From Calditrichia bacterium (lineage in GTDB: Bacteria > Calditrichota > Calditrichia > RBG-13-44-9 > J075), in the NCBI GenBank assembly GCA_028284905.1, contig JANQQU010000062.1, positions 1 through 64,000 on the forward strand: 64,000 bases of DNA, in the 5' to 3' direction. The translations under genes were made by a program, and so were the position numbers. Every line of letters starts with the position of its first letter. Within the stretch, counting starts at the first letter, position 1. Below are positions 1 to 64,000 of this stretch, piece by piece. Below the pieces are notes generated by a model. It made no database searches, was not told the DNA's origin, and saw only the letters and a program-made list of their open reading frames with translations.

Positions 1-94
1 ACCGGCAATGGCCGCCAAAATTACTGATCACCAATGGACTGTTAGAGAATTGCTAAAAACGATACCTATTAAAAAACAACAGCAAAACGGGTGA
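1..94 (+). mobile_element. C-terminal end of a probable DDE transposase (partial)
   Basis: An open frame enters from the left edge and stops at 92-94. It contains PAMAAKITDHQWTVRELL, which resembles the conserved C-terminal end (TPAMAAGxTDHxW...ELL) of a common DDE transposase type. Only about 30 residues are visible, so the IS family cannot be fixed. The frame overlaps the 3' end of the minus-strand gene at 69-383, as expected if an insertion sequence landed in that gene. No terminal inverted repeat can be confirmed because the element lies outside the window. Confidence 0.45.
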
Positions 95-383
95 CTACCA
101 AAATTTCAGCAAGAAACTCCATAAAGTTTTTGTAAACTTTGATTTTTTGAGGGCGTTGAGCTTCAGATATATCTCGTTCTTTAGTTCTTCGTTGATTATA
201 AATAACTGCTCCAACTGAAGCAAAGACCGTTGCTCCAGCAGCAATTATTGTTGATTGAACATTTTTGTCTAAATCTTTAAATACTAATGATATACTAAAG
301 TATAAAAGCAAAACTGTAATTACTGAAAGTATCGCAATTAAAATGAATCCGAAAAAAATATCGAATTTAAAAAACTTCCTCAT
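69..383 (-). CDS. small membrane protein, probably truncated at its C-terminus
   Basis: This 104-residue protein has two hydrophobic segments, about residues 8-32 and 45-62, followed by a basic soluble stretch (RRTKERDISEAQRPQKI). I do not recognise a named family. Proteins with two N-terminal helices and an RRTKER-type motif normally continue further. Here the last dozen residues become hydrophobic and end exactly where the frame runs into the transposase-like sequence at 1-94. This suggests disruption by an insertion sequence, so the visible C-terminus is probably not native. The DNA is visibly more A+T-rich than the housekeeping genes to the right, which fits acquired DNA. Confidence 0.5.
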   Translation of the reverse strand: MRKFFKFDIFFGFILIAILSVITVLLLYFSISLVFKDLDKNVQSTIIAAGATVFASVGAVIYNQRRTKERDISEAQRPQKIKVYKNFMEFLAEILVVTRFAVVF

Positions 384-469
384 AATCGTTCCTCTGCAGG
401 TCTTACAGCTTTTTGTTCTGGCGTTTGGTTCATATTATCAATTTTTAGATTTCTTCAATTTGATTTCTT

Positions 470-1291
470 CTATTTTTTTTGTAGAGCATCTTTCTTTTCT
501 TGAAGTTCTTTTATCTTTTTAACTTCTTTCTTTATCGGATTTAACAGATAGTCGTCATGCTCCTCTCTGGTCATAGTTTGATCTGCTTTATTAAATATTA
601 AAATTGCTAACTTGCTTGCTGTGCCTACAGAATTGGCTACTAAAATCGAATATGAAAAAAAATCGAAATGTTCATCTCCTAAAAATTGATAGTAATTCAA
701 AGTAGTTCTTTGGTCATCAATGAGTTGTAAAATTTGTTCCCAAATTTCGGAGCTAAGTTTATCACCGTAGTTAATTAGAAATTGTTCAAGTTCCTCCAAG
801 CTCTCTTTGCAGTGTTCATCAAGCTGCTTGATAATAGTAAGAGATTTATCAGGGTCAGCGCTTTTTACAACTTCCAAATCCATTATATAATTTCTTGCTG
901 CTTTTAGGACATCATATTCTTTTGATATGTTTAAACCATTTGGCAGATTACTGGATGCCGATAAACTTCCAAAACAGTATACTGTAACCTCACCATAAGA
1001 CTTGTAAGAGATTATTTTAGAAGTATAATCATCAACAATTTCCAACAATCTTACCAAAAGAAAATTCTTTGATTTTTCCCAAGTCCGTTTCTTTTGCATA
1101 TTGGTAAGAACAACTATAAAAATACTTAAAAAAATTAATTCGATAACAACGCCATGCAATTCAACTATAATACCATTGATATTATCAGGTGAATAAATAA
1201 AACCGTTCCAGAATATTGCACCAATTGCAATGAGTATTAACACAAACAACCCCAAAAGGGGCGCTTTCATTTCTTTTAATGATTCTCTCAT
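470..1291 (-). CDS. hypothetical membrane-anchored protein
   Basis: This 273-residue protein has two transmembrane helices near the N-terminus, about residues 10-32 and 43-64. A long, mostly helical soluble domain follows and ends in a charged Lys/Glu-rich tail that could form a coiled coil. There is no catalytic motif or family I recognise. The start is the ATG at 1289-1291. The gene is A+T-rich and lies between a truncated membrane-protein gene and the LRR-Roc-COR-TIR gene, all on the minus strand, so it belongs to the accessory segment. No functional link to the TIR protein is shown by the sequence. Real gene: likely. Function: unknown. Confidence 0.65.
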   Translation of the reverse strand: MRESLKEMKAPLLGLFVLILIAIGAIFWNGFIYSPDNINGIIVELHGVVIELIFLSIFIVVLTNMQKKRTWEKSKNFLLVRLLEIVDDYTSKIISYKSYGEVTVYCFGSLSASSNLPNGLNISKEYDVLKAARNYIMDLEVVKSADPDKSLTIIKQLDEHCKESLEELEQFLINYGDKLSSEIWEQILQLIDDQRTTLNYYQFLGDEHFDFFSYSILVANSVGTASKLAILIFNKADQTMTREEHDDYLLNPIKKEVKKIKELQEKKDALQKK

Positions 1292-1357
1292 TGTTTACTC
1301 TCGCTTCTTTTGCTTCCTCAGGAATTGCTGTAATTTCCCCTAAATTTTTCCTTTTCT

Positions 1358-1471
1358 CTAAAATTTTACGGTCTCAAACTTCTCCGCAACAGACACCAAA
1401 CGCCTCAACTCATCACTGAGCCGATCTCCCTTCCTGGATGATTTTCCCAAGGTCAACTCATATTCACTCAT
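1358..1471 (-). CDS. small protein translationally coupled to the TIR-Roco gene
   Basis: This 37-residue frame begins MSEYELTLGKSSRKGDRLSD. Its ATG at 1469-1471 overlaps the stop of the upstream LRR-Roc-COR-TIR gene (GATGAGTGA arrangement), so translational coupling is likely. Residues 6-33 are nearly identical to a second frame at 4084-4233 on the other side of the big gene. That copy continues with a different, longer tail, whereas this one ends in ETVKF and stops, so it may be truncated. The sequence is charged and helical, with no recognised family. Retained coding similarity in both copies supports a real peptide. Confidence 0.45.
   Translation of the reverse strand: MSEYELTLGKSSRKGDRLSDELRRLVSVAEKFETVKF
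1373..1456 (-). repeat. 84-bp direct repeat, copy B (downstream of the TIR-Roco gene)
   Basis: By eye this matches 4150-4233 at 78 of 84 positions in the same orientation. The two copies bracket the LRR-Roc-COR-TIR gene, and both encode the same 28-residue stretch in frame. Confidence 0.85.
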
Positions 1472-4025
1472 CCCCATCCAAAATCTCCGCCACCCGATCG
1501 GCCAGGGCAACGAGCACTTTATCCTGTTCATTCTCCGAAAGTCCGGAAAGCGCCTCCGAGGACGGATTGACCGACTGTATTTCCCTTAATGTCTTATTCT
1601 TACTAAACCGGCAAGGCTTAATGATCAGCGGAATAACCACCGCGCCATCGTCTTTGGCTGCTTCCAGGAGCTCGGGGAGCTCTTTCTTCATAATAAAATC
1701 CGAAGCGAGGAAATCGGTGCTGACCAACAGGATGGCCACTTTCGTGGCGGCCAGGGCCTTCTCAATTTCTTCCCGCCAGGCCATACCGGGTTTGATTTTG
1801 GTGTCGTCCCAGAGGTTGACGGCGATGCCTTCATGTTCCAGAACTTTCAAGTGGGGCTGGATACGCGCCAGCCAGTCCTTGTCCTTGTGGGAGTAGCTGA
1901 CGAAGACTTTTTCACGCACGCCGGAAGTTGTTGAATGCCTGGACGGTCTGTCCTTGGGACGAGTAGGGTTGATTACTTCATCCATCAGGCTGCGAATATG
2001 GATGCGCTCATAGCTGTTGTCACATTCGACATGATCTACCCGATCATTTAAGCGTTTCATCAGTTTACGATAGGGAAACAAGTGAGGTTTATCTTCCTCT
2101 TTACAAGTTTCGCAATTACAGGGAATCAGTTTCTCCACCTTCATTTTTTCGAATTGCTCATTGATGCCGTCGATGGTCTCACTAATAATTGTCATGAAAT
2201 CCCGGCGATTTTGGCCGGAGACGCGAATCTCAATATTACGGGCGTCATAGCTTTCGATGATTTCCGCCGGGGTGTTCTCCCGCTCCAGCATCACACCGCG
2301 CTTCCAGACTTTCTCATGGTCATTGATGTAACGATGCAATTGCACAATCGTTTGGGACATAATCCCTTTCGGCATAAAGACATCGTAATTGTAGCGGAGG
2401 AAAAGATTGTTTGTGGTATCCCAGTCGTATGCCGGTTGCTGGTTTGGCAGACGCTCCGGCACAATGTATTCCCCGGAACGATCGATTTCGTAGGTGAGGA
2501 AGAATTTCTCCATTAAACGAAGCAGTTCATCCCGAATCGGTTCAAAATCATCATCCGCCCAGATTGTCTCAGTATCTGACTTGGAGAAACGCCCATTCCG
2601 GCGGCGGAGCAGCTCGTCATCGAGCACTTGATAAACCGCATTGGTCGCCCAGTTCGGTTTCAGGAAGATGGTTTTCCGGAGCAGAGCATCTTCCTGGAAA
2701 TGTAGGAAGACCCCGATGTCATGAAAATATTGGCTGAGCAGCAGGGCATCTTCGCGTTTCTCGATGCCGTTTTCCCTGCAAATGGCCAGGTAGTCCTGCC
2801 GGGAAATGGTCTGGCGTTGTTCCTGCTCCAGTGCTTCCCGAACCTTTGTCCAATTTGCCGGCACCGGGCTGCCGATATGGGGCAAATCAACCGCAAAATA
2901 CTTGACGGCCCGGGCGAGCTTGTCCAGGCGCTCATGGTCACTGTCAGCAAAATCGACGGTGTAAACATCCTTGATGTTCGAAAAACGCTTTTTCATGGCG
3001 GGAATATCGAGATGGCGTTCCCGTCCATGCTTTTCGTTGAGGATGATCAACAAAGGACTCTCTCCACCGAACATTTCGACAATATGCAGCCAATAGTTGA
3101 AGTCGGTGTCTTCATTGCGGCTGTCTGCTACCAGGGCGTAAAGGGAACGCTTGGAAAGAAAGAAGCGGTGCGTAGCTTTATAGATTTCCTGTCCGCCAAA
3201 ATCCCAGAGATTCAGGCGAAAGCGTTCCCCAACCAACTTGTGCGGATGCGGGAAGCCGGGAAAATCTTCCTCTCGTAGGGGGAAATAGTATTGCTTGACC
3301 TCAATGCCGCGAGTGGTATCTTTTTCGCTAGGCAAGTCACAATCCTTGTTTTGCAGTTTGCAGGCCATGCTGGTTTTCCCGGCACCCGGTTCGCCGACGA
3401 TAAGCAGTTTTGCCTCGAAGAGGTAGTCTTCTTGCTGCGCCTTTAATTGGGCGAAATAGTTGCGGATTTTTTCGACATTGCCCCTACTTGTAGCAATTTC
3501 CACGGGTGGGGTTTGTAAGGGATTATTATTCAAATTCAAGTCGCAGTAATCTTTCAAATTGCCGAGGGTCTCCGGCACACTGTTTAACTGGTTATCCTGA
3601 AGAAATAATGTAGTCAGGTTGGTCAAATTGCCGAGGGTCTCCGGCACACTGTTTAACTGGTTATCCTGAAGAAACAATATAGTCAGGTTGGTCAAATTGC
3701 CGAGGGTCCCCGGCACACTGCTTAACTGGTTCGACTCAAGAAACAATGTAGTCAGGTTGGTCAAATTGCCGATGCTCTTCGGCACACTGCTTAACTTATT
3801 AGCATGCAGCGATAAAAATTGTAAATGTTCAAATTGCAGTATAATTTCAGGAAACTCTTTTAGCTCAAGTTCATCCAGTGCCAGCTTTATCACTCGCTGT
3901 TGCTTGTTCAGCTGAAAAGCACCTTTATAGATTTCACTATCATTGAAATCTTTCTCTTCTTCCAAAGAAATCCCCAGCTCAACTACCAATTTTTTAATCA
4001 ATTCCAAATCAGTTGGCATCGACAT
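1464..4025 (-). CDS. LRR-Roc-COR-TIR protein (Roco-family GTPase with TIR effector)
   Basis: This 853-residue multidomain protein has, in order: an N-terminal helical region; leucine-rich repeats of 23 residues (about 60-185); a Roc GTPase with P-loop GEPGAGKTS (Lys217), DTTRG switch and DFGGQE (275-280); a COR-like region (about 390-690); and a TIR domain (705-853) starting EKVFVSYSHKDKDW. Glu782 in FIMKKELPEL lies where TIR NADases carry their catalytic glutamate. The Roc G4 motif is weak (LNEKH instead of NKxD). Roco proteins are GTP-regulated switches. Bacterial TIR domains often cleave NAD+ in abortive-infection immunity, so a sensor-switch-effector role is plausible but inferred. It sits in an accessory segment beside a probable transposase. 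The start at 4025 is the first ATG before the helical N-terminus. Confidence 0.93.
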   Translation of the reverse strand: MSMPTDLELIKKLVVELGISLEEEKDFNDSEIYKGAFQLNKQQRVIKLALDELELKEFPEIILQFEHLQFLSLHANKLSSVPKSIGNLTNLTTLFLESNQLSSVPGTLGNLTNLTILFLQDNQLNSVPETLGNLTNLTTLFLQDNQLNSVPETLGNLKDYCDLNLNNNPLQTPPVEIATSRGNVEKIRNYFAQLKAQQEDYLFEAKLLIVGEPGAGKTSMACKLQNKDCDLPSEKDTTRGIEVKQYYFPLREEDFPGFPHPHKLVGERFRLNLWDFGGQEIYKATHRFFLSKRSLYALVADSRNEDTDFNYWLHIVEMFGGESPLLIILNEKHGRERHLDIPAMKKRFSNIKDVYTVDFADSDHERLDKLARAVKYFAVDLPHIGSPVPANWTKVREALEQEQRQTISRQDYLAICRENGIEKREDALLLSQYFHDIGVFLHFQEDALLRKTIFLKPNWATNAVYQVLDDELLRRRNGRFSKSDTETIWADDDFEPIRDELLRLMEKFFLTYEIDRSGEYIVPERLPNQQPAYDWDTTNNLFLRYNYDVFMPKGIMSQTIVQLHRYINDHEKVWKRGVMLERENTPAEIIESYDARNIEIRVSGQNRRDFMTIISETIDGINEQFEKMKVEKLIPCNCETCKEEDKPHLFPYRKLMKRLNDRVDHVECDNSYERIHIRSLMDEVINPTRPKDRPSRHSTTSGVREKVFVSYSHKDKDWLARIQPHLKVLEHEGIAVNLWDDTKIKPGMAWREEIEKALAATKVAILLVSTDFLASDFIMKKELPELLEAAKDDGAVVIPLIIKPCRFSKNKTLREIQSVNPSSEALSGLSENEQDKVLVALADRVAEILDGDE
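3555..3830 (-). repeat. 69-bp near-identical tandem repeats inside the LRR coding region
   Basis: Units begin at 3555, 3624, 3693 and 3762, a period of exactly 69 bp or 23 codons. The first two differ at very few positions and the fourth is more diverged. They encode the repeat GNLTNLTTLFLQDNQLNSVP. The high DNA identity shows recent expansion or homogenisation of leucine-rich repeat units. Confidence 0.9.
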
Positions 4026-4083
4026 TAATCCTTCTTTGATGGTACAATATTATATCTGGTTGGACCACTGCTGCCGGCGGAAA

Positions 4084-4233
4084 TTACTCCCGCCGGGTAA
4101 AACACTGCAATATCTTCAACAACAACCGTCTAATAATCCCCGAATTCCCCTCAAACTTCTCCGCAACAGACACCAGCCGTTTCAACTCATCACTGAGCCG
4201 ATCACCCTTCCTGGATGGTTTTCCCAAGGTCAA
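4084..4233 (-). pseudogene. second copy of the small repeat-encoded protein, start unclear
   Basis: The frame runs from a TTG at 4231-4233 to a stop at 4084-4086, about 49 codons. Its first 28 codons match codons 6-33 of the small frame at 1358-1471. It then continues with a distinct hydrophobic/basic tail (GNSGIIRRLLLKILQCFTRRE region). No ATG corresponds to the MSEYE start of the other copy, and no Shine-Dalgarno sequence is well placed. It may therefore be the remnant of a gene that once followed a second Roco gene, or a peptide with an unusual start. It lies just upstream of the TIR-Roco gene on the same strand. Confidence 0.4.
4150..4233 (-). repeat. 84-bp direct repeat, copy A (upstream of the TIR-Roco gene)
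   Basis: Partner of the repeat at 1373-1456. The six differences include two adjacent substitutions in one codon, and the reading frame is preserved. Confidence 0.85.
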
Positions 4234-4487
4234 CCCCCTTACGTCTTGTATTACCCCGGGACGCCCTCCTGTTCTGTATATTGAAATAAATATATTCTTT
4301 GTTTTCTTGGCAAGTATTGGATTTACATCATAGTAAGGTCGGATGAAAAAAGCAATGAAAAGGTGAACAGATTGACTTGTTTGGGGCTAAACATTCCTAA
4401 TTTAGAAATATGTTCAGAATCAAAATCTTCACTTATCAATTGACTTCCCACAGCGGATCATTTATATTTTTTCGCTTCTCAAAAGCG

Positions 4488-4563
4488 GCCACTGTAGCTC
4501 AGATGGTAGAGCAGTTCACTCGTAATGATCAGGTCAGCGGTTCGATTCCGCTCAGTGGCTCCA
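4488..4563 (+). tRNA. tRNA-Thr (CGT anticodon)
   Basis: A cloverleaf folds cleanly. The acceptor arms GCCACTG and CAGTGGC pair perfectly, followed by discriminator T and an encoded CCA at 4561-4563. The D stem is GCTC/GAGC. The anticodon loop CTCGTAA gives CGT (reads ACG). The T stem AGCGG/CCGCT encloses TTCGATT. The anticodon stem has one T-T mismatch. Confidence 0.95.
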
Positions 4564-4676
4564 AGAATTTTAGTTTTGCCGCCTTCTTTTTTAATACCAA
4601 TTCCTATTCCAGCGAACAGTTTGCATTTGCTCTAGCAACCATTATATTACTCTAACGATTTAAACGAGGATTGTTG

Positions 4677-5501
4677 ATGTTGCTGCCGCTGAAACTGTTG
4701 AATGCCCTCCTGCCGCTAAGTTACCTGATGCTGGTTTACCTCTATGGACTGCATTTCTTCCGCCGTCCTCGCTGGGCGGATGTTCACATGGGGCGCATGC
4801 TCAAGATTACACTAATCCTCCATTTTGCTGCGATTTGGACGCGGGTGCTGCTGCTGGAACGGTTTCCCCTCACCAATCTCTATGAAGTGCTTACCATGAT
4901 TGCCTTTGCGCTCACCCTGGTCTATTTTTTCGTTGAGCTGCAGAGCAAGGTAAAAACCACTGGTTTTTTTATCCTCATCGTTGCTACCCTGCTTCAGGTG
5001 ATATCATCGCTCAGTATCGATTTCGATCCGCATCTGCCGGAGATCCTGCGCAGTCGCAAATTTGTGCTGCATACTGCCTCAATCTTACTTAGCTATTCCG
5101 CGCTCTTTATTACCGCCACTTATTCACTAATGTATTTACTGCTGTTCAGACAGGTAAAGCATGCCGAATTTGGCCTTTTCTACGGCCGTCTGCCTTCCCT
5201 CGATGAACTGGAAGACATGATCGGTCGCACTGCTATCATTGGTTTTGTTTTTCTCACGGCTGCTATTTTTATCGGCCTCACATTGCGGAAAAGCGAGTTC
5301 CCCGGCATGCCTCACTTCGACCCGAAAGTAATTACCGCCTACCTGGTTTGGGTAATTTACAGCCTGGTGATCTTCGGAAAGCACGTCGGCAAATGGCCCG
5401 GCAAACAACTCGCCTGGCTCTCCCTGATCGGCTTCCTGCTCATCCTCTTCTCCATGTTCGTGGTCAACCTATTCCTCGACACCTTCCACCAATTCGGCTG
5501 A
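4677..5501 (+). CDS. CcsA/HemX-like cytochrome c assembly family membrane protein
   Basis: This is an integral membrane protein of about 274 residues with roughly eight hydrophobic segments, resembling the CcsA/CcmC/HemX family that handles haem in cytochrome c maturation or modulates haem synthesis. Family-like features are the helix around VLHTASILLSYSA and the FDPKVITAYLVWVIY segment near the C-terminus. The tryptophan-rich WWD haem-binding motif of true CcsA/CcmC is absent, which points to the HemX-like branch. I prefer the ATG at 4677, six bases after GAGGA, to the TTG at 4671. The next gene is hemE, consistent with a haem-related role. It follows tRNA-Thr with no terminator seen between them. 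Confidence 0.75.
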   Translation: MLLPLKLLNALLPLSYLMLVYLYGLHFFRRPRWADVHMGRMLKITLILHFAAIWTRVLLLERFPLTNLYEVLTMIAFALTLVYFFVELQSKVKTTGFFILIVATLLQVISSLSIDFDPHLPEILRSRKFVLHTASILLSYSALFITATYSLMYLLLFRQVKHAEFGLFYGRLPSLDELEDMIGRTAIIGFVFLTAAIFIGLTLRKSEFPGMPHFDPKVITAYLVWVIYSLVIFGKHVGKWPGKQLAWLSLIGFLLILFSMFVVNLFLDTFHQFG

Positions 5502-5816
5502 AAAAGACAGAGGTCCCAAAGGGATGTACAGCCGCAGTAGGCAGTAGCAGTTTTTCAGGTTGAAGATCACTTCCCAGTTTACCTTACCAAAACATACCAA
5601 ATCGCCAACTGGCAACTGTTTTTTGATAACTGATAACTGTTCACTGATAACTGCCCACTGACAACTGAAACTATAAAATTGAAAAACCGTACTGGAATAT
5701 TTTGCGTTTGGTATCATTTCAATCGTTCATGATGCTTATTTTGAATGCACAGGAATGTAATCTAGGATAGAGAAATTGTTTAAAGGATTAAACAAAACCA
5801 GGAGAATTCAGGCGCT
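5502..5816. other. intergenic region with an AACTG-rich repeat
   Basis: There is no supported gene between the CcsA/HemX-like gene and hemE. The notable content is the AACTG-rich tract at 5605-5668. The Shine-Dalgarno sequence of hemE (CAGGAGAA, about 5800-5807) lies at the right end. Confidence 0.6.
5605..5668. repeat. short-period repeat built from ACTGATAACTG-like units
   Basis: The tract is composed of overlapping CAACTGGCAACTG, GATAACTGATAACTG and CACTGATAACTG units. Because the units contain the palindromic GTTATCAG/CTGATAAC, they can form several alternative hairpins. A related AACTGCC hairpin occurs at 23184-23225. Confidence 0.7.
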
Positions 5817-6881
5817 ATGAATACTTCATCAGACCATTTATTGACAAAGGCATGCTTCCGACAGCCGGTCTCCCGAACCCCGGTTTGGGTGCTACGGCAA
5901 ACCGGACGCTATCTGCCCCAATATCGCGCTGTGCGAGCAAAAAACAATATTTTCACCATGTATAAAACCCCGGAGCTGAATGCGGAGCTAACCCTGATGC
6001 CCGTCAAGCATATGGATGTGGACGCCGCAGTGTTGTTCACCGACATGCTTTCCATCCCGGAAGCGATGGGCATGAAGCTGAAGCTGGCGAAAGGAAAATG
6101 GCCGGTCTTCGTCGATCCGATCAAAAATGAATACCAGGTAAATCATCTCAATACCATCGATCCTTATGAATCGCTGGACTATGTAATGGACAGCATTCGC
6201 ATCGTGCAAAACGAGCTGGATGAAAAACTGCCTTTAATCGGCATCTGTGGCGCGCCATGGAGTTTGGCCGCTTATATGATTCAGGGAGGCGGCTCGCAAA
6301 GCTTCATCAAGGCGAAGCGCTGGGTATATGCCCGTCCGGAATTAATGCGGAAGATGATGGATAAAATCACCCAATCAGTCATTGAATACTGTGAAGCAAT
6401 CATGGATGTTGGTGTGGACGTCATTCAACTCTCCGATCTTTATGCCGGCGTGCTGGATGAAACTCAATACGAATCCTTCGCATTGCCTTATGTGCGAAAA
6501 ATTATCGACGCGATCCGTCGTCCGGATGTGCCGGTAATTTACCAGTCCAGCCTGCCCCACATTCGCCCGGAGAAACTGCTGGAAACCAATGCCGATGTGT
6601 TTAGTGTCGATTGGACGATGCACCTTGGTCAACTGCGTGATGCGCTGCAAGGCCGTGCCGCGGTGCAAGGCAATCTTGATCCGGCGATCCTCTATGCGAA
6701 AACCGATGATATTCGCGAAGCGGTCCGCACCATGCTGGCGCAATACGGCGAGCATCCCGGACATATCGCTAACCTCGGCTTCGATATTCCACCTGATGTG
6801 CCTTTCGAGCATGCCCGCATGTTTGTGGAAGCGGTGAAGTCCGAGAGCGTCGTTTTTCACAATGCCCTTGGCGTCGCATAG
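5817..6881 (+). CDS. hemE: uroporphyrinogen decarboxylase
   Basis: This 354-residue cytosolic enzyme decarboxylates the four acetate side chains of uroporphyrinogen III to give coproporphyrinogen III in haem synthesis. The N-terminal signature PVWVLRQTGRYLPQYR matches the substrate-binding loop of HemE. The TDMLSIPEAMG, ICGAPWSLAAYMI and QGNLDPAILYA segments are also characteristic, and the length is normal. The ATG at 5817 follows a CAGGAGAA Shine-Dalgarno sequence about ten bases upstream. An intrinsic terminator follows directly at 6904. The neighbouring CcsA/HemX-like gene upstream on the same strand strengthens the haem context. Confidence 0.97.
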   Translation: MNTSSDHLLTKACFRQPVSRTPVWVLRQTGRYLPQYRAVRAKNNIFTMYKTPELNAELTLMPVKHMDVDAAVLFTDMLSIPEAMGMKLKLAKGKWPVFVDPIKNEYQVNHLNTIDPYESLDYVMDSIRIVQNELDEKLPLIGICGAPWSLAAYMIQGGGSQSFIKAKRWVYARPELMRKMMDKITQSVIEYCEAIMDVGVDVIQLSDLYAGVLDETQYESFALPYVRKIIDAIRRPDVPVIYQSSLPHIRPEKLLETNADVFSVDWTMHLGQLRDALQGRAAVQGNLDPAILYAKTDDIREAVRTMLAQYGEHPGHIANLGFDIPPDVPFEHARMFVEAVKSESVVFHNALGVA

Positions 6882-6903
6882 CTTAATTGAAGATAAAACC
6901 TTT

Positions 6904-6942
6904 AAAGGCCAGATACACATTGTTGTGTCTGGCCTTTTTGTT
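6904..6942 (+). terminator. intrinsic terminator of hemE
   Basis: A long stem built from AAAGGCCAGA and its complement TCTGGCCTTT, extended by ACACA/TGTGT pairing, is followed by a T-rich run. It starts 22 bases after the hemE stop. Confidence 0.9.
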
Positions 6943-7002
6943 TTTATGCGACTGAGAGCGTTCCTAAGAAAAACAACCACCCTGGGTAAGAAAAGGCACC
7001 CA

Positions 7003-7140
7003 CATTCATCCTGAGCCCGTCGAAGGGTGAAAAGTCTTTAGGCTTTCATTCCTCAAAACGAATTAGGAGTCGATTTTAAATTCAATCCAATTAACTTGGT
7101 CTCTGCATGTGTTCACCCTTCGGCGGGCTCAGGATGAATG
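7003..7140. repeat. inverted pair of a REP-like 28-bp sequence
   Basis: The left arm 7003-7030 (CATTCATCCTGAGCCCGTCG...) and right arm 7113-7140 are reverse complements with a single mismatch, separated by 82 bases. The core GGGCTCAGGATGAATG resembles a dispersed intergenic element seen in many unrelated bacterial genomes. Confidence 0.9.
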
Positions 7141-7523
7141 GATATTGTTCTTTTATTGGGATTCCAGCGATTATATTTTGCCCAACCTGCCATTGCCCGC
7201 TTGCGCCATTTCGAATAATACTGTGCAGTTTTTGCATAGATTGCACACAGTGTCGAATTAATTCCCATACCCTCTCCAGTGCTCGCGAAAAATAATTTTT
7301 TCTGTTTATATTTTTTTGCTGCAGATATACTGATTCAAGGTCATCTTCAAGTTGAGAAATTTGTATTGTATAAACTTGCAAATATTAAGCATAAACAGTG
7401 CGGAATAGGGGAGAAGGTGGAAATTCTCCAAGAAGCAAGTGCGTTTTTAGTCGGGTGAAGTTTCTAAGCAGAATTGCTTGCCAGTAATGCATTGTCGCCC
7501 AAAGATCTCTCGTCCTCCAGTTT

Positions 7524-7551
7524 TTGGCACAGCGTTTGTTCTAACTATAGC
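7524..7551 (+). promoter_or_regulatory. candidate promoter of the STAS gene
   Basis: TTGGCA (7524-7529) and TATAGC (7546-7551) are separated by 16 bases, about 30 bases before the Shine-Dalgarno sequence of the STAS gene. The match is reasonable but not decisive. Confidence 0.4.
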
Positions 7552-7583
7552 AGTTACAAACAAAAACAACAATGGAGGTTGTG

Positions 7584-7889
7584 ATGAAATTTCAGTTTCG
7601 CCAGGATGACGATAATTTACATGTAATGATTGTGGGACAAATTGACAACAGTAATGTCATGGAATTAATGAAGCGAATGAGAATGCTTCTGGTCCATGAT
7701 TTCTCTGAAGTTGTTTTTGATTTGTCTAAAGTGCCGGTAATAACCGGATCTACAATTGGCAAATTTCTAATGTTCTATAAAAACGCCACCGCACAGGGCA
7801 AGCGCATGCGCATTAAAGGCATCAATGAAAGCATTTTCGGCCATTTCCAAACGCTGCGCCTGACCGAGCTTTTTCCCGTTGAACAATAA
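7584..7889 (+). CDS. STAS-domain protein, anti-sigma factor antagonist-like
   Basis: This is a single STAS domain of about 101 residues, the fold of SpoIIAA/RsbV-type antagonists that bind anti-sigma kinases or act in partner-switching modules. The pattern EVVFDLSKVPVITGSTIGKFL matches the STAS helix-2 region. The GST serine or threonine is where phosphorylation normally occurs, although the usual D-S-S/T-G-L wording is altered to ITGST. I chose the ATG at 7584 because GGAGG at 7574-7578 is well spaced; the ATG at 7572 overlaps that site. No kinase or phosphatase partner is adjacent, so its pathway cannot be named. A strong terminator follows. Confidence 0.8.
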   Translation: MKFQFRQDDDNLHVMIVGQIDNSNVMELMKRMRMLLVHDFSEVVFDLSKVPVITGSTIGKFLMFYKNATAQGKRMRIKGINESIFGHFQTLRLTELFPVEQ

Positions 7890-7959
7890 AATTTTTGATA
7901 TATAGCAGTACTTACTTTCTTCATTACCACCTGCAACAAACCATCCGCTCACTCTCCTA

Positions 7960-8002
7960 AGTGGCTTCAATATAGCGAAGTATATTGAAGCCACTTTTTT
8001 TA
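7960..8002 (+). terminator. intrinsic terminator of the STAS gene
   Basis: A perfect 15-bp stem (7960-7974 with 7981-7995, AGTGGCTTCAATATA and its complement) with a six-base loop, followed by seven T residues. Confidence 0.93.
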
Positions 8003-8090
8003 TCTTGGTATAATATTCCCCAACACTTATTTTTGCATCTGATTTACAGAATTTCTATATCACAATTACTTGAATGAGTTGGAGAGAGCA

Positions 8091-8855
8091 ATGAATCAAT
8101 GGCGGATGGACGGCTTGAAATGCCTGGTTACCGGGGGGACAAAAGGAATTGGAAAAGCGATAGCCGAAATGTTGCTTTCCCTGGGCGCAAATGTGTGCAT
8201 TGTGGCTCGTGGCGAAAATGACGTTGCCGAGATGCTTGCCAATAATTCTGCATCTACCGGTATGATCGGACTTGCCGCAGATATTACCCGGGAAGAAGAC
8301 CGTCAACGCCTCTGGGGTAAAATTGCATTGGAGTGGAAAGGACTGGATTGCCTGATTAACAACGTCGGTACCAACATTCGTAAGAAAATGCCCGACTATC
8401 AACCGGCTGACATCGCAAAAGTTTTTGAAACCAACCTCTTCTCGGCAATGGCGATGTGCCGGGGCGCTTATCCTTATCTTAAAGCGTCTTCGAATGCCAG
8501 TATTGTTAACATCTCTTCGGTCGCGGGATTACTGCATGTTAAGTCCGGCGCACCCTATGGGATGACCAAGGCGGCGATGGATCAGATGAGTCGGAATCTT
8601 GCGGTCGAATGGGCGCCGGATAAAATCCGGGTCAATAGTATCGCACCCTGGTATATTCGCACCCCTTTGGCGGAACAAGTGCTGAAAGATCCGGCCTATC
8701 TTCAGGAAGTATTGGATTGTACCCCGAGTGGGCGCATTGGGGAACCAGCAGAAGTCGCCGGGATTGTGGCATTCCTCTGTATGCCGTTGGCGGGTTTTAT
8801 TACCGGGCAAACGATTGCGGTTGATGGCGGCTTTACTATCAATGGTTTTAGTTGA
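8091..8855 (+). CDS. short-chain dehydrogenase/reductase (classical SDR)
   Basis: This is a NAD(P)-dependent oxidoreductase of about 254 residues with a Rossmann fold. The cofactor motif TGGTKGIG is near residue 15, NNVG follows, the catalytic serine lies in NISSVAG, and the YGMTK motif supplies Tyr and Lys. The C-terminal segment [14 protein letters not shown] is typical of the family. The tropinone reductase and FabG-like branches look closest, but the substrate cannot be read from sequence. The ATG at 8091 follows GGAGAG at 8081-8086; an in-frame TTG at 8070 is less likely. It appears to be a single-gene unit between the STAS terminator and a repeat-filled spacer. Confidence 0.9.
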
Positions 8856-8869
8856 TGGTTGATAGACAG

Positions 8870-9310
8870 CTATAGCACAAAGATACATGGCGCCCCGAAT
8901 GGGGCTCTGACAAATTAAAAGATGTTTCATGCTATAAATATACCGTCCCTACGGGACTTTTAATGCAATACTTAATTGTTTTGTTTTAAAATGTTGTATG
9001 CTAAAAACATGTCGCCCTTACAGGGCTTTTGAAAGCAAGAACTGATTGAACCGGTATAAGGAGCCCTATAAGGGCGATATATTTTTAGCCTTAATAGCCA
9101 TTTTCCAAATTTAAGCTCCATAGGAGCGGCATATAAGGACCATCGAAAATTGTCGATATACCTTAGTTCAATGGCATTGTTGACAATTATTTCAACTACA
9201 AAACAAAAAGTATTTTTTGCTATAAGTTGGTCGTCTCTAAAGGCTTTTAATACTACATTTTTTGAGCCAGTTAAACTAACCTTATAAGGGCGATGTGTTT
9301 GTAGCCTAAT
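8870..9310. repeat. array of degenerate palindromic units (G/C-rich hairpins in A/T-rich context)
   Basis: Short perfect hairpins occur at 8892-8905 (GCCCCGAATGGGGC), 8945-8957 (GTCCCTACGGGAC), 9014-9026 (GCCCTTACAGGGC), 9063-9075 (GCCCTATAAGGGC) and 9115-9127 (GCTCCATAGGAGC). They are embedded in related A/T-rich flanks such as GCTATAAATATAC and GCTAAAAACATGTC. One unit is in the opposite orientation, and two further decayed copies follow near 9230 and 9280. No gene is seen in 8856-9395. Confidence 0.85.
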
Positions 9311-9395
9311 ACCTTAAGCCTGGTTACCTTAAGCCTTAGCTCTATCGGCACTGTTCACTAATTATCTCAACTATAATACAGGAAGCGTGAAAAAT

Positions 9396-10058
9396 ATGAT
9401 AGAAGCAGTAATTTTCGACATGGATGGGTTGATGATCGACTCCGAACCCTTTTGGCAGCAGGCTGAAATAGAAGAATTTCGGAAAGTAGATATTCAGCTA
9501 AACAAAACGCTCTGCGAACAAACAATGGGCGTACGAATTGATGAAGTTGTGCAGCATTGGTATGCGAAGCACCCCTGGGATTTGCAAAGGATGCCTTTGG
9601 AGACGATGCAAAAGAATATTGTCGATAAGGTAATCGAGCAAATTCTTTCCGAAGGGGTAATAATGAAGGGTGTGTTAGAAACAATCGCCTTTTTCCAGAG
9701 ACGCCCCTTAAAATTGGCCCTGGCTTCTTCCTCCGAGCGACGCATCATCGATGCGGTTTTGGAGAGCCTGAAACTCAGCGATGTTTTTTCGGTGATTCAT
9801 TCCGCAGAACATGAAGAATATGGCAAACCCCACCCGGCGGTTTATCTAAGCACTGCTAAAATGCTGAACGTATTACCAAGCCATTGTCTCGCGCTGGAAG
9901 ATTCCATAAATGGGATGATCGCGGCAAAATCCGCGAAGATGAAATGCCTGGTGGTGCCGGAAGCGGGAAACACCGATCCCCGTTTTGCTCTAGCAGACAA
10001 GCAACTAACCAGCCTGTCAGAATTTGGTGAGAATGTTTGGGAAGCATTGAATAGTTAG
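9396..10058 (+). CDS. HAD-superfamily hydrolase, sugar-phosphate phosphatase/phosphoglucomutase-like
   Basis: This cytosolic HAD enzyme of about 220 residues has all four motifs: FDMDGLMIDSEP (nucleophile Asp8 and general acid Asp10), LASSS (motif II), the GKPHP lysine (motif III) and LEDSINGM (motif IV). A helical C1 cap follows motif I. The sequence most resembles the beta-phosphoglucomutase/2-deoxyglucose-6-phosphatase subgroup (HxpB/YniC-like), so small sugar or polyol phosphates are likely substrates. I favour the ATG at 9396 over the GTG at 9387, because the GGAAG upstream sits too close to the GTG. It stands alone, with a repeat region before it and a convergent peptidase gene after it. 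Confidence 0.87.
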   Translation: MIEAVIFDMDGLMIDSEPFWQQAEIEEFRKVDIQLNKTLCEQTMGVRIDEVVQHWYAKHPWDLQRMPLETMQKNIVDKVIEQILSEGVIMKGVLETIAFFQRRPLKLALASSSERRIIDAVLESLKLSDVFSVIHSAEHEEYGKPHPAVYLSTAKMLNVLPSHCLALEDSINGMIAAKSAKMKCLVVPEAGNTDPRFALADKQLTSLSEFGENVWEALNS

Positions 10059-10122
10059 CAGATGAGCAATGGAGCAAATGAGCATTCTTGCAAATTTGCC
10101 CATTTGCCCATTTGAACGATTC

Positions 10123-11661
10123 TTATTCGTCACCCTGTGGCAACGGCTTACGGGGCAACTTCTCATCCCGCATGGCAGTGTGATACACAATTGAAGCGAC
10201 GATGGTTGACATCTGGATTAGGTCACCTTCCAACACATGATCGTAAACGTCCATGTTGGTATGCCAGGTACGGCTGAAATAATCTAACGGGTCCTGGATA
10301 AACTGAAAACCCGGCAGGCCCAACTCATCAAAGGCCATATGGTCCGTGCTGCGCGTGCCGCGAATGGTGATTGTTTCCGCACCCATGTCGTGGAACGGCC
10401 TGAACCAGGATTCGAAAATTGGCCGGCAGGCATCGTTACCCTGCAAATAAATGCCGCGAATTTTCCCGGAGCCATTATCAATATTGTAGTAAGCAGCGAG
10501 ATTTTCATGGTCTTCTTTTAACTCCATGGTGCGCCGATTGCCGTACTCCTGCTTTACGTATCCGCGGGAACCGAACAGGCGCTGCTCTTCACCACTCCAC
10601 AGTGCGACACGAATCGTTCGGCGTGGGGCGATATCTAACGCTTTTAATATCCGCATCACTTCCATCATCACCGCACATCCACCAGCATTGTCCGTTGCAC
10701 CGGTGCCACTATGCCAGGAATCGATATGCGCGCCAATAACGACAACCTCATCCTTTAATTTACGATCTGTACCGGGGATTTCCGCGATAACGTTGTAACC
10801 GAGAGAGTCTTCCGTTTCAAAACGGGTTTGGATATTAACGGCCATCTCTACCGGAATTTCTTTTTCCAACAAACGGGCGATGCGATTATAGTGCTCAAGA
10901 GCAACAACCAGGGTGGGAAGCGTGTTGGAGGCCGCATTTTTATAAGAACCGCCACTCTGGATACGTAGAGTGCCATGAGTAATACTGCTGGCCTGCATTA
11001 CAGCGGCTACATTCTCCTGACGAAGGAACTTGCTGATTTGCTCTCGCTTCCGGCGGCGTTCCCGATATCGCTGCCAACGGCTGTAGTTGCGCGGGCTGGG
11101 ACTGCCATCCGGTGCTGCATATTTTTCTTCGAGTTCTTCCTCGCTTAAGCGATTGGCGTCTGCTTCAAAACCCTTCTCTGGTGCTTCCGGCAGACCTAAC
11201 AAAACGATTTTACCAGACAGCGTGCCTTTCAGGCTTTCTTCATCAAAGTCCTCGAGATCGATCAATACCGCTTCTCCTGTTACCGGCCCGTCAGTGCCTG
11301 GCGTCCAGGCCTTCGGGTGGGCAATCAGGTTCATGTAACGGGGGGAGAGCATTTCTATAGAGTAGCGCTCTACCAGCCATCCACGGCCAAAGGTACCCCA
11401 GCTTTCCAATCGGGAATTAGCCAATCCCCATTCACTCATTTCATCCCGGGCCCATTCGCTTGCCTCCCTCAGATAACTGGAACCAGTTAATCGCGGACCA
11501 TAAACGTCGGTCAGATAGCTTAGGGTCTCCATTACTTGCGAATTGTTTGTTGCTTCATCTTTAATTCGGGTGATCATTTGCAGATCTACCGGTTCACTCT
11601 GTCGCGCAATCAAGAGCGACGAACAAACCAATACCGTCATCAGTACAACGCTTAACTTCAT
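10123..11661 (-). CDS. secreted M28-family zinc peptidase
   Basis: This exported aminopeptidase/carboxypeptidase Q-like enzyme has about 512 residues. It has an N-terminal signal peptide (MKLSVVLMTVLVCSSLLIA), a PA-like inserted region, and a C-terminal M28 catalytic domain. The metal and catalytic residues are readable in order: GAHIDSWH (His, Asp), ATDNAGG (bridging Asp), WSGEEQ (catalytic and ligand Glu), NIDNG (Asp) and STDHMAFDEL (His). It probably degrades peptides in the periplasm or outside the cell. The ATG at 11661 follows GGAGACAGGA directly and begins the signal peptide; an upstream ATG at 11694 would add eleven residues before it. It converges with the HAD gene. Confidence 0.92.
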   Translation of the reverse strand: MKLSVVLMTVLVCSSLLIARQSEPVDLQMITRIKDEATNNSQVMETLSYLTDVYGPRLTGSSYLREASEWARDEMSEWGLANSRLESWGTFGRGWLVERYSIEMLSPRYMNLIAHPKAWTPGTDGPVTGEAVLIDLEDFDEESLKGTLSGKIVLLGLPEAPEKGFEADANRLSEEELEEKYAAPDGSPSPRNYSRWQRYRERRRKREQISKFLRQENVAAVMQASSITHGTLRIQSGGSYKNAASNTLPTLVVALEHYNRIARLLEKEIPVEMAVNIQTRFETEDSLGYNVIAEIPGTDRKLKDEVVVIGAHIDSWHSGTGATDNAGGCAVMMEVMRILKALDIAPRRTIRVALWSGEEQRLFGSRGYVKQEYGNRRTMELKEDHENLAAYYNIDNGSGKIRGIYLQGNDACRPIFESWFRPFHDMGAETITIRGTRSTDHMAFDELGLPGFQFIQDPLDYFSRTWHTNMDVYDHVLEGDLIQMSTIVASIVYHTAMRDEKLPRKPLPQGDE

Positions 11662-12084
11662 TCCTGTCTCCATCAGATGTGAAATTTTGCACACAATTTT
11701 AACAATATAGGAAAGTAGTTATAAATCCGCAAAAACTACGTCGCTGAATTGTGAAATTCAATATAGCGTTGCAGGTATCAAACCTTCGATTTATTCCCGT
11801 CATTTGGATTTCGCGCCATATCAAACAGATTAAAGATAATTGAAATCAATCGGTTCTGAATTAACCGCGGAAATCTATGAAGGCGGCCGGGTGCTAAATT
11901 TCAGCAAAATTGCTTTGCCCGCAGACTTAAAATGCTATTGCTTTTCCTCCCGGAAAGCATAACTTGCTAAAATATGCTGTAAAGGAAAGATCTATCGAAT
12001 AAAAGAATGTTCAAAGATGTTATCATTTAGTTTGCGCTAGTAAAAGGATGGCACATTATCAATACTGGATTTAGCAGAAGAATC
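11662..12084. other. intergenic spacer between divergent genes
   Basis: About 420 bases separate the M28 peptidase and DUF255 genes, which point away from each other. The spacer must hold both promoters, but I see no strong consensus, RNA gene or repeat. Confidence 0.5.
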
Positions 12085-14256
12085 ATGGATAGCCTTGTGA
12101 TTGCAGTCTTTAGTCTGTCCTTGCTTCTGTTCCTAAATTGCTCGAAAGAAGGGGAGACCATGACGCACCAGTTCACCAATCGTTTAGTTAATGAGAAAAG
12201 TCCATATTTGTTGCAACATGCCCATAATCCGGTCGACTGGTATCCCTGGGGAGAAGAAGCTTTCGCAGCTGCCAAAGCTGCCGACAAACCCATTTTTCTT
12301 TCGATCGGCTACTCAACCTGCCACTGGTGCCATGTGATGGAGCATGAATCATTTGAAGATACCAGCGTCGCAGAATTGATGAATGATGCCTTTATCAACA
12401 TCAAAGTTGATCGGGAAGAGCGCCCCGATGTAGATGATATCTATATGACTGTTTGTCAATTACTTACCCAACGCGGCGGCTGGCCCTTGACAATCATAAT
12501 GACCCCGGATAAAGAACCGTTTTTTGCCGGCACTTACATTCCGAAGGACAGCCGTTTTAATCGACCAGGCATGATGCAATTGGTGCCGGGAGTGAAGCGT
12601 GCCTGGGCAGAGCAGCGGGAGCAGGTGCTGAAATCTGCCCGCGAAATCACCGATGCACTAAAGAAAAGCAGTGGCGGGCTGCCTCCGCAAAAACTGAATG
12701 ACAGTATACTCGACAGCGCCTTCCAAAGTATGGAGAATCGCTTCGATCCTGAGTACGGCGGATTTGGCGAGCATCCGAAATTCCCGACGGCGCACAACCT
12801 GATGTTCCTGCTCCGTTATTTTCAGCGCAGCGGCGATCCGCACGCCTTGGCGATGGTCGAAAAAACTTTACAGGAGATGCGCAAAGGTGGCATGTACGAC
12901 CATGTCGGCTTTGGTTTTCATCGCTACTCGACCGATAAAGAATGGTTGCTGCCCCACTTTGAGAAGATGCTTTACGATCAGGCTATTAACGCCATGGCCT
13001 ATACGGAAACCTACCAGATTACCGGTAACGAAATTTATAAATCGACAGCAGAAGAAGTATTTGCCTACGTTCTCCGGGACATGACCGATGCGCAGGGGGG
13101 ATTTTATTCTGCGGAAGATGCGGACAGCGAAGGGGAGGAAGGCAAGTTCTATGTCTGGGAATATGGTGAGTTAATCGACGTTCTGGGTGAAGAAGACGGG
13201 GCGCTTTATGCAACAGTCTTTAATTTTAAGGAAAAAGGTAATTTTCGGGACGAAGCCACCGGTGTGCTCCACGGTGCGAACATCCCCCATTTAAAGGATG
13301 GTTTAGCGGTAGTTGCAGCTGCCAATAATTTGACGCTGCCAGAATTAACGGAAAAGTTGGCCCCCGCTCGGCAGAAGCTGTTTGAAGTCCGCGAAAAACG
13401 CATCCATCCGTTGAAAGATGATAAAATCCTGACCGATTGGAATGGACTGATGATTGCCGCTTTCGCTAAAGCCGCCCAGGCATTCGATGCGCCGGAATAT
13501 GCTGGAGCTGCCAGCAAAGCTGCAGATTTTATACTGGAAAATATGCGCACGAAAGAAGGGCGCTTAATGCATCGCTATCGGGAAGGCGAGATTGCAATTA
13601 ATGGCTATCTGGACGATTACGCATTTATGATCTGGGGATTATTGGAGCTTTATGAAACCAATTTTCAAATCAAGTATTTGCAAAGCGCTTTAGATTTAAA
13701 CGCTCAGGTGCTCAAGCATTTTTGGGATGATAATGATAAGGCTTTTTTCTTTACCGCCGACGATAGTGAGGCTTTGCTGCTCCGCAAGAAAGATGTTTAT
13801 GACGGTGCAGTCCCCTCAGGGAATTCCGTGATGGTATTAAACCTCCTTCGCCTGAGCCGGATAACAGCAAATACGGATTTTGAAGCAAGAGCTGCTCAAA
13901 TTACCGAAACATTCGGCGCGCAGGTGGCGCGTTATCCGGATGGATTTACCATGTTGCTAATGGGGCAGGGTTTTGGCGTTGGTCCATCCTGGGAAATTGT
14001 TATTTGTGGAGATCCGGCAGCACAGGATACCAAAGACATGCTACAGGCGATTCAACAACGCTTTTTGCCCAACAAAGTGATCCTGCTGAAGTCCGCTGAA
14101 GACCAGGGAATACTGGAAGAAATCGCCAATTACACCGCAGGCATGCAAGCGCTCGACGATAAGGCAACGGCCTATGTATGCCGCGATTTCAGTTGCGAAT
14201 TACCGACATCCAATATCCTAAAAATGTTGGCGTCACTTCAACTGAATGAAAAATAA
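12085..14256 (+). CDS. DUF255 thioredoxin-domain protein (YyaL/SPATA20-like), possible lipoprotein
   Basis: This is a 723-residue protein. A thioredoxin-like DUF255 domain starts with [19 protein letters not shown] and carries the CHWCH redox motif in [17 protein letters not shown] large alpha/alpha-toroid region follows, resembling N-acylglucosamine epimerase-type barrels. The biochemical role is not established. Family members normally begin near MTHQFTNRL, an ATG here at 12160 with GGGGAG three bases upstream. The frame extends in front to an ATG at 12085 and adds a hydrophobic segment ending LFLNCSKEG, a plausible lipobox. Both starts may be used, giving cytosolic and lipid-anchored forms. 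That is an inference. Confidence 0.9.
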
Positions 14257-14280
14257 AATTGCCCGCTAATTAAAAAATAG

Positions 14281-14308
14281 TTGCATCCTGAATCTTTCTG
14301 CCTATATT
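14281..14308 (+). promoter_or_regulatory. candidate promoter of the his leader
   Basis: TTGCAT (14281-14286) and TATATT (14303-14308) are separated by 16 bases and lie just upstream of the first His-rich leader peptide. This is a good sigma-70-type match in a position that makes functional sense. Confidence 0.55.
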
Positions 14309-14331
14309 TGCAGCATCAAAGGATAAAAATC

Positions 14332-14403
14332 ATGATTCAAATGAACGCCCACATCCATCATTATCATGCACATTCCAATCAAACGGAACGGTGGGCCGAA
14401 TAA
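14332..14403 (+). CDS. hisL: his operon leader peptide 1
   Basis: A 23-codon frame preceded by AAAGGA eight bases before the ATG. Residues 6-14 read AHIHHYHAH, five histidines in eight codons, and the frame ends 24 bases before an intrinsic terminator. This is the layout of a ribosome-mediated transcription attenuator: ribosome stalling at His codons when charged tRNA-His is scarce would prevent terminator formation. The downstream genes are the complete histidine operon. A second His-rich leader follows at 14487. The gene symbol is used by analogy with the enterobacterial leader, because the peptide itself has no conserved sequence. Confidence 0.85.
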   Translation: MIQMNAHIHHYHAHSNQTERWAE

Positions 14404-14427
14404 CTGTATATAAAATTTTTTGAATAT

Positions 14428-14462
14428 AAAAGCCTGCTGTTCCACCAGCAGGCTTTTTTTTT
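14428..14462 (+). terminator. attenuator terminator 1 of the his operon
   Basis: The stem AAAGCCTGCTG / CAGCAGGCTTT has a six-base loop and about nine T residues after it. It sits directly after His-rich leader 1. No strong competing antiterminator arm was found by eye. Confidence 0.9.
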
Positions 14463-14486
14463 GCCATAACATGAAAAGAGAAATCA

Positions 14487-14540
14487 ATGAGAACTTTACA
14501 TCGCCATCATCATATTCATCATCATTTCCCACCGGGATAG
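14487..14540 (+). CDS. his operon leader peptide 2
   Basis: This 17-codon frame reads MRTLHRHHHIHHHFPPG, with seven histidines among the first thirteen residues, including two runs of three. A weak AAGAGA ribosome-binding site precedes it. It is followed by a second intrinsic terminator. The bases just after and within its stop codon (AGCGGA, 14539-14544) are identical to the 3' arm of that terminator. They could therefore pair with the 5' arm (TCCGCT, 14578-14583) as an antiterminator when the ribosome stalls. The frame has no similarity to leader 1 beyond His richness, so it does not look like a simple recent duplication. Confidence 0.85.
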   Translation: MRTLHRHHHIHHHFPPG

Positions 14541-14573
14541 CGGATGTGCTTTGTAAATTTAGATTTAATGGAA

Positions 14574-14605
14574 AAAGTCCGCTGCCCCAGTAGCGGACTT
14601 TTTTT
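14574..14605 (+). terminator. attenuator terminator 2 of the his operon
   Basis: Ten-base-pair stem AAAGTCCGCT (14574-14583) / AGCGGACTTT (14592-14601) with an eight-base loop and a run of seven T residues. It separates leader peptide 2 from tRNA-His. Confidence 0.9.
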
Positions 14606-14611
14606 GTACAT

Positions 14612-14685
14612 GGTAGTCGTAGCTCAACTGGTGGAGCACCGGTCTGTGGAACCGGAGGTTGCGGGTTCAAGCCCCGTCGGCTACA
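14612..14685 (+). tRNA. tRNA-His (GTG anticodon) inside the his operon leader
   Basis: The acceptor GTAGTCG pairs with CGGCTAC (one G-U). The D stem is GCTC/GAGC, the anticodon stem CCGGT/ACCGG encloses CTGTGGA (anticodon GTG), and the T stem GCGGG/CCCGT encloses TTCAAGC. A G is present at position -1 (14612), but the discriminator is A rather than the C73 usual in bacterial tRNA-His. No CCA is encoded. It lies between attenuator terminator 2 and hisG (gap of 38 bases) on the same strand. Confidence 0.93.
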
Positions 14686-14723
14686 CAAAGTAAACAACAA
14701 TAACACTGAAAAAGGAGATAGAA

Positions 14724-15581
14724 ATGGATAAGAAATTGCGCGTCGTGGTGCCGAAAGGAAGAATTTTTTCAAAAGTATCGAAGCTGCTTGCGGAAGCGGG
14801 TGTTAGTCTAAGTGGCGATGAACGGGCTTACCGCCCGGTAGCCAGCGATCCGGAAATTGAAATCAAGATAATGAAACCGCAAAACATTCCAAGATTGTTG
14901 GAGCTGGGCTCCCACGATGTTGGTTTCACCGGGCTGGACTGGATACAGGAAACCGGCGCCGATGTTCAAACGATTATGAAACTGAATTTTGACCCGGTGC
15001 GAATTGTTGCCGCCATTCCGGAAAATATCGATGAAGCCGCCTTGAGGCAGAAAAGGATTACAGTTGCTACGGAATACGAAAAAATTGCCCGGGAGTACCT
15101 CAATTCTCAAAATTACGATTTTCTCATCCTGCGCACTTTCGGTGCAACGGAAGCTTTCCCGCCTGATGATGCGGACATGATCATCGACAACACCTCAACC
15201 GGGCGCACACTCGCCGAACACCACCTGAAAATAATTGACACGATAACCACTTCTTCGACATGCTTTGTTGCCGGAAAAGCAGTAGAAAATGATCCCTGGA
15301 AGAAATCGAAAATAGAACGTCTTAGTATGCTCTTCAAGTCGATTCTCGACGCGAGCGAGCGGGTAATGTTGGAAATGAATGTCAGTAAGGAGCAGCTAGA
15401 GGACGTTATTCGAATTTTGCCAAGCATGCGTGCCCCGACAGTATCTTCGCTCTACAACCAAGATGGTTATGCGGTAAAAACAGCGGTTCGCACCAACGAA
15501 GCTGCACAGTTAATACCTCGCTTGCGGGAGATAGGCGCTACGGATATTCTTGAATACAATTTCAGAAAGGTGGTTATATGA
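14724..15581 (+). CDS. hisG: ATP phosphoribosyltransferase, long form
   Basis: This enzyme catalyses the first, committed step of histidine synthesis, joining ATP and PRPP to give phosphoribosyl-ATP. The 285-residue length and a C-terminal regulatory-type domain (after about residue 210, ending in EIGATDILEYNFRKVVI) identify the long, HisZ-independent form. Such enzymes are usually feedback-inhibited by histidine. The catalytic domain shows VVVPKGRIFSK at the N-terminus and the PRPP-binding DMIIDNTSTGRTL loop. The ATG at 14724 follows AAGGAGATAG. It is the first protein gene after the attenuator/tRNA-His leader and overlaps hisC by four bases. Confidence 0.97.
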   Translation: MDKKLRVVVPKGRIFSKVSKLLAEAGVSLSGDERAYRPVASDPEIEIKIMKPQNIPRLLELGSHDVGFTGLDWIQETGADVQTIMKLNFDPVRIVAAIPENIDEAALRQKRITVATEYEKIAREYLNSQNYDFLILRTFGATEAFPPDDADMIIDNTSTGRTLAEHHLKIIDTITTSSTCFVAGKAVENDPWKKSKIERLSMLFKSILDASERVMLEMNVSKEQLEDVIRILPSMRAPTVSSLYNQDGYAVKTAVRTNEAAQLIPRLREIGATDILEYNFRKVVI

Positions 15582-16624
15582 TTCCGGTTCGGGAAGCTGT
15601 CGCCGGGGTGCAGGCCTATGGATTGTTACCGGGCGACCGCCGCAAAATGATTCGCATGGATTTGAATGAGAATGCCTGGGGATGTTCACCGAGAGTGCTC
15701 GAAGCACTACAGGAAATCGCCCCGGAAGATATCGGTGTTTATCCGTATTATGCCGATTTTCTTGCGGAAATCGCCCGCGTAAACAATGTTTCAGAGGACA
15801 ACCTGGTACTTTCCAATGGGGCAGATGATATTATTCGTACCATCATGCAAGTGTTTGTTGATGCTGGGGAAAAGGTGCTGGTTGCCGATCCTTCTTTCGG
15901 GATTATCGCACTACATGCGCAAATTGTCGGTGCCGAATTATGCAAAATGCCTTATGAGGACGATTTAAATTTCCCGTTGGAGAAATGCCTGCAGGAGCTA
16001 CCCAGCGCAAAGCTGCTTGCCATCGTGCGGCCTGACAGTCCGACCGGCACGTTTATCTCCCGGGAAAACCTGCAGCTGATTTTGGCGGCTGCGCCAAACT
16101 GTATTGTTATGCTGGATGAGACTTACCACCACTTTCTTGGCGAATCCTGCCTGGATTTGCTGGAGAGCTACCCAAACTTAATTATTATTCAATCCTTCTC
16201 TAAAGCTTATGCCTTGGCCGGTTTGCGAATTGGACTGGCTTTCGCCCAGCGGGAAGTTGTTGGAGAACTGCGAAAAGTTGCGTTGCCATTTGCCGTAAAT
16301 GCGTTAGCGGTGAAGGCAGGGATGGCGGCACTGAGAGACACGGACTATCTCGCAATGACCATTCGGGAAATGAAGGCTGAAAAAGCCTGGTTGCGGGAAC
16401 AGTTTGATAAATTGGGATATGATTCCCGCGATTCTTTCGCGAATTTCATTCTGGTCAACATCGGTGAACGGGCGGATGAGATTGCGGAACTGTTGAAATC
16501 CGAGAATGTTTATGTGAAGAATCTAAATAAAATGGACTTACTGAAAGGGTGGTATCGGATGACTATCAATCGCCGTCCGGAAAACGAAAAATTGTTAAGC
16601 GTAATAAAAGGAACGATGCCATGA
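15578..16624 (+). CDS. hisC: histidinol-phosphate aminotransferase
   Basis: This 348-residue PLP-dependent fold-type I aminotransferase converts imidazole acetol phosphate and glutamate to histidinol phosphate. The N-terminal DLNENAWGCSPRVLEAL substrate region, VRPDSPTGTFIS, and the PLP lysine motif SFSKAYALAGLRIGLA are clear. The ATG overlaps the hisG stop (ATGA), and the stop overlaps hisB in the same way, so translation is coupled. The length is typical. No anomalies seen. Confidence 0.96.
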   Translation: MIPVREAVAGVQAYGLLPGDRRKMIRMDLNENAWGCSPRVLEALQEIAPEDIGVYPYYADFLAEIARVNNVSEDNLVLSNGADDIIRTIMQVFVDAGEKVLVADPSFGIIALHAQIVGAELCKMPYEDDLNFPLEKCLQELPSAKLLAIVRPDSPTGTFISRENLQLILAAAPNCIVMLDETYHHFLGESCLDLLESYPNLIIIQSFSKAYALAGLRIGLAFAQREVVGELRKVALPFAVNALAVKAGMAALRDTDYLAMTIREMKAEKAWLREQFDKLGYDSRDSFANFILVNIGERADEIAELLKSENVYVKNLNKMDLLKGWYRMTINRRPENEKLLSVIKGTMP

Positions 16625-17208
16625 GAATCGCAGAAATCAACCGGGAAACCCGGGAAACGCAAATCAAAATGTCTATAAATCTCGATGGCAGCGGAGCGGC
16701 AGAGATTAAAAGCCCGATCGGCTTCCTGGGGCACATGCTCGATACTTTTTCCCGGCACGGTATCTTCGATCTAAACGCAGAGATCGCTGGTGATCTGGAG
16801 GTCGACCAGCACCACACCATCGAGGATACCGGCATTGTATTGGGGGAAGTCATCAAAAAAGCGCTGGGTGATAAACGCGGGATTAAACGGGCAGGATTCT
16901 TTGTTTATCCCATGGACGAAGCGTTGGTTACCGTCGCTGTAGACATTTCCGGACGCCCTTTTCTGAAACTGGATGCTGAATTTAGCTCGGTTGCCGTCGG
17001 GGAGTTTCCGGTAGAATTGCTGGAAGATTTCCTGTTAGGGTTTACCAATGCGCTTGGTGTCAATCTACATGTGCTGGTTCATTATGGGCGCTCGGATCAT
17101 CACAAAATCGAGGCCGTCTTCAAAGGACTGGCGAAAGCAATGAAAATGGCTTGTGAAATTGAACCGCGCATCAAGAATCAAATCCCCAGCACGAAAGGAG
17201 TGTTGTGA
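16621..17208 (+). CDS. hisB: imidazoleglycerol-phosphate dehydratase
   Basis: This 195-residue monofunctional enzyme dehydrates imidazole glycerol phosphate to imidazole acetol phosphate. The manganese-binding histidine clusters are present: GHMLDTFSRHGIFD, DQHHTIEDTGIVLG and GRSDHHKIEAVFKGLAKA. There is no HAD histidinol-phosphatase domain, so that activity must come from another gene outside this operon. The ATG at 16621 overlaps the hisC stop (ATGA). An upstream in-frame ATG inside hisC at 16549 is ignored because the family starts at MRIAEINRET. Confidence 0.96.
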   Translation: MRIAEINRETRETQIKMSINLDGSGAAEIKSPIGFLGHMLDTFSRHGIFDLNAEIAGDLEVDQHHTIEDTGIVLGEVIKKALGDKRGIKRAGFFVYPMDEALVTVAVDISGRPFLKLDAEFSSVAVGEFPVELLEDFLLGFTNALGVNLHVLVHYGRSDHHKIEAVFKGLAKAMKMACEIEPRIKNQIPSTKGVL

Positions 17209-17804
17209 TGATCGGCGTAATAGACTATGGGGCAGGGAACCTTCGTTCTGTCAAAAAAGCGTTGGACTTTCTTGGGGTAAAAAATCGGGTCATTGATGAT
17301 CCCGCCCAGTTAAGCGGCATTGAGAAAATGCTCCTCCCCGGCGTTGGTGCATTTCAGGCATCTGTGGAGCAGCTGCAGAAAAAGTCGTTGTTCGATCCCG
17401 TTAAAGTGTGGCTGCAGGAGGATCGGCCATTTTTAGGTATCTGCCTCGGCATGCAGGTGCTTTTTCAGGATGGCGAAGAAAATCCCGGTATTACCGCGCT
17501 TGGTATTGTTGATGGATCTGTGCCGCGTTTTCAGCATGAACGGGTGCCGCAGATTGGCTGGAATAAAGTGTTCTTTACCCGCGAAACGCCGCTGGCAAAT
17601 GGGCTCGGCAAAGACGCCTACTTCTATTTCCTGCACGGTTTTTACGTCGCACCGAAGGATCCGGCGGTCGTCGTTGGAGAAACCGAGTATGGCATACGCT
17701 ATCCCTCGATGATCGCCCGGGGAAATATGACCGCAGTACAGTTTCACCCGGAAAAAAGCGGGGAGAATGGATTGACATTATTAAAAAATTGGGTGGCGAT
17801 ATGA
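17208..17804 (+). CDS. hisH: imidazole glycerol phosphate synthase, glutaminase subunit
   Basis: This is the class I glutamine amidotransferase subunit that supplies ammonia to HisF, with about 198 residues. The triad is visible: the cysteine in GICLGMQVLF, and the histidine and glutamate in QFHPEKSG. DYGAGNLRSVKKAL at the N-terminus is a family hallmark. The ATG at 17208 shares one base with the hisB stop (TGATG) and lies seven bases after GGAG, which is better than the GTG one codon earlier. It overlaps hisF by four bases. HisF is the next gene, as expected for a heterodimer. Confidence 0.96.
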   Translation: MIGVIDYGAGNLRSVKKALDFLGVKNRVIDDPAQLSGIEKMLLPGVGAFQASVEQLQKKSLFDPVKVWLQEDRPFLGICLGMQVLFQDGEENPGITALGIVDGSVPRFQHERVPQIGWNKVFFTRETPLANGLGKDAYFYFLHGFYVAPKDPAVVVGETEYGIRYPSMIARGNMTAVQFHPEKSGENGLTLLKNWVAI

Positions 17805-18556
17805 TAACAACACGTTTAATTCCCTGCCTCGATGTTGATGATGGCCGGGTGGTAAAAGGAATAAAGTTTAAAGGCATTCGTGATGCTGGCGATCCCGTAG
17901 ATCTCGCCAAGCGCTATAACACCCAAAACGCAGATGAGCTGGTGTTTCTGGATATCGGCGCCTCTTACAAGAGCCGGGAAACGATGCTCAATGTTGTTGA
18001 GGCTGTCTCCCGGGAAGTGTTTATCCCGCTAACTGTTGGTGGCGGTATTCGCACGGTCGTTGATATGCGCAATGCCCTGATGGCCGGTGCAGACAAAGTG
18101 GCCATCTGCTCGGCAGCGCTGGCGAACCCGGAAGTGCTTTCCGAAGGGGCATACCAATTTGGGGCACAGTGCGTCGTTCTTTCCATCGATGCGAAGCGGG
18201 AAGGAGAGAATTGGTATGCTTTCACCCATGGTGGCAGAAAAAACAGTGGTCGGGAAGTCGTGGAATGGGCGAAGGAAGCTGCAAAGCTCGGCGCCGGTGA
18301 AATTCTGCTTAACTCAATCGACCGCGATGGTACCAAGGCAGGATTCGACATAGAGCTGCTAAATGCGGTTGGGCAGGCGGTGAATATACCGGTCATTGCT
18401 TCCGGTGGCGCCGGCACTTTGCCGCAGATCCTCGAAGCGGTAAATGCCGGTAACGCAGATGCCGTTTTGCTTGCTTCGTTGTTGCATTACGGCGAATTTA
18501 CCGTGCAAGAAATTAAAACCTACTTGGAAAAGAATGGAGTGAAAATGCGATGGTAG
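17801..18556 (+). CDS. hisF: imidazole glycerol phosphate synthase, cyclase subunit
   Basis: This 251-residue (beta/alpha)8 barrel converts PRFAR plus ammonia into imidazole glycerol phosphate and AICAR. The N-terminal RLIPCLDVDDGRVVKGIKF contains the catalytic aspartate, and GGGIRTVVDM, LNSIDRDGTKAGFD and ASGGAGTLPQ form the phosphate sites and second catalytic Asp. The ATG at 17801 overlaps the hisH stop (ATGA). The gene order hisF before hisA is the reverse of the enterobacterial order. Its end overlaps the next gene by seven bases. Confidence 0.97.
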   Translation: MITTRLIPCLDVDDGRVVKGIKFKGIRDAGDPVDLAKRYNTQNADELVFLDIGASYKSRETMLNVVEAVSREVFIPLTVGGGIRTVVDMRNALMAGADKVAICSAALANPEVLSEGAYQFGAQCVVLSIDAKREGENWYAFTHGGRKNSGREVVEWAKEAAKLGAGEILLNSIDRDGTKAGFDIELLNAVGQAVNIPVIASGGAGTLPQILEAVNAGNADAVLLASLLHYGEFTVQEIKTYLEKNGVKMRW

Positions 18557-19794
18557 TGGCATCAATAGACTTAATGGATGGAAAAGCCGTGCAATTACGG
18601 CAAGGTGCGGAGAAGATTCTCGAAGTGGACAATCCGCTGGCGTTGGCAGACAAGTTCAATCGTTATGGAGATGTCGCAATTATCGATCTGGACGCCGCAC
18701 TGGGACAGGGAGACAACCGGGCGTTAATGCGTCAACTGATTACCCGTTGTGATGCCAGGGTCGGGGGTGGGATTCGCACAGTCGAACAGGCGCAGGAGTG
18801 GATCGCACTTGGCGCCCAAAAAGTGATTCTCGGGTCAACAGTGTTCGCCGATGATAAATTGAACATCCCCTTTCTGGAAGCTTTAGGAAAAGTGTTGTCT
18901 CCACAGGAGATCATCATCGCTATAGATGCACGGGGAGATGAGATTGTCACTAAGGGCTGGAAGCATCGCACCGGCATCAATCTGTATGAAGCAGCGGCGT
19001 CACTTTCTCCGTATGCCGGCGAGTATCTCTTTACCTGCGTGGAAAGAGAAGGCACTATGCAGGGAATTGATACGGATATTTTGGACAAGCTGCAGAAGGC
19101 AACCAGTCGAAAGATTACTGCCGCCGGAGGTGTTCAGTCGATTGATGAAATCGCAATGCTCGCTAAAAGGGATCTCGATGTTCAGCTCGGCATGGCGCTG
19201 TATACCGGCAAAGTAGATTTGGATGATGCTTTTATCGCCTCACTGAATTGGAAAGAGGACTTAATGCCAGTGATTACCCGGGATGATGCCGGGAGAATCT
19301 TAATGCTCGCTTACGCGAACCGAGAGTCGCTGGCAAAAACTTTTGCAGAAAACAAAATGTGTTATTTCTCCCGCTCCCGAAACCAGCTATGGTTAAAAGG
19401 GGAAACCAGTGGTCATTATCAGGATTTGCAAACCATGCGGACCGATTGTGATCGGGATACTTTGCTGGCAACGGTGAAACAAAGCAATGTTGCCTGCCAC
19501 ACCGGCAGCTACAGCTGTTTTGGCGACAAAGGTTTTTTACATCAGGATTTATATGAGGTAATTGCAGATCGCATGGAAAACCCCAGTCCACAGTCTTACA
19601 CCGCTAAGCTGCTTGGGCCACTATTGGATGAAAAGATCATGGAGGAAGCACAGGAGTTGATTGAGGCACCAGATCGGGAGAACATGATTTGGGAAGCTGC
19701 CGATCTTTTATATTTTTGGACAGCCTACCTGGCAAAAAACAGAATTACAATAGATGAAGTATTGCAAGAACTTTATCGAAGGAGACGAAAATGA
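18550..19794 (+). CDS. HisA-HisI-HisE trifunctional fusion
   Basis: This single 414-residue polypeptide has three enzyme domains. Residues 1-232 are a ProFAR isomerase (HisA) barrel with SIDLMDG (Asp7), VGGGIRT and AIDARGD (Asp126). Residues about 236-330 are phosphoribosyl-AMP cyclohydrolase (HisI) with SRSRNQLWLKGETSGH and the metal cysteines in TDCDRD (Cys300), ACHTGSYSC (Cys316, Cys323). Residues about 345-414 are phosphoribosyl-ATP pyrophosphatase (HisE) with EEAQELIEA and EAADLLYFW. They cover consecutive steps 2, 3 and 4. HisI-HisE fusions are common; addition of HisA at the N-terminus is unusual. No stop or frameshift separates the parts, and no other hisA or hisI occurs here. Confidence 0.94.
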   Translation: MVVASIDLMDGKAVQLRQGAEKILEVDNPLALADKFNRYGDVAIIDLDAALGQGDNRALMRQLITRCDARVGGGIRTVEQAQEWIALGAQKVILGSTVFADDKLNIPFLEALGKVLSPQEIIIAIDARGDEIVTKGWKHRTGINLYEAAASLSPYAGEYLFTCVEREGTMQGIDTDILDKLQKATSRKITAAGGVQSIDEIAMLAKRDLDVQLGMALYTGKVDLDDAFIASLNWKEDLMPVITRDDAGRILMLAYANRESLAKTFAENKMCYFSRSRNQLWLKGETSGHYQDLQTMRTDCDRDTLLATVKQSNVACHTGSYSCFGDKGFLHQDLYEVIADRMENPSPQSYTAKLLGPLLDEKIMEEAQELIEAPDRENMIWEAADLLYFWTAYLAKNRITIDEVLQELYRRRRK

Positions 19795-21065
19795 AAATCA
19801 TTTCCGGAAAAGAACTGCCGAAGTCTTTCTTCGCTTATAAAGATGAAGATGCCAGCGAGGCAGTTAGTGAAATATTGGAAGATGTCAAGCGCAGCGGTGA
19901 CGAGGCTGTGCGCAAATACACCTCCTGGTTTGATGGCGTTGATCTCGAAAATTTCGTTTGTAGCGCAGCAACCATTAAAGCTGCGTATGATCAGGTATCC
20001 AACGCATCTATAGAAGCGATTCAAAAAGCAGCTGAAAATATTCGCAAATTTGCGAAAGTACAAAGAAACAGTTATAACGATTTCGAGGTGGAGTTAACCC
20101 CGGGCGTACGGACCGGCCAGCGAATTACTCCCATCGAGCGAGTTGCGGTATATGCGCCGGGAGGGCGTTTCCCTTTGGTCTCCTCTGTCTTGATGGGAGG
20201 TATTCCGGCGCGGGTTGCCGGCGTCAAGGAACTGGTGGTTTGTTCCCCGCCTGGGAGTGATGGCAAAATCCATCCGGCAATTTTAGTTGCAGCAGATATT
20301 GTCGGGGCGGATGAAGTCTACTGTATTGGTGGCGCCCAGGCGATTGCCGCTCTGGCTTATGGCACTGAAACAATTCGTGGTGTCGATAAAATCGTCGGAC
20401 CTGGGAATAAATATGTCGCAGAAGCGAAAAAGGCCGTTTATGGCATTGTGGGCATCGATCTGATCGCCGGACCTACCGAAGTACTGGTGATCGCGGACGA
20501 CAATGCCAACCCGGAAATTCTCGCAGCGGATTTACTCGCGCAGGCAGAGCATGATGTAGATGCTTTGGCGATTTTAGTGACGCCTTCCCGCCAATTGGCT
20601 GATGCTGTTAAGAATACCGTGGAAACGCAGCTGGCAAAATTGAAGAACCGGGAAACTGCCGCAGCTTCGATTGCAACCAATGGCGTTGTTGTGCTAGTTG
20701 ACAATCTTGCAGAAGCAGTGGCAATTGCCAACAGAAAAGCACCGGAACATCTCGAAGTGCAAGTTGAAAATCCTGCGGATATACGGGACGACTTAAAAAA
20801 TTTCGGCGCACTGTTTATTGGCGAAATGTCCGCAGAGGTGCTCGGTGATTATAGTAGCGGAATTAATCACACCCTGCCAACAAACGGCACCGCGCGCTAT
20901 CGTGGAGGATTGGGCGTGCAGGATTTTCTCAAGATTCAATCCACACTACAGGTGACAAAAGAAGGCTTCGCCGAGATAGCACCAATTGCTGAAATGATGG
21001 CAGAAACGGAGGGACTTGGTGCGCATGGGAAGGCGGTTACTGCCCGGAAGAAGTTGTTGAAGTAG
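19791..21065 (+). CDS. hisD: histidinol dehydrogenase
   Basis: This 424-residue zinc enzyme oxidises histidinol twice to histidine, the last step of the pathway. Typical segments are ERVAVYAPGGRFPLVSSVLM, GGAQAIAALAYGTETI, VGPGNKYVAEAKK, the zinc-ligand QAEHD, and SSGINHTLPTNGTARYRGGL with catalytic and ligand residues. The ATG overlaps the stop of the preceding fusion gene (ATGA). It is last in the operon here, whereas it is second in the enterobacterial operon. A strong hairpin lies downstream, but its T run faces the other strand. Confidence 0.97.
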   Translation: MKIISGKELPKSFFAYKDEDASEAVSEILEDVKRSGDEAVRKYTSWFDGVDLENFVCSAATIKAAYDQVSNASIEAIQKAAENIRKFAKVQRNSYNDFEVELTPGVRTGQRITPIERVAVYAPGGRFPLVSSVLMGGIPARVAGVKELVVCSPPGSDGKIHPAILVAADIVGADEVYCIGGAQAIAALAYGTETIRGVDKIVGPGNKYVAEAKKAVYGIVGIDLIAGPTEVLVIADDNANPEILAADLLAQAEHDVDALAILVTPSRQLADAVKNTVETQLAKLKNRETAAASIATNGVVVLVDNLAEAVAIANRKAPEHLEVQVENPADIRDDLKNFGALFIGEMSAEVLGDYSSGINHTLPTNGTARYRGGLGVQDFLKIQSTLQVTKEGFAEIAPIAEMMAETEGLGAHGKAVTARKKLLK

Positions 21066-21086
21066 CAATAGCCAAAACTACGACAT

Positions 21087-21129
21087 AAAAAAATCTTGTT
21101 CCCATCCCTGCAGCCGGGATGGGAACAAG
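21087..21129 (-). terminator. intrinsic terminator of the subtilase gene, possibly bidirectional
   Basis: A perfect 14-bp stem (TCTTGTTCCCATCCC arm at 21094-21107 paired with 21115-21129) has a seven-base loop. The run of seven T residues lies on the minus-strand side, so it mainly serves the convergent gene ending at 21149. It may also slow transcription from hisD. Confidence 0.9.
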
Positions 21130-21148
21130 AGATGGCTAAACGGCCATT

Positions 21149-23086
21149 TTATCTTAAAAGGATAGCCTTGCCTGCTGCGCTAAAAGATTTACTCTGCAAA
21201 CGATAGATGTAAACACCTGATGCGACTTGATTGCCATTATCCCGCCGGCCATCCCAGCTAATTTCCTGGTAGCCACCTTGCTGAATCTCGCCATCCAGTA
21301 AGGTGCGCACCAACTTGCCATTTAGGTCGTAAACTTTCAAGCTAACCGGTGCAGCATCAATCAATTCATAGCGGATATGTGTAGTTGGGTTGAAAGGGTT
21401 TGGATAATTACCCAGCAGCTGAAATGAACGTCCGACATTATTTTCCGGATTTGCAATCCCGGTAATGTTTATTGCTTCCTGCACTGCTGCATACGCATCC
21501 ACCTTCCCGTGGCCCCAAGTGGGGTTTGGCGTCGCTCCTGTAAATCCGTCAGATTTGGCAGTGCTCTCCAGAATAGATCTGACTTGAATCGCATCGAGAT
21601 TGGGGTTCGCATCCAGCATCAAGGCAATAATACCTGTCAATACCGGCGAGGCACCACTTACCGCACCAAGTGTGCCGTAAAAACCGCCTCCTGTTGCGAT
21701 TTTATTAAATCGTAAGGTGTTGAAGTAGGAACGCTGACCATAAGCGCCAAAGTTCATGTTGCCCGGTACGCTAACCGTAACACCGGTCCGGCCATCCCAG
21801 GTTGGTCCAATACCACTGCCGGTCCAAAGCGTTCCGGTGCCGCCCTCGTTCCCCGGAAATGTTCTGGTGAATCCATCGATGTCAATCCAGCTTGGACGCA
21901 AAACATAAGAATTCGGGGTGATGTTGTTGTGGGCAGCAGCCAAATCCCAAACTGTATGCCCCGGCACAACAAATGAGGTGAATTCATTTGGAGTGGTGGA
22001 AAAAATAGTGGAAGGATTCAATGATGCCTGAAAACTGCCATTGTTGATTTGCGTGCCGGTAAGACGAACAGTGTAATTTCCAGTGCCGCTGATAAAGTCG
22101 ATAAAAATTTCCCGTTTTGCATTTTCAGCCCCATAGAAATCCACCGCGCTGCCACTGTGGAAATAATTGAATTCGCTGTTAAAAATTTGTCCCCGTTGTG
22201 CGTTGCTTGCCGGTGAGGGGAGTGGGCTGTAGGTGGTATTCGGTGTAACAATCTCTACATCAAAGCGATCATTCTCATCATACCAGAGATTAAATCGGAC
22301 GAAGTTGCTGGTTTTGTTAATGTTGATGTCAATCGTTTGCCCTTGGCTGATTGTGCCGGCAGCATAATTGGCCGTGCCGCCATCATCACTGCTCCCGGTA
22401 ACAAAAACTTTTCCGTTAATTCCCGGTCCATAACGGCTATCCAGTGCACGGGCAATATCGCTACTCCCATCCATCGGGCCGCCGTTGCTGCCGAAATTTG
22501 CCAGTAATACTACCGGCATGCCCGCTTCGTCCGCTTTACTATTCACAAAATCCATTGCGACTGCGATATAGGATGGATCATAAAAAGGCGCTTCCGCCGG
22601 TTCACTGCCATGCGCCGGCACACCTTCAGAGGTAATTTTAACCGCAATAATATGTGCGCCAGGCGCCATTCCGGCATAAAGGCCGCCGCTTGCTGCGCCA
22701 TTGCCGGCGGCGATTCCGGTTGTTGGAGTGCCGTGCCCGGAGGCATCGCGCGTGTTTAAACGAACGCCGCTATCCAGTGCAGAGTCGATCGCACCCTGCG
22801 TGTAGATGGTGCCTATGCCAAATGGATTGTTCGGGTCATTCGCGCCACTGGGATCGATCATGTCGTAAATATACAGAATGCGCGTGCTGCCGTCCGGGTT
22901 GATAAAATCCGGGTGTTCATAATCGATGCCCCGATCGAGAATGGCAACGATAACACCACTACCATCTACGCCAAATGTTGACCAGGCGCTATCCACACCG
23001 GTTTCTGCACGAACAAGATCATCGGCGAGCAAGTTGTTTGTCATACTTAGAAAAGTTACTATTAAGAGCAGTTTCAAAAAGCGCAT
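21149..23086 (-). CDS. secreted subtilisin-like serine protease (S8) with C-terminal sorting-type domain
   Basis: This exported protease has about 645 residues. A signal peptide precedes an S8 domain with Asp51 (AILDRGIDYEHPDF), His118 (ASGHGTPTTGIAAG) and Ser480 (SGASPVLTGIIALM), the last replacing the usual GTSMAAP wording. A long insertion separates His and Ser. The C-terminus carries NYPNPFNPTTHIRYEL and a beta-rich module ending GVYIYRL...GKAILLR. This FlgD-like/type-IX-secretion-type tail is typical of FCB bacteria and suggests cell-surface delivery. The ATG at 23086 is well spaced after AGGGGG; a GTG two codons earlier is possible. A terminator follows. Confidence 0.92.
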   Translation of the reverse strand: MRFLKLLLIVTFLSMTNNLLADDLVRAETGVDSAWSTFGVDGSGVIVAILDRGIDYEHPDFINPDGSTRILYIYDMIDPSGANDPNNPFGIGTIYTQGAIDSALDSGVRLNTRDASGHGTPTTGIAAGNGAASGGLYAGMAPGAHIIAVKITSEGVPAHGSEPAEAPFYDPSYIAVAMDFVNSKADEAGMPVVLLANFGSNGGPMDGSSDIARALDSRYGPGINGKVFVTGSSDDGGTANYAAGTISQGQTIDININKTSNFVRFNLWYDENDRFDVEIVTPNTTYSPLPSPASNAQRGQIFNSEFNYFHSGSAVDFYGAENAKREIFIDFISGTGNYTVRLTGTQINNGSFQASLNPSTIFSTTPNEFTSFVVPGHTVWDLAAAHNNITPNSYVLRPSWIDIDGFTRTFPGNEGGTGTLWTGSGIGPTWDGRTGVTVSVPGNMNFGAYGQRSYFNTLRFNKIATGGGFYGTLGAVSGASPVLTGIIALMLDANPNLDAIQVRSILESTAKSDGFTGATPNPTWGHGKVDAYAAVQEAINITGIANPENNVGRSFQLLGNYPNPFNPTTHIRYELIDAAPVSLKVYDLNGKLVRTLLDGEIQQGGYQEISWDGRRDNGNQVASGVYIYRLQSKSFSAAGKAILLR

Positions 23087-23183
23087 CGGCACCCCCTGAT
23101 TAATAGGTATGGTTTTATGATTTGAAATGACTAGGAAAGATAAAAGAAAAGATGGGGAAGAAAAAGAAAATTCAGATTAAGTA

Positions 23184-23225
23184 GCAGTGGCAGTTAGTGC
23201 AAAACAAGCTGCCAACTGCCACTGC
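23184..23225. repeat. hairpin of AACTGCC-type repeat sequence
   Basis: GCAGTGGCAGTT (23184-23195) and AACTGCCACTGC (23214-23225) form a perfect 12-bp stem with an 18-base loop, downstream of the DUF2461 gene. It resembles the AACTG-rich tract at 5605-5668 and lacks a convincing T run. Confidence 0.75.
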
Positions 23226-23268
23226 AATAAAGTCAAACCAACTCTGGAGGGTAACTGCTAAGATTGTT

Positions 23269-23940
23269 TTACATCCCCAGCGCTTTCTTTAAATAATTTA
23301 CCAGATCCAGGCCGGCATGATAATGCTCCATTATCCATTCTGGCAGATCTTCCCGCAAAAGAATGGCCGGATCGTGATATTCTGCAACATAGTGGAAAGA
23401 TTTGTTCGCAATTAGCGGCTGGATCTCCATAGTCTCCTGGAACTCTTTCGGAAGCCTTTTGTTTTTATCTCCACGCAAATCTCCCAAAAGTGATTTGAAT
23501 TTCGGTGCCTGAACAATTTTGGAAATAGCTTCCGGATCTTCGACAATCGCTTCCCGAATTTTGTAGAGGTGCGCCTTATCCGGTGCATGCGAGCCCCCGG
23601 CGATCATAATTTCGCTCGCGCCAAAATGGAAATACAATCCCGGCACCTGTAGATTCCTTCGGCCGCCTTCGGAAATAACTGCGCCGAGATGAGTCTTATA
23701 TGGCCGCTTGTCCTTGGAAAAACGGATATCCCGATTAATGCGAAAGAGCGCTTCCTTCGGGAGAATATCGACGGTCGGTGTCACCTGGGCGACGCGTTCA
23801 ATCATCACTTCAACAAATTCACTGAAAGGTTTCTTGACGAAATTTTCATACCGTTTCTTGTTTGCATGAAACCACTCTCTCTCGTTGTTTTCAGAAAGGT
23901 CATTTAGGAAAGCCATGAAATCCGGAGTGAAGTAACTCAT
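23269..23940 (-). CDS. DUF2461-family protein
   Basis: This 223-residue cytosolic protein matches the DUF2461 (TIGR02453) family throughout: FLNDLSENNEREWFHANKKRYE at the N-terminus, RINRDIRFSKDKRPYKTHLGA in the middle and PGLYFHFG after it. Its biochemical function is not known. The conserved basic and aromatic residues suggest a ligand site, but none is proven. The length is normal for the family. The ATG at 23940 starts the conserved YFTPDFMAFL motif. It is a single-gene unit downstream of a repeat-like spacer. Confidence 0.9.
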   Translation of the reverse strand: MSYFTPDFMAFLNDLSENNEREWFHANKKRYENFVKKPFSEFVEVMIERVAQVTPTVDILPKEALFRINRDIRFSKDKRPYKTHLGAVISEGGRRNLQVPGLYFHFGASEIMIAGGSHAPDKAHLYKIREAIVEDPEAISKIVQAPKFKSLLGDLRGDKNKRLPKEFQETMEIQPLIANKSFHYVAEYHDPAILLREDLPEWIMEHYHAGLDLVNYLKKALGM

Positions 23941-24181
23941 TGTATCGCCTCTAATGTTAGTATTTCGTTCAATCCAAAATTGTCAAGCACCTGGCTTCCC
24001 AGGCTACTTGTTCCAATCTCCAGTTTGGGAAAACTCTTACTTTCAAAACTCTGTTTTGAGCTGTAAACAAAGTGTTTTATCGCCAACTCGAAACAGAGCT
24101 TCTCGTATAATTTCTTTACTAATTTTTTTAGTTTATAACTAGTGTTGGATACCGCGTTTTCAAACTCCATTTTGAATTAAA

Positions 24182-24378
24182 TAACTGATGTTACGCAAAA
24201 ATGTGAAAAATGGCAGTCTTTTCCAGCCATCGTCGCCCGCCAGGGATGAATCCCCTGGCTCATTATCTTATGCCCGATAAATCAGGCATATTCTTGCGTC
24301 ACTTATGACGCTTGACAATTAGCCTGTTGATTCATCATCAGGCGGATAGTTTTTGTCGCCAGCGCGTAACGTCAGTTA
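24182..24378. repeat. 197-bp element with terminal inverted repeats and internal hairpins (MITE-like)
   Basis: TAACTGATGTTACGC (24182-24196) and GCGTAACGTCAGTTA (24364-24378) are inverted with one mismatch. Between them are several smaller palindromes: GCCAGGG...CCCTGGC near 24240, ATGCCCGATAAATCAGGCAT near 24270, GCGTCACTTATGACGC near 24296, and AGCCTG...CAGGC near 24320. There is no reading frame of note. The region 23941-24468 holds no supported gene. Confidence 0.7.
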
Positions 24379-24468
24379 AATAATTTCTTCTATATGTACC
24401 TCGAAATTTTACGGGTGGAGAAAACCCTCCACCCGCACTAGTCAGGAAAACATCAAACCATCCCGGTT

Positions 24469-24837
24469 TTAGCTGGGCGAATGGAAAGCGACCTTATTGC
24501 CTTCGCTATCCAGGAATACTGCAAAAAAACCAATCTCGTCTGTGATCTTTGTTTTCGGCAGCAACACTTTTCCGCCAGCGGATTCTACCCGCGAGAGCGG
24601 ATCGCTAAGGTCTTCGCCGCCATTCAGATAAATAGTGCTGCCTTCCTGCGAAGGCACATGCCCTTCACCGGTGCATATTGCACCACCGACGCCGTTGTTC
24701 TCCGCCGGCAACATTGCCATCTGAATACCCATGATTTCGTTAATCGCCAACTGCTTGTCGAGTACTGTGCTGTAAAACTTCGAAGCACGATCAAAATTTG
24801 CTGCGGGAATCTCGAACCAATTTACTGCGTTTGCCAT
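24469..24837 (-). CDS. VOC-family (glyoxalase/bleomycin-resistance fold) protein
   Basis: This 122-residue protein has one VOC domain with paired beta-alpha-beta-beta-beta modules. The start ANAVNWFEIPAANFDRASKFYSTVL and the end GFFAVFLDSEGNKVAFHSP are characteristic of the small, probably dimeric, uncharacterised VOC proteins. Family members bind a metal and act as lyases, dioxygenases or binding proteins. The substrate cannot be deduced here, and the metal ligands are not fully evident. It is a single gene, with a MITE-like element downstream and a divergent helical-repeat gene upstream. Confidence 0.9.
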   Translation of the reverse strand: MANAVNWFEIPAANFDRASKFYSTVLDKQLAINEIMGIQMAMLPAENNGVGGAICTGEGHVPSQEGSTIYLNGGEDLSDPLSRVESAGGKVLLPKTKITDEIGFFAVFLDSEGNKVAFHSPS

Positions 24838-25070
24838 AATTGAATCCTTTCATTAAGAAATAAGTGATTGATTAACTGCAGGTGCAACATAAAATTTTAA
24901 ATACAGTAAATCAATTCGAAGAAAGTGGAAAACGTAAGCGGCTAACTATTGATTTGATTTTCTAATTGGTTATATTTACTGAGCTTATTAGATTGGAAGT
25001 GTGGGTACGAAAACCGTTTTTTATAAACTTTTCAAACTACAACTAGCGACTCAATCCGGGAATTTTCTGT

Positions 25071-26537
25071 ATGGCGAAAAAAGACCGCCTGTTCCATTTG
25101 ATAAAATCCCTCAGCAAGGGAGAGAAACGCTATTTTAAAGTGTTTGTCTCCGCCAGTAAAGAGAACAAGAATTATCTGCTTCTCTTTGATGCTATCGACC
25201 GGCAAAGCGAATATGATGAAGAAAAGATAAAGCGAAAATTTCGTAAACAGTCTTTTGTCCGTCAATTGCACGTTACCAAAAACTATTTAATGAAGCTGAT
25301 TATGCGCAGCCTACGCAATTACAACAGTATTAATTCCCGGGAAGGTACACTTAAAGATCTGCTGAAAGATGTGGAAATTCTCTTCCGGAAAGAACTATTC
25401 GAGCAATGTGAAGACGTGATCAAGAAAGCCTGCAAGCTTGCTCGTGAATTGGATAATTACCCGGCACTTCTGGAATTACTTGCTCGGAAACGACGGGTCA
25501 TCCTTGGGCGACATGGGGCTGGTAGCCAGCAGTCAGCGCTCAATGAAATTTCGCTCCTGGAAAAGGAAGCTTTAGAAAAACTGACGATGCAGAGTGAATA
25601 CTGGCACCTCACTTCCAATTTATTTACCGCGATTCACTCTCCGGGGGACTATGGTGTGGAAAGTCTGGAAGATCATCCACTGCTGCAATCCCCGCCGGAA
25701 GGCACTCTGCAATCTACCATTCTCTATCATTTCCTTTGGCAAGCCTGGCATTATGCCCAAAATGATTTAGTTGCAGCCAAGGAGAGAATCGTTTCTCTTG
25801 TCAATATACTGGAATCATTCCCGGATCGTATTCGCGATAATCCCGGCGCATATATCACTGCCCTGAACAATTTAGTCAGCGTTTGTCTGCAAGGGAAACA
25901 ACTGGGTGAAATTCCTGCAATCCTGGAAAAAATACGTTGTATACCGGATAAGTATGCACAGGATGCCAGCAGCAAAATTGCCGTAAAAATGATGGCACAT
26001 ACTTATAATGTAGAGTTAGAGATGTACCGCGATAATGGTGAATACGAAAAAGGGGCAGATCTTTCCCGGACGGTTTCAGCGTTCCTGGATGATCATAAGA
26101 ACGTCGTTCAGGATGTTTATCATTTACTACTCTCTTATCAAATTGCCTATTTGCATTTTGTTACCAGAGATTATGAAACTTCCTTGTATTGGTTGAATGA
26201 AATCTTTTCCCGTAATTTTGGTGATTTACGGGTCGATATTCAAAGCTATGCCCACATTCTGCGCCTCATTATTCATTTTGAACTTCAAAACACTATCGTT
26301 CTGAAATATACTGTAGAGTCCTGCCGTCGCTTCTTAAAGAAAAAAGGATTGGATGAATACCAGGGAAATTTATTGCGATTCTTCTCGAAAATAAGCCTGG
26401 CATTGCCGGAAGAGTATGAGCGACTTTATAAAGATATCTACCAAAAGCTGTTTGAGCAGCCAGCGGATGCAGTTATGCGTAGTCACCTGGACTACCTCGA
26501 TGTAAAGGGGTGGCTGGAACGAAAAATGACTGTTTAG
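25071..26537 (+). CDS. helical-repeat (TPR-like) protein of unknown function
   Basis: This 488-residue protein is almost entirely alpha-helical, with no signal peptide or membrane helix. The start MAKKDRLFHLIKSLSKGEKR, followed by a basic stretch (EEKIKRKFRKQSFVRQLHVTK), is a pattern I associate with conserved hypothetical proteins in Bacteroidota-like genomes. The rest looks like degenerate tetratricopeptide-type helix pairs, suggesting a scaffold. The basic N-terminal part could bind nucleic acid, but that is speculative. The ATG at 25071 is used because the conserved start begins there. It stands alone between the VOC gene and the PQQ operon. Confidence 0.75.
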   Translation: MAKKDRLFHLIKSLSKGEKRYFKVFVSASKENKNYLLLFDAIDRQSEYDEEKIKRKFRKQSFVRQLHVTKNYLMKLIMRSLRNYNSINSREGTLKDLLKDVEILFRKELFEQCEDVIKKACKLARELDNYPALLELLARKRRVILGRHGAGSQQSALNEISLLEKEALEKLTMQSEYWHLTSNLFTAIHSPGDYGVESLEDHPLLQSPPEGTLQSTILYHFLWQAWHYAQNDLVAAKERIVSLVNILESFPDRIRDNPGAYITALNNLVSVCLQGKQLGEIPAILEKIRCIPDKYAQDASSKIAVKMMAHTYNVELEMYRDNGEYEKGADLSRTVSAFLDDHKNVVQDVYHLLLSYQIAYLHFVTRDYETSLYWLNEIFSRNFGDLRVDIQSYAHILRLIIHFELQNTIVLKYTVESCRRFLKKKGLDEYQGNLLRFFSKISLALPEEYERLYKDIYQKLFEQPADAVMRSHLDYLDVKGWLERKMTV

Positions 26538-26657
26538 AAAATTTACTTGTCGATGATAGTGGAATTTTTCCCGTACTTTTGTTTTGCTTGAAATACCATA
26601 ATAGAATAGATTGTTCTCTCACAAACATTTGCGAAAATTCAACCTGAAAGGGTCGTT

Positions 26658-28850
26658 ATGAAAAAGTGGCGTTTATTATCATTTGTTTTTCTGTTAACTG
26701 GCTGTGTGTTTTTAATGGCGGACGAAAACGCCGAAAAACTCCTCGAAGCTGTACGTAAGAGTGATGTTCCGACAGTCAAGCAACTATTAGAGGCGGGCAC
26801 AGATGCCAACAGCAAAGGTCGATACGATGTTACCGCGTTGTTTTTTGCCTGTGATCGTGGCAATGTAGAAGTTGTTCGCTTGCTATTAGATAATGGCGCA
26901 GAGATGAATGTAAAAGACACCTTTTACGGCGCCACACCACTGGGCTGGGCTGCTTTTAACGAACGTGCAGCTGTTGTGGAATTAATGCTGGAACGTGGTG
27001 CCGAGGGTGCTGAAGATGTGCTCTCCAGTGCGGTGTCCCGGGATAACAAGGAAATGGTGAAAGCCGTTTTGAAAAAGGGAAAACTTAGCGAAGAAGCGCT
27101 GTCAAATTCTTTGCAAGCTGCTGTGAATACCGAGAAGGGTGAAATTGCCGACATGCTTCGCGAAGCCGGCGCAAAAATGCCCGAAATTCCGGAAGTGAAT
27201 ATCTCCCCGGAACAGATGAAGTTATACCCCGGCACTTATAAGAATGAAGAACGGGCTTTTGTAATGGTTTTTAAAATGGAAGATGAAAAGCTGATCGGCG
27301 TTTTTGGCTCGCAACCTCCATTAACCTACCGCCCGGTCGATGAGGATCATAACTTTACCGCAGTGGAGTTCCAGGGAATTAACATCACTTTTAAGGTTGA
27401 GGATAATGTCAGTAATGGATTTACTCTTAAGCAAGGCGACTTTGTAGTGGACTTTCAAAGAGAGGCGCCTGCAGCAGAGGAAGTTGCCGTAGCAGAAGAA
27501 ACCGGCACTGAGAAAAGCAGCAGTACAAATGATTTTAAAGCCGGCATGTCGCTGGTAAAAAAGGCCAACAATTGGCCCTCATTCCGCGGTGAAAAAGCAT
27601 CCGGTGTTGCCGATGGGCAATACCCGCCAGTGCAATGGAATGAAGAAGCACAGAACAACATCCTCTGGAAAGTACCAATTCCGGGAATTTCCCACTCCAG
27701 TCCGGTGATTTGGGGAGATAAAGTGTTTATTACGACCGCTGTCAGTAGCGATACCAGTGCAGTGCTGCGTGTTGGCCTTTATGGCGACGTCAAGCCGGAT
27801 GCGGACGTTTCCGAGCATCGCTGGGAAGTTTACTGTCTGGATCGTAAAAGCGGGAAGATTCTCTGGCAGCAGCTAGCCCACCAGGGGGTTCCGCAGGTAA
27901 AACGCCATACCAAGGCGACGCAGTCAAATTCCACACCGGTAACTGATGGACAATATCTGGTCGCGCTGTTTGGAGCGGAAGGAATGTATTGTTATGACAT
28001 GGATGGCAAGCTGCTCTGGAAAAAAGACCTCGGCTTTCTGGATGCCGGTTGGTTCTTTGACCCGGATTATCATTGGGGGCATGCCAGCTCTCCGATTATC
28101 TATAAAGATATGGTCATCGTTCAATGCGACCGGCAGAAAGATTCTTACCTCGCTGCGTACAAATTAAAAGACGGCAGTGAAGTCTGGAAAGTCGCTCGTG
28201 AGGAAATCCCATCCTGGGCAAGTCCGACGGTTTATGAAGGCGAAACAGGCGCAGAACTGCTTACCAATGCGACCAATGGCATCCGTGCCTATAATCCGTT
28301 AACCGGAGAGGAAAAATGGGTGATTCACGGGAATTCCGAAATCGCAGTACCGACCCCGATTATAGCCCATGATCTCATTTATATCACCAGCGGCTATCGT
28401 CCGATTCAACCCATTTATGTTATTCGTCCCGGTGGAGAAGGGGATTTAACCTTACCGGACAGTCTTGACAGCAGTGAGCAAATTGTCTGGCGAAAGAAAC
28501 GCGGAGGTCCTTACATGCCGACCCCAATCGTTTATGGCGACAATCTCTACATCTGTGCGAACAATGGTACTTTAACCTGCCTCGATGCAAAAACCGGTGA
28601 GCAACACTATCGTGAGCGCCTCGGAGGGCGGGGGAGTGGCTATGCCTTTACCGCTTCGCCCTTGGCAGCAGACGGCCGCCTCTATTTCTTTAGTGAAGAC
28701 GGGGAAACTTATGTCGTTAAAGCCGGAAATAGCTTCGAACATGTTAGCACGAACGAGATTGATGAGGTGATAATGGCAACCCCGGCAATCTCTGGAGGAA
28801 TTCTTTATATCCGTGCAGAAAACTCCCTGTATGCCATTGCAAAACCTTAA
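26658..28850 (+). CDS. exported ankyrin-repeat / PQQ-like beta-propeller fusion protein
   Basis: This 730-residue protein has an N-terminal signal segment (about residues 1-21, with LTGC giving a possible lipobox). Ankyrin repeats follow (about 25-180; e.g. GRYDVTALFFACDRGNVEVV). Next is a small beta-rich module around LYPGTYKNEERAFVMVF, then a PQQ-like eight-bladed propeller (about 310-730). Propeller blades show repeated G-x-L-W-type ends such as SGKILWQQL and DGKLLWKKDL. It closely resembles the propeller gene at 31645. Such propellers usually act as scaffolds or bind ligands, and there is no sign of a quinoprotein dehydrogenase active site. It is probably periplasmic or surface-attached. 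It may be the first gene of a five-gene unit to 33816. Confidence 0.85.
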   Translation: MKKWRLLSFVFLLTGCVFLMADENAEKLLEAVRKSDVPTVKQLLEAGTDANSKGRYDVTALFFACDRGNVEVVRLLLDNGAEMNVKDTFYGATPLGWAAFNERAAVVELMLERGAEGAEDVLSSAVSRDNKEMVKAVLKKGKLSEEALSNSLQAAVNTEKGEIADMLREAGAKMPEIPEVNISPEQMKLYPGTYKNEERAFVMVFKMEDEKLIGVFGSQPPLTYRPVDEDHNFTAVEFQGINITFKVEDNVSNGFTLKQGDFVVDFQREAPAAEEVAVAEETGTEKSSSTNDFKAGMSLVKKANNWPSFRGEKASGVADGQYPPVQWNEEAQNNILWKVPIPGISHSSPVIWGDKVFITTAVSSDTSAVLRVGLYGDVKPDADVSEHRWEVYCLDRKSGKILWQQLAHQGVPQVKRHTKATQSNSTPVTDGQYLVALFGAEGMYCYDMDGKLLWKKDLGFLDAGWFFDPDYHWGHASSPIIYKDMVIVQCDRQKDSYLAAYKLKDGSEVWKVAREEIPSWASPTVYEGETGAELLTNATNGIRAYNPLTGEEKWVIHGNSEIAVPTPIIAHDLIYITSGYRPIQPIYVIRPGGEGDLTLPDSLDSSEQIVWRKKRGGPYMPTPIVYGDNLYICANNGTLTCLDAKTGEQHYRERLGGRGSGYAFTASPLAADGRLYFFSEDGETYVVKAGNSFEHVSTNEIDEVIMATPAISGGILYIRAENSLYAIAKP

Positions 28851-28967
28851 GGTGAAGAAATTTTTATCACACGGATTTCTGCTAGATATTATCCCGAAAT
28901 AGCCTTATAATTAGGCATGCTATTTTGCGGTATGAATGCGACAAATGTTTACTGAGAAGGAATGGAA

Positions 28968-30056
28968 ATGGATATTTTCTCTAAAGCGCTTACTGAAAAG
29001 ATGAAAAAAGCCCAGTCGGACCTGGATGCCCACGTCCGGGAGATTGTCGACTGGCATTTTGACCCTGCAACCGGCAGTCCGTTCTGGCTGGAATATGCTG
29101 AGAAGTTGGACTTTGACCCCCGAAAAGAAATCGGCAGTTTCGATGACTTGAAAATACTCGGCCATTTTGAAGATGAATGGCTGCGGGGTGGCCCGGTAAG
29201 ACGTTGGGTGCCGAAAGGACTTGCCGGAAAACCGACTTATGTTTTTGAAACCGGTGGATCGACCGGCGTTCCGAAAACACGCATCAATATCAATGATTTT
29301 CAGACCGATTATGAAATTTTTAGCGACACGCTGAATGATGAGACTTTTCCGAAGGGTGCCGACTGGTTAATGCTCGGCCCCAGTGGACCGCGCCGCTTGC
29401 GCCTGGCCGTTGAACATTTGTGCCAGCATCGTGGCGGCATCTGCTTTTTTGTTGATCTCGACCCGCGCTGGGTGAACAAGCTGATCAAGCGTGGTGAGCA
29501 CCAGGAAATGCAGCAGTACAAGGATCACGTTATCAATCAGGCCCTCACAATCTTACGCGCGCATGACAATATTCAGTGTGTTTTTACCACTCCGAAGCTA
29601 CTGGAAGCACTTTGTGAGAAGATCAATCTGCGCAAAGCCGGCGTCAAGGGAATCTTTTGCGGCGGAACAGAAATGAACGCACAGTTCCATCGCTTTGCCC
29701 GGGAAGAACTGGTGCCCGGCATCGATTTCGTTCCCACCTATGGAAACACCTTGATGGGATTGGCCGCCTGCAAGCCTTTTAACAATGATAATGATTATGC
29801 GATTACTTACTACCCACCGCATCCCCGCGCCGTTTTCGAGATTGTCAATCCTGATAATCTTGATGAGGTTGTAGATTACGGAGAAACCGGGCGAGTGCTG
29901 TTGACGACCCTAACCAAGGAATTCTTTGTGCCGCGGTTTCCGGAACGCGACGAAGGCGACAGGGCGGCACCGATAGATTTATATCCCTGGGATGGCGTTA
30001 GCAATCTGCGACTGCTTTCTTCGCTGCAAACATCAGTTGTAGTAGGGGTTTATTAA
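28968..30056 (+). CDS. AMP-binding acyl-activating enzyme (LuxE/acyl-ligase-like)
   Basis: This enzyme of about 362 residues has the adenylate-forming motif TGGSTGVPKTRIN near residue 98 and a later YGNTLMGLAA motif. It is shorter than full acyl-CoA synthetases and lacks the usual large C-terminal lid domain, so it resembles LuxE-type acyl-protein synthetases or phenylacetate-CoA ligase relatives. It probably activates a carboxylic acid as an acyl-AMP and passes it to a thiol. The adjacent downstream aldehyde-dehydrogenase-type gene is a logical partner for reduction to aldehyde. The ATG at 28968 is six bases after AAGGA; the ATG two codons earlier sits too close. The substrate is unknown. 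Confidence 0.78.
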   Translation: MDIFSKALTEKMKKAQSDLDAHVREIVDWHFDPATGSPFWLEYAEKLDFDPRKEIGSFDDLKILGHFEDEWLRGGPVRRWVPKGLAGKPTYVFETGGSTGVPKTRININDFQTDYEIFSDTLNDETFPKGADWLMLGPSGPRRLRLAVEHLCQHRGGICFFVDLDPRWVNKLIKRGEHQEMQQYKDHVINQALTILRAHDNIQCVFTTPKLLEALCEKINLRKAGVKGIFCGGTEMNAQFHRFAREELVPGIDFVPTYGNTLMGLAACKPFNNDNDYAITYYPPHPRAVFEIVNPDNLDEVVDYGETGRVLLTTLTKEFFVPRFPERDEGDRAAPIDLYPWDGVSNLRLLSSLQTSVVVGVY

Positions 30057-30118
30057 ACCATAAGACCCTTTTTCCTGGTGATTTTGAAAACTGATATCAA
30101 ACAAACAAGAGATTCAAT

Positions 30119-31540
30119 ATGATTCATATACCCATTTTACGTGCCGGAAAAGTTTACAAAAGCCTCGATGCAAACAAAGTTGTTCATTTTAAATCCGGTG
30201 AACCAATTGCTGAACTCAGTCAGGCCAACCGGGGCATGATCGCCCGGGATATGCTGAAGATGAGTGAGTATCAAAATGTTCTCCAGGAATTCCCGGTGAG
30301 AAAGCTGTTGGAAATTTGCAAAAAAGCCGCTGATATCTTTCGGAATGAATCGCTGCCGCTGGGAGATCACGAGCAATCTCCGGAAGATTATATTTCGCAA
30401 CTATCTTCTTCTACCGGAATGCCGAAATCACTCTGTCGCCGTAATATGGATAAAATTCTTCTGGTGATGGAAGAGATGGAAGCTGTGTTGGGCGGGTTAA
30501 CCCGCGGCCTCGACATCAACGTCGTTGATAGTGGTTGGGTCGAACAAAATGGTACGCCACTCAGTTTCATCCGCGAAACCGATTCTCTCGGTGCAATTCT
30601 CCCAAGTAACTCACCGGGCGTGCATTCACTGTGGCTGCCGGCAATACCGTTAAAAGTGCCGCTGGTGCTGAAGCCGGGCAGCTCGGAGCCCTGGAGCCCT
30701 TTTCGTATTATTCAGGCGTTTATTGCCGCCGGCGCTCCCCGGGAAGCATTTCATTATTATCCCACCAGTTACAATGGCGCCGCTGAAATACTTCTGAAAA
30801 CCGGCCGTTCCATGCTCTTTGGCGATAAAAATACTGTCGCTCCCTGGAAAAAGGACCCACGGGTACAAATCCACGGCCCCGGATGGAGTAAAGTGGTGAT
30901 TGCAGAAGACAAAGTCGATGACTGGGAATCTTACCTTGATGTTGTGGAAACATCTGCAGTTAGCAATGGTGGCCGTTCCTGCATTAATGCTTCCGGTCTT
31001 TGGGTTGCCGGACGCGGTAAAGAGATCGCGGAAGCGCTGGCGAAACGCTTTGCTAAAATCACAGCCCGCACGATCGATGATCCGGCAGCGGAAATTGCAG
31101 CTTTTGCGAACAAGCCACTTGCAGAGATGATCTCGGAAATGATAGACCAGCAACTGGAAATACCCGGCGCGGAAGATTTAACCGCGAAGTATCGGGAAAC
31201 CGGACGATTTGTCGAATTAGACGGATGCGCATTTCTACTCCCCACCGTCGTTTGGTGCGAAGATCCCACACATCCACTGGCGCACAGTGAATTTCTTTTC
31301 CCCTACATTAGTGTCGTGGAATCACCCCAGGACGAGATGCTCGAGAAAATGGGATCGACGCTGGTCGCGACAGCTATTACCGGTAATCGATCATTTATCC
31401 AAAAGATTTTCGCTTCCCAGCATGTCGAAAGATTAAATATCGGTCCGATTCCAACAATGAAGATTAGCTGGGACCAGCCCCATGAAGGGAATCTTTTTGA
31501 GCACCTTTACCGGCAACGTGCGTTACAGATGATTGGGTAA
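30119..31540 (+). CDS. aldehyde dehydrogenase-family acyl reductase (LuxC-like)
   Basis: This 473-residue protein has an ALDH fold. The cofactor-binding region includes LGAILPSNSPGVHSLWLPA and LKPGSSEPWSPFRI. The presumed catalytic cysteine lies in NGGRSCINASGLW, and a C-terminal HSEFLFPYISVVE follows. The divergence from ordinary aldehyde dehydrogenases, and the upstream acyl-activating enzyme 62 bases away, suggest that it reduces an activated acyl group to an aldehyde, as LuxC does. Oxidation in the opposite direction cannot be excluded. It sits between that enzyme and a PQQ-propeller gene on the same strand. No luciferase genes are near, so bioluminescence is not implied. Confidence 0.8.
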   Translation: MIHIPILRAGKVYKSLDANKVVHFKSGEPIAELSQANRGMIARDMLKMSEYQNVLQEFPVRKLLEICKKAADIFRNESLPLGDHEQSPEDYISQLSSSTGMPKSLCRRNMDKILLVMEEMEAVLGGLTRGLDINVVDSGWVEQNGTPLSFIRETDSLGAILPSNSPGVHSLWLPAIPLKVPLVLKPGSSEPWSPFRIIQAFIAAGAPREAFHYYPTSYNGAAEILLKTGRSMLFGDKNTVAPWKKDPRVQIHGPGWSKVVIAEDKVDDWESYLDVVETSAVSNGGRSCINASGLWVAGRGKEIAEALAKRFAKITARTIDDPAAEIAAFANKPLAEMISEMIDQQLEIPGAEDLTAKYRETGRFVELDGCAFLLPTVVWCEDPTHPLAHSEFLFPYISVVESPQDEMLEKMGSTLVATAITGNRSFIQKIFASQHVERLNIGPIPTMKISWDQPHEGNLFEHLYRQRALQMIG

Positions 31541-31644
31541 TTACACTCGCAAAACAACCTGGCTGTGTAAGGTGACACGGCCAGGGCGCTATATATTCGA
31601 TTCTCTCTGAGACACAGAACAAGTTAATAATGTATGGAGACACA

Positions 31645-32997
31645 ATGCTTAAAAACGGCATGATTTTGCTGTTGTTACTGGCGTTTATACCAGGTAATGG
31701 TTTTTCTCAGGCGACAAAAGGAGAAGTCTGGCCATCCTTTCGAGGTGCCTATGCATCCGGGGTTTTAGACGGACAGAACTTGCCGGAAAAATGGAATGTC
31801 GAAACCGGAGAAAACGTTCGTTGGCAACGGGGGATTCCCGGCTTGTCTCATGCCAGTCCGATAGTCTGGAAGGAAAAGCTTTTTGTTTTAACCGCGATTA
31901 GTGGTAGTGGCGATACCTACCTTAAGCATGGTCTCTATGGCGCCGGTGATGCTTCCGCTGACCGCTCCTCCCACCAATGGAAACTGCTTTGCCTGAATAA
32001 ATTCAACGGCGATCTCATCTGGGAAACAGTCGTTGCGGAAGGCGAACCGATAGATAAACGCCACATTAAGGCGACTTATGCGAATTCTACACCAGCGACA
32101 GATGGCAATATTGTTGTCTCATTTCTTGGCTCCCAAGGGGTTTATGCCGTTGATATGGATGGCAATAAATTGTGGGGAAGAGACCTTGGCCGGTTAAATG
32201 TTGGTGCTTATGACGCGCCGGATTATGAGTGGGGAAGTGCCAGCTCTCCGATAATATACCTGGGGAATGTTTATCTGCAATGCGACACCCAGGAAGAGTC
32301 ATTCCTGATCGCCCTTGAAGGAAAAACCGGAAAAACACTGTGGAAAAAGATGCGGGATGAACAGCCTTCCTGGGGGACACCGACGATCTACCCAGGTAAG
32401 GAAAGAACAGAATTAATTACCAACTCATCCGGTTTTATCTACAGCTACGACCCTGCTAACGGAGATGAATTTTGGCGATTAGGTGGCAGCTCAAACATTA
32501 CTGCCCCAACCCCTGTGTTTAAGGATGACATCCTAATCGTTGCCAGTGGCCGCCGGCCGACTAAGCCAATATTCGCAATTCGCCCCGGTGGCACAGGAGA
32601 CATTACACCCGCATCAGATGCCGGGAATGGAAATTTTATCCACTGGCGAAAAACCGGACGCGGCCCCTACATGCCCACTCCGATCATTTATGGGGACCTG
32701 GTGTTTATGCTGCTGAATCAAGGGATTTTAGATTGCTATGATTTAAAGACCGGGGAAGAGCTTTTTCGCCAGCGCCTGCGACATACTGGTGGCGGCTTTA
32801 GCGCCTCACCTGTTGCCGCTGATGGCAAGCTATTCCTTTCCGGAGAAGATGGCGATATCTTTGTAGTAAAGGCCGACTCACTTTACAATGAAATTGCCGT
32901 CAATAATATGAATGAGGTTGTAATGGCCTCACCGGCTATTTCTGAAGGCATTTTGTACATTCGCGGCAAGGAACATCTGTTCGCTATCAGCCGTTAA
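31645..32997 (+). CDS. secreted PQQ-like beta-propeller protein
   Basis: This protein of about 450 residues has a signal peptide (MLKNGMILLLLLAFIPGNGFSQ) and a single PQQ-like beta-propeller. Sequence blocks such as WPSFRGAYASGVLDGQ, SHASPIVW, HIKATYANSTPATDG and YMPTPIIYGDL have direct counterparts in the propeller part of the gene at 26658, so the two are close paralogues. The ATG at 31645 has GGAG six bases upstream; an ATG five codons earlier is less likely. It follows the acyl-reductase gene. No catalytic motif is recognised, so a binding or scaffold role is most likely. The length fits a complete eight-bladed propeller. Confidence 0.87.
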   Translation: MLKNGMILLLLLAFIPGNGFSQATKGEVWPSFRGAYASGVLDGQNLPEKWNVETGENVRWQRGIPGLSHASPIVWKEKLFVLTAISGSGDTYLKHGLYGAGDASADRSSHQWKLLCLNKFNGDLIWETVVAEGEPIDKRHIKATYANSTPATDGNIVVSFLGSQGVYAVDMDGNKLWGRDLGRLNVGAYDAPDYEWGSASSPIIYLGNVYLQCDTQEESFLIALEGKTGKTLWKKMRDEQPSWGTPTIYPGKERTELITNSSGFIYSYDPANGDEFWRLGGSSNITAPTPVFKDDILIVASGRRPTKPIFAIRPGGTGDITPASDAGNGNFIHWRKTGRGPYMPTPIIYGDLVFMLLNQGILDCYDLKTGEELFRQRLRHTGGGFSASPVAADGKLFLSGEDGDIFVVKADSLYNEIAVNNMNEVVMASPAISEGILYIRGKEHLFAISR

Positions 32998-33060
32998 TTG
33001 AATAGAGACGGGATTGTCTCATCAGGTCAAATTTTGTCATTAAGCAGTAAAGAGGGAATT

Positions 33061-33816
33061 ATGTACGACTGGATTATTCGCATCGCCTCCACATTGTCAC
33101 GCTCATTTCATCCTTTACTGGCATTCCAGGATGGACAAGCCAGAAAGAAACGATTTCATATGCCTGTGAACAATGAACAATCCAGTGGCAATGTTCCGAT
33201 TGTCGGAACCCCTATTGAATTAGTGATGCTAGGCGAGACTTCTGCATTGAATAAACGGAGCAAAGAGAGCAAGGGGAATCTTCATGAGGAAACGGCGGAT
33301 TACTTTGCAAGATATATGGAAAATTCGGTAAACTGGCAAACATTAGGCAAGAATCTGATTAGTGCCCATGCGGCACGCCATCAATTGGTGCCGAAGCTGT
33401 TTGATCTTGATGTGGATATTCTGGTTTTGATGTTGGGCAAAAGTGACGTCCTGAATCTGAACAGCCCTCGAAATTGGCAGCGGGATTTGGGCAAGTTGGT
33501 AGATGCAATTCGCTTACGAGCGGGTGGAATACCTGTGGTAATAGCCCCGATGCCACCAATTGGTAAAATGCCGATGCTTCCCCAGCCGCTTCGCACTATT
33601 TACAGACTACGCGCCAAAGCGTTGGATATTGCCACGCGTCAATGGGTGAAACAAAAGGATCATGTTTACTATATTGGCAGTCGCCTTCGTGGTGGCAAAG
33701 AGTTGTTTGCCAATGATGGTTTTAACTACTCTCCAAGTGGTATGCGGGTCCTTGGAGAGACCATTGGACGATCTGCTGCCAGAATCATGGAGCCACACGA
33801 CACCATGATTATATGA
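33061..33816 (+). CDS. SGNH/GDSL-fold protein with substituted catalytic residues
   Basis: This protein of about 251 residues follows the block order of SGNH hydrolases: block I ELVMLGETSALN (58-61 read GETS instead of GDS[T/N]), the central DVDILVLMLGKSDVLNL (Ser128 where GxND has Asn), and C-terminal NDGFNYSPSGM where DxxHPS would carry catalytic Asp and His. The nucleophile, Asn and His positions all appear replaced, so it is probably not an esterase, although the Asp remains. It may be a binding pseudoenzyme. The ATG at 33061 follows GAGGGA; an upstream in-frame TTG exists. It is last in the presumed operon and converges with the FHA gene. Confidence 0.72.
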   Translation: MYDWIIRIASTLSRSFHPLLAFQDGQARKKRFHMPVNNEQSSGNVPIVGTPIELVMLGETSALNKRSKESKGNLHEETADYFARYMENSVNWQTLGKNLISAHAARHQLVPKLFDLDVDILVLMLGKSDVLNLNSPRNWQRDLGKLVDAIRLRAGGIPVVIAPMPPIGKMPMLPQPLRTIYRLRAKALDIATRQWVKQKDHVYYIGSRLRGGKELFANDGFNYSPSGMRVLGETIGRSAARIMEPHDTMII

Positions 33817-33826
33817 TTAGTGCATT

Positions 33827-34603
33827 CTAGTGAAATTTTCGCATACCGGTTTTCTTTTTCCAAAACAATGATATAATTGATCCACGATAGACATCTTTAT
33901 TGGTCTTTTCTGCTGCCGCTTCAGACTCAGCTTCTTTTTCTTTAGCTGGTTGCGAAGCTTGAACGTCTTCTTGCACAGTAGGTGCATTCGTCTTCGGCTT
34001 CGGCGGTGCAGGGGGTTCTTCGAAAACAGCATCTTCTTTTGCTTCAACCTCGGGTATTTCTGCTTGCTGCTGCAGGCCTGAAATAAGTATGTCTGCAACT
34101 GCAGACCAATCATTAAACATCATAGAACGATGCAATGCCAGCTTCAATTGATCTTCGCGATTCTCTTTGTCAGCATCGTCGAAATTACGCTTGATTTTGT
34201 TCATCACTCCGGCAAAGATTCTTAAATCTTCTTCGAATGGATTTACCATTAAGATCGTTGCATCTTGTTTGTCCGGGGCCGGGCCTTCTGAAAGCAGATT
34301 CTCACATCTCAAGTAGTAATTTCCGATTTTGATAATATCACCTTCTGAGAGCGGCAGTGGTTTTTCCGGGGGCAGTTTCTTGTTGTTTAAATATGTCGCA
34401 TTTTGGCTCTGGCAGTCCTTAATGTAGTATTTTCCATCACTGTAAGCGAGTTCGGCATGGCACCGGGATACAACTTTTTCCGGGTCGTCCAGCATTAGGG
34501 TGTTTGTATTAGATCGACCGATTGTTATGACCTCCTGGCCAAACTCTCGGGTAGTGGACCAATTGCTCTGATCTTCTTTGGTTATAGTAATCTTGGCAGA
34601 CAT
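33827..34603 (-). CDS. FHA-domain protein
   Basis: This 258-residue protein has an N-terminal forkhead-associated domain (about 10-105) with the phosphothreonine-binding residues readable as TIGRS, VSRCHAEL and QSQNATYLNNK. A helical middle segment follows (about 125-180). A low-complexity Pro/Ala/Glu-rich tail precedes a short basic C-terminus (FWKKKTGMRKFH). FHA domains bind phosphothreonine peptides, so the protein probably reads out a Ser/Thr kinase, but no kinase or phosphatase gene is in the window. The ATG at 34603 follows GAAGGTT. There is no signal peptide, so it is presumed cytosolic. Confidence 0.9.
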   Translation of the reverse strand: MSAKITITKEDQSNWSTTREFGQEVITIGRSNTNTLMLDDPEKVVSRCHAELAYSDGKYYIKDCQSQNATYLNNKKLPPEKPLPLSEGDIIKIGNYYLRCENLLSEGPAPDKQDATILMVNPFEEDLRIFAGVMNKIKRNFDDADKENREDQLKLALHRSMMFNDWSAVADILISGLQQQAEIPEVEAKEDAVFEEPPAPPKPKTNAPTVQEDVQASQPAKEKEAESEAAAEKTNKDVYRGSIISLFWKKKTGMRKFH

Positions 34604-34854
34604 AATTAACCTTCCTTAGTTAGTTATGAAGTCCATTTTGGGGGATATAATTTTTTAGAAAGATCTTGCCGGCGGTAATGGCAGGCGTGTTGTGAGCTAA
34701 TAATAGTTGAATTTGCGGAAAAGATTTGTGTCTGCGGTCAATTGCGGAAAATGATTAACCCGCGAATGATCTGATTCCTGAACCGGGCCCCAGAATGCGG
34801 CCTTTAATAAAAACCTGTTTTAAAATGACTTACATTCTACATTCAGCAAATTAT

Positions 34855-36177
34855 TTATCTGACTAGATACCGATGAAAAATATCTAATGTTTCATTTGCC
34901 ATTGCATGATGTGTGTAGCCTTTGTGAACTGCAGCCTTTCCCTTTGCGCCCAGTTCTGCAGCTTTTTCCGGGGCATTCATCAAATCCACAAAAGTATCGA
35001 CCAGTGCGTCGGGGGAATTGGGAGTGACCAGCACGCCTCCCTTGGTATCGCTGAGTATTTCCGGGAAGGCACCATGATTGGGCTGAACAACCGGAACGCC
35101 ATTCGCCAGCGCTTCCAGCAAAAAAAGGCCCTTCGGTTCCTGGTAAATCGTAGGCACAGAGAATACGTGCAGACTATTCAGCAAATCGATTTTCTCTTCA
35201 CGGCTTACCTCACCAAGCACATCAACTGAGCCGGACAATCCCCAACTCTCGACATTCTCCATTATCTCCTGAAAATAAGCTTCATCCCGGGCACCGAGGT
35301 AGCCGGCAATACGAAGACGCACAGCATCCTTGCCGGTTTTTTCAACCAAGCGACGAAATGCTTCCACCAAAAGATGTAGTCCTTTTTCCGGACAGATGCG
35401 GGCAAGATAACCAATCGTAAATGGGGAGGCGGGGAGCGGTGGTTTTTCTGCACCATGCCCTTCCATATTGATACCGATTCTTACCGGATGAATTTTTTCT
35501 TTGGGAATATCCAGGTAGTTTGCCATGTAATCGACATAAAATTTGCTAGTAGCGATAAAACCATCGGCATCTTTTGCCCGCGCTTTTAGCGTAGCCATAG
35601 CCTTTTCGCGATATGGAGATTCCAGGTCGTCGAGGAAGATGTCTTCTCCCTGTAAAGCACACAATACTGGAATATCAAGGGCTTCCTTAATTTTCCTCGC
35701 CAAACCGACCAGCATGGAGTTGGTGATTTTAACGATCTCCGGTTTATAATCGTTTTTTAACCAGTCAATAAGCTTGTCCAACTCACGGCGTTGATTGCCC
35801 TCTTCTGCATTTAGCATGGAGATTGTCAATTCACCCAAATCCTTCGCATTGGTAGAAGCGTTCATTTTAGCCAGGCGGTTTAACACGGTTTTATTCTCAA
35901 AAAGCTTGTCTACCCAGGCACCCTTATTTCGTAGCAGGGGAATCTTCTGCTGCAAATAAACATTGATGCCGTTGAAGAACACCCGGTCAATACTAACACC
36001 ATCATCATCAGTGCGAATGGGCGTATAGGTGGGGACCAGGGCGACTTCATGCCCCTGGGCAATCATAGCCTTTGCCAATGTATTGTCACGTATACAGCTA
36101 CCGCAATACATGCCGGCAGCACCGGCAGCGATATAGGCAATTTTGAGATTACGTGGAGATTTATTTTTCTTTGTCAT
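34855..36177 (-). CDS. family 4 glycosyltransferase
   Basis: This 440-residue GT-B enzyme has an N-terminal acceptor domain starting IAYIAAGAAGMYCGSCIRDN, a form with conserved cysteines seen in a bacterial GT4 subgroup. Its C-terminal nucleotide-sugar domain has IGYLARICPEKGLHLLVEAF and the E-x7-E motif in EPKGLFLLEALANGVPVVQP. It probably transfers a hexose to a glycolipid, polysaccharide or small metabolite in the cytosol; donor and acceptor cannot be named. It lies 13 bases downstream of the SSS symporter gene on the same strand, which suggests cotranscription, although no functional link is obvious. Confidence 0.9.
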   Translation of the reverse strand: MTKKNKSPRNLKIAYIAAGAAGMYCGSCIRDNTLAKAMIAQGHEVALVPTYTPIRTDDDGVSIDRVFFNGINVYLQQKIPLLRNKGAWVDKLFENKTVLNRLAKMNASTNAKDLGELTISMLNAEEGNQRRELDKLIDWLKNDYKPEIVKITNSMLVGLARKIKEALDIPVLCALQGEDIFLDDLESPYREKAMATLKARAKDADGFIATSKFYVDYMANYLDIPKEKIHPVRIGINMEGHGAEKPPLPASPFTIGYLARICPEKGLHLLVEAFRRLVEKTGKDAVRLRIAGYLGARDEAYFQEIMENVESWGLSGSVDVLGEVSREEKIDLLNSLHVFSVPTIYQEPKGLFLLEALANGVPVVQPNHGAFPEILSDTKGGVLVTPNSPDALVDTFVDLMNAPEKAAELGAKGKAAVHKGYTHHAMANETLDIFHRYLVR

Positions 36178-36190
36178 AGTATTCAGATAT

Positions 36191-37660
36191 TCAACTTTTG
36201 AAAAACTTTTCTATTGTTTCCTTAGATGGGGGAGCGGTTAGCAAGGATACAAAAATCATTGCCGTAGTGGACAAAAAGAACATTGCGGTTACCGGCATTA
36301 CGCCACTGCCACCCAGTGTATAGCCTGGTGTCTCCCATCCCTGCATAAAGAAATATATCCAGCTAACAGCAACAGTGATGATTGCGGCAATGGCACCAGC
36401 TTTGGTGCTTCTTTTCCAATAAAGGGCTGCTACTGCGACCGGAATCAGCGCTGCAAATCCGGAGAAAGACCAGATCGCTAATTTGAAGATGCTCCGTGCT
36501 GAAAATTGGGCTAACACAAATGTCAATGTTAGTATCGCTAAAACAAATATTCTGCCAAACAACACTTGCTGCTTTTCGCTGATCTCTTTTTGCCGAAAGC
36601 CGTATTTTTTGACGATGTCCTGGGTGAACATTGTTCCCACCGCTAGTGTCTGGGAATCGAGGGAAGACATTATTGCAGCAAATACGCCAGCCGCCAGTAA
36701 GCCACCGATCATATCCGGTGCATGTTTAGCAACCATCTTCACCAACACCGCATTGCCGGCAGTTGTCTGTGGATCAAAATCGATCACCCCCATAATGCCC
36801 ATCAAGACACTCGGCACCCAGACGATCGCAATGCATAAGGGATAAAAAAGAATTGGATAGCGAAAAGTTTCGACGCTTTTGGCAGAAAGCCAGTGCATAA
36901 AGATATGTGGAAACATCCCCACTGATAAGGGGATGAAGATATAAGTTAACATTTGTAGCGGCTTAATTTTTTCACCACGAATCAACAAGTCCCCGTGGCC
37001 ACTTTCGCTGATCAGGCGCATCGCATTGCTAAGTCCGCCATGTTGCTGGACAATAATGAAAAAGGTAATTGCCCCCAAAACCATAAAGACTAATGTTTGG
37101 AAGGTGTTTACCCAGGCCGTCCCTCGCATACCGCCAAGGTTGATGTAGGTGAAAATCACCACACAAACGACCAGTCCGCCGACCCATGGTGGCACTGCAC
37201 CTTCAGTCATGTTTGTGAGCGTGATGCCGCCACCCATAACGCCAATCAGCAGGTAGGGAATCATTAGGCCAACGATTACCAGAAAAAGCAGCAGGCCCAA
37301 AATGTCGGACTCCCAGCGATCCCGAAAAAACTGTACCTGAGTGACATACTTTTGATTTTTACCAATGGACCAAAGCCGGGTGCCGAAAAAGAAAAAAACC
37401 AACGGCACCACCAATGCCGAGGCGGAAGCCATCAGCCCGAAAACCCCAATTCCTTTCGTATATGCTTCTCCTGAAGCACCTAACAGGGAAAAAGCAGTCA
37501 TGTGGGTTCCGAAAAGCGACATCAGCAGCACGAACGGGCCAATTGAACGGCTGGCAAGAAAATAATCTTCCCCGGTGCCTTTAAAAAGGCGATTGCTAAA
37601 TACACCAATAAGCAGCACCAGCGTTAAATAGAGTGCAATCGTAATCATGGTCAGGGTCAT
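36191..37660 (-). CDS. sodium:solute symporter (SSS family)
   Basis: This 489-residue inner-membrane protein has about thirteen transmembrane helices. The sodium:solute symporter fold is indicated by DYFLASRSIGPFVLLMSLFGTHMTAFSLLGASG at the N-terminus and by the GLLAAGVFAAIMSSLDSQTLAVGTMFTQDIV region, where SSS proteins carry sodium-site residues. Substrates in this family include pantothenate, proline, acetate and sugars; the sequence does not decide. Its start overlaps the preceding DUF3311 gene by four bases (ATGA), a known pairing in which the small protein accompanies the transporter. Confidence 0.92.
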   Translation of the reverse strand: MTLTMITIALYLTLVLLIGVFSNRLFKGTGEDYFLASRSIGPFVLLMSLFGTHMTAFSLLGASGEAYTKGIGVFGLMASASALVVPLVFFFFGTRLWSIGKNQKYVTQVQFFRDRWESDILGLLLFLVIVGLMIPYLLIGVMGGGITLTNMTEGAVPPWVGGLVVCVVIFTYINLGGMRGTAWVNTFQTLVFMVLGAITFFIIVQQHGGLSNAMRLISESGHGDLLIRGEKIKPLQMLTYIFIPLSVGMFPHIFMHWLSAKSVETFRYPILFYPLCIAIVWVPSVLMGIMGVIDFDPQTTAGNAVLVKMVAKHAPDMIGGLLAAGVFAAIMSSLDSQTLAVGTMFTQDIVKKYGFRQKEISEKQQVLFGRIFVLAILTLTFVLAQFSARSIFKLAIWSFSGFAALIPVAVAALYWKRSTKAGAIAAIITVAVSWIYFFMQGWETPGYTLGGSGVMPVTAMFFLSTTAMIFVSLLTAPPSKETIEKFFKS

Positions 37661-37881
37661 TTTTGCTCCTGGTCTTTAGATGCCAAATCAACTGGCCAGG
37701 CATTCTTAAGTAATAAATACATAGCGCCGGAAACAGCGAAACAATACAAGACGTGGTAAAGAAAGCCGATTGGCATTCCCATAATAATCGTGGCATCATT
37801 CCAAAGCCAGAGGTCGTTATGCAAAACAAACAGCAAAAACAAAACAGCGTAGAGGATCCACCGAATAGTTGTGTCTTTCAT
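37657..37881 (-). CDS. DUF3311-family small membrane protein, symporter partner
   Basis: This 74-residue protein has two transmembrane helices (about 9-24 and 36-58) and a charged C-terminal tail, matching the size and pattern of DUF3311 proteins. These are commonly encoded directly upstream of SSS symporters and are thought to be accessory subunits; their exact role is not established. It overlaps the symporter gene by four bases, so the two are translationally coupled. The gene is real despite its small size because of the family match and the coupling. Confidence 0.85.
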   Translation of the reverse strand: MKDTTIRWILYAVLFLLFVLHNDLWLWNDATIIMGMPIGFLYHVLYCFAVSGAMYLLLKNAWPVDLASKDQEQK

Positions 37882-37961
37882 TATACTCTCGAAAATTGGG
37901 ATATGATTATTAGAAACCGACTGCCTCCTGCAGGGAAGACAGTCGGAAAAAGCGGGAAAGT

Positions 37962-40136
37962 TTACAAATTAATATCGAAACCTCCAAGCACCGTAAAGGG
38001 GTTGGCAGGAATAATCGATGAAGCGCCAAATCCACGGGTCTCGGTCTCGGTATTGGTAATATTTTTAAAGTTTGCCGTGAAGCGCACATTGCTGATGCGA
38101 TAGGAAACTCGCGCGTCCAACGTAAGCGCAGGATCGATTTCAAAGACATTGTCCGGATCGATATACTGGCTGCTCAAATAACGTAGTCCGGCACCAACTT
38201 CCAGGCCGCTGTTGAACTGACGGGTCGTCCATACATTCGCAATGTGTTTCGGTGCAAATGCAGGTACGTTTCCGGTCCGGTCAACTCTGATGTTGAGCAG
38301 TGCACCGGTCTGATCCTGGATCGTTTCAATTTCAGCAAAGGAGACTAGTTCGGCATCTGTATAGCCATAGTTGAAGAATGTTACCCAGCCCTGGGATGGT
38401 TCAGCGATGATATCTACTTCCAGGCCGCGGGAGCGCTGGTTGCCGGTTTGGGTCGGCGCACCAAGATCATCCGGCATTGCGATGTTGTCTTTCTCCAGTT
38501 CGTAAAGTGCGACGGTCGCAATCATTTTGCCATCCACTAATTCATGCTTAATACCAAATTCGACCTGCCGACTTTCTTCCGGGGAAAGCTCGACCGAACC
38601 TTGAACGGAGTGAGGGGCAAATGCCCGGCTGGTATTGGCATAAAAAGACGTTCTCTCCAGGGGAGAAAACACAACGCCTGCCATCGGGCTTACTTCTGTA
38701 AAATCCCGGTCCTGGCTGGATGCAGTAACCTCGAATGTCGCTAAATTTAAATCGGTGCCATCACGCTCAAATTGAATGTTGTCATATCGAGCGCCCAGTA
38801 ATAATTGGAATTGCTTGGAAAAGCTGATCTGATTAATGGCGTAAGGTGCAATCGTGGTAGCCGTAGAATTACCGGTCTGTAACTGAATCGCAAAAATATC
38901 GGATTCACTATTCGCGGTTTCGCTGGCGAACGGATTTTCCAGCAACACAAATGGCAGCTCGGCAAAATCCAGTAAAAAGTCATTTTCTGTCTGCCGGTAT
39001 TCTACCCCGGTTACTACGGTATGTTTTACGTTGCCGGTATTAAAAGAGAAAAGACCTTCCAGTTGGTTGCCCAATAATTTTTCCTTGTTATCCAGAAATG
39101 TCATTGAACGGGAAACAACCATCATTCCACTGGACGGGTCCGGAAAAGCGCCATTGAGCAATGTGCCGTTGGAAATCCACTCAAAATCTGTGTAATAGAA
39201 TTTATTTCTGATAGTAAAATTTTTGCCAAGCTTGCTGCTAAAATTACCTTTGAAGCGCTGCATCTTTTGTGAGGATTCGTCAAAAGGTGTTTGATAGGAC
39301 AGTTTGCGATCAACATCCGGGACGATATCCAGCTTTTGATTGTTGACGTTAAACTGCAGGGGGATCCCGGAGTCCGGTTTGTAATCGCTGTCCACATACT
39401 CATAATCCGCATGAAATGCACTGCGATCATTGATGCGCCAGGCGAAGGTCGGATTAACAGCAATCGTTTCATTCTGCTTGTCATTCCGGTAATAGTCAGA
39501 ATTCTGGAATAAACCATTTACCCGAAATGCCAGGCCGCTGGCAGCGGATCCATAACCGGCATCAACTGCCCCCCGAAAGGTGTTGAAATGACCGAAAGCG
39601 CCGGTTGCATTTAGAAATTTGTCAAATAGCGGTGGCTTGCGGATTAAGTTCACCGTGCCGGACAAAGGATTGTTGCCATAGAGAAAAGCGCTGGGCCCTT
39701 TCAGGATTTCAATACGTTCCAGATTGTAAGTGTTATAGAACATAACTTCCGGCTCTGCGGTGCCGTCTGTCATTACCAGTCCATTGTCCAAAGAATTAAA
39801 ACCACGAACAACGAAATAGTCATGGACACCATTACCTGCTTGTGGATTTACACCACTGGCATTGCGCAGAACATCATTGAGAATTAAACCACCCTGGTTA
39901 TTGATGAGTGCCTGAGGGATCACACTAATGCTCGCCGGAGTGGAGCGCAACGGAATCGGCAACTTCATGCCGATTGAGTTATAAGTCGCAACTTTTCCGG
40001 CTTTTACGGCGGTGACGGTTACTGAATCTTCCAGCGCGTATTGATCATATTCGTCCTGCGCAAAAGCGATTTGAGAAGCAATCAGCAGAACAAAAGTGAT
40101 ACGCGTGAGAGTGCGGAGTATATTGTAAAACTTCAT
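37962..40136 (-). CDS. TonB-dependent outer-membrane receptor, siderophore type
   Basis: This 724-residue outer-membrane protein has a signal peptide (MKFYNILRTLTRITFVLLIASQIAFA) and a plug domain (about 50-170) with VIPQALINNQGGLILNDVLRNASGV, VRGFNS and IEILKGPSAFLYG. A 22-strand barrel ends in a C-terminal segment with terminal Leu. DSVTVTA near the mature N-terminus could act as the TonB box. The plug resembles FhuA/FpvA-type ferric-siderophore receptors, but the ligand is unproven. No ExbB/ExbD/TonB genes are in the window. It lies 80 bases upstream of the DUF3311/SSS pair on the same strand. Confidence 0.94.
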   Translation of the reverse strand: MKFYNILRTLTRITFVLLIASQIAFAQDEYDQYALEDSVTVTAVKAGKVATYNSIGMKLPIPLRSTPASISVIPQALINNQGGLILNDVLRNASGVNPQAGNGVHDYFVVRGFNSLDNGLVMTDGTAEPEVMFYNTYNLERIEILKGPSAFLYGNNPLSGTVNLIRKPPLFDKFLNATGAFGHFNTFRGAVDAGYGSAASGLAFRVNGLFQNSDYYRNDKQNETIAVNPTFAWRINDRSAFHADYEYVDSDYKPDSGIPLQFNVNNQKLDIVPDVDRKLSYQTPFDESSQKMQRFKGNFSSKLGKNFTIRNKFYYTDFEWISNGTLLNGAFPDPSSGMMVVSRSMTFLDNKEKLLGNQLEGLFSFNTGNVKHTVVTGVEYRQTENDFLLDFAELPFVLLENPFASETANSESDIFAIQLQTGNSTATTIAPYAINQISFSKQFQLLLGARYDNIQFERDGTDLNLATFEVTASSQDRDFTEVSPMAGVVFSPLERTSFYANTSRAFAPHSVQGSVELSPEESRQVEFGIKHELVDGKMIATVALYELEKDNIAMPDDLGAPTQTGNQRSRGLEVDIIAEPSQGWVTFFNYGYTDAELVSFAEIETIQDQTGALLNIRVDRTGNVPAFAPKHIANVWTTRQFNSGLEVGAGLRYLSSQYIDPDNVFEIDPALTLDARVSYRISNVRFTANFKNITNTETETRGFGASSIIPANPFTVLGGFDINL

Positions 40137-40247
40137 GAAATAGACCTTTCCAAAAACATTTCAAATGTTGTTTAACTGAAATCTTCGTGCCAAATGAACA
40201 ATGTTTATTAACAAATTGCAACCGGAAAAAATAGTACAAGATCATAG

Positions 40248-41558
40248 TTAGTTGCTACTCAAATCCAGTGCGACGAGTGCTTTGTGATTTCTAAGATAAA
40301 CCTTGCTCTGGGAATAGGAAGGCATCGTCCAGCATTTTCCGTTTAAAACCTGACTCGCGGCAAGCTCATTGTATTTGTCCGGTTGTGCATCAACCAGCGC
40401 TAGCTTGCCTTTGTCGCTTAGCACAACCAAAACATCGTCCGCTAATAACAAGGAGCCTTTTCCATAATCACGGGATGCCCATTGTTCCTCTCCGGTTTTG
40501 GCATTGATGCATTTCAGGTTCTTTTCATCAAAGCCGTAAACATATCCATTTAGTTTAACCGAGGAATTGAAATGGTTGCGAAATAAGCGATTTTGCCAAA
40601 CTTCTTGAACGCGCCATTCATCAGCGTTGTTTTGCAGGGAAATCATAGCAGCGCCTTTATCATATCCGGAGGAGATGATTAAATAATTGGGAGGGAGAAA
40701 TACAGGGGCGGCAATATTTAGATTGTATGAGGTTTCCCAGCGATATTTCCAGAGTTCTTCACCATTCGTTGCATCTAAGCCGACCATTCCATAGCCAATG
40801 CTGCTGACGATCTGGCGTTTGCCAAGAATATCCCAGGCCATTTGCGAGGAGAAAGAATTACCGCCGTTCAAGTAGGTCCAAACGGTTTCCCCGGTGTGTT
40901 TGTTCAAGGCAACGATCGTCGCCTCGGGATCCCTGCCGCCGTTAACGATGATCATGTCGCCTTCGATTAATGGGGAACAGGAATAGCCGCGGTCATAACC
41001 AGCGTTTTCATTCCCGAATGTGGAGTGGATGTTGAGCGACCATATTTTGCTGCCATCTGCGAGATTGATAGCGTGCAGCCATCCATAGGAGCCCATGGCA
41101 TAAATACGATCACCATCGACAATCGGCGTAGAGCGGGGCCCATTGCCAAACTGCTCATTGAATCTTTCATTGAGGCGATAGCGCCAATGCTCCTCACCGC
41201 TTTCTGCATCCAGACTAACGAGAATTTCATCATCTGCGTCGGCATAGCTGGTATATACCCTGCCGTTGCTGATGGCAATGCCAGCATATCCATCACCAAT
41301 AGGCTTTCGCCAGAGCTCAACAGGGCCATCTGATGACCATTGCCGGAGAATGCCGCTTTCTACGACTGCGCCATTCCTGTTTGGGCCGCGCCATTGTGGC
41401 CAGTCCTGACTATTGCCTTCGCTATTACCTACCGTTTTAAACACTACCGGTTTTTCATCTTTTACAGTCGCCGGTTCGTTGCTGCATCCGGTGATAACCA
41501 GAGAGATCAATAGTACGAAGCAACTAAACATTTTAATTAACCAGCTGGAAATTTTCAT
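40248..41558 (-). CDS. PQQ-like beta-propeller lipoprotein
   Basis: This lipoprotein of about 436 residues has a signal peptide ending in the lipobox VITGC. A linker follows, then a PQQ-like propeller starting WPQWRGPNRNG. Recognisable repeats include GVYTSYADADDEILVSLDAESGEEHW-type blades, GNGPRSTPIVDGDRIYAMG and a C-terminal TMPSYSQSKVYLRNHKALVAL. It is clearly paralogous to the genes at 44879 and 47798. BamB has a similar fold, but this subgroup has the WRGP start and no sign of BamB function. The ATG at 41558 follows AGGAG; an ATG six codons earlier is possible. It lies 111 bases upstream of the TonB-receptor gene. Confidence 0.88.
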   Translation of the reverse strand: MKISSWLIKMFSCFVLLISLVITGCSNEPATVKDEKPVVFKTVGNSEGNSQDWPQWRGPNRNGAVVESGILRQWSSDGPVELWRKPIGDGYAGIAISNGRVYTSYADADDEILVSLDAESGEEHWRYRLNERFNEQFGNGPRSTPIVDGDRIYAMGSYGWLHAINLADGSKIWSLNIHSTFGNENAGYDRGYSCSPLIEGDMIIVNGGRDPEATIVALNKHTGETVWTYLNGGNSFSSQMAWDILGKRQIVSSIGYGMVGLDATNGEELWKYRWETSYNLNIAAPVFLPPNYLIISSGYDKGAAMISLQNNADEWRVQEVWQNRLFRNHFNSSVKLNGYVYGFDEKNLKCINAKTGEEQWASRDYGKGSLLLADDVLVVLSDKGKLALVDAQPDKYNELAASQVLNGKCWTMPSYSQSKVYLRNHKALVALDLSSN

Positions 41559-41829
41559 AAGGGCTCCTTTGTTCAATAATCGCGCAACGACAGATTGTAG
41601 TACCAGATATTGCCCATCCTACGCCCGGTATTTTTATTAGTTTCAAGAATCTCAGCCTAACATTTATGTAAGAAAAAACCTTTGGTTTCATTCATCTTGC
41701 CGAATGCTAAATAGTTTTGCGAATTACAATGCCAATATTATCGAAATGCTTTTGCGAATTTTCCGCGTTTCTGATAACTTGGCAGTCTAAATCAACAGAA
41801 TCGACGCCAATAAAATAACGAATCGAACT

Positions 41830-43305
41830 ATGAACAAATCCCAGGTCGGATTACTTGCCGGACCATTAGTTTTTCTGATTATGTTTTTCCTGATTGAACC
41901 AGCGGGAATGAATCCTGCCGCAAGGGCGATACTGGCTGCGACATTATGGATTGCCATTTGGTGGATTACAGAAGCGGTGCCAATTTCAGTAACTGCCCTG
42001 TTGCCGATTGTCATTTTCCCCTTAACTGGCGGGCTGGATCTGAAAGCAACGACTGCGGCTTATGGTCATCCATTGATGTATCTTTTCCTTGGGGGATTAA
42101 TCATTGCTGTAGCGATCGAGCGCTGGCATTTGCATCGCCGAATTGCTTTACTGATCATCAATCGTATGGGGACGGACAGTCGCCGGATTATTCTTGGGTT
42201 TATGACTGCAACTGCTTTTTTGTCCATGTGGATTTCCAATGTCGCTACCACAGTAATGATGATGCCAATCGGTGTTGCCGTTATTGTGCAATTCGTGGAA
42301 TTCCTGAAGTCCGAGAATGAGGACAATCAGGAAGCGGCGTTGTTCGGCAAAGCGTTAATGCTTTGCATTGCCTATTCAGCATCTATTGGTGGCATGGCAA
42401 CGATTATTGGGACGCCGCCTAATATTATTTTGACCGGAGTCGTAAAAGATTTATATAACGTAGAGATTTCTTTTACCCAATGGATGCTGTTTGGGTTGCC
42501 AGTTTCGATTGTTTTACTGGGCGTATGCTGGTATTATATGACGCATTTTGCTTTTCAGATAAAAGCGGAGAGTATACCGGGAAGTCAGCAGAAGATCGCC
42601 GAACTTTTAGCGGGTTTAGGGAAAATGTCTCCCGAAGAAAAACGAGTGCTTCTGGTATTTGCCTTGACGGCCTTCGCCTGGATGACCCGCTCCTTTTTGC
42701 TGAGTAAAATTATCCCCACAATAAATGATACTATCATCGCAATAACCGGTGCTGTTCTACTGTTTTTGATTCCTCGCAAGAAGGGAGCGACAGAAAGATT
42801 GCTCGACTGGGAAAGTGCGGTTAAAATTCCCTGGGGAATATTACTCTTGTTCGGGGGAGGATTTGCCCTTGCTGCCGGTTTTAAGTCTTCCGGACTGGCA
42901 GTTTGGATTGGCGAGCGAATGGATATGTTATCCGGCGTTCATTTGTTGATTGTTCTGGCTGTCATTATTGCCACAGTCAACTTTCTGACCGAGGTGACAT
43001 CCAATACATCGACGACATCAATTTTACTGCCGGTTATTGCTTCCCTGGCAGCAGCGATTGAGCTTCACCCGTTTGGTCTGATGACTGCTGCCTGTCTTGC
43101 CGCTTCCTGCGCGTTCATGCTGCCGGTCGCCACGCCGCCCAATGCCATTGTTTTCGGTTCCGGTTATATTCGTATGGAAGATATGGTTCGAGCTGGTGTC
43201 TGGATGAATTTGTTGACGATCGGCCTGCTAACCTTGTTTGTTTACTACTTTCTGCCTTATATCTGGCGCATTGATCTTGCTATTTTCCCGGCGGTGTTTC
43301 GCTAA
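41830..43305 (+). CDS. DASS-family sodium/dicarboxylate (anion) symporter
   Basis: This 491-residue inner-membrane transporter of the SLC13/DASS family has about twelve transmembrane segments. The two inverted-repeat SNT signatures that build the sodium and substrate sites are present: ISNVATTVMMMPIG and TSNTSTTSILLPV. The ends WITEAVPISVTALLPIVIFPL and ASCAFMLPVATPPNAIVFGSG are also typical. Likely substrates are succinate and related dicarboxylates, with sulfate or other anions possible. It is transcribed away from the PQQ lipoprotein gene and stops one base before the convergent GNAT gene. Confidence 0.93.
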   Translation: MNKSQVGLLAGPLVFLIMFFLIEPAGMNPAARAILAATLWIAIWWITEAVPISVTALLPIVIFPLTGGLDLKATTAAYGHPLMYLFLGGLIIAVAIERWHLHRRIALLIINRMGTDSRRIILGFMTATAFLSMWISNVATTVMMMPIGVAVIVQFVEFLKSENEDNQEAALFGKALMLCIAYSASIGGMATIIGTPPNIILTGVVKDLYNVEISFTQWMLFGLPVSIVLLGVCWYYMTHFAFQIKAESIPGSQQKIAELLAGLGKMSPEEKRVLLVFALTAFAWMTRSFLLSKIIPTINDTIIAITGAVLLFLIPRKKGATERLLDWESAVKIPWGILLLFGGGFALAAGFKSSGLAVWIGERMDMLSGVHLLIVLAVIIATVNFLTEVTSNTSTTSILLPVIASLAAAIELHPFGLMTAACLAASCAFMLPVATPPNAIVFGSGYIRMEDMVRAGVWMNLLTIGLLTLFVYYFLPYIWRIDLAIFPAVFR

Positions 43306-43306
43306 G

Positions 43307-44098
43307 CTAAAACTGGACTTCCAGCAATCGGTGCCGGCTAACAAACCCCGCCTTCGTTATCGCCTTTTGTGCAGCAATATTGCCCACCGTCGTTGAACAA
43401 ATTGGGATCAGATGACGCTCAATAGAACGGCTCTTGAGTTCTTTCAAAACATTGGTCGCGATATTCTGTCCCCGAAAATTTTTGTTAACGATCATCCCAA
43501 GATCTGCAAATGGCAGCTGCGTTTTACTGATGCGGCATTCGCCGGTAGCGAGAATGGTGTCAGCATCTGCGAGAAAAAATAGTTCCTTCTGTTCGATCAG
43601 ATTACGCATGTAGCCTTCGAGCCAATCTCCGCCGCCAACAGACTCTTCTACAAAGTTGAGCAGGGCAGAGAACTCATCTTGCGTTGCTAAATTCAGTTTG
43701 TAATTCTCTGAAGATATCGTATCCACTACTGACTTGTCCTGTTCAAATAAATAGGTGTGCACTTCCGCGGACTTTTGCTGATCCATGCAAAGCGAAAGAA
43801 ACAGCGGCTCATTTGTTCCGACGATTGCCTGCGCGGCAAAACCTTCGTTAATCATCTTTTCAAACACCGGGATCGCTTCCGCCAGAAATGCATCCTTTAG
43901 ATGGAACTGAAGTAAGATGTTGTCGTCATTCACGCAAAAATAACCGGCCTGTTTTTGATCAATGATTATTTCCCAGTGGTTTGAAAATGGCAGGAATCCG
44001 CTTTCCCACATGCCATCCAGCGGTGCTGTTGCCGTTTTTAAATAATCTTGTTTTAAATTAACAACAGCTTCCGCTTTGGATTCGCTAAATGTTGCCAT
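43307..44098 (-). CDS. GNAT-family N-acetyltransferase
   Basis: This 263-residue protein has a C-terminal GNAT domain. FADLGMIVNKNFRGQNIATNVLKELK contains the acetyl-CoA pyrophosphate-binding motif in variant form (R-G-Q-N-I-A). The C-terminal GNIAAQKAITKAGFVSRHRLLEV forms the last strand-helix. The N-terminal half is a less conserved domain, perhaps a decayed second GNAT fold. The acceptor is unknown. It is convergent with the DASS transporter and monocistronic as far as can be seen. Confidence 0.82.
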   Translation of the reverse strand: MATFSESKAEAVVNLKQDYLKTATAPLDGMWESGFLPFSNHWEIIIDQKQAGYFCVNDDNILLQFHLKDAFLAEAIPVFEKMINEGFAAQAIVGTNEPLFLSLCMDQQKSAEVHTYLFEQDKSVVDTISSENYKLNLATQDEFSALLNFVEESVGGGDWLEGYMRNLIEQKELFFLADADTILATGECRISKTQLPFADLGMIVNKNFRGQNIATNVLKELKSRSIERHLIPICSTTVGNIAAQKAITKAGFVSRHRLLEVQF

Positions 44099-44382
44099 CG
44101 TTTTCTTCTCCTGGCTGGATACAATTGCTTAAAATATAAATATTCAAGAAGCAAAGTATATCAACATGATATTCTTAAAAAATGTTTCTTTTAGCCGGAA
44201 ATTGTATTATGATAATGCGCCATGTGTTTGTATACGCATGACAAATTTAAAACAGTGCCAGACACTTTTTATAAGGCAAGATAACAATCTTTACCCACTT
44301 TTGAGTGCACGAATGTTGTTATTTTACTCGACCAAAGTGCAGCTGACATAGAGATAAATTTCTCAGAAAACAGGAGATTGTT

Positions 44383-44823
44383 ATGAGTCAAGCCAAAGTA
44401 GGCGATAAAGTAAGCGTGCATTACACCGGTAAGCTTGAAAATGGTGAAATGTTCGATACCTCTGAAGGGCGCAGCCCGCTGGAGTTCACAATTGGTCAAA
44501 AACAGATGATTCCCGGATTCGAACAAGCCGTTATCGGTTTAGGTGAAGGCGGGCGCAAAACGGTTTCGATTCCGGCTGCAGAAGCTTATGGAGAGCATCG
44601 CGCGGAACTCATCGAAGAAGTCAAGAAAAGCGAACTTCCCCCGGACTTGCAGGGCGTGGAAGTTGGGCAGCAGCTTGAAGCCCATCAAAATGGCCAAAGA
44701 TTCGTTGTGAAAGTTGTTGAGGTTAACGACGACTCCATTAAACTGGATGCCAATCATCCGCTGGCCGGTCAAACCTTGGTTTTTGATATCGAATTAGTAA
44801 AGATTCACTCTTTGCTTGTTTAA
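44383..44823 (+). CDS. FKBP-type peptidyl-prolyl isomerase, SlyD-like
   Basis: This 146-residue cytosolic chaperone and prolyl isomerase has an FKBP domain interrupted by an insert-in-flap domain (about residues 75-125), the arrangement of SlyD. KVSVHYTGKLENGEMFDTSEG, QMIPGFEQAVIGLGEGGRKTV and NHPLAGQTLVFDIEL are clear family blocks. The histidine-rich metal-binding tail of enterobacterial SlyD is absent, so a nickel role is not supported. The ATG follows an AGGAGA site. A strong terminator follows, shared with the convergent PQQ gene. Confidence 0.94.
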   Translation: MSQAKVGDKVSVHYTGKLENGEMFDTSEGRSPLEFTIGQKQMIPGFEQAVIGLGEGGRKTVSIPAAEAYGEHRAELIEEVKKSELPPDLQGVEVGQQLEAHQNGQRFVVKVVEVNDDSIKLDANHPLAGQTLVFDIELVKIHSLLV

Positions 44824-44846
44824 ACACTCTTTACTTTTGTAAATAC

Positions 44847-44880
44847 AAAGGGGGATGCGATTAAGCATCCCCCTTTTTTT
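44847..44880 (+). terminator. intrinsic terminator of the FKBP gene
   Basis: The stem AAGGGGGATGC / GCATCCCCCTT has a five-base loop and a run of T residues. The T run overlaps the stop codon of the convergent gene ending at 44879. Confidence 0.92.
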
Positions 44881-46183
44881 ATTTTGCAATATCCAGTGCA
44901 ACAATTTCTTTTTGGTTCCGCAAATAAAGCCTGCCGGCGGCCAAAGAAGGTGCTGTCCAGGATAATCCATTCAGCACCTTCGCTTCAGCGACTGGCTTGT
45001 AATCTTCAGGTGTTGCTTCAACAAGCGCTAATACGCCCCGGTCGCTGAGCACGAACAAATACCCGTTGCCGGCAATTAAAGTGCCTTCACCAAATCCGCG
45101 CGTTTTCCATTTTTCTTCACCGCTGCCCGCATCAATACATTTCAGGATTTTCCCATCGAGACCATAGATAAAGCCATCCAGATAAACTGAAGTACTCATC
45201 TTGTTTTTCATCCTTCTCGTGAACCAGCGCTGCTTCCCCTGAACATTGTTGCCGTCAACAGTCAAGTCGAATCTTGCGGCGCCAACGTCATATTCCGAAG
45301 AGATGAAAATACTGCTGGGAGGAATGAAAACCGGCGTTGCGGCGTTGACATCATAGTCAGTTTTCCAGGGGTGTCCCCAGAGGCGTTCCCCATTTGCCGG
45401 ATTGATGGCAAGAATATTCGCGCCGGTGAAAAATAAGAGCATCCGCGTATCATTGATTGTCACGGCAATAGGGGAGGAGTAGCCAGCTTTGTCATTCTGG
45501 GAAGTCCAGACAAGGTCGCCAGTGTCTTTATTGAGTGCAACCAGCGCTTTCCCATTTGCAGCACCCGCTTCTATTAAGACCATATCACCTTCTATAAGTG
45601 GCGATGCGCTAAAACCCCAGGTAGGCGTTTCCGCATTCAGCGATTTACGAACGTCGAAGGACCAACGTTTTTTACCAGTATTTGCATCCAGGGCGAGTAG
45701 TTTTCCAAAAGCGCCAAAGAAATAGGCCATGCCATTGCTAATTGCTGGTGTTGAACGCGGACCATCGCCTCCTTGCCAATCGGAATACTCTTCGTCGTCG
45801 GTTGCAGTTTTCCAGACAATTTCACCGCTACCCGCGTCCAGACAAACTGCGTATTCGCCTTTGTTGTCAGAATACATGGTGTACACTTTCCCATTGGAAA
45901 TAGCAATACCGGAAAAGCCATCTCCCAATGGTGTCCGCCAGGCAACCGCCGGAGGTGTTTCTGCCCAATTTGCCCGAAAGTCTGTTTCTGGAGAAATTCC
46001 GTCGCGATTCGGCCCCAACCATTGTGGCCAGTCTCCGCTGGCTGCAATGGTTGCAGTAACCTCTGGTGCGGCTTGCGCAGTTAAGTCCAGTTCAGCTTCC
46101 GATTTGGATTCCTCGCAACCGATAAATGCCAGCGCTATTAGTACACTAGCAAAAGTGATTTGTAAGCTTCTTGATAATTTCAA
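44879..46183 (-). CDS. PQQ-like beta-propeller lipoprotein
   Basis: This 434-residue lipoprotein has a signal peptide ending AFIGC, followed by an acidic linker and a PQQ-like propeller beginning WPQWLGPNRDGISPE. Blocks such as GDGFSGIAISNGKVYTMYSD, GDGPRSTPAISNGMAYFFG and AGRLYLRNQKEIVALD are shared with the genes at 40248 and 47798. It seems to start with TTG at 46181-46183, because GAAAGGAAC lies about seven bases upstream and no ATG precedes the signal peptide. It is the last gene of a minus-strand set containing a Rieske oxygenase and a GNAT protein. A cell-envelope binding or scaffold role is inferred. Confidence 0.88.
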   Translation of the reverse strand: MKLSRSLQITFASVLIALAFIGCEESKSEAELDLTAQAAPEVTATIAASGDWPQWLGPNRDGISPETDFRANWAETPPAVAWRTPLGDGFSGIAISNGKVYTMYSDNKGEYAVCLDAGSGEIVWKTATDDEEYSDWQGGDGPRSTPAISNGMAYFFGAFGKLLALDANTGKKRWSFDVRKSLNAETPTWGFSASPLIEGDMVLIEAGAANGKALVALNKDTGDLVWTSQNDKAGYSSPIAVTINDTRMLLFFTGANILAINPANGERLWGHPWKTDYDVNAATPVFIPPSSIFISSEYDVGAARFDLTVDGNNVQGKQRWFTRRMKNKMSTSVYLDGFIYGLDGKILKCIDAGSGEEKWKTRGFGEGTLIAGNGYLFVLSDRGVLALVEATPEDYKPVAEAKVLNGLSWTAPSLAAGRLYLRNQKEIVALDIAK

Positions 46184-46207
46184 GGCCGTTCCTTTCTACA
46201 GGTTATT

Positions 46208-46657
46208 TCAATCTAAGATTTTTACCATTCGGATCAATACATGTGCACCGACTGTGCCAGCATCTTCAGTTTTGCGATATCCAAGACCCTGGTAGAATTT
46301 CTCCAGGTAAACATGCGGGAAAAGCTCCACTTCTTTCAAGTTTTGTCCTTTAGCAATTACTTCTAGCTGTTGCACAATTGCTTTTCCCAGGCCACTACCT
46401 CTATACTCAGGCAGTACTGCAATCCTCGATATATTGCCTAATGATGCAGAGATTTTTCTTAATCGCCCGGTTGCTGCCGCCTCCTGATCTAATAATGCCA
46501 GCAAATGGATGGCGTCGTTGTCGTAGCCATCTAACTCTAAGTTCAAAGGAATTTTCTGTTCAGCAACAAATACTGTTTTTCGGATATCCTGAGCTGTCAG
46601 TAATGCTACTTCATCCCGAACTTGCACAATTCTGTATTCTTTAGGTTTGTTGGTCAT
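46208..46657 (-). CDS. GNAT-family N-acetyltransferase
   Basis: This 149-residue single-domain acetyltransferase has SRIAVLPEYRGSGLGKAIVQQLEVIA, which contains the acetyl-CoA-binding R-G-x-G-L-G loop, and FYQGLGYRKTEDAGTVGAHVLI at the C-terminus. It resembles the ElaA/YjcF-type small GNATs whose substrates are mostly unknown. Its start overlaps the end of the Rieske oxygenase gene by 17 bases, so the two are translated together and may act in the same pathway. A PQQ-lipoprotein gene follows 24 bases later. Confidence 0.87.
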   Translation of the reverse strand: MTNKPKEYRIVQVRDEVALLTAQDIRKTVFVAEQKIPLNLELDGYDNDAIHLLALLDQEAAATGRLRKISASLGNISRIAVLPEYRGSGLGKAIVQQLEVIAKGQNLKEVELFPHVYLEKFYQGLGYRKTEDAGTVGAHVLIRMVKILD

Positions 46658-47789
46658 CTCGCCATTCCCGATAAGAACGTTTTAATAGTTCCTGAAAATG
46701 ATGAACACCAGACTCTCGTTTGACAGAAAAACGGCCGCGATCATAAGCGAGGGAAGAAACGCCTTTCTGCACGCGTTCACAGATATCAATGTCTTCCTTT
46801 TGAATTAAATCGCTATAGTTAATATCTCCGAAAATAATCTGCTTCGCACGCTCGCTGGTCACATCTTTATAATAGTAATCAAAAATCACTTCGGTTTCAT
46901 CATGGGAAATTGGCCGGACAAGGTTAATCTGAAGGCGATTGTTGAAAAGGTTTAGCATAAAATTGGGATAGACAAAAAAATAGAATGCTTCGTCGACGTT
47001 ATCCCCATAAACATTGCTGCTTTCCTTTAAAGGACTGTATTGCAAAGAGTAATACTCGAAAGTTTCGGTGACGTAATTGCGATAATCCAGCAAGTTGTTT
47101 AGCTCCGGATGCACCAGCGGAACGTGATACCCTTCCAGGTAGTTGTCTACGTATATCTTCCAATTGCATTTGATGTTGTAGGTAACCCGGGAATGAAATT
47201 GCAGTCCGGCTAAGCTGATTGGAGAAAAACGTTCAGTCATTCCAGCAAAGACATTTTTAAGTGGGGGAGGAGATGGGCTTAATGTCGCAAAGATCAGTCC
47301 TTCCCAAACATCAACATTTATTGGCACCAGGCCAAAATCTGATTTATGGAATAGCTCGACGTAATTAAAATCCGGCACGCCCCGCAGCTCACCATTCAAA
47401 CGGTAAGTCCAACCATGGTATTTGCATTGCAGCACTTTCGGACAATTGCCATCCTCGGTAGCCAACGGGCCGCCACGATGACGGCAGACATTATAGAAGC
47501 CACGCAATTGCGAATCCTCATCCCGAAGGACAATGATTGGGTTGTCTGCAATCTCCGTAAGAAAATAATCCCCGACATTTGGTATACGATCAACGTGCCC
47601 AACACCCTGCCAGGTTTCACTAAAAATAGCCGCGTTGTCGACATCCAGGAAATTTCGATCGGTATACCAGGCAGAAGGTATCGTTTCTGCCCGGGCGAGC
47701 GGAACACTTCCCAGGAATTCATCGCTGAAATCCGTCAGGCTATCCGGTTGGATGGCACTATGGTTTTTTAGAGACTTTGTTTGTTTCAT
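46641..47789 (-). CDS. Rieske non-haem iron oxygenase, alpha subunit
   Basis: This protein of about 382 residues has an N-terminal Rieske [2Fe-2S] domain with ligands Cys102, His104 (CRHRGGPL), Cys122 and His125 (CKYHGWTY). The catalytic domain has mononuclear-iron histidines His222 and His227 and the bridging Asp215 in DNYLEGYHVPLVHPEL. The domain layout resembles choline/betaine-type monooxygenases more than aromatic dioxygenases, but the substrate is not evident. No reductase or ferredoxin gene is adjacent, so electrons must come from elsewhere. I start at the ATG 47789, eight bases after the stop of the preceding PQQ gene. The GNAT gene downstream overlaps its end. Confidence 0.92.
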   Translation of the reverse strand: MKQTKSLKNHSAIQPDSLTDFSDEFLGSVPLARAETIPSAWYTDRNFLDVDNAAIFSETWQGVGHVDRIPNVGDYFLTEIADNPIIVLRDEDSQLRGFYNVCRHRGGPLATEDGNCPKVLQCKYHGWTYRLNGELRGVPDFNYVELFHKSDFGLVPINVDVWEGLIFATLSPSPPPLKNVFAGMTERFSPISLAGLQFHSRVTYNIKCNWKIYVDNYLEGYHVPLVHPELNNLLDYRNYVTETFEYYSLQYSPLKESSNVYGDNVDEAFYFFVYPNFMLNLFNNRLQINLVRPISHDETEVIFDYYYKDVTSERAKQIIFGDINYSDLIQKEDIDICERVQKGVSSLAYDRGRFSVKRESGVHHFQELLKRSYREWRDDQQT

Positions 47790-47797
47790 CTTCAGCT

Positions 47798-49126
47798 CTA
47801 TTGATTGTTTGCGCCAATTTTTTGAAGGCTTTCTGCCGTCAGGTTCAACGCGACAATCTCTCGTTGATTTCTCAGGAATAATTTCCCACCGGTTAAAGTT
47901 GGCGTCGTCCAGCACGTGCCGGATAATATTTGCGCCTTGGAAATCTCAAGATATTGCTCCGGTGAGGGTTTTACCAGTGTTAACTTCCCCCGATCACTGA
48001 GTATGATAAAATGACCGTCGGCAAAAATCAATGCCCCTTTCCCATGTCCTTTTTGCCGCCAGGTTTCTTTCCCTGTTTCAATATCCAGACATTTGAAAAC
48101 TCCATTATCAAAGCCGTAAATATATCCCTCGTGAAAAAGAGAAGTGCTAAAATGGTTTTTCATTTTCCGGGTTTTCCATATTTCCCGGGTCGCAAATTCT
48201 CCATTGCTTTCAGTGACTTCCACCAGTGCGGCACCTTTATCGTAGCCGGAGGAAATAAAAACTTTGTTCGGTGAAATAATAATTGGCGTGGCGGAATTGA
48301 CATTGTATTCGGTGTGCCATTTAAAAGACCAGTATTTTTCACCGCTACCCGGGTTAATGGCGATCAGCTTGTCGCCACTAAAGAAAAGAGCCTGCTCAAT
48401 GCTGTTCAGCGTGGTCAGTATTGGTGAAGAATACCCTGCAGCGCCGGCATGTTTCTGCCAGACTAACTCACCGCTTTCAGCATTAAAAGCAGCAACGAGA
48501 TTGTCCGCCTGTCCACCGATTTCAACCAGGACATTTTCACCATAAAGTAAAGGAGAAATACAATAGCCCCAACGGGGGACTTTTCCACCGAAGTCGTCGA
48601 CAAAATCATGGCTCCAGAGTAGCTTGCCGGTGGCAATGTCGACGGCGGCGAATCGTCCTTCAGCGCTGACACAGTAGGCCCGTTGCCCGTCCACGGTGGG
48701 AGTGCTGCGTGGACCGTCGCCGCCCAGTGGATCTACATAATTGCGGTCGATGCGGGATTTCCAAATTCGTTTTCCGGTAAAAGCATCCAGGCAGACCAGG
48801 TATTCGTCATAGCCGTTGGTATACATCGTATAGAGTCGATTGTCATAAACGGCGATGCCAGAGAAGCCACCTCCTAACGAGCGGCGCCATACCTCTGCCG
48901 GGCCTTTTTCCGGCCAGGTTTGCAGCAGTCCCTTTTCCAGTGAGATGCCATCCCGCTTCGGGCCTCGCCATTGCCACCATGTTTTGTCCTGATCCGTGGT
49001 CGATACATTAAAAAATGGTTCGTCTGCATTGATTTTTGCAGGCGTTGATTGACTGGCAGCACAGCCAATCAAGATTGTGGTTGAGATAGTCAAAACAAGA
49101 AAAAACTTAAAGCAGCGAGCAAACAT
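47798..49126 (-). CDS. PQQ-like beta-propeller lipoprotein
   Basis: This lipoprotein of about 442 residues has signal-peptide lipobox ILIGC and a PQQ-like propeller starting WWQWRGPKRDGISLEKG. Shared blocks with the genes at 40248 and 44879 include GGGFSGIAVYDNRLYTMYTN, GDGPRSTPTVDGQRAYCVS and GGKLFLRNQREIVALN. The ATG at 49126 is seven bases after GAGG; an ATG four codons earlier is less well placed. The Rieske oxygenase starts only eight bases after its stop, so these two are almost certainly cotranscribed, which links this propeller subgroup to an oxygenase. Confidence 0.88.
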   Translation of the reverse strand: MFARCFKFFLVLTISTTILIGCAASQSTPAKINADEPFFNVSTTDQDKTWWQWRGPKRDGISLEKGLLQTWPEKGPAEVWRRSLGGGFSGIAVYDNRLYTMYTNGYDEYLVCLDAFTGKRIWKSRIDRNYVDPLGGDGPRSTPTVDGQRAYCVSAEGRFAAVDIATGKLLWSHDFVDDFGGKVPRWGYCISPLLYGENVLVEIGGQADNLVAAFNAESGELVWQKHAGAAGYSSPILTTLNSIEQALFFSGDKLIAINPGSGEKYWSFKWHTEYNVNSATPIIISPNKVFISSGYDKGAALVEVTESNGEFATREIWKTRKMKNHFSTSLFHEGYIYGFDNGVFKCLDIETGKETWRQKGHGKGALIFADGHFIILSDRGKLTLVKPSPEQYLEISKAQILSGTCWTTPTLTGGKLFLRNQREIVALNLTAESLQKIGANNQ

Positions 49127-49272
49127 AATAATCCTCATTTTTAAAATACTATATCAATAACAACAATTTTTTCCAGAAGATCCCGGTTTCACCGTTAGGC
49201 ATCATACGATTATTAGAAAAGGAGCAGTGTTGCTCAAAAATTGTTGCCGGATTCAAATGTAAGCAAAGGGGG

Positions 49273-49321
49273 AAATAAAAACAACCTGACGAATTTGGCA
49301 GGGAAGTTTTCCGTCAGGTTG
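49273..49321 (-). terminator. intrinsic terminator of the PDZ gene
   Basis: CAACCTGACG (49282-49291) pairs with CGTCAGGTTG (49312-49321). On the minus strand the stem is followed by TTTTTATTT. It lies 31 bases past the stop of the PDZ gene. Confidence 0.8.
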
Positions 49322-49352
49322 CTGGAGATGCAGGTCAAATATTTATTGTTTG

Positions 49353-50231
49353 TCAGATGCTGCTTTTGTCGCTGTCCCGATGTAATTCGTGGATAATCAC
49401 ATCATTTAATTCGTTGTGGAAACGATTGCGATGTCGCTCTTTTTTTTTGAAGAAATTGAAATTGCCATTGGAGTGTTGCCAGTGCATACCATGGCTGTTC
49501 TCTAGTTCTATGGTTACGCTTTCTTTTCTGCCTTTACGGATATACTCAACTTTTACCTCGTCACCATCATCATATTCGGCAAGAAGATACATCAGCTCCT
49601 CGGTGTCCGGTACCAGGTCTTCATCGAGTTTAACGATGACGTCTCCGGCCTTGAGGCCGGCATCTTCTGCTGGCGTGTCTTCATTAACCTTTAGAACCAG
49701 GACGCCTTCATTGTCTGCCCCGGGAAAATATTCACCAAGATCATCATCGAGATCCTGGATTTGCACACCCAGCTGCGCTCTGTTTATTAATGACACAAAT
49801 GAACCGCCGCTACCAAAAGCCATCTGGTTGCGCCTTTTGCGGCCCATTTCTACTGCTAATTCTCTTTCTTTGCCACGTCGCACCACTTTGATTTTGATTT
49901 CCGACCGAGGCGCCGTATTGCGAACCATTACAACAAAATCGTCTGCCTTCTCGACTGACTTCCCATCGAATCTTACGATGACATCATCTTCACGCAAACC
50001 GGCATCATCTGCCGGGCTGTTGTGAAAAACCTGGGTAACCAGCAAGCCAGTGCGGTTGCCAATTTCATATTCGTCGCTCATAGACGGTGTCATCTCTTCG
50101 ATGCTAACCCCAAGGTAGCCTTTCTTCGGGGATGCCTGTACATCCCGGCTTTGGCAGGAGAGAAATGCCGCAATTACAGCAAACATTAAGGTCATTCTAA
50201 AAAAGTAAACGGGGGTAGATTTTTGTTTCAT
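49353..50231 (-). CDS. two-PDZ-domain lipoprotein without protease domain
   Basis: This 292-residue protein has a signal peptide with lipobox AFLSC and two PDZ domains (about 38-130 and 150-245). Each has a GLLVTQVFHNSPADDAGLREDDVIV-type carboxylate-binding loop (second copy GVLVLKV...AEDAGLKAGDVIV). A His/Arg/Lys-rich tail follows. It looks like the PDZ portion of DegQ/HtrA proteins, but there is no trypsin-like domain. It may bind protein C-termini in the periplasm, perhaps as a stress sensor. It follows an ECF sigma/anti-sigma pair on the same strand, 130 bases after the anti-sigma gene, so a role in that envelope-stress circuit is a reasonable inference. Confidence 0.87.
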   Translation of the reverse strand: MKQKSTPVYFFRMTLMFAVIAAFLSCQSRDVQASPKKGYLGVSIEEMTPSMSDEYEIGNRTGLLVTQVFHNSPADDAGLREDDVIVRFDGKSVEKADDFVVMVRNTAPRSEIKIKVVRRGKERELAVEMGRKRRNQMAFGSGGSFVSLINRAQLGVQIQDLDDDLGEYFPGADNEGVLVLKVNEDTPAEDAGLKAGDVIVKLDEDLVPDTEELMYLLAEYDDGDEVKVEYIRKGRKESVTIELENSHGMHWQHSNGNFNFFKKKERHRNRFHNELNDVIIHELHRDSDKSSI

Positions 50232-50361
50232 GTGAATCCTCCAGGGATTTTTGTTTTTCTCTTTTCTTCTTATGATTGTTACTTTTTCGAAAAAGTTTTA
50301 AGTGCTGCAATTTTTATGAAAATTGTTGATGTGAATCGACCTTCGCAATTCCTGAAGGCAT

Positions 50362-51366
50362 CTATTTATAATCGCTGACACGCACTTTCTTTAGTAGCTC
50401 CTGCATGTCAATTTTGCCATGTTTGAAAGTATCTATATCTTTTTTGTTCAGTTCGATAATGAATCCGTTTTTTGCTTCCTTTTGTACTTCTGCATCAACA
50501 GCGATTACGATAGATTCTTCCGGTGCTAGGAGTTTAAAAGTGTTTTCATTGGTGTGAACAATGTTTAAAACGGCACTTTTGAATTCTTTCACATGATTGT
50601 TGTAGTGGTTGTGAGTGTCGTGGTTGCGGGCAGAGTCAAAGAATTCCACATTCTTATGCTTATTTACTTTCTCGAGTATCCGTACCGCTTCCGTATCGCG
50701 AAATTCTTTGTCTGCTTCTGTGTTCACCAAAAAGATCATTCCCTTTCCGGTAAGATAGACGCCTCTGGTTTTCCCACTTTGGGCAAAGCGCTGCTGGTTT
50801 TTTTGTACACACTCTGTGTTGATCAGATTTTCAATGGCATTCACGTTCTCGGTGATCGCCAATCGCTTTTTAACCGCCTCTGCCTGCGTTGGTGTGGTAA
50901 ATTTATTTTCAAAAGTCAGTTGACTCGCAGAGTCGTCAAGGATCGCCGGTGTGGATTTTCGAAGATCGTTTCTTTCATTCGGAAGCATTTTTTCGACAGG
51001 CTCATCATTGCTTACAATATTTTTTTGCGATGAATCCAGCCAAAAATACCGGGCAAGCGTCATTAACATAAATCCCAATAAAATGCTCGCTGCGAATAGG
51101 CCGGCCATTCTAAAAGCACTGTGCCGATTCGGAAAACCCAATACAGTCTTTCCACTAATGTCGCCTTCATTAACGAAAGTTAAGTTTAGATTAACATCCT
51201 CTTCCTGCCAGGTAGCGAGTATGTCCGTTGCAGACTGTAGCGATTCCAGTTCTGTCCGGCAATCTGCGCAGGTATTGATGTGTGCTTCCAGCGCAGCCAT
51301 TTCACCCTCAGGCATTTCCCGATAGAGAAATCCGATTAATTGCGCTTTGCTGATTTTACACTTCAT
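50362..51366 (-). CDS. membrane anti-sigma factor with zinc-finger (ZAS) domain
   Basis: This protein of about 334 residues has an N-terminal anti-sigma domain with the H-x3-C-x2-C motif HINTCADCRTEL. One transmembrane helix (about FRMAGLFAASILLGFMLMTL) and a large extracytoplasmic domain of unknown fold follow. The C-terminal part is rich in Asn/His/Lys and may be the sensory region. It should hold the cognate ECF sigma factor inactive until an envelope signal releases it. The ATG at 51366 lies inside the 3' end of the sigma gene (11-base overlap), so translation is coupled. The PDZ lipoprotein gene lies downstream. Confidence 0.88.
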   Translation of the reverse strand: MKCKISKAQLIGFLYREMPEGEMAALEAHINTCADCRTELESLQSATDILATWQEEDVNLNLTFVNEGDISGKTVLGFPNRHSAFRMAGLFAASILLGFMLMTLARYFWLDSSQKNIVSNDEPVEKMLPNERNDLRKSTPAILDDSASQLTFENKFTTPTQAEAVKKRLAITENVNAIENLINTECVQKNQQRFAQSGKTRGVYLTGKGMIFLVNTEADKEFRDTEAVRILEKVNKHKNVEFFDSARNHDTHNHYNNHVKEFKSAVLNIVHTNENTFKLLAPEESIVIAVDAEVQKEAKNGFIIELNKKDIDTFKHGKIDMQELLKKVRVSDYK

Positions 51367-51976
51367 AGCTGATTTTCTCCCTGTCGATGTTCCATTCATC
51401 GAAAATTCTTTTCAATGCACTTAGCCCATAATACATCCGGGATTTTGCTGTGTTTACCGAAATGTTCAGCACTGCTGCTATTTCGGTAAATTTTAATCCC
51501 TGGTATTCCTTCATGATAACAACAACCCGCTGTTCTTCCGGGATCGCCTGTAGCGCTTTCCCAAGAAGCGATTTAACATTTGCTTGTTGAGCAGCCATTT
51601 CCGGGTCGTTATGCAAGTTCTTTTCCATTACCGGTTCTTTGATTAAAGTTTGTTGCGACGGTTCAACCAGGCTAAGAGAATAAGCCGTCCGACGCTTCCT
51701 TTTGCGTAACTCATCTTTGCAGACATTTACTGCGATTTGATAAATCCATGCTGAGAATCGCTCCACATCCCGCAAGTTTGAAACACTTCTGTAAACCCGG
51801 ATAAAGACGTTTTGACAAATATCTTTCGCTTCTTCCCGGTTTCCCATATAGCGTAAAACAAAATTGTAGATTGGTTTTTCCCAGCGGGCAACCAGCCGGT
51901 TAAATGCCGCGAGATCCCCGCCCTTGAAACAGTCAATTAGTTGCGCGTCCGTCATTCCTTCGTCCCATCTAGACAA
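51356..51976 (-). CDS. ECF-family RNA polymerase sigma factor
   Basis: This protein of up to 206 residues has sigma region 2 (FNRLVARWEKPIYNFVLRYMGNREEAKDICQNVFIRVYRSV), which binds core polymerase and the -10 element, and region 4 (IPEEQRVVVIMKEYQGLKFTEIAAVLNISVNTAKSRMYYGL), which has the -35-binding helix-turn-helix. It is RpoE-like in size. The start is uncertain: a TTG at 51976, or the ATG at 51955 (MTDAQLIDCFKGGD), which has AAGGA immediately before it. It overlaps the anti-sigma gene, the usual arrangement for a co-regulated pair, and probably autoregulates the operon. Confidence 0.93.
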   Translation of the reverse strand: MSRWDEGMTDAQLIDCFKGGDLAAFNRLVARWEKPIYNFVLRYMGNREEAKDICQNVFIRVYRSVSNLRDVERFSAWIYQIAVNVCKDELRKRKRRTAYSLSLVEPSQQTLIKEPVMEKNLHNDPEMAAQQANVKSLLGKALQAIPEEQRVVVIMKEYQGLKFTEIAAVLNISVNTAKSRMYYGLSALKRIFDEWNIDREKISYEV

Positions 51977-52270
51977 TTGCCCGGAATCAACTCTTGTATC
52001 CGGTATGCAATTCTTGTTCTTCCCTTCCTTTTGTCTCTTAAGACGCCCGTGTTTTTCAGAAAGTTTTAACTACTTTAATTTTTTAGAAAAAATATCTCAT
52101 AACGCTTGAAATGCAAGCAATTCAGGAATGATATGTGAAATGCAATATACCCTTGTAAGGCGCAAATCTTTCCAAGGGGATAACCGTAAGATAGTTGTTA
52201 AATGTTTATAGTAGGGAATTCGCTAAAGAAGTTTTGATACTTACTGGCCAAATTATTGAAGGAGATGAGA

Positions 52271-55048
52271 ATGAAGCACCATTTAATCTACAAATTGCTA
52301 TTCTGGTTGATGGCGGGAAGCTATTTGTTGTTCGCCAGTCCCGGTGAGAATGATCGGGATATCGATATTGCTTATGAGAAATTTGTTCTGGATAACGGTC
52401 TTACTTTAATCGTGCATGAAGACCGGAAAGCGCCGATTGTCGCTGTAAATTTATGGTATCATGTCGGTTCCAAAAACGAGAAGCCCGGTAAGAGTGGTTT
52501 TGCCCATTTGTTTGAACATTTGATGTTCAATGGCAGTGAACATTTCAACCAGGATTATTTCGAAATGACTGAACGCATTGGTGCAACAGACATCAATGGC
52601 ACTACGAACAATGACCGAACCAACTATTTTCAAAACGTGCCGACTTCTGCATTGGACATTATTCTTTGGCTGGAATCCGACCGGATGGGGCACTTGCTTG
52701 GTGTTGTGACCGAGGAAAAGCTTGACATTCAAAGAGGGGTTGTACAGAATGAAAAGCGCCAATACGAGAACCAGCCGTATGGTATTGCCTACGAAATGAC
52801 GACCTTTAGCACCTGGCCGAAGCATCATCCTTATTCCTGGACGATCATCGGCTCCATGGATGATTTAAATGCTGCCAGTATGGAAGATGTGCAGGATTGG
52901 TTCAAAACCTACTATGGCGCGGCGAATGCGGTAATGGTTGTTGCCGGTGATATTTCCCCCAAAGACGCCCTTGAAAAAGTTAAGAATTATTTTGGACATA
53001 TTCCTTCCGGTCCGCCTGTTGCCCGGCACAGTAAATGGGTGCCTCAGTTGGATGGAGAACAACGGCAAATTGCCGAGGACCGGGTTTCGGCCAGCAGGAT
53101 TTATAAAGTCTGGAATGTGCCGGAATGGGGCAATCAGGAACTGGCATATTTGAAAGTCGCCGAAGATATTCTCGGGGGCGGAAAAACCGCCCGACTGAAC
53201 AAGCGTTTGGTTTATGATGATCAAACTGCCTCCGGCGTTTCTGTTTATACAGATGTTCGGGAAATCGCCAGCCAGTTTGCGATTGAAGTAACTGCCAAGC
53301 CCGGACAAGATCTTGACGCGATTGAAAAAGCGATTGATGAAGAGCTGGCGCGATTCCTCGCCGAAGGACCGACGGAGAAAGAGCTTCAGCAGATGAAAAC
53401 GTTGTACCGTGCTGGCTTTGTGCGGGGTATTGAGCGCATTGGTGGTTTCGGTGGAAAATCCGATATCCTCGCAATGAGCGAAACCTATGGCGGTAGCCCC
53501 GATGCTTATAAGAAATCCATGCAGTGGATTGCAGATGCCAGTGCCGAGCAGGTGAAAGCGGCAGCAGCCAAATGGCTGAATGAGAATCGTTATGTTTTAG
53601 AAATACATCCTTTCCCGGAGTATAAAACCAGCGAACCGGGCATTGAGCGTATTGCTGATCAACCGCCGGCAGAGGGAGATTATCCGGATGTAAAGTTCCC
53701 GGAAATCCAGCGAGCGACGCTGTCGAATGGCTTAAAAGTAGTGCTTGCTGAACGGAGCAGTGTCCCTATTGTAGATTTTAGCCTGCAGTTGGACGCCGGC
53801 TACGCTGCCGATCAATTCGGTATTCCCGGCACAGCAAAAATGACAATGAGCATGCTGGACGAAGGCACTAAGAAGAAGAGTGCCCTGGAGATAAGTGAAG
53901 CGTTGTCGCTGCTCGGTGCAAATTTGGGAACCGGTGCTAACCTGGACATGAGTTACGTAAATCTTTCGGCGCTAAAGAGCAACCTGGAACCTTCACTGGA
54001 TATTTTTGCGGATGTTATCCTCAATCCGGCTTTTCCGGAAAAAGATTTGGAGCGTTTGCGTAAACAGCGTCTTGCCGGCATTCAGCAGGAAAAATCATCG
54101 CCTGTGTCCATGGCGCTGCGGGTCTTGCCGAAATATATCTATGGCGAAGGCCATGCTTACAGCAATCCATTGACCGGTTCCGGAGACGAAGCGTCCAACA
54201 AGTCGTTGCGCCGTCAGGATCTGGAAAAGTTCCACAATACCTGGTTTAAGCCGAATAATGCCACCATGGTGGTTACCGGTGACATCGATCTGAAGACTAC
54301 GGTTGCTTTACTGGAAGATCGTTTTAAAAAATGGAAAGAGGGCACTGTCCCGACGAAGAATATCGGCGTGGTTCAACCTAAGGATAATTCAATTGTCCTG
54401 ATCATGGATAAACCTGGCGCACTGCAGTCATTAATCCTTTCCGGACAAATCGCCCCGCCGAAAGCGAATGATCAGGAAATTGCCATTGAAGCGATGAACA
54501 ATGTCGTTGGCGGACAATTTACCTCTCGAATGAACATGAACTTACGTGAAGACAAACACTGGGCTTATGGCGCCTATACTTTCGTTTATGATGCAAAAGG
54601 GCAGCGCCCGTTTATGGTTTATGCGCCGGTGCAGACAGACAAAACTGCGCCTTCACTGCAGGAGTTGAGCAAAGAACTGACCGACTTTCTCGGGCAGCGC
54701 CCAGCCACGGCGGACGAGCTGGAAAAGGTGCAAAAAACCATGACACTGGCACTGCCGGGTGTTTGGGAAACCAATGCCGCTGTTAGTGGCTCACTGAAAG
54801 AGATGATCCGTTTCGGATATGCAGATGATTACTTTCAGACCTACGCCAGTAATGTCAACGGATTAGACCTTGCGCAAATCAAGCGTGCAGCAGAAACGGT
54901 GATTACGCCAGACAAGATGGTATGGCTGATTGTCGGCGACCGCGAGAAGATTCTCGACGAGGTGAAAGCGCTAAACCTTGGCAAAATTCACCTTGTCGAT
55001 GCTGATGGCAATCTTTTGGATGGCGAGGAAGATTTAACGAAGCGTTAA
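52271..55048 (+). CDS. M16-family zinc metallopeptidase, two-domain, exported
   Basis: This protein of about 925 residues has a signal peptide (KLLFWLMAGSYLLFA) and two homologous M16 halves. The N-terminal half has the inverted zinc motif HLFEH (His79, Glu82, His83) and the third ligand in VVQNEKRQ (Glu161). The C-terminal half (after about 480) retains the fold but lacks HxxEH and contributes the R/Y-type substrate pocket. Such pitrilysin-like enzymes degrade short peptides in the periplasm. The ATG at 52271 is six bases after AAGGAG. It is divergent from the sigma operon, so the spacer may hold a target promoter of that sigma factor. Confidence 0.94.
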   Translation: MKHHLIYKLLFWLMAGSYLLFASPGENDRDIDIAYEKFVLDNGLTLIVHEDRKAPIVAVNLWYHVGSKNEKPGKSGFAHLFEHLMFNGSEHFNQDYFEMTERIGATDINGTTNNDRTNYFQNVPTSALDIILWLESDRMGHLLGVVTEEKLDIQRGVVQNEKRQYENQPYGIAYEMTTFSTWPKHHPYSWTIIGSMDDLNAASMEDVQDWFKTYYGAANAVMVVAGDISPKDALEKVKNYFGHIPSGPPVARHSKWVPQLDGEQRQIAEDRVSASRIYKVWNVPEWGNQELAYLKVAEDILGGGKTARLNKRLVYDDQTASGVSVYTDVREIASQFAIEVTAKPGQDLDAIEKAIDEELARFLAEGPTEKELQQMKTLYRAGFVRGIERIGGFGGKSDILAMSETYGGSPDAYKKSMQWIADASAEQVKAAAAKWLNENRYVLEIHPFPEYKTSEPGIERIADQPPAEGDYPDVKFPEIQRATLSNGLKVVLAERSSVPIVDFSLQLDAGYAADQFGIPGTAKMTMSMLDEGTKKKSALEISEALSLLGANLGTGANLDMSYVNLSALKSNLEPSLDIFADVILNPAFPEKDLERLRKQRLAGIQQEKSSPVSMALRVLPKYIYGEGHAYSNPLTGSGDEASNKSLRRQDLEKFHNTWFKPNNATMVVTGDIDLKTTVALLEDRFKKWKEGTVPTKNIGVVQPKDNSIVLIMDKPGALQSLILSGQIAPPKANDQEIAIEAMNNVVGGQFTSRMNMNLREDKHWAYGAYTFVYDAKGQRPFMVYAPVQTDKTAPSLQELSKELTDFLGQRPATADELEKVQKTMTLALPGVWETNAAVSGSLKEMIRFGYADDYFQTYASNVNGLDLAQIKRAAETVITPDKMVWLIVGDREKILDEVKALNLGKIHLVDADGNLLDGEEDLTKR

Positions 55049-55188
55049 TCCAAACATTCTCAGGATTTGGCTCGGTTGTCCCGGGTCAAGTCCTGTTTAT
55101 TACCTACCGAAGTTTCTCTTCATAACCACGACTGATCCATTGCATTTCCCCGGCTTTCTCTTTACTTTTTGAAAAAAGGAGGATTGTT

Positions 55189-56271
55189 ATGGCAAAAACC
55201 CTGCTAATGATTGGCACACAAAAAGGTGTTTTCTTCCTGCATTCTGATGAAAAGCGCGAATCATGGTCTTTGGAAGGTCCTATCCTGAAAGGCTGGAAGA
55301 TACAGGATGTTCAACTGGATCAACGTAGCAAGGCGCGGATGTATGCAGCCGTAGGGCATTTTGTCTATGGCCAGACAATTCAGATCTCCGATGACCTCGG
55401 AAAAACCTGGCAGCAGGTCGAACGTGGACCGCGCTATGCAGAGGATGCAGGTAGCGAACTGAAGGATGTTTGGTGTGTGGTGCCTGGTCGCGCAAGTGAA
55501 CCTGATACTGTTTATGCCGGCGTTGCAGAAGCGGGGCTTTTTGTAAGTCATGACCGCGGTTTAAGCTGGAGCGAAATGACCGGCGTTTCCCAGCATCTCA
55601 GCCGGGAAGAATGGATTGGCGGCCTCGGAGGACTTTGTTGCCATACAATTATTCCGCACCCGGACAATCCCCAACGCCTTTGGGTAGCGATCTCTGCAGT
55701 TGGTGTACTTCGCTCGGACGACGGGGGTGAAACTTTCCATGTTAAAAATGATGGATTGATTAAGGTCATAGAAGGGAAAACTCACAAGGACATTGGCTCT
55801 TGTGTACACAGGATGGTAATCGACCCACAAAACCCCGATCGTTTATTCCAGCAAAATCACCGCGGTGTTTATCGAAGTGACGACGGCGGGGATAGCTGGC
55901 AGACGATTGAATCCGGCTTGCCGGGCACATTCGGTTTTCCAATCGTTGTGAATCCGCAGCAACCGGACACCCTCTTTACCATTCCCCAGGAAAGTGATGA
56001 GTTTCGTATGGCAAAGGACGGCGTTCTCTCCGTTTATCGCACTACCGATGGAGGTGCTTCCTGGTCGCCCAGTCGAAAAGGCTTACCGGACAATTGCTAT
56101 GTGGGCGTATTGCGACAGGCGATGACAGTCGACAGCTATCCGGATTGCGGTGTTTACTTTGGCACGTCCGGAGGGCAAATTTATTATAGTCGTAACAATG
56201 GTGAGTCCTGGGAGACAATGCCTTGCAATTTACCGCGAATTTCCAGTTTGTCTGTTGCAATTATTGAATAG
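55189..56271 (+). CDS. BNR/Asp-box beta-propeller protein (sialidase/sortilin-like fold)
   Basis: This 360-residue protein has repeated Asp-box (BNR) motifs of the S-x-D-x-G-x-T/S-W type: SDDLGKTW, SHDRGLSW, SDDGGETF, SDDGGDSW, TDGGASW and RNNGESW. They indicate a six- or seven-bladed propeller. There is no signal peptide, so it is probably cytosolic, unlike true sialidases. The motif alone does not imply glycosidase activity. The start MAKTLLMIGTQKGVFFL follows AAAAGGAGG. It is ten bases upstream of a MoaD/ThiS-like gene, and the close pairing suggests a shared function. Confidence 0.86.
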   Translation: MAKTLLMIGTQKGVFFLHSDEKRESWSLEGPILKGWKIQDVQLDQRSKARMYAAVGHFVYGQTIQISDDLGKTWQQVERGPRYAEDAGSELKDVWCVVPGRASEPDTVYAGVAEAGLFVSHDRGLSWSEMTGVSQHLSREEWIGGLGGLCCHTIIPHPDNPQRLWVAISAVGVLRSDDGGETFHVKNDGLIKVIEGKTHKDIGSCVHRMVIDPQNPDRLFQQNHRGVYRSDDGGDSWQTIESGLPGTFGFPIVVNPQQPDTLFTIPQESDEFRMAKDGVLSVYRTTDGGASWSPSRKGLPDNCYVGVLRQAMTVDSYPDCGVYFGTSGGQIYYSRNNGESWETMPCNLPRISSLSVAIIE

Positions 56272-56281
56272 GGGAGAGCGC

Positions 56282-56560
56282 ATGCCTGAGTTACCCGTAC
56301 ATATTCCCGGCCTGCTGCGCAACTGCACCGACAATCACGGAACGGTAACAGTGTCCGGAGGAACGTTACAAGGGTGTATTGATGATTTGCTCCATCGCTA
56401 CCCCTTGCTTAAAGTGCACCTGTTTACCGAACAGGGCGCGCAGCGGGAGCATGTCTTGTTTTATTACAATGGCGAGAATACCCGTTGGCTGGATGATTTA
56501 AACATCCCGGTCAAACAAGGAGATGAGATTACGGTTCTGCAAGCAGTGTCCGGGGGCTAA
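56282..56560 (+). CDS. MoaD/ThiS-family sulfur-carrier-like protein
   Basis: This 92-residue ubiquitin-fold protein ends in the Gly-Gly motif (VLQAVSGG), which MoaD/ThiS proteins need for adenylation and thiocarboxylation. The interior LDDLNIPVKQGDEITVLQAVSGG matches the family. It could donate sulfur in molybdopterin, thiamin or amino-acid synthesis. No moaE, thiF or moeB gene is nearby, and the neighbour is a BNR-propeller protein, so the pathway is open. The ATG at 56282 follows GGGGAGAG. Its 3' end overlaps the convergent ABC-permease gene by four bases. Confidence 0.85.
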   Translation: MPELPVHIPGLLRNCTDNHGTVTVSGGTLQGCIDDLLHRYPLLKVHLFTEQGAQREHVLFYYNGENTRWLDDLNIPVKQGDEITVLQAVSGG

Positions 56561-57270
56561 ATAAACTTCTCCCGCCGTTGCAGACGAAAAAGAGCAGCCA
56601 GTATCGCTAAGATGGTTGCGACAACCAAATAGAGACGATTATAAAATATCGTTTCCTGCCAGATCACGTAGTTGTATTCCCGGGGCATATCGTAGGGATT
56701 CAAAAAAACACTCCAAACCGTATCTTCCCAAATCAGGCTGGTAATCCAGACAACAAACATTACCAGCACCATCATCGCGGCGGTGCCGTTGCCACTGCGG
56801 ATCAATGTGGAAAACATAAATCCCAGCGCGCCAACAAAAGCGATCGGGTACATTAGTTCTCCAGCCATTTCGAAGACTTCCACCCGGGCAAACACGACAA
56901 TGGACAACAAACACATCAGTACCAGAATGATATAAACGAGCACAAAAGTGAGCACAAAGCGCACTAGCCAAACTTTGTAGCGGTAATCCGGAATGCCAAA
57001 AAGTAGCTCAAGGGTTCGATTGTCTGCATCGTTTTGGATGCCATACACGCTCGGGTAAAATATCAGGAGAATGCCGGGCAGCAGCAAGAGATAGAAGGCA
57101 TCCTCTTCCGTTGGATATTGACTGGGGTCGAACAAATCCACTACAGCAATAAAGAGGAAAAAAAGCAGGGCGCTTAACAAAAAGTAGATGAATTTGTTCG
57201 CGAAAATAATTTTCAAATTATATCGGACTGCTTGATACAGCAGATATAGTTTACTGTTTAGGCTGCTCAT
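56557..57270 (-). CDS. ABC-2 type permease, partner of the RND-ABC fusion
   Basis: This 237-residue inner-membrane protein has six predicted transmembrane segments in the ABC-2 exporter pattern. The long loop after the second helix contains the QNDADNRTLELLFGIPDYRYKVWLVRF coupling segment seen in gliding/NosY-like permeases. It starts within the last 20 bases of the RND-ABC gene in another frame, so expression is coupled. This makes it the natural membrane partner of the ABC ATPase domain fused to the RND pump. Transported substrate unknown. Confidence 0.85.
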   Translation of the reverse strand: MSSLNSKLYLLYQAVRYNLKIIFANKFIYFLLSALLFFLFIAVVDLFDPSQYPTEEDAFYLLLLPGILLIFYPSVYGIQNDADNRTLELLFGIPDYRYKVWLVRFVLTFVLVYIILVLMCLLSIVVFARVEVFEMAGELMYPIAFVGALGFMFSTLIRSGNGTAAMMVLVMFVVWITSLIWEDTVWSVFLNPYDMPREYNYVIWQETIFYNRLYLVVATILAILAALFRLQRREKFI

Positions 57271-60200
57271 CGTGACGCTTTCCGTTTTTCTTCTCGCTTA
57301 GAAGCCAGAGATAGGCATCTTCTAAAGTTGGCGTAACTTGTTCTGCTGCTGCAACCGGCGGTACCGGCGCCAGACATCTTAACTTGATTTTGTCATCCGC
57401 TTTGCTATGGTGAACGATGTTATACGATTCTCTGGCTGCTTCAAAATCATTCGCCTCAATTAGGAACTGCCAGACTTTGCCGCGGGCAAAATCAGCCATC
57501 TCTTGCGGACGACCGAGGTAGCGCACCTGCCCTTTATTCATTACAGCAACGCGATCGCATGAACTGGCTATATCTTCAATAACGTGGGTAGAGAAAATAA
57601 CAATCCGTTCCCGGCTCAGCTCAACCAGTAAATTACGGAAGCGGATACGCTCTCGTGGATCAAGACCGGCAGTCGGTTCATCCACGACCAGTATTCGCGG
57701 CAGGTGCAGCAGCGTTTGGGCAATACCTACACGCTGTTTCATACCACCGGAAAACGAGCCAATTTTTTCATGCTGTTTTTCCTCCAGATGAACCGCGGAG
57801 AGTACGTAGGCAATGCGCTCCAGCCTGCTCTCCCGTTCGGTCAGCCCTTTCAGAATAGCTTGATAGTTAAGGAATTCGAACGCACTCATATTTTCATATG
57901 TGCCAAAATCCTGGGGAAGATATCCAATCAACCCCTGCAATTCTTCACGCTTTTCCTTTACATCAAATTCATTCATTCGAATAGAACCATAGGTCTGATC
58001 GAGAATGCCGCAGATTGTTCGCATTAAAGTGGTTTTTCCAGCACCATTGGGCCCAAGGAGACCAAACATGCCATTCCCGATTTCCAGCGAGACACCATTC
58101 AATGCAGGGAAAGGCACTTTCTTCTTGCCAATAACCGGCACGGACTGCACCAGGCGATAAAACATCTTTCGAATGCGGGAGAATCGCCCACTGATTCTGT
58201 TAATGTCAACCTGTTTCTGATGCAAGCGATTTGAGGTTGAATAGATGATCAAACCAAAGTACCAGAGGAAAGCCACGATCGACAACATTGTTATGTTGTC
58301 CCACTTGTCCATGAAAATGATCAGAAAAACAAACGGCATTCCCCACAACAGTAATTTGTACGCGGGAATTTTGCGTATCCATCCCAACAAGCGCCCATCA
58401 CCTTTTTCCCGCAAAGGTGCCAGTTCCCGGTAAAGGTGCAGGGTGTAAAAGTAAAATGGATGGGCGAGGACGAACATCCAGAAGCCACTCTTGAGATAGA
58501 AAAAAACAAAGTAGGCGAAAAATCCCCAGAGCATAAAATGCCAGCTTTTGTGGAGCAGGTCCGACCAACGTTCAAAAAGGAAGTGCTTTCCCTCGCGTTC
58601 CTGCATGCGGTCATATTTGCGCCACTCGCGGGTAAACCGACCGGGATAATCGTAAATTTTATGCAGATTTTTGATGGAGATCGTTATCGAATCATTCGGG
58701 TCGATTATTCGACTGGAGGCCTTGCGCAAGCTGTTTAGCACAAAGAAAGTGACTGCCGGAATAACCAGGAGCAACACAAAGAAGTTGATAAATTTCCAGA
58801 CATTGCTGTCAATATTATAATAAATCAGAAAGCTACCGGCAGCCAGTGCGGCGATTTGTAGTAAACGCACAGGCAGGGACAAGCTCGCGAACCAGCTTGT
58901 CAGGCTTTCCAGGCCAGAATATACCGTCGGTATGAGCACCAGCGTAAAAACCGTGCTCATTATCAGTCCCCCAATGACGGTAATTGCAAAGGGTGCGGAA
59001 AGCTGAGTAACATATTCGACCTTTCCCATTGCCAGAGGCATCAGCGCTACGATGGTTGTGATTGCTGTAATTAGGATCGGGCGAAGCCGCGCCTGCCCGG
59101 CGGTAAGCAGCGCTCGTTGAAAACGGAATCCCCGGCGTCGCAGCTGGCCGGCATAATCGATAAGAATAATGCCATTGTTGACGACAATCCCCAACAGAAT
59201 GAGCATACCAATCAATACATTAATATTTAGTAATGCATAGCCGGTAACGAGAATTGCAATCAGTGAACCTATCGCTGCCAACGGAATGGTAAACATGATA
59301 ATCAGCGGATTGAGCAGAGACTCAAAAACAGATGCCAGAATCATATAAACGAGAATGAAGGCAACGGCAAAGGTAAAGAGGAATTCTGCCCAAACGTCGC
59401 TCATCGCATCCCCGGCGTGGCTTACTTCCAGCGCGATGCCGTCAGGGATTTCCATGATCGATATTAGCTGATCCACTTCATCCTGGGCAAGTTCTTCCGC
59501 CCGAAAATCGTCGCGAACTTCCTGCTCAAAGCGATAAGATACTTCCACTTGCCGCTCCTGATTAAGGCGGCTAACCCGGGCATTTCCCTCGCTGTAAGCA
59601 ATGTCACTAATCAAACTCAGGGGCATTTGTCCGCCACCTTCTGTTGGGATTGGCAGACTGCGAAGGTCATCTACGTCGCGTTCTTCATAGCTTTCGTTTT
59701 TAATCTGGATATCATATTCATTTAATCCGTCCCGAAATTTGACGCCTGCGCCGGTTTCCGGTTGAAAAGTATTCAGCTCGGAGCGGATCGTCGCTGGAGA
59801 AATTTGGAATTCACTCAGTAATGTTTCGTTCATGTCCAGATGTAATTCCGGGCGATTTGAGGCTTCATTTACCCAGGCCCAATCAACCGTTGCCAGGCCG
59901 GTTAGCTGCTGTACAATGTCATCAGCAAAAGAGCGCATGAGTTGCAGATCGTCTCCTTTAACCGTGATCTTCTCACTATTGCTGCCGAGCCCCATTAAAC
60001 CGCCAAAGGCATCATCGCCGAATCCGGCGCCACCGCGATTACCGCCACCAAAGCGGCGACTGCTGTTCGGTGGATCAAAGCTGACATCTGCAGCCCGGTA
60101 ATCATTAAGACGAGCGTCCAGTTCCGACTTTATGTCGGCAATGTTACGTGATTTTATCTCCTGGTAATTCTCTTTCAGTTGCAGCGTCAGAATAGCTTCA

Positions 60201-61996
60201 TCCTCAAAGACCTGACTGAGAATTTCCTTAATCTCCTCGATGTCATTTATACCAGCTTCCAACTCCCGCACGGCAATGTCAGTCGTTTCCAGGGAAGCAC
60301 CGGCAGCCATCGTAATGTATAGTGGAATACTGTCAACCGCCGCTTCCTCTTCGTTGAACAAGTTTTGGCCGAGCGTTAACAGTAAGCTGGAGAAAAAGAT
60401 CAGCAGTGTTATAACAACGGTGCGAATTGGGAAGCGCATGGTCGTTTTAAGGATGAGCGTATAAAGTTGCATCATCCGGCTGGTGCTGGCAAAGGTGTAG
60501 AATGGTTTTAGATTGAGTTGTTGCCGGGTCATAAAATAATGGGTAACCATGGGAATCAGCAGCAGCGCTACCGCCAGCGAAACCAGTAAGGTTGAAATGA
60601 TTGAAACGCCAATTTGATAGGCGACAATCGTAACCTGAAGGTTGGTGGAGAAGATGAAGGGAATGAAGACACAAATCGTTGTTAGTGTTGCTGAAACAAT
60701 CGATCGCCAAATTTCCCGTACGCCTTCAGTCGCTGCCATGAGTGGGTCTGCATTGCGCTGCATCAGGCGATAGATGTTCTCGAGAACAACGACGCTATTA
60801 TCCAGCAGCATGCCGACAGCCAGTGCCATCCCAACCAGCGTCAAGCTGTTTATGGAAATATCCGCCATGTAAAACAGATTAAAAGCTGTGAAAATTGATA
60901 TCGGCAGAGAGAGGGCAATGACAAATATTAGCCTGAGGTTTTCCAGGAAAAACCAAAGGATGAGAATCGCTAAAATCCCACCAATGATTGCCAGGCCTAC
61001 CACTAAATCAATATTCTTCTGCAAATCACTGGCGGTGTCGTTCTGAATGACAATTTCGACACCTTCGTCGGCAAGCTCGGAGTTCAAGCGATCAATAACC
61101 GGATAAACGTTTTCTGCCAAATCAAGAATGTTCGCTTCGGAATCACGAATAAGATCCAGCGTTACCGATTCTTTCCCATTGATACGACTGTAAGATTCTG
61201 GCTTTTTTGCACCAACTCTTACTTCGGCAACGTCTTTTAAAAGCACTGGCCCGGCAGGATCGACAACGATATTCTCCAGATCCCAAACGCTGGTATATTC
61301 TCCGGAAACATTGATAAAAAACCGTTTGCTGTTCTCATCCAGGTAACCAACATAGGTTTTGTATTGATTGTAACGGGAGATGATTCCGGCAATCCGGGAT
61401 GGCGTGATATCGAAAGCTTCCGTCGCTTCATTGTTGACGACAACCTCCACGGATCGCTCCCGTCCACCGCTGGTTTGCACACTGGCAATGCCGTCCATCG
61501 ATTCAAAATCCGGGACAACTTCCATGTCGGATATGTAGCGCAAATAATCAACATCATCCGTGCCGCGCACTTGAAGGGTCATAAAACGGTTAACAAGCTG
61601 CTCCGTATCCACTTTGCTTGCGGCAACAAAGTATTCTTCCGGCAGGGAAGACTTCATCGCATCAAGCTTTTCCTGTAAACGGAGATACGCATACTTCATA
61701 TTCGTATTTTGCGAATATGATACGGTAATTACGCCCTGGCGTCGATTCGCGAAGGAACGGATTTCCTCAATGCCTTCGAGGGTACCCACCGCTCCTTCAA
61801 TAGGCACGATGACGTCTCTCTCAATAAATTTGGGATCCGTATCTCGCGCACTGTTTGCCATAACGATCAAATAGGGGAGGGTCGCATCCGGCATTAGCTG
61901 GACCGGCAAGTTCCGGTAAGAGATATAACCGAGCAGCGTTAAGCCAATGAAAAGCATGCTGACGGTAACTTTTCGTTTGATAACAAATTCCAGCAT
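57251..61996 (-). CDS. RND efflux pump fused to an ABC-transporter ATPase domain
   Basis: This is one uninterrupted 1581-residue protein. Residues 1 to about 1030 are a complete RND (AcrB/MdtB-like) permease: first helix RKVTVSMLFIGLTLLGY, periplasmic porter loops, helix 4 GMALAVGMLLDNSVVVLENIY (Asp-Asn instead of Asp-Asp), and the second half to VFTLVLIPTVYSGL. Two more hydrophobic helices follow. ISIKNLHKIYDYPG (about 1105) resembles the first strand of an ABC ATPase. Next come about 190 residues with further hydrophobic helices, then a full ABC core: LLGPNGAGKTT (Lys1321), SFSGGMKQR (Ser1416), ILVVDEPTAGLDP (Glu1440) and FSTHVIED. RND pumps use proton motive force, so an attached ATPase is exceptional. 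It lies between an RND gene and an ABC-2 permease gene. Confidence 0.93.
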   Translation of the reverse strand: MLEFVIKRKVTVSMLFIGLTLLGYISYRNLPVQLMPDATLPYLIVMANSARDTDPKFIERDVIVPIEGAVGTLEGIEEIRSFANRRQGVITVSYSQNTNMKYAYLRLQEKLDAMKSSLPEEYFVAASKVDTEQLVNRFMTLQVRGTDDVDYLRYISDMEVVPDFESMDGIASVQTSGGRERSVEVVVNNEATEAFDITPSRIAGIISRYNQYKTYVGYLDENSKRFFINVSGEYTSVWDLENIVVDPAGPVLLKDVAEVRVGAKKPESYSRINGKESVTLDLIRDSEANILDLAENVYPVIDRLNSELADEGVEIVIQNDTASDLQKNIDLVVGLAIIGGILAILILWFFLENLRLIFVIALSLPISIFTAFNLFYMADISINSLTLVGMALAVGMLLDNSVVVLENIYRLMQRNADPLMAATEGVREIWRSIVSATLTTICVFIPFIFSTNLQVTIVAYQIGVSIISTLLVSLAVALLLIPMVTHYFMTRQQLNLKPFYTFASTSRMMQLYTLILKTTMRFPIRTVVITLLIFFSSLLLTLGQNLFNEEEAAVDSIPLYITMAAGASLETTDIAVRELEAGINDIEEIKEILSQVFEDEAILTLQLKENYQEIKSRNIADIKSELDARLNDYRAADVSFDPPNSSRRFGGGNRGGAGFGDDAFGGLMGLGSNSEKITVKGDDLQLMRSFADDIVQQLTGLATVDWAWVNEASNRPELHLDMNETLLSEFQISPATIRSELNTFQPETGAGVKFRDGLNEYDIQIKNESYEERDVDDLRSLPIPTEGGGQMPLSLISDIAYSEGNARVSRLNQERQVEVSYRFEQEVRDDFRAEELAQDEVDQLISIMEIPDGIALEVSHAGDAMSDVWAEFLFTFAVAFILVYMILASVFESLLNPLIIMFTIPLAAIGSLIAILVTGYALLNINVLIGMLILLGIVVNNGIILIDYAGQLRRRGFRFQRALLTAGQARLRPILITAITTIVALMPLAMGKVEYVTQLSAPFAITVIGGLIMSTVFTLVLIPTVYSGLESLTSWFASLSLPVRLLQIAALAAGSFLIYYNIDSNVWKFINFFVLLLVIPAVTFFVLNSLRKASSRIIDPNDSITISIKNLHKIYDYPGRFTREWRKYDRMQEREGKHFLFERWSDLLHKSWHFMLWGFFAYFVFFYLKSGFWMFVLAHPFYFYTLHLYRELAPLREKGDGRLLGWIRKIPAYKLLLWGMPFVFLIIFMDKWDNITMLSIVAFLWYFGLIIYSTSNRLHQKQVDINRISGRFSRIRKMFYRLVQSVPVIGKKKVPFPALNGVSLEIGNGMFGLLGPNGAGKTTLMRTICGILDQTYGSIRMNEFDVKEKREELQGLIGYLPQDFGTYENMSAFEFLNYQAILKGLTERESRLERIAYVLSAVHLEEKQHEKIGSFSGGMKQRVGIAQTLLHLPRILVVDEPTAGLDPRERIRFRNLLVELSRERIVIFSTHVIEDIASSCDRVAVMNKGQVRYLGRPQEMADFARGKVWQFLIEANDFEAARESYNIVHHSKADDKIKLRCLAPVPPVAAAEQVTPTLEDAYLWLLSEKKNGKRHDEQPKQ

Positions 61997-62000
61997 AAGC

Positions 62001-64000
62001 CTAACTCCGGTCGACTAGCGGATTAGCGGATGAGTTGCTAAAGCGGTCCAGCACATAATAAGCGCATGGTATAACCACCAGAGTTAGAAGGGTAGATGTC
62101 ACCAGGCCACCGATAACCGCCAAAGCCATCGGCGCGCGCAGGGAGGCGCTTTCACCGAACCCGAATGTGAGCGGTAGCAGTGCGAGAATGGTCGTCAAAC
62201 TGGTCATGACAATCGGGCGGATACGTTGTTGCCCAGCAGCAACGATCGCTTCCCGAAGCGGCGTTCCCTGCCATTTCAAGCGATTGATCGCATCGACGAG
62301 AATAATGGAATCGTTTACAGCAATCCCCACCAACATGATGATCCCGATATAGGCCATGATATTCAACGGCAATCCCATAAAAAAGAAAATCAGAATGGCG
62401 CCCACCGCTGCGAGCGGAATGGTGAGGATTATTGTAAAAGGGTGCACTAATGATTCAAACTGTGAGGCCAGCACCATATAAATGAGAATAATTGATAGCA
62501 GCAACGCAAATTTAAGGCTATCGAATGAATCCCGTCGCTTTTCCTCTTCACCACCAATCTCGAAGCGATAGTTGGGGGGAAAAGGGATATCTGCCAGCGC
62601 GCTACGGATCTCCTGAACTGTTTGATCCAATGGTTTTTTGCCTTTCAGCTGGATATTCACTTTTCCAATGCGCGTCTGGTTCTTACGATGTATTTCTTTC
62701 GGTGCAATCATTTGTCTGATTACCGCGATGTCTTCCAGGCGAATCTCACCCATTGCAGTTTCCACAGGTAAATTGCCAATGTCGCGAACATTGGGAGGCG
62801 GCACTTTTACGCTGATGTCGCGCAATTCGCCGCGGTCTTCCCAGTTGCCTGCTTCCCGTCCGTCGATCTGGTCTTTCAACTGAGCACTGACGTCGCTCAT
62901 CGTCGCATCGAAGATGCCGGCCCGAATCCGGTCCACAAATACATTGATTTCCGGACGCCCTTCATCAAAGCTGCTTTCCCAGCTGAGAATATCCGAAACC
63001 ACGCCAAGTCGGGATGCAATGCTATCTGTCAGCGTTTGCAGCTGCAGCAAATCCTCACCCTTAACTTCGATTGTCAACGGCGCTTCTTCCGTGCCGAGTG
63101 TCGTTTGCAAGGCCGACTCATCCCGAATGAATTCCGCTTGTAAATCCGGGTGTCCTTCGAAGAGTGAGTTGAGCTGAGCGATAATTTCATCGATACTACG
63201 CTTGGGAGGCGATTTTAAAAAGAACAGCAGTGAAGCGGTGTTTTGTCCTTCATCTACACTGCCTTGTTCTTCCAGTAAACCAGTCGAGGGGCCGGATTGA
63301 ACATAGATGCTTTCCAGTTCATCGGCCAGCAACTCCTGAGACAATGTTTCAATTGCATGGATGGCGCGGTCGGTATGAGCGAGAGATGCACCTTCTTCCA
63401 GGCGAATATTTACCCGAAACTGGTTGCTCTCTGCCTTGGGAATAAACTCGCTACCGACGACTGGGATTAGCAGCCATCCGAGGACAACCAGCAATGCACC
63501 GGTGGCAAGAATGATCAAACGGCGATCCAGAATGCGGGTGAGGAATTTGCTGTAGCCATCAAAGTGAATTGCATTGCTGGTCTGCTGGTCCGTTTTCAGG
63601 AAGCGATGACTGAGCATCGGGATAAACAGGATAGCAACGCCTAGTGAAGACAACAGCGAAAAAGCAACGGTCCAGGCCTGCTCCTTGAAAAGCTCCCCAG
63701 CAGCGCCTTGCAGATAGACGATTGGCAGGAAAACAACGATTGTTGTTAGCGTAGAGGCAGTAATCGCACCAGCCACCTGGGCGGTACCATCAATCGCAGC
63801 GTCCTTTAGAGTAGCGCCGTTCTCCAGATGACGAAAGATGTTTTCCATGACAACAATCGCATTATCCACCAGCATGCCGGCGCCCAGCGCCAGTCCGCCA
63901 AGGGTCATAATGTTCAGTGTAAGATCATTGAAATACATCAGATTGAAAGTCGCAACAATCGAAATTGGTATGGCGATGCTCATGACAAAGGTGGCGCCGA
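62001..64000 (-). CDS. RND efflux permease, C-terminal two-thirds (cut by window edge)
   Basis: At least 665 residues of an inner-membrane RND permease are visible; the frame stays open to the right edge, so the N-terminal helices and first porter part lie outside. Visible are GGLALGAGMLVDNAIVVMENIFRHLENG (helix 4, one Asp followed by Asn), AITASTLTTIVVFLPIVYL, the second periplasmic loop, and the C-terminal GFGESASLRAPMALAVIGGLVTSTLLTLVVIPCAYYVL. It stops four bases before the RND-ABC fusion gene. Two adjacent RND permeases recall MdtB/MdtC heteromultimers. A periplasmic adaptor and an outer-membrane channel would be expected upstream, to the right of the window. Confidence 0.93.
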   Translation of the reverse strand, partial: GATFVMSIAIPISIVATFNLMYFNDLTLNIMTLGGLALGAGMLVDNAIVVMENIFRHLENGATLKDAAIDGTAQVAGAITASTLTTIVVFLPIVYLQGAAGELFKEQAWTVAFSLLSSLGVAILFIPMLSHRFLKTDQQTSNAIHFDGYSKFLTRILDRRLIILATGALLVVLGWLLIPVVGSEFIPKAESNQFRVNIRLEEGASLAHTDRAIHAIETLSQELLADELESIYVQSGPSTGLLEEQGSVDEGQNTASLLFFLKSPPKRSIDEIIAQLNSLFEGHPDLQAEFIRDESALQTTLGTEEAPLTIEVKGEDLLQLQTLTDSIASRLGVVSDILSWESSFDEGRPEINVFVDRIRAGIFDATMSDVSAQLKDQIDGREAGNWEDRGELRDISVKVPPPNVRDIGNLPVETAMGEIRLEDIAVIRQMIAPKEIHRKNQTRIGKVNIQLKGKKPLDQTVQEIRSALADIPFPPNYRFEIGGEEEKRRDSFDSLKFALLLSIILIYMVLASQFESLVHPFTIILTIPLAAVGAILIFFFMGLPLNIMAYIGIIMLVGIAVNDSIILVDAINRLKWQGTPLREAIVAAGQQRIRPIVMTSLTTILALLPLTFGFGESASLRAPMALAVIGGLVTSTLLTLVVIPCAYYVLDRFSNSSANPLVDRS

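What the first reader, a model, noticed from the sequence alone, without database searches (positions are those of the whole stretch)
14281..14605. Two His-rich leader peptides and two attenuators in series before the his operon
Leader 1 (14332-14403) has five His in eight codons and leader 2 (14487-14540) has seven His in seventeen. Each is followed by its own strong intrinsic terminator (14428-14462 and 14574-14605). A series arrangement would multiply termination probabilities and sharpen the response to uncharged tRNA-His. The known enterobacterial hisL has a single leader and terminator.
Basis: partly seen in the sequence, partly recalled or inferred. Interest (0 to 1): 0.8.

Follow-up and report, generated by a model that had tools for sequence, protein, structure and literature searches.

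The report
Tandem histidine attenuators guarding a tRNA-His
A bacterium from a little-studied phylum appears to control its histidine genes with two histidine-sensing switches in a row, and the same controlled message also carries a gene for the histidine transfer RNA that such switches sense.

Summary
Upstream of hisG lie two short ORFs, with 5 His in 8 codons (14332-14403) and 7 His in 17 (14487-14540). Each is followed by an intrinsic terminator. So there are two complete ribosome-mediated attenuators in series. No promoter fits downstream of terminator 2, so this tRNA should be made only on read-through. It is the second of two tRNA-His genes found in the genome. Its body resembles tRNA-His from outside the phylum, and it has A73 where the 35 other tRNA-His genes inspected have C73. 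Of 106 other hisG loci, none has two leaders in a row and none has a tRNA-His; about a third have one His-rich leader. The tandem looks lineage-specific; conservation within the genus could not be tested. Tandem attenuators (mgtCBR) and tandem T-boxes (trpE) are known. A His/His pair of leader-peptide attenuators that also gates a cognate tRNA gene was not found in the held papers. No expression data exist.

The parts
14281..14310 (+). Promoter-like TTG-N19-TATATTTG upstream of leader 1. It fits the Bacteroidota-type consensus TTTG/TAnnTTTG (recalled), and TATATT would also serve as a sigma-70 -10.
   Evidence: Read; not found by the sigma-70 scan. Inferred, untested.
14332..14403 (+). Leader peptide 1, 23 aa, five His in codons 7-14
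14385..14396 (+). Antiterminator 1, 5' side; pairs 14432-14443 (12 bp, three G-U). It lies in the last codons of leader 1, so a ribosome at the stop codon would cover it.
   Evidence: duplex -21.7 kcal/mol; 1 of 1000 spacer shuffles as strong
14428..14462 (+). Terminator 1 with T-run
14487..14540 (+). Leader peptide 2, 17 aa, seven His
14534..14545 (+). Antiterminator 2, 5' side; 14538-14545 pairs 14577-14584 and 14534-14536 pairs 14586-14588. It overlaps the leader 2 stop codon (14538-14540).
   Evidence: duplex -18.8 kcal/mol; 4 of 1000 spacer shuffles as strong
14570..14605 (+). Terminator 2 with T-run
   Evidence: -22.4 kcal/mol
14612..14686 (+). tRNA-His (anticodon GTG); body 14613-14684, discriminator A73 at 14685, G at -1 (14612), CCA not encoded
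   Evidence: (Rfam tRNA 66.1 bits)
14711..14717 (+). Shine-Dalgarno AAAGGAG of hisG
14724..15581 (+). hisG (long form)
   Evidence: TIGR00070 and TIGR03455 over cut-off
15578..21065 (+). Rest of the operon: hisC 15578-16624, hisB 16621-17208, hisH 17205-17804, hisF to 18556, hisA-hisIE fusion 18550-19794, hisD 19791-21065
   Evidence: hisC scores just under its cut-off; the fusion scores under most HisA/HisIE cut-offs but over those for the cyclohydrolase and diphosphatase parts.

Best explanation
Two ribosome-mediated transcription attenuators, both read through His codons, stand in series on one leader transcript and together gate a second tRNA-His gene plus the whole his operon. When His-tRNA is plentiful, the leading ribosome runs to the stop codon of each leader, covers the antiterminator segment, and the terminator forms. 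When His-tRNA is scarce, the ribosome stalls on the His codons, the antiterminator segment just downstream stays free and captures the 5' arm of the terminator, and RNA polymerase goes on. It must pass both units before reaching the tRNA and hisG, so leakage should be roughly the product of two small leakages and the response steeper. Shown: the ORFs, terminators, competing pairings, tRNA gene and operon in sequence. Inferred: transcription start, translation of the leaders, stalling, multiplicative behaviour, processing of the tRNA out of the transcript.
For: Two His-rich ORFs far beyond chance. Strong terminators. In both units, folding the RNA ahead of a stalled ribosome gives the antiterminator until the terminator 3' arm emerges, whereas removing the segment covered at the stop codon leaves only the terminator; pairing strength beats shuffles. 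The one-unit form occurs upstream of hisG in relatives: 33 of 80 named hisG loci have a His-rich ORF and 22 of those 33 have an intrinsic terminator behind it, including the same-family relative G001 (L033/L096). The tRNA starts 7 bases after the T-run of terminator 2, leaving no room for a promoter of its own; the single promoter-like site in 13900-15000 lies upstream of terminator 2.
Against: No expression data. The closest hisG relative (G003, 65% identity, L032/L095) shows no His leader, and no relative shows a tandem. At full length each terminator is more stable than its antiterminator, so the mechanism needs kinetic capture, as in known attenuators. The whole-fold test for unit 2 is modest (32 of 1000 shuffles). 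The leader 2 Shine-Dalgarno is weak. Rfam gives no His leader match.
Confidence: 0.78

Rival explanations
1. Only one unit is the working attenuator; the other is a relic of an earlier leader or of a duplication that no longer matters.
For: Relatives carry one unit or none. Leader 1 has fewer His codons, in a looser run.
Against: Both units keep ORF, start, Shine-Dalgarno-like site, antiterminator and terminator. The two units share no similarity beyond terminator-like sequence, so a recent duplicate is unlikely, and an unused one would decay.
Confidence: 0.12
2. The two units have separate promoters: transcripts from an internal promoter pass only unit 2, so the series effect is partial.
For: A weak 9-of-12 promoter-like match lies at 14495-14522, inside leader 2.
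Against: One found against a mean of 2.2 in shuffles. A start there would also skip the His codons of leader 2, leaving an unregulated terminator.
Confidence: 0.07
3. The tRNA-His is an incidental foreign insertion that merely tolerates its position; the attenuators exist only for hisG and the genes behind it.
For: tRNA genes sit directly upstream of hisG elsewhere too: tRNA-Arg in L119 and tRNA-Val in L048, 2 of 106 other hisG loci. The tRNA is foreign-looking and no counterpart was found in the 39 other phylum genomes. A73 breaks the usual bacterial His identity.
Against: It is the cognate tRNA: 2 of 48 distinct tRNA sequences in the genome are His, so a random tRNA would match by chance about 1 time in 24. 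Stems, T-loop and anticodon loop are intact (66.1 bits).
Confidence: 0.45

Closest known systems
Enterobacterial his operon attenuator (hisL)
   Same: His-codon leader ORF, antiterminator against terminator, control of the his operon by His-tRNA charging (established knowledge; PMC1183508, passages read)
   Different: One leader and one terminator there; no tRNA gene in the leader; the antiterminator here lies at the end of the leader ORF, with no separate pause hairpin identified
Tandem attenuators of Salmonella mgtCBR (PMC3641672, passages read)
   Same: Two short ORFs in one leader, each tied to its own attenuator; one of them senses charged tRNA
   Different: There the two respond to different signals (ATP and proline), and the paper calls that a singular example; here both sense histidine
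Tandem T-boxes upstream of trpE (PMC4342826, passages read)
   Same: Two sensors of charging of the same tRNA in series ahead of a biosynthetic operon
   Different: T-boxes bind uncharged tRNA directly; here the sensor is a translating ribosome
Single His-rich leader and terminator upstream of hisG in Calditrichota, Spirochaetota and other relatives
   Same: Same signal, same target, terminator behind the leader
   Different: One unit only, 0 of 80 with two; no tRNA-His

Membership tests
Ribosome-mediated amino-acid attenuator (class) | Short translated ORF rich in codons of the regulated amino acid | tested here: met
   Codon runs beyond chance; translation itself not tested
Ribosome-mediated amino-acid attenuator (class) | Intrinsic terminator between the ORF and the structural genes | tested here: met
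   for both units
Ribosome-mediated amino-acid attenuator (class) | Antiterminator mutually exclusive with the terminator and set by ribosome position | tested here: met
   for both units (computed structure only)
Ribosome-mediated amino-acid attenuator (class) | Read-through rises when the cognate tRNA is uncharged | not testable with these tools
   Needs expression data
Rfam histidine operon leader (accession recalled as RF00514) | Covariance model match | tested here: not met
   Not among the 12 matches at E up to 1; the best leader-type match, Thr_leader, is 35.1 bits against a gathering score of 55
Bacterial tRNA-His | GTG anticodon in an intact tRNA fold | tested here: met
Bacterial tRNA-His | G-1 paired with C73 (bacterial His identity, PMC9976931, passages read) | tested here: not met
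   G at -1 is present but position 73 is A. 35 of 35 other tRNA-His genes inspected have G-1 and C73: 20 of 20 phylum loci including the host's own, 15 of 15 elsewhere
T-box leader | T-box covariance model match | tested here: not met
   No T-box among the matches

The most novel reading that the evidence does not exclude
The operon is a closed loop around its own sensor. Both inputs of His-tRNA, histidine and a dedicated second tRNA-His, are made only when two His-tRNA-sensing attenuators read through, so the cell regulates the charged tRNA itself rather than the amino acid. The altered discriminator base (A73) would make this starvation-induced tRNA-His distinct from the housekeeping one, for example charged with different efficiency by the unusual, trypanosomatid-like HisRS of this organism.
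Probability: 0.35. Interest if true: 0.82.

Novelty: new variant of a known kind. Interest (0 to 1): 0.62.

Why it matters
Attenuation is a textbook mechanism, but a duplicated same-signal leader-peptide attenuator that also gates the cognate tRNA gene would be a new circuit. It would give a natural test of whether series attenuators trade maximum expression for tightness and steepness, and of whether cells regulate tRNA supply by the charging level of that same tRNA. It also extends His leader peptides to Calditrichota and Spirochaetota.

Tried and rejected
Rejected: a T-box or a known Rfam leader. Rejected: the two units as recent copies of one another; the best local alignment is terminator sequence only. 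Rejected: a general rule in this genome of cognate leaders ahead of tRNA genes; of 31 tRNA genes examined, weak hits ahead of Lys, Phe and Arg tRNAs were seen besides His, and the one I read (Phe, L005) overlaps an ordinary terminator. Considered and dropped: that A73 simply makes the tRNA uncharged. The organism's one HisRS over cut-off is closest in the PDB to 3hrk and 3hri (that these are Trypanosoma enzymes is recalled), and PMC9976931 says the T. brucei enzyme is G-1-independent, so chargeability is open. A second HisRS-like frame in contig C66 (two partial matches under cut-off) was not identified. Led nowhere: the sigma-70 promoter scan, which saw neither the proposed promoter nor terminator 2. 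Paper searches that found no tRNA gene in a his leader and no same-signal leader-peptide tandem: (open-licence library only; listings and the passages named were seen). The race model uses arbitrary rates and is illustration only. Conservation within the genus could not be tested: no other genome of the genus was returned, and metagenome scans were capped at 0.

Full report
What is there. The window is contig C25:1-64000 of an 8.55-Mb, 93-contig genome whose nearest named hisG relatives are Calditrichota MAGs. Between a gene ending at 14256 and hisG at 14724 lie, in order: a promoter-like TTG-N19-TATATTTG (14281-14310); leader 1 (14332-14403, MIQMNAHIHHYHAHSNQTERWAE); terminator 1 (14428-14462); leader 2 (14487-14540, MRTLHRHHHIHHHFPPG); terminator 2 (14570-14605); a tRNA-His gene (14613-14685); and the hisG Shine-Dalgarno. 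The operon behind reads hisG, hisC, hisB, hisH, hisF, a hisA-hisIE fusion and hisD.

More than chance. ATG-started short ORFs with at least 5 His in 9 codons: two on the + strand of the window, none on the - strand, none in 60 shuffles of the window on both strands. The CAYCAYCAYNNNCAYCAYCAY pattern occurs once in the genome.

How each unit works. In both units a segment at the end of the leader ORF can pair with the 5' arm of the terminator: 14385-14396 with 14432-14443 in unit 1, and 14538-14545 with 14577-14584 plus 14534-14536 with 14586-14588 in unit 2. When the RNA ahead of a ribosome held on the His codons is folded as it grows, this antiterminator is the best structure until the terminator 3' arm is out. 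When the segment covered by a ribosome at the stop codon is removed, only the terminator forms. Spacer shuffles equalled the observed duplex in 1 of 1000 (unit 1) and 4 of 1000 (unit 2); by whole-fold energy the figures are 6 and 32 of 1000. The finished terminators are the more stable structures, so antitermination must be kinetic, as in known attenuators. The T-run of terminator 2 is followed after 7 bases by the tRNA, so nothing but read-through, or a promoter inside the terminator itself, can make that tRNA.

Series effect. If the units are independent, read-through multiplies and the logarithmic sensitivities add. A toy race model with 5 and 7 His codons shows this (at a relative codon rate of 1.0, 0.113 and 0.247 alone, 0.028 together). 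The rates are arbitrary. Sensitivity theory for single attenuators is in PMC1183508 (passages read).

The tRNA. The RNA-family search gave 49 tRNA matches in the genome (150 of 328 first-look candidates were scored, so a miss is possible). ARAGORN on loci covering them gave 48 distinct sequences, two of them His. The other tRNA-His lies in a Pro-Arg-His cluster on contig C32. That ordinary copy has G-1 and C73, as do its counterparts in relatives: 20 of 20 loci examined (37 of 40 phylum genomes had a match and 20 loci were fetched). The operon copy matches the ordinary one at only 49 positions of 74. No counterpart of it was found in the 39 other phylum genomes; the weaker hits there were tRNA-Trp, -Arg, -Thr and -Asp in the 14 loci checked. 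Its core is 84-92% like tRNA-His of genomes outside the phylum (L203-L207) and 88% over 67 bases like a tRNA on a Curtobacterium plasmid. It thus looks acquired. Of 23 loci around such matches, 15 hold a tRNA-His, all 15 with G-1 and C73, and none of the 23 has hisG nearby. The operon copy alone has A73, with G still at -1. PMC9976931 (passages read) gives G-1 and C73 as bacterial His identity, and A73 in eukaryotes and some Alphaproteobacteria. The genome's HisRS is most like PDB 3hrk and 3hri (2.6e-158 and 2.7e-154; recalled as trypanosomatid enzymes). The same review says the T. brucei HisRS works without G-1. Whether the A73 tRNA is charged is therefore open.

Relatives. Of 146 genomes searched with hisG, 93 matched and 30 loci were fetched, one of them the window's own. 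Of the 29 others, 5 have a His-rich short ORF upstream (L033, L035, L036, L041, L052; the last two weak). L033 lists a second, 56-codon GTG-started frame at -695 that I do not count as a leader. Of 80 named loci, 33 have a His-rich short ORF (at least 3 His in 8 codons), 22 of these 33 with a terminator, 24 with at least 4 His in 8 codons, and none with two; 76 of 80 had at least 400 bases upstream. Three loci are the same in both sets, so 106 distinct other loci were seen. None has a tRNA-His, but two have another tRNA directly upstream of hisG: tRNA-Arg in L119 and tRNA-Val in L048. The nearest relative by hisG (G003) has no leader. Tandem and tRNA-His are thus specific to this lineage as far as the data go.

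Known and new. Tandem attenuators with two leader ORFs are known for mgtCBR, with different signals (PMC3641672). Tandem T-boxes sensing one amino acid are known before trpE (PMC4342826). Single His leaders are textbook. Eight paper searches found no same-signal pair of leader-peptide attenuators and no tRNA-His gene behind a his attenuator, in an open-licence library that lacks most subscription papers. I file it as a new variant of a known kind.

Shown against inferred. Shown: sequence features, computed pairings, rarity among relatives. Inferred: transcription start, leader translation, stalling, termination, tRNA maturation, charging, and any feedback.

Noticed in passing
L098-L174 (Spirochaetota, mostly Treponema): Many have a single His-rich leader ORF upstream of hisG, often with a terminator, e.g. 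L104 MFNKIMNLVHLHAHHHHSHHEAIR.
   Followed up: partly
L113 and L117, about 400 bases upstream of hisG: His-run leader plus terminator ending some 270 bases or more before hisG, with an unexplained stretch between.
   Followed up: no
L035, 73-163 bases upstream of hisG: Leader MLNLLHHHHIHHHCA whose last codons are themselves the 5' arm of an apparent terminator, so a stalled ribosome could block it directly without an antiterminator (sequence).
   Followed up: no
L119:2345-2420 and L048:2420-2495: A non-cognate tRNA gene (Arg, Val) directly upstream of hisG.
   Followed up: partly
window 18550-19794: HisA fused to HisIE in one 414-aa protein.
   Followed up: partly
window 1464-4025 (-): 853-aa protein with leucine-rich repeats, a GTPase-like stretch and a TIR-like C-terminus (weak NCBIfam matches).
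   Followed up: no
L175 (contig C52 of the same genome): HisRS far closer to two PDB enzymes recalled as trypanosomatid (3hrk, 3hri; E 2.6e-158) than to 1kmm, recalled as the E. coli enzyme (E 4.4e-37).
   Followed up: partly
L070:155-331 (contig C32 of the same genome): Two adjacent tRNA-like genes with an apparent four-base anticodon (cttg), by ARAGORN.
   Followed up: no

Follow-up and report, generated by a model that had tools for sequence, protein, structure and literature searches.

The window analysed here, a 64,000-nucleotide stretch of a Calditrichia bacterium genome (contig JANQQU010000062.1, positions 1 to 64,000), carries on its minus strand a single ATG-to-TAA open reading frame of 1581 codons in which an RND permease is followed by an ABC ATPase (Table 1); the plus-strand reading of 57251-61996 is broken by stops throughout. 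Residues 1-1027 match positions 1-1018 of the 1021 in the Pfam profile ACR_tran, that is, a full-length RND permease, and residues 1299-1443 cover the whole of the Pfam profile ABC_tran (E 9e-28). In addition to Walker A, signature and Walker B motifs, the fused ATPase carries a Q-loop, a D-loop and an H-loop, and in all 48 homologues compared (48/48) its motifs either do not vary or show conservative changes at non-catalytic positions only. Foldseek and profile searches place the ATPase core with the ABC-2/ABCA-type ATPases (TM_1403, TM0544, NosF and ABCA1/3/4/7); the best-scoring ABC family for this segment in NCBIfam is GldA, at 179.8 bits, far below the cut-off of 402.6. The frame is unbroken across the junction; from about codon 1000 to codon 1330 the two other frames contain 13 and 10 stops. 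GC at third positions is alike along the gene (0.47-0.61). A full RND permease and a complete ABC-2-type ATPase are joined in one protein, and the fusion is real.

Table 1. Fusion gene, its parts and the neighbouring cassette genes (positions refer to the window unless a contig is named; TM, transmembrane; AF2, AlphaFold2)
Feature	Position	Strand	Residues or length	Basis or remark
RND::ABC fusion gene	57251..61996	(-)	1581 aa	
RND (HAE1-like, ACR_tran) permease domain	58907..61996	(-)	1-1030	ACR_tran E 1.5e-170; relay-site counts
Predicted extra transmembrane hairpin after RND TM12	58715..58876	(-)	~1041-1094	hydropathy; AF2 helices H14-34, H38-67
Putative first ATPase strand with A-loop (K-x-Y), detached from core	58646..58690	(-)	~1103-1117	AF2 strand E79-88; profile windows
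Predicted four-helix membrane insert between ATPase strands 1 and 2	58127..58645	(-)	~1118-1290	hydropathy; AF2 helices
ABC ATPase core	57254..58111	(-)	1296-1581	ABC_tran; Foldseek to TM_1403, NosF and ABCA ATPase domains
Walker A, GPNGAGKTT	58028..58054	(-)	1315-1323	motif alignment
ABC signature, FSGGMKQ (SGGM at 1416)	57734..57754	(-)	1415-1421	motif alignment
Walker B, ILVVDEP	57674..57694	(-)	1435-1441	motif alignment
Small ABC-2 permease, 6 TM and elbow helix	56557..57270	(-)	237 aa	AF2; Foldseek; Pfam matches of orthologues
Partner RND permease	62001..64000, on to contig position 65111	(-)	1036 aa	four bases from the fusion gene, upstream
Adaptor	contig C25 65112-66173, outside window	(-)		cassette gene
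TolC-like protein	contig C25 66207-67718, outside window	(-)		cassette gene
ABC-2 permease/pseudo-M1/golvesin protein	contig C25 67705-71070, outside window	(-)	1121 aa	cassette gene
Stand-alone ABC ATPase	contig C25 71067-71948, outside window	(-)		cassette gene

A scan of GTDB representative genomes yielded 47 complete fusion homologues (34-56% identical), each a single frame that spans both domains; they come from Bacteroidota, KSB1/Calditrichota, Krumholzibacteriota and others. The carriers comprise isolates (Bacteroides faecis MAJ27, Parabacteroides faecis, Prolixibacter bellariivorans, Butyricimonas synergistica, Marinifilum fragile and Agaribacillus aureus) as well as draft genomes of KSB1 and Krumholzibacteriota, and copies cut by contig ends occur in Latescibacterota and others. 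In the phylum of the window, seven further genomes contain a full-length fusion (50-55% identity), and an eighth contains it in two pieces that both end at contig edges. A profile specific to the linker between the two domains matched 9 of 40 genomes of this phylum, the window's own genome included; in an even draw over the wider phylum the fusion was rare (4/296 genomes, with the source genome counted among the four). Among Bacteroidales, the fusion-specific linker is present in 26 of 198 genomes, three of which have short fusion frames, all stopping at contig ends, and the linker occurs once per genome in the 21 genomes sampled for copy number. A plasmid search returned ordinary RNDs only, none of them reaching 80% query coverage, and a viral structure library returned generic ABC matches only. 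Separate RND and ABC genes, as a genuine split would give, were not found: all 47 complete homologues are fused, and so is a divergent subfamily of about 27% identity.

These data bear on the question of whether an assembly or frame error has made one gene of two. The otherwise intact fusion gene carries a single in-frame stop, real or a sequencing error, in each of two draft genomes (G028, on contig C16, the same contig as locus L075, and G031, at C28/L016), as such an error might leave behind, but the same junction is open in the 47 complete homologues, which come from independent assemblies and include isolates such as B. faecis MAJ27 and P. bellariivorans; an artefact is therefore exceedingly improbable and was discarded. 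An earlier note on this DNA, made from its letters, had described a complete RND permease and a complete ABC core in one chain with Walker A, signature and Walker B intact, and all of this is borne out by the two full profile matches, the fused homologues and the conservation of the motifs. Its position (57251-61996) and length (1581 codons) for the frame also hold. It had missed that the gene runs on the minus strand, that the ATPase domain is apparently interrupted by a four-helix membrane insert, and that a second RND and a cassette of seven genes go with the fusion. The frameshift or assembly error that it had wished to see excluded was looked for at the junction and none was found, the open frame being shared by homologues and the short frames ending at contig edges; nor are the homologues always two genes, since they are fused in the 47 complete relatives and in 26 of 198 Bacteroidales.

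The last RND helix is followed by a hairpin, the A-loop strand, a basic stretch, four transmembrane helices (residues ~1151-1260) and then the ATPase core. In an AlphaFold2 model of residues 1028-1581 (mean pLDDT 85.3, pTM 0.72), model residues 79-88 form a strand and the stretch from there to the ATPase core is wholly helical; because the intervening segment is all helical by DSSP, this strand would be able to pair only with strands of the ATPase core. The strand was examined further with a profile of the stand-alone ATPases of the cassette, each 18-residue window of the linker being set before the core and the gains in score compared. The A-loop strand was the best-scoring window in 42 of 48 sequences (+8.6 bits, compared with a mean of +1.2 over all windows), and its Lys and Tyr are invariant (48/48). 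It sits about 180 residues upstream of the remaining ATPase domain, displaced by the insert. It is most likely, from the model and the profile comparison, that the fused ATPase domain is discontinuous, with a four-helix membrane domain placed between its strands 1 and 2. Since the number of helices in the insert is even, both parts of the ATPase would lie on the cytoplasmic side. The insert probably keeps the ATPase domain beside its permease. Searches of the PDB gave no match to the insert and linker, and those of Pfam no consistent one.

What links the two halves is a conserved membrane domain and not a flexible tether, which speaks against the view that the fusion merely sets stoichiometry and co-localisation while exporter and pump act independently on related substrates. 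Fusion of genes from co-operonic partners is common, and each half of the protein retains its own complete motifs, as would be expected if the two worked apart. However, a split version is lacking from the complete homologues and even from the divergent subfamily, and such an arrangement is rather improbable.

On the RND side, the equivalents of AcrB D407, R971 and T978 are invariant in the fused RNDs (48/48) and in the partner RNDs. The positions of AcrB D408 and K940 are mostly Asn in both RNDs of the cassette; because most of the ordinary RNDs compared share this residue, it would not by itself mean that ion coupling has been lost. The second, stand-alone ATPase of the cassette retains every catalytic motif. 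Neither engine of the fusion looks dead, judging from the catalytic motifs kept by both ATPases and the relay residues kept by both RNDs. In a quick tree, the fused RNDs and the partner RNDs each form one clade (support 100 each); the two are only about 30% identical and do not group as sisters there, and two different RND genes are always found together in the cassettes. By sequence, the fused RND matches MdtB best among PDB entries, and MdtB2C provides a precedent for mixed RND trimers (PMC4462101, PMC7015380). The source genome also contains another RND frame (L007, G000:C41:15544-18687), of 1461 aa, which exceeds the usual length by about 400 residues; its visible C-terminal end carries no ABC motif.

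The fusion gene belongs to a cassette whose order is ABC ATPase, ABC-2 permease with a pseudo-peptidase domain, TolC, adaptor, second RND, RND::ABC and small ABC-2 permease, and all seven genes occur in the same order and on the same strand at 39 loci. The 1121-aa protein comprises an N-terminal ABC-2 domain, a region with weak similarity to M1 peptidases and a golvesin C-terminal domain; the M1-like domain of the large permease lacks HExxH in 41 of 42 cases. The pairwise distances of the cassette components correlate (r ~0.8-0.95), with the exception of the ATPase set, in which a few misassigned rows depress the values. The upstream flanks of the cassette are unrelated among loci. In the divergent subfamily, which is represented by two copies in a single Bacteroidales genome (G471, loci L139 and L140), the RND domains are about 27% identical, and all seven parts and the split ATPase are kept, with TolC placed last. 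At four loci (L052, L058, L070 and L074) the large ABC-2/pseudo-M1 gene is split into at least two frames, while the genes for the RND, the fusion and the small permease are unbroken. A KSB1 draft genome of 2.5 Mb (G060), which may be incomplete, has no large permease. Elsewhere in the window, by eye, 55189-56560 encodes a beta-propeller protein of the BNR/sortilin type and, overlapping it, a small MoaD/ThiS-like protein that ends in Gly-Gly, and 49353-51976 (minus) encodes three proteins in succession, one with a PDZ domain, a probable anti-sigma factor whose N-terminus is zinc-finger-like, and an ECF sigma factor; a gene for a double-domain M16 peptidase (52256-55048), on the opposite strand, adjoins the cassette region.

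The start of the small permease gene overlaps the end of the fusion gene by 20 bases. Its AlphaFold2 model (pLDDT 90.5) comprises an elbow helix and six transmembrane helices, for which Foldseek listed PmtCD at the top and CcmB, NosY and ABCG lower, with E-values of at least 0.03 and probabilities mostly of 0.8-1.0; seven of 49 orthologues match ABC2_membrane_3. The gene carries no ATPase of its own, lies directly downstream of the fusion in nearly every locus and, in the KSB1 genome G059, has moved out of the cassette to a place with no ATPase nearby, still in one copy. The modelled fold and this position make the small permease a candidate cognate ABC-2 permease of the fused ATPase. Of the three options raised at the outset for the ATPase, service to a neighbouring permease in trans fits best, because a permease of ABC-2 fold follows the fusion nearly everywhere and one copy is kept even where it has been relocated. 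The conserved ABC-2 permeases, in offering the ATPase an ordinary partner, also count against a directly dual-energised RND pump, in which ATP hydrolysis would drive the RND cycle itself, alone or along with the ion gradient. Such a pump might be suspected from the presence of both engines, with conserved motifs, in one chain, but the symmetry of an RND trimer does not match that of an ABC dimer, and we regard this as very unlikely.

We lean towards a model in which the cassette forms a seven-protein, two-stage envelope transporter, the fused ATPase powering one or both ABC-2 permeases in trans and anchoring this ATP-driven stage to an ion-driven RND-TolC pump. The two RND proteins would form a mixed trimer, like MdtB2C, which would dock via the adaptor onto TolC and be powered by the ion gradient. 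The fused ATPase would work with the adjacent small ABC-2 permease, and the large permease and second ATPase would probably join these two to give a heterodimeric ABC-2 exporter. In an ATP-driven first step, the substrate would be taken out of the cytoplasm or the inner membrane and presented to the periplasmic side of the RND; in the second step, the RND-TolC part would expel it. The fusion would pin the ATP-driven stage to the ion-driven stage at a fixed ratio: a trimer of one fused and two partner chains would contribute a single fused ATPase, in keeping with one heterodimeric ABC unit, and the alternative ratio of two fused chains per trimer would suit a homodimeric ABC unit with the small permease. 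It is tempting to guess, from the families involved, that the substrate is an envelope-active hydrophobic compound or a lipid; a guess from the locus flanks was dropped, as the flanking genes are not conserved. The conservation of the fusion and of the cassette, including that in the divergent subfamily with another gene order, is consistent with this model, and the lack of a large permease in G060 would speak against an obligate heterodimer.

The same proteins may also be viewed as an RND pump gated by ATP, in which the fused ATPase would switch or assemble the RND-adaptor-TolC conduit, much as MacB passes a conformational change to MacA-TolC, and the ABC-2 proteins would be structural or sensing components that move no substrate. 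Movement could be transmitted by way of the membrane hairpin and the insert, which join the ATPase directly to the C-terminus of the RND, and the extracytoplasmic pseudo-peptidase and golvesin domain of the large permease could act periplasmically. A pure gate, however, would need neither of the two dedicated ABC-2 permeases, which are conserved and one of which has an ordinary six-transmembrane exporter fold, and we consider gating alone unlikely.

RND pumps are driven by ion gradients and ABC transporters by ATP; the two are textbook-separate superfamilies, and a tripartite pump is classified by the one it contains. In a review of such pumps, the RND systems and the ABC systems form distinct types (PMC8277102). 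MdtABC-TolC and MuxABC-OpmB resemble the cassette in that two different RND permeases are encoded together with an adaptor and a TolC-like channel, but contain neither an ATPase domain nor ABC permeases. The ABC-2 (type V) exporters PmtCD, NosDFY, TarGH and ABCA/ABCG have the ATPase fold and motifs and the 6-TM permease fold in common with it; by contrast, the ATPase domain here is covalently attached to an RND permease and appears to be split by a four-helix membrane insert. MacAB-TolC resembles the proposed machine in that an ATP-driven inner membrane protein works with an adaptor and TolC across the envelope. MacB, however, combines its ATPase with a 4-TM permease and a periplasmic domain of its own, a place taken here by an RND permease, and a Pfam scan found no FtsX or MacB_PCD domain in the fusion, which is hence not assigned to the MacB family. 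The upstream ATPase and large permease of the cassette resemble the GldA-type ATPases found with large ABC-2/M1-like permeases in Bacteroidota, and the source genome contains two stand-alone pairs of a GldA-like ATPase and a permease of ~1200 aa that resemble the first two cassette genes (L010, C33:80000-95000, and L011, C25:141000-156000); no neighbours of RND length were seen beside these pairs.

Three published systems were considered as relatives and set aside. The efflux/ABC locus PG1663-PG1667 of Porphyromonas gingivalis is annotated as individual genes for an ABC ATPase, permeases, an MFP and an OMF, and neither an RND permease nor a fusion is mentioned for it; Vibrio VarABCDEF is no RND hybrid but a tripartite pump of the ABC kind, in which VarDEF acts with VarA and VarC; and the Bacteroides RND and ABC loci of a chemical screen of gut bacteria are separate, with no mention of a fusion. 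No published RND::ABC fusion was found in the open-licence PMC literature, in agreement with the statement of the earlier note that no characterised example was known; the fusion proteins themselves have already been deposited in public genomes.

The membrane insert is the one part of the cassette outside the known families, and the combination of parts matches no system found. The fusion is a hybrid of two known kinds, and mechanical coupling between ATP and the ion gradient, if proven, would make it a new category. A new class of envelope transporter, with an ABC-2 exporter ATPase that is interrupted by membrane segments and grafted on an RND subunit, and with ATP hydrolysis mechanically coupled to the RND cycle instead of only placed beside it, is a possibility that we put forward tentatively. 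An ATPase domain interrupted by a membrane domain would be a second unusual feature, of structural interest. A conserved protein that is both RND and ABC breaks the sorting of tripartite pumps. Since its carriers include culturable gut bacteria (Bacteroides faecis, Parabacteroides and Butyricimonas), the question of whether one pump can be driven by ATP and an ion gradient in series is directly testable.
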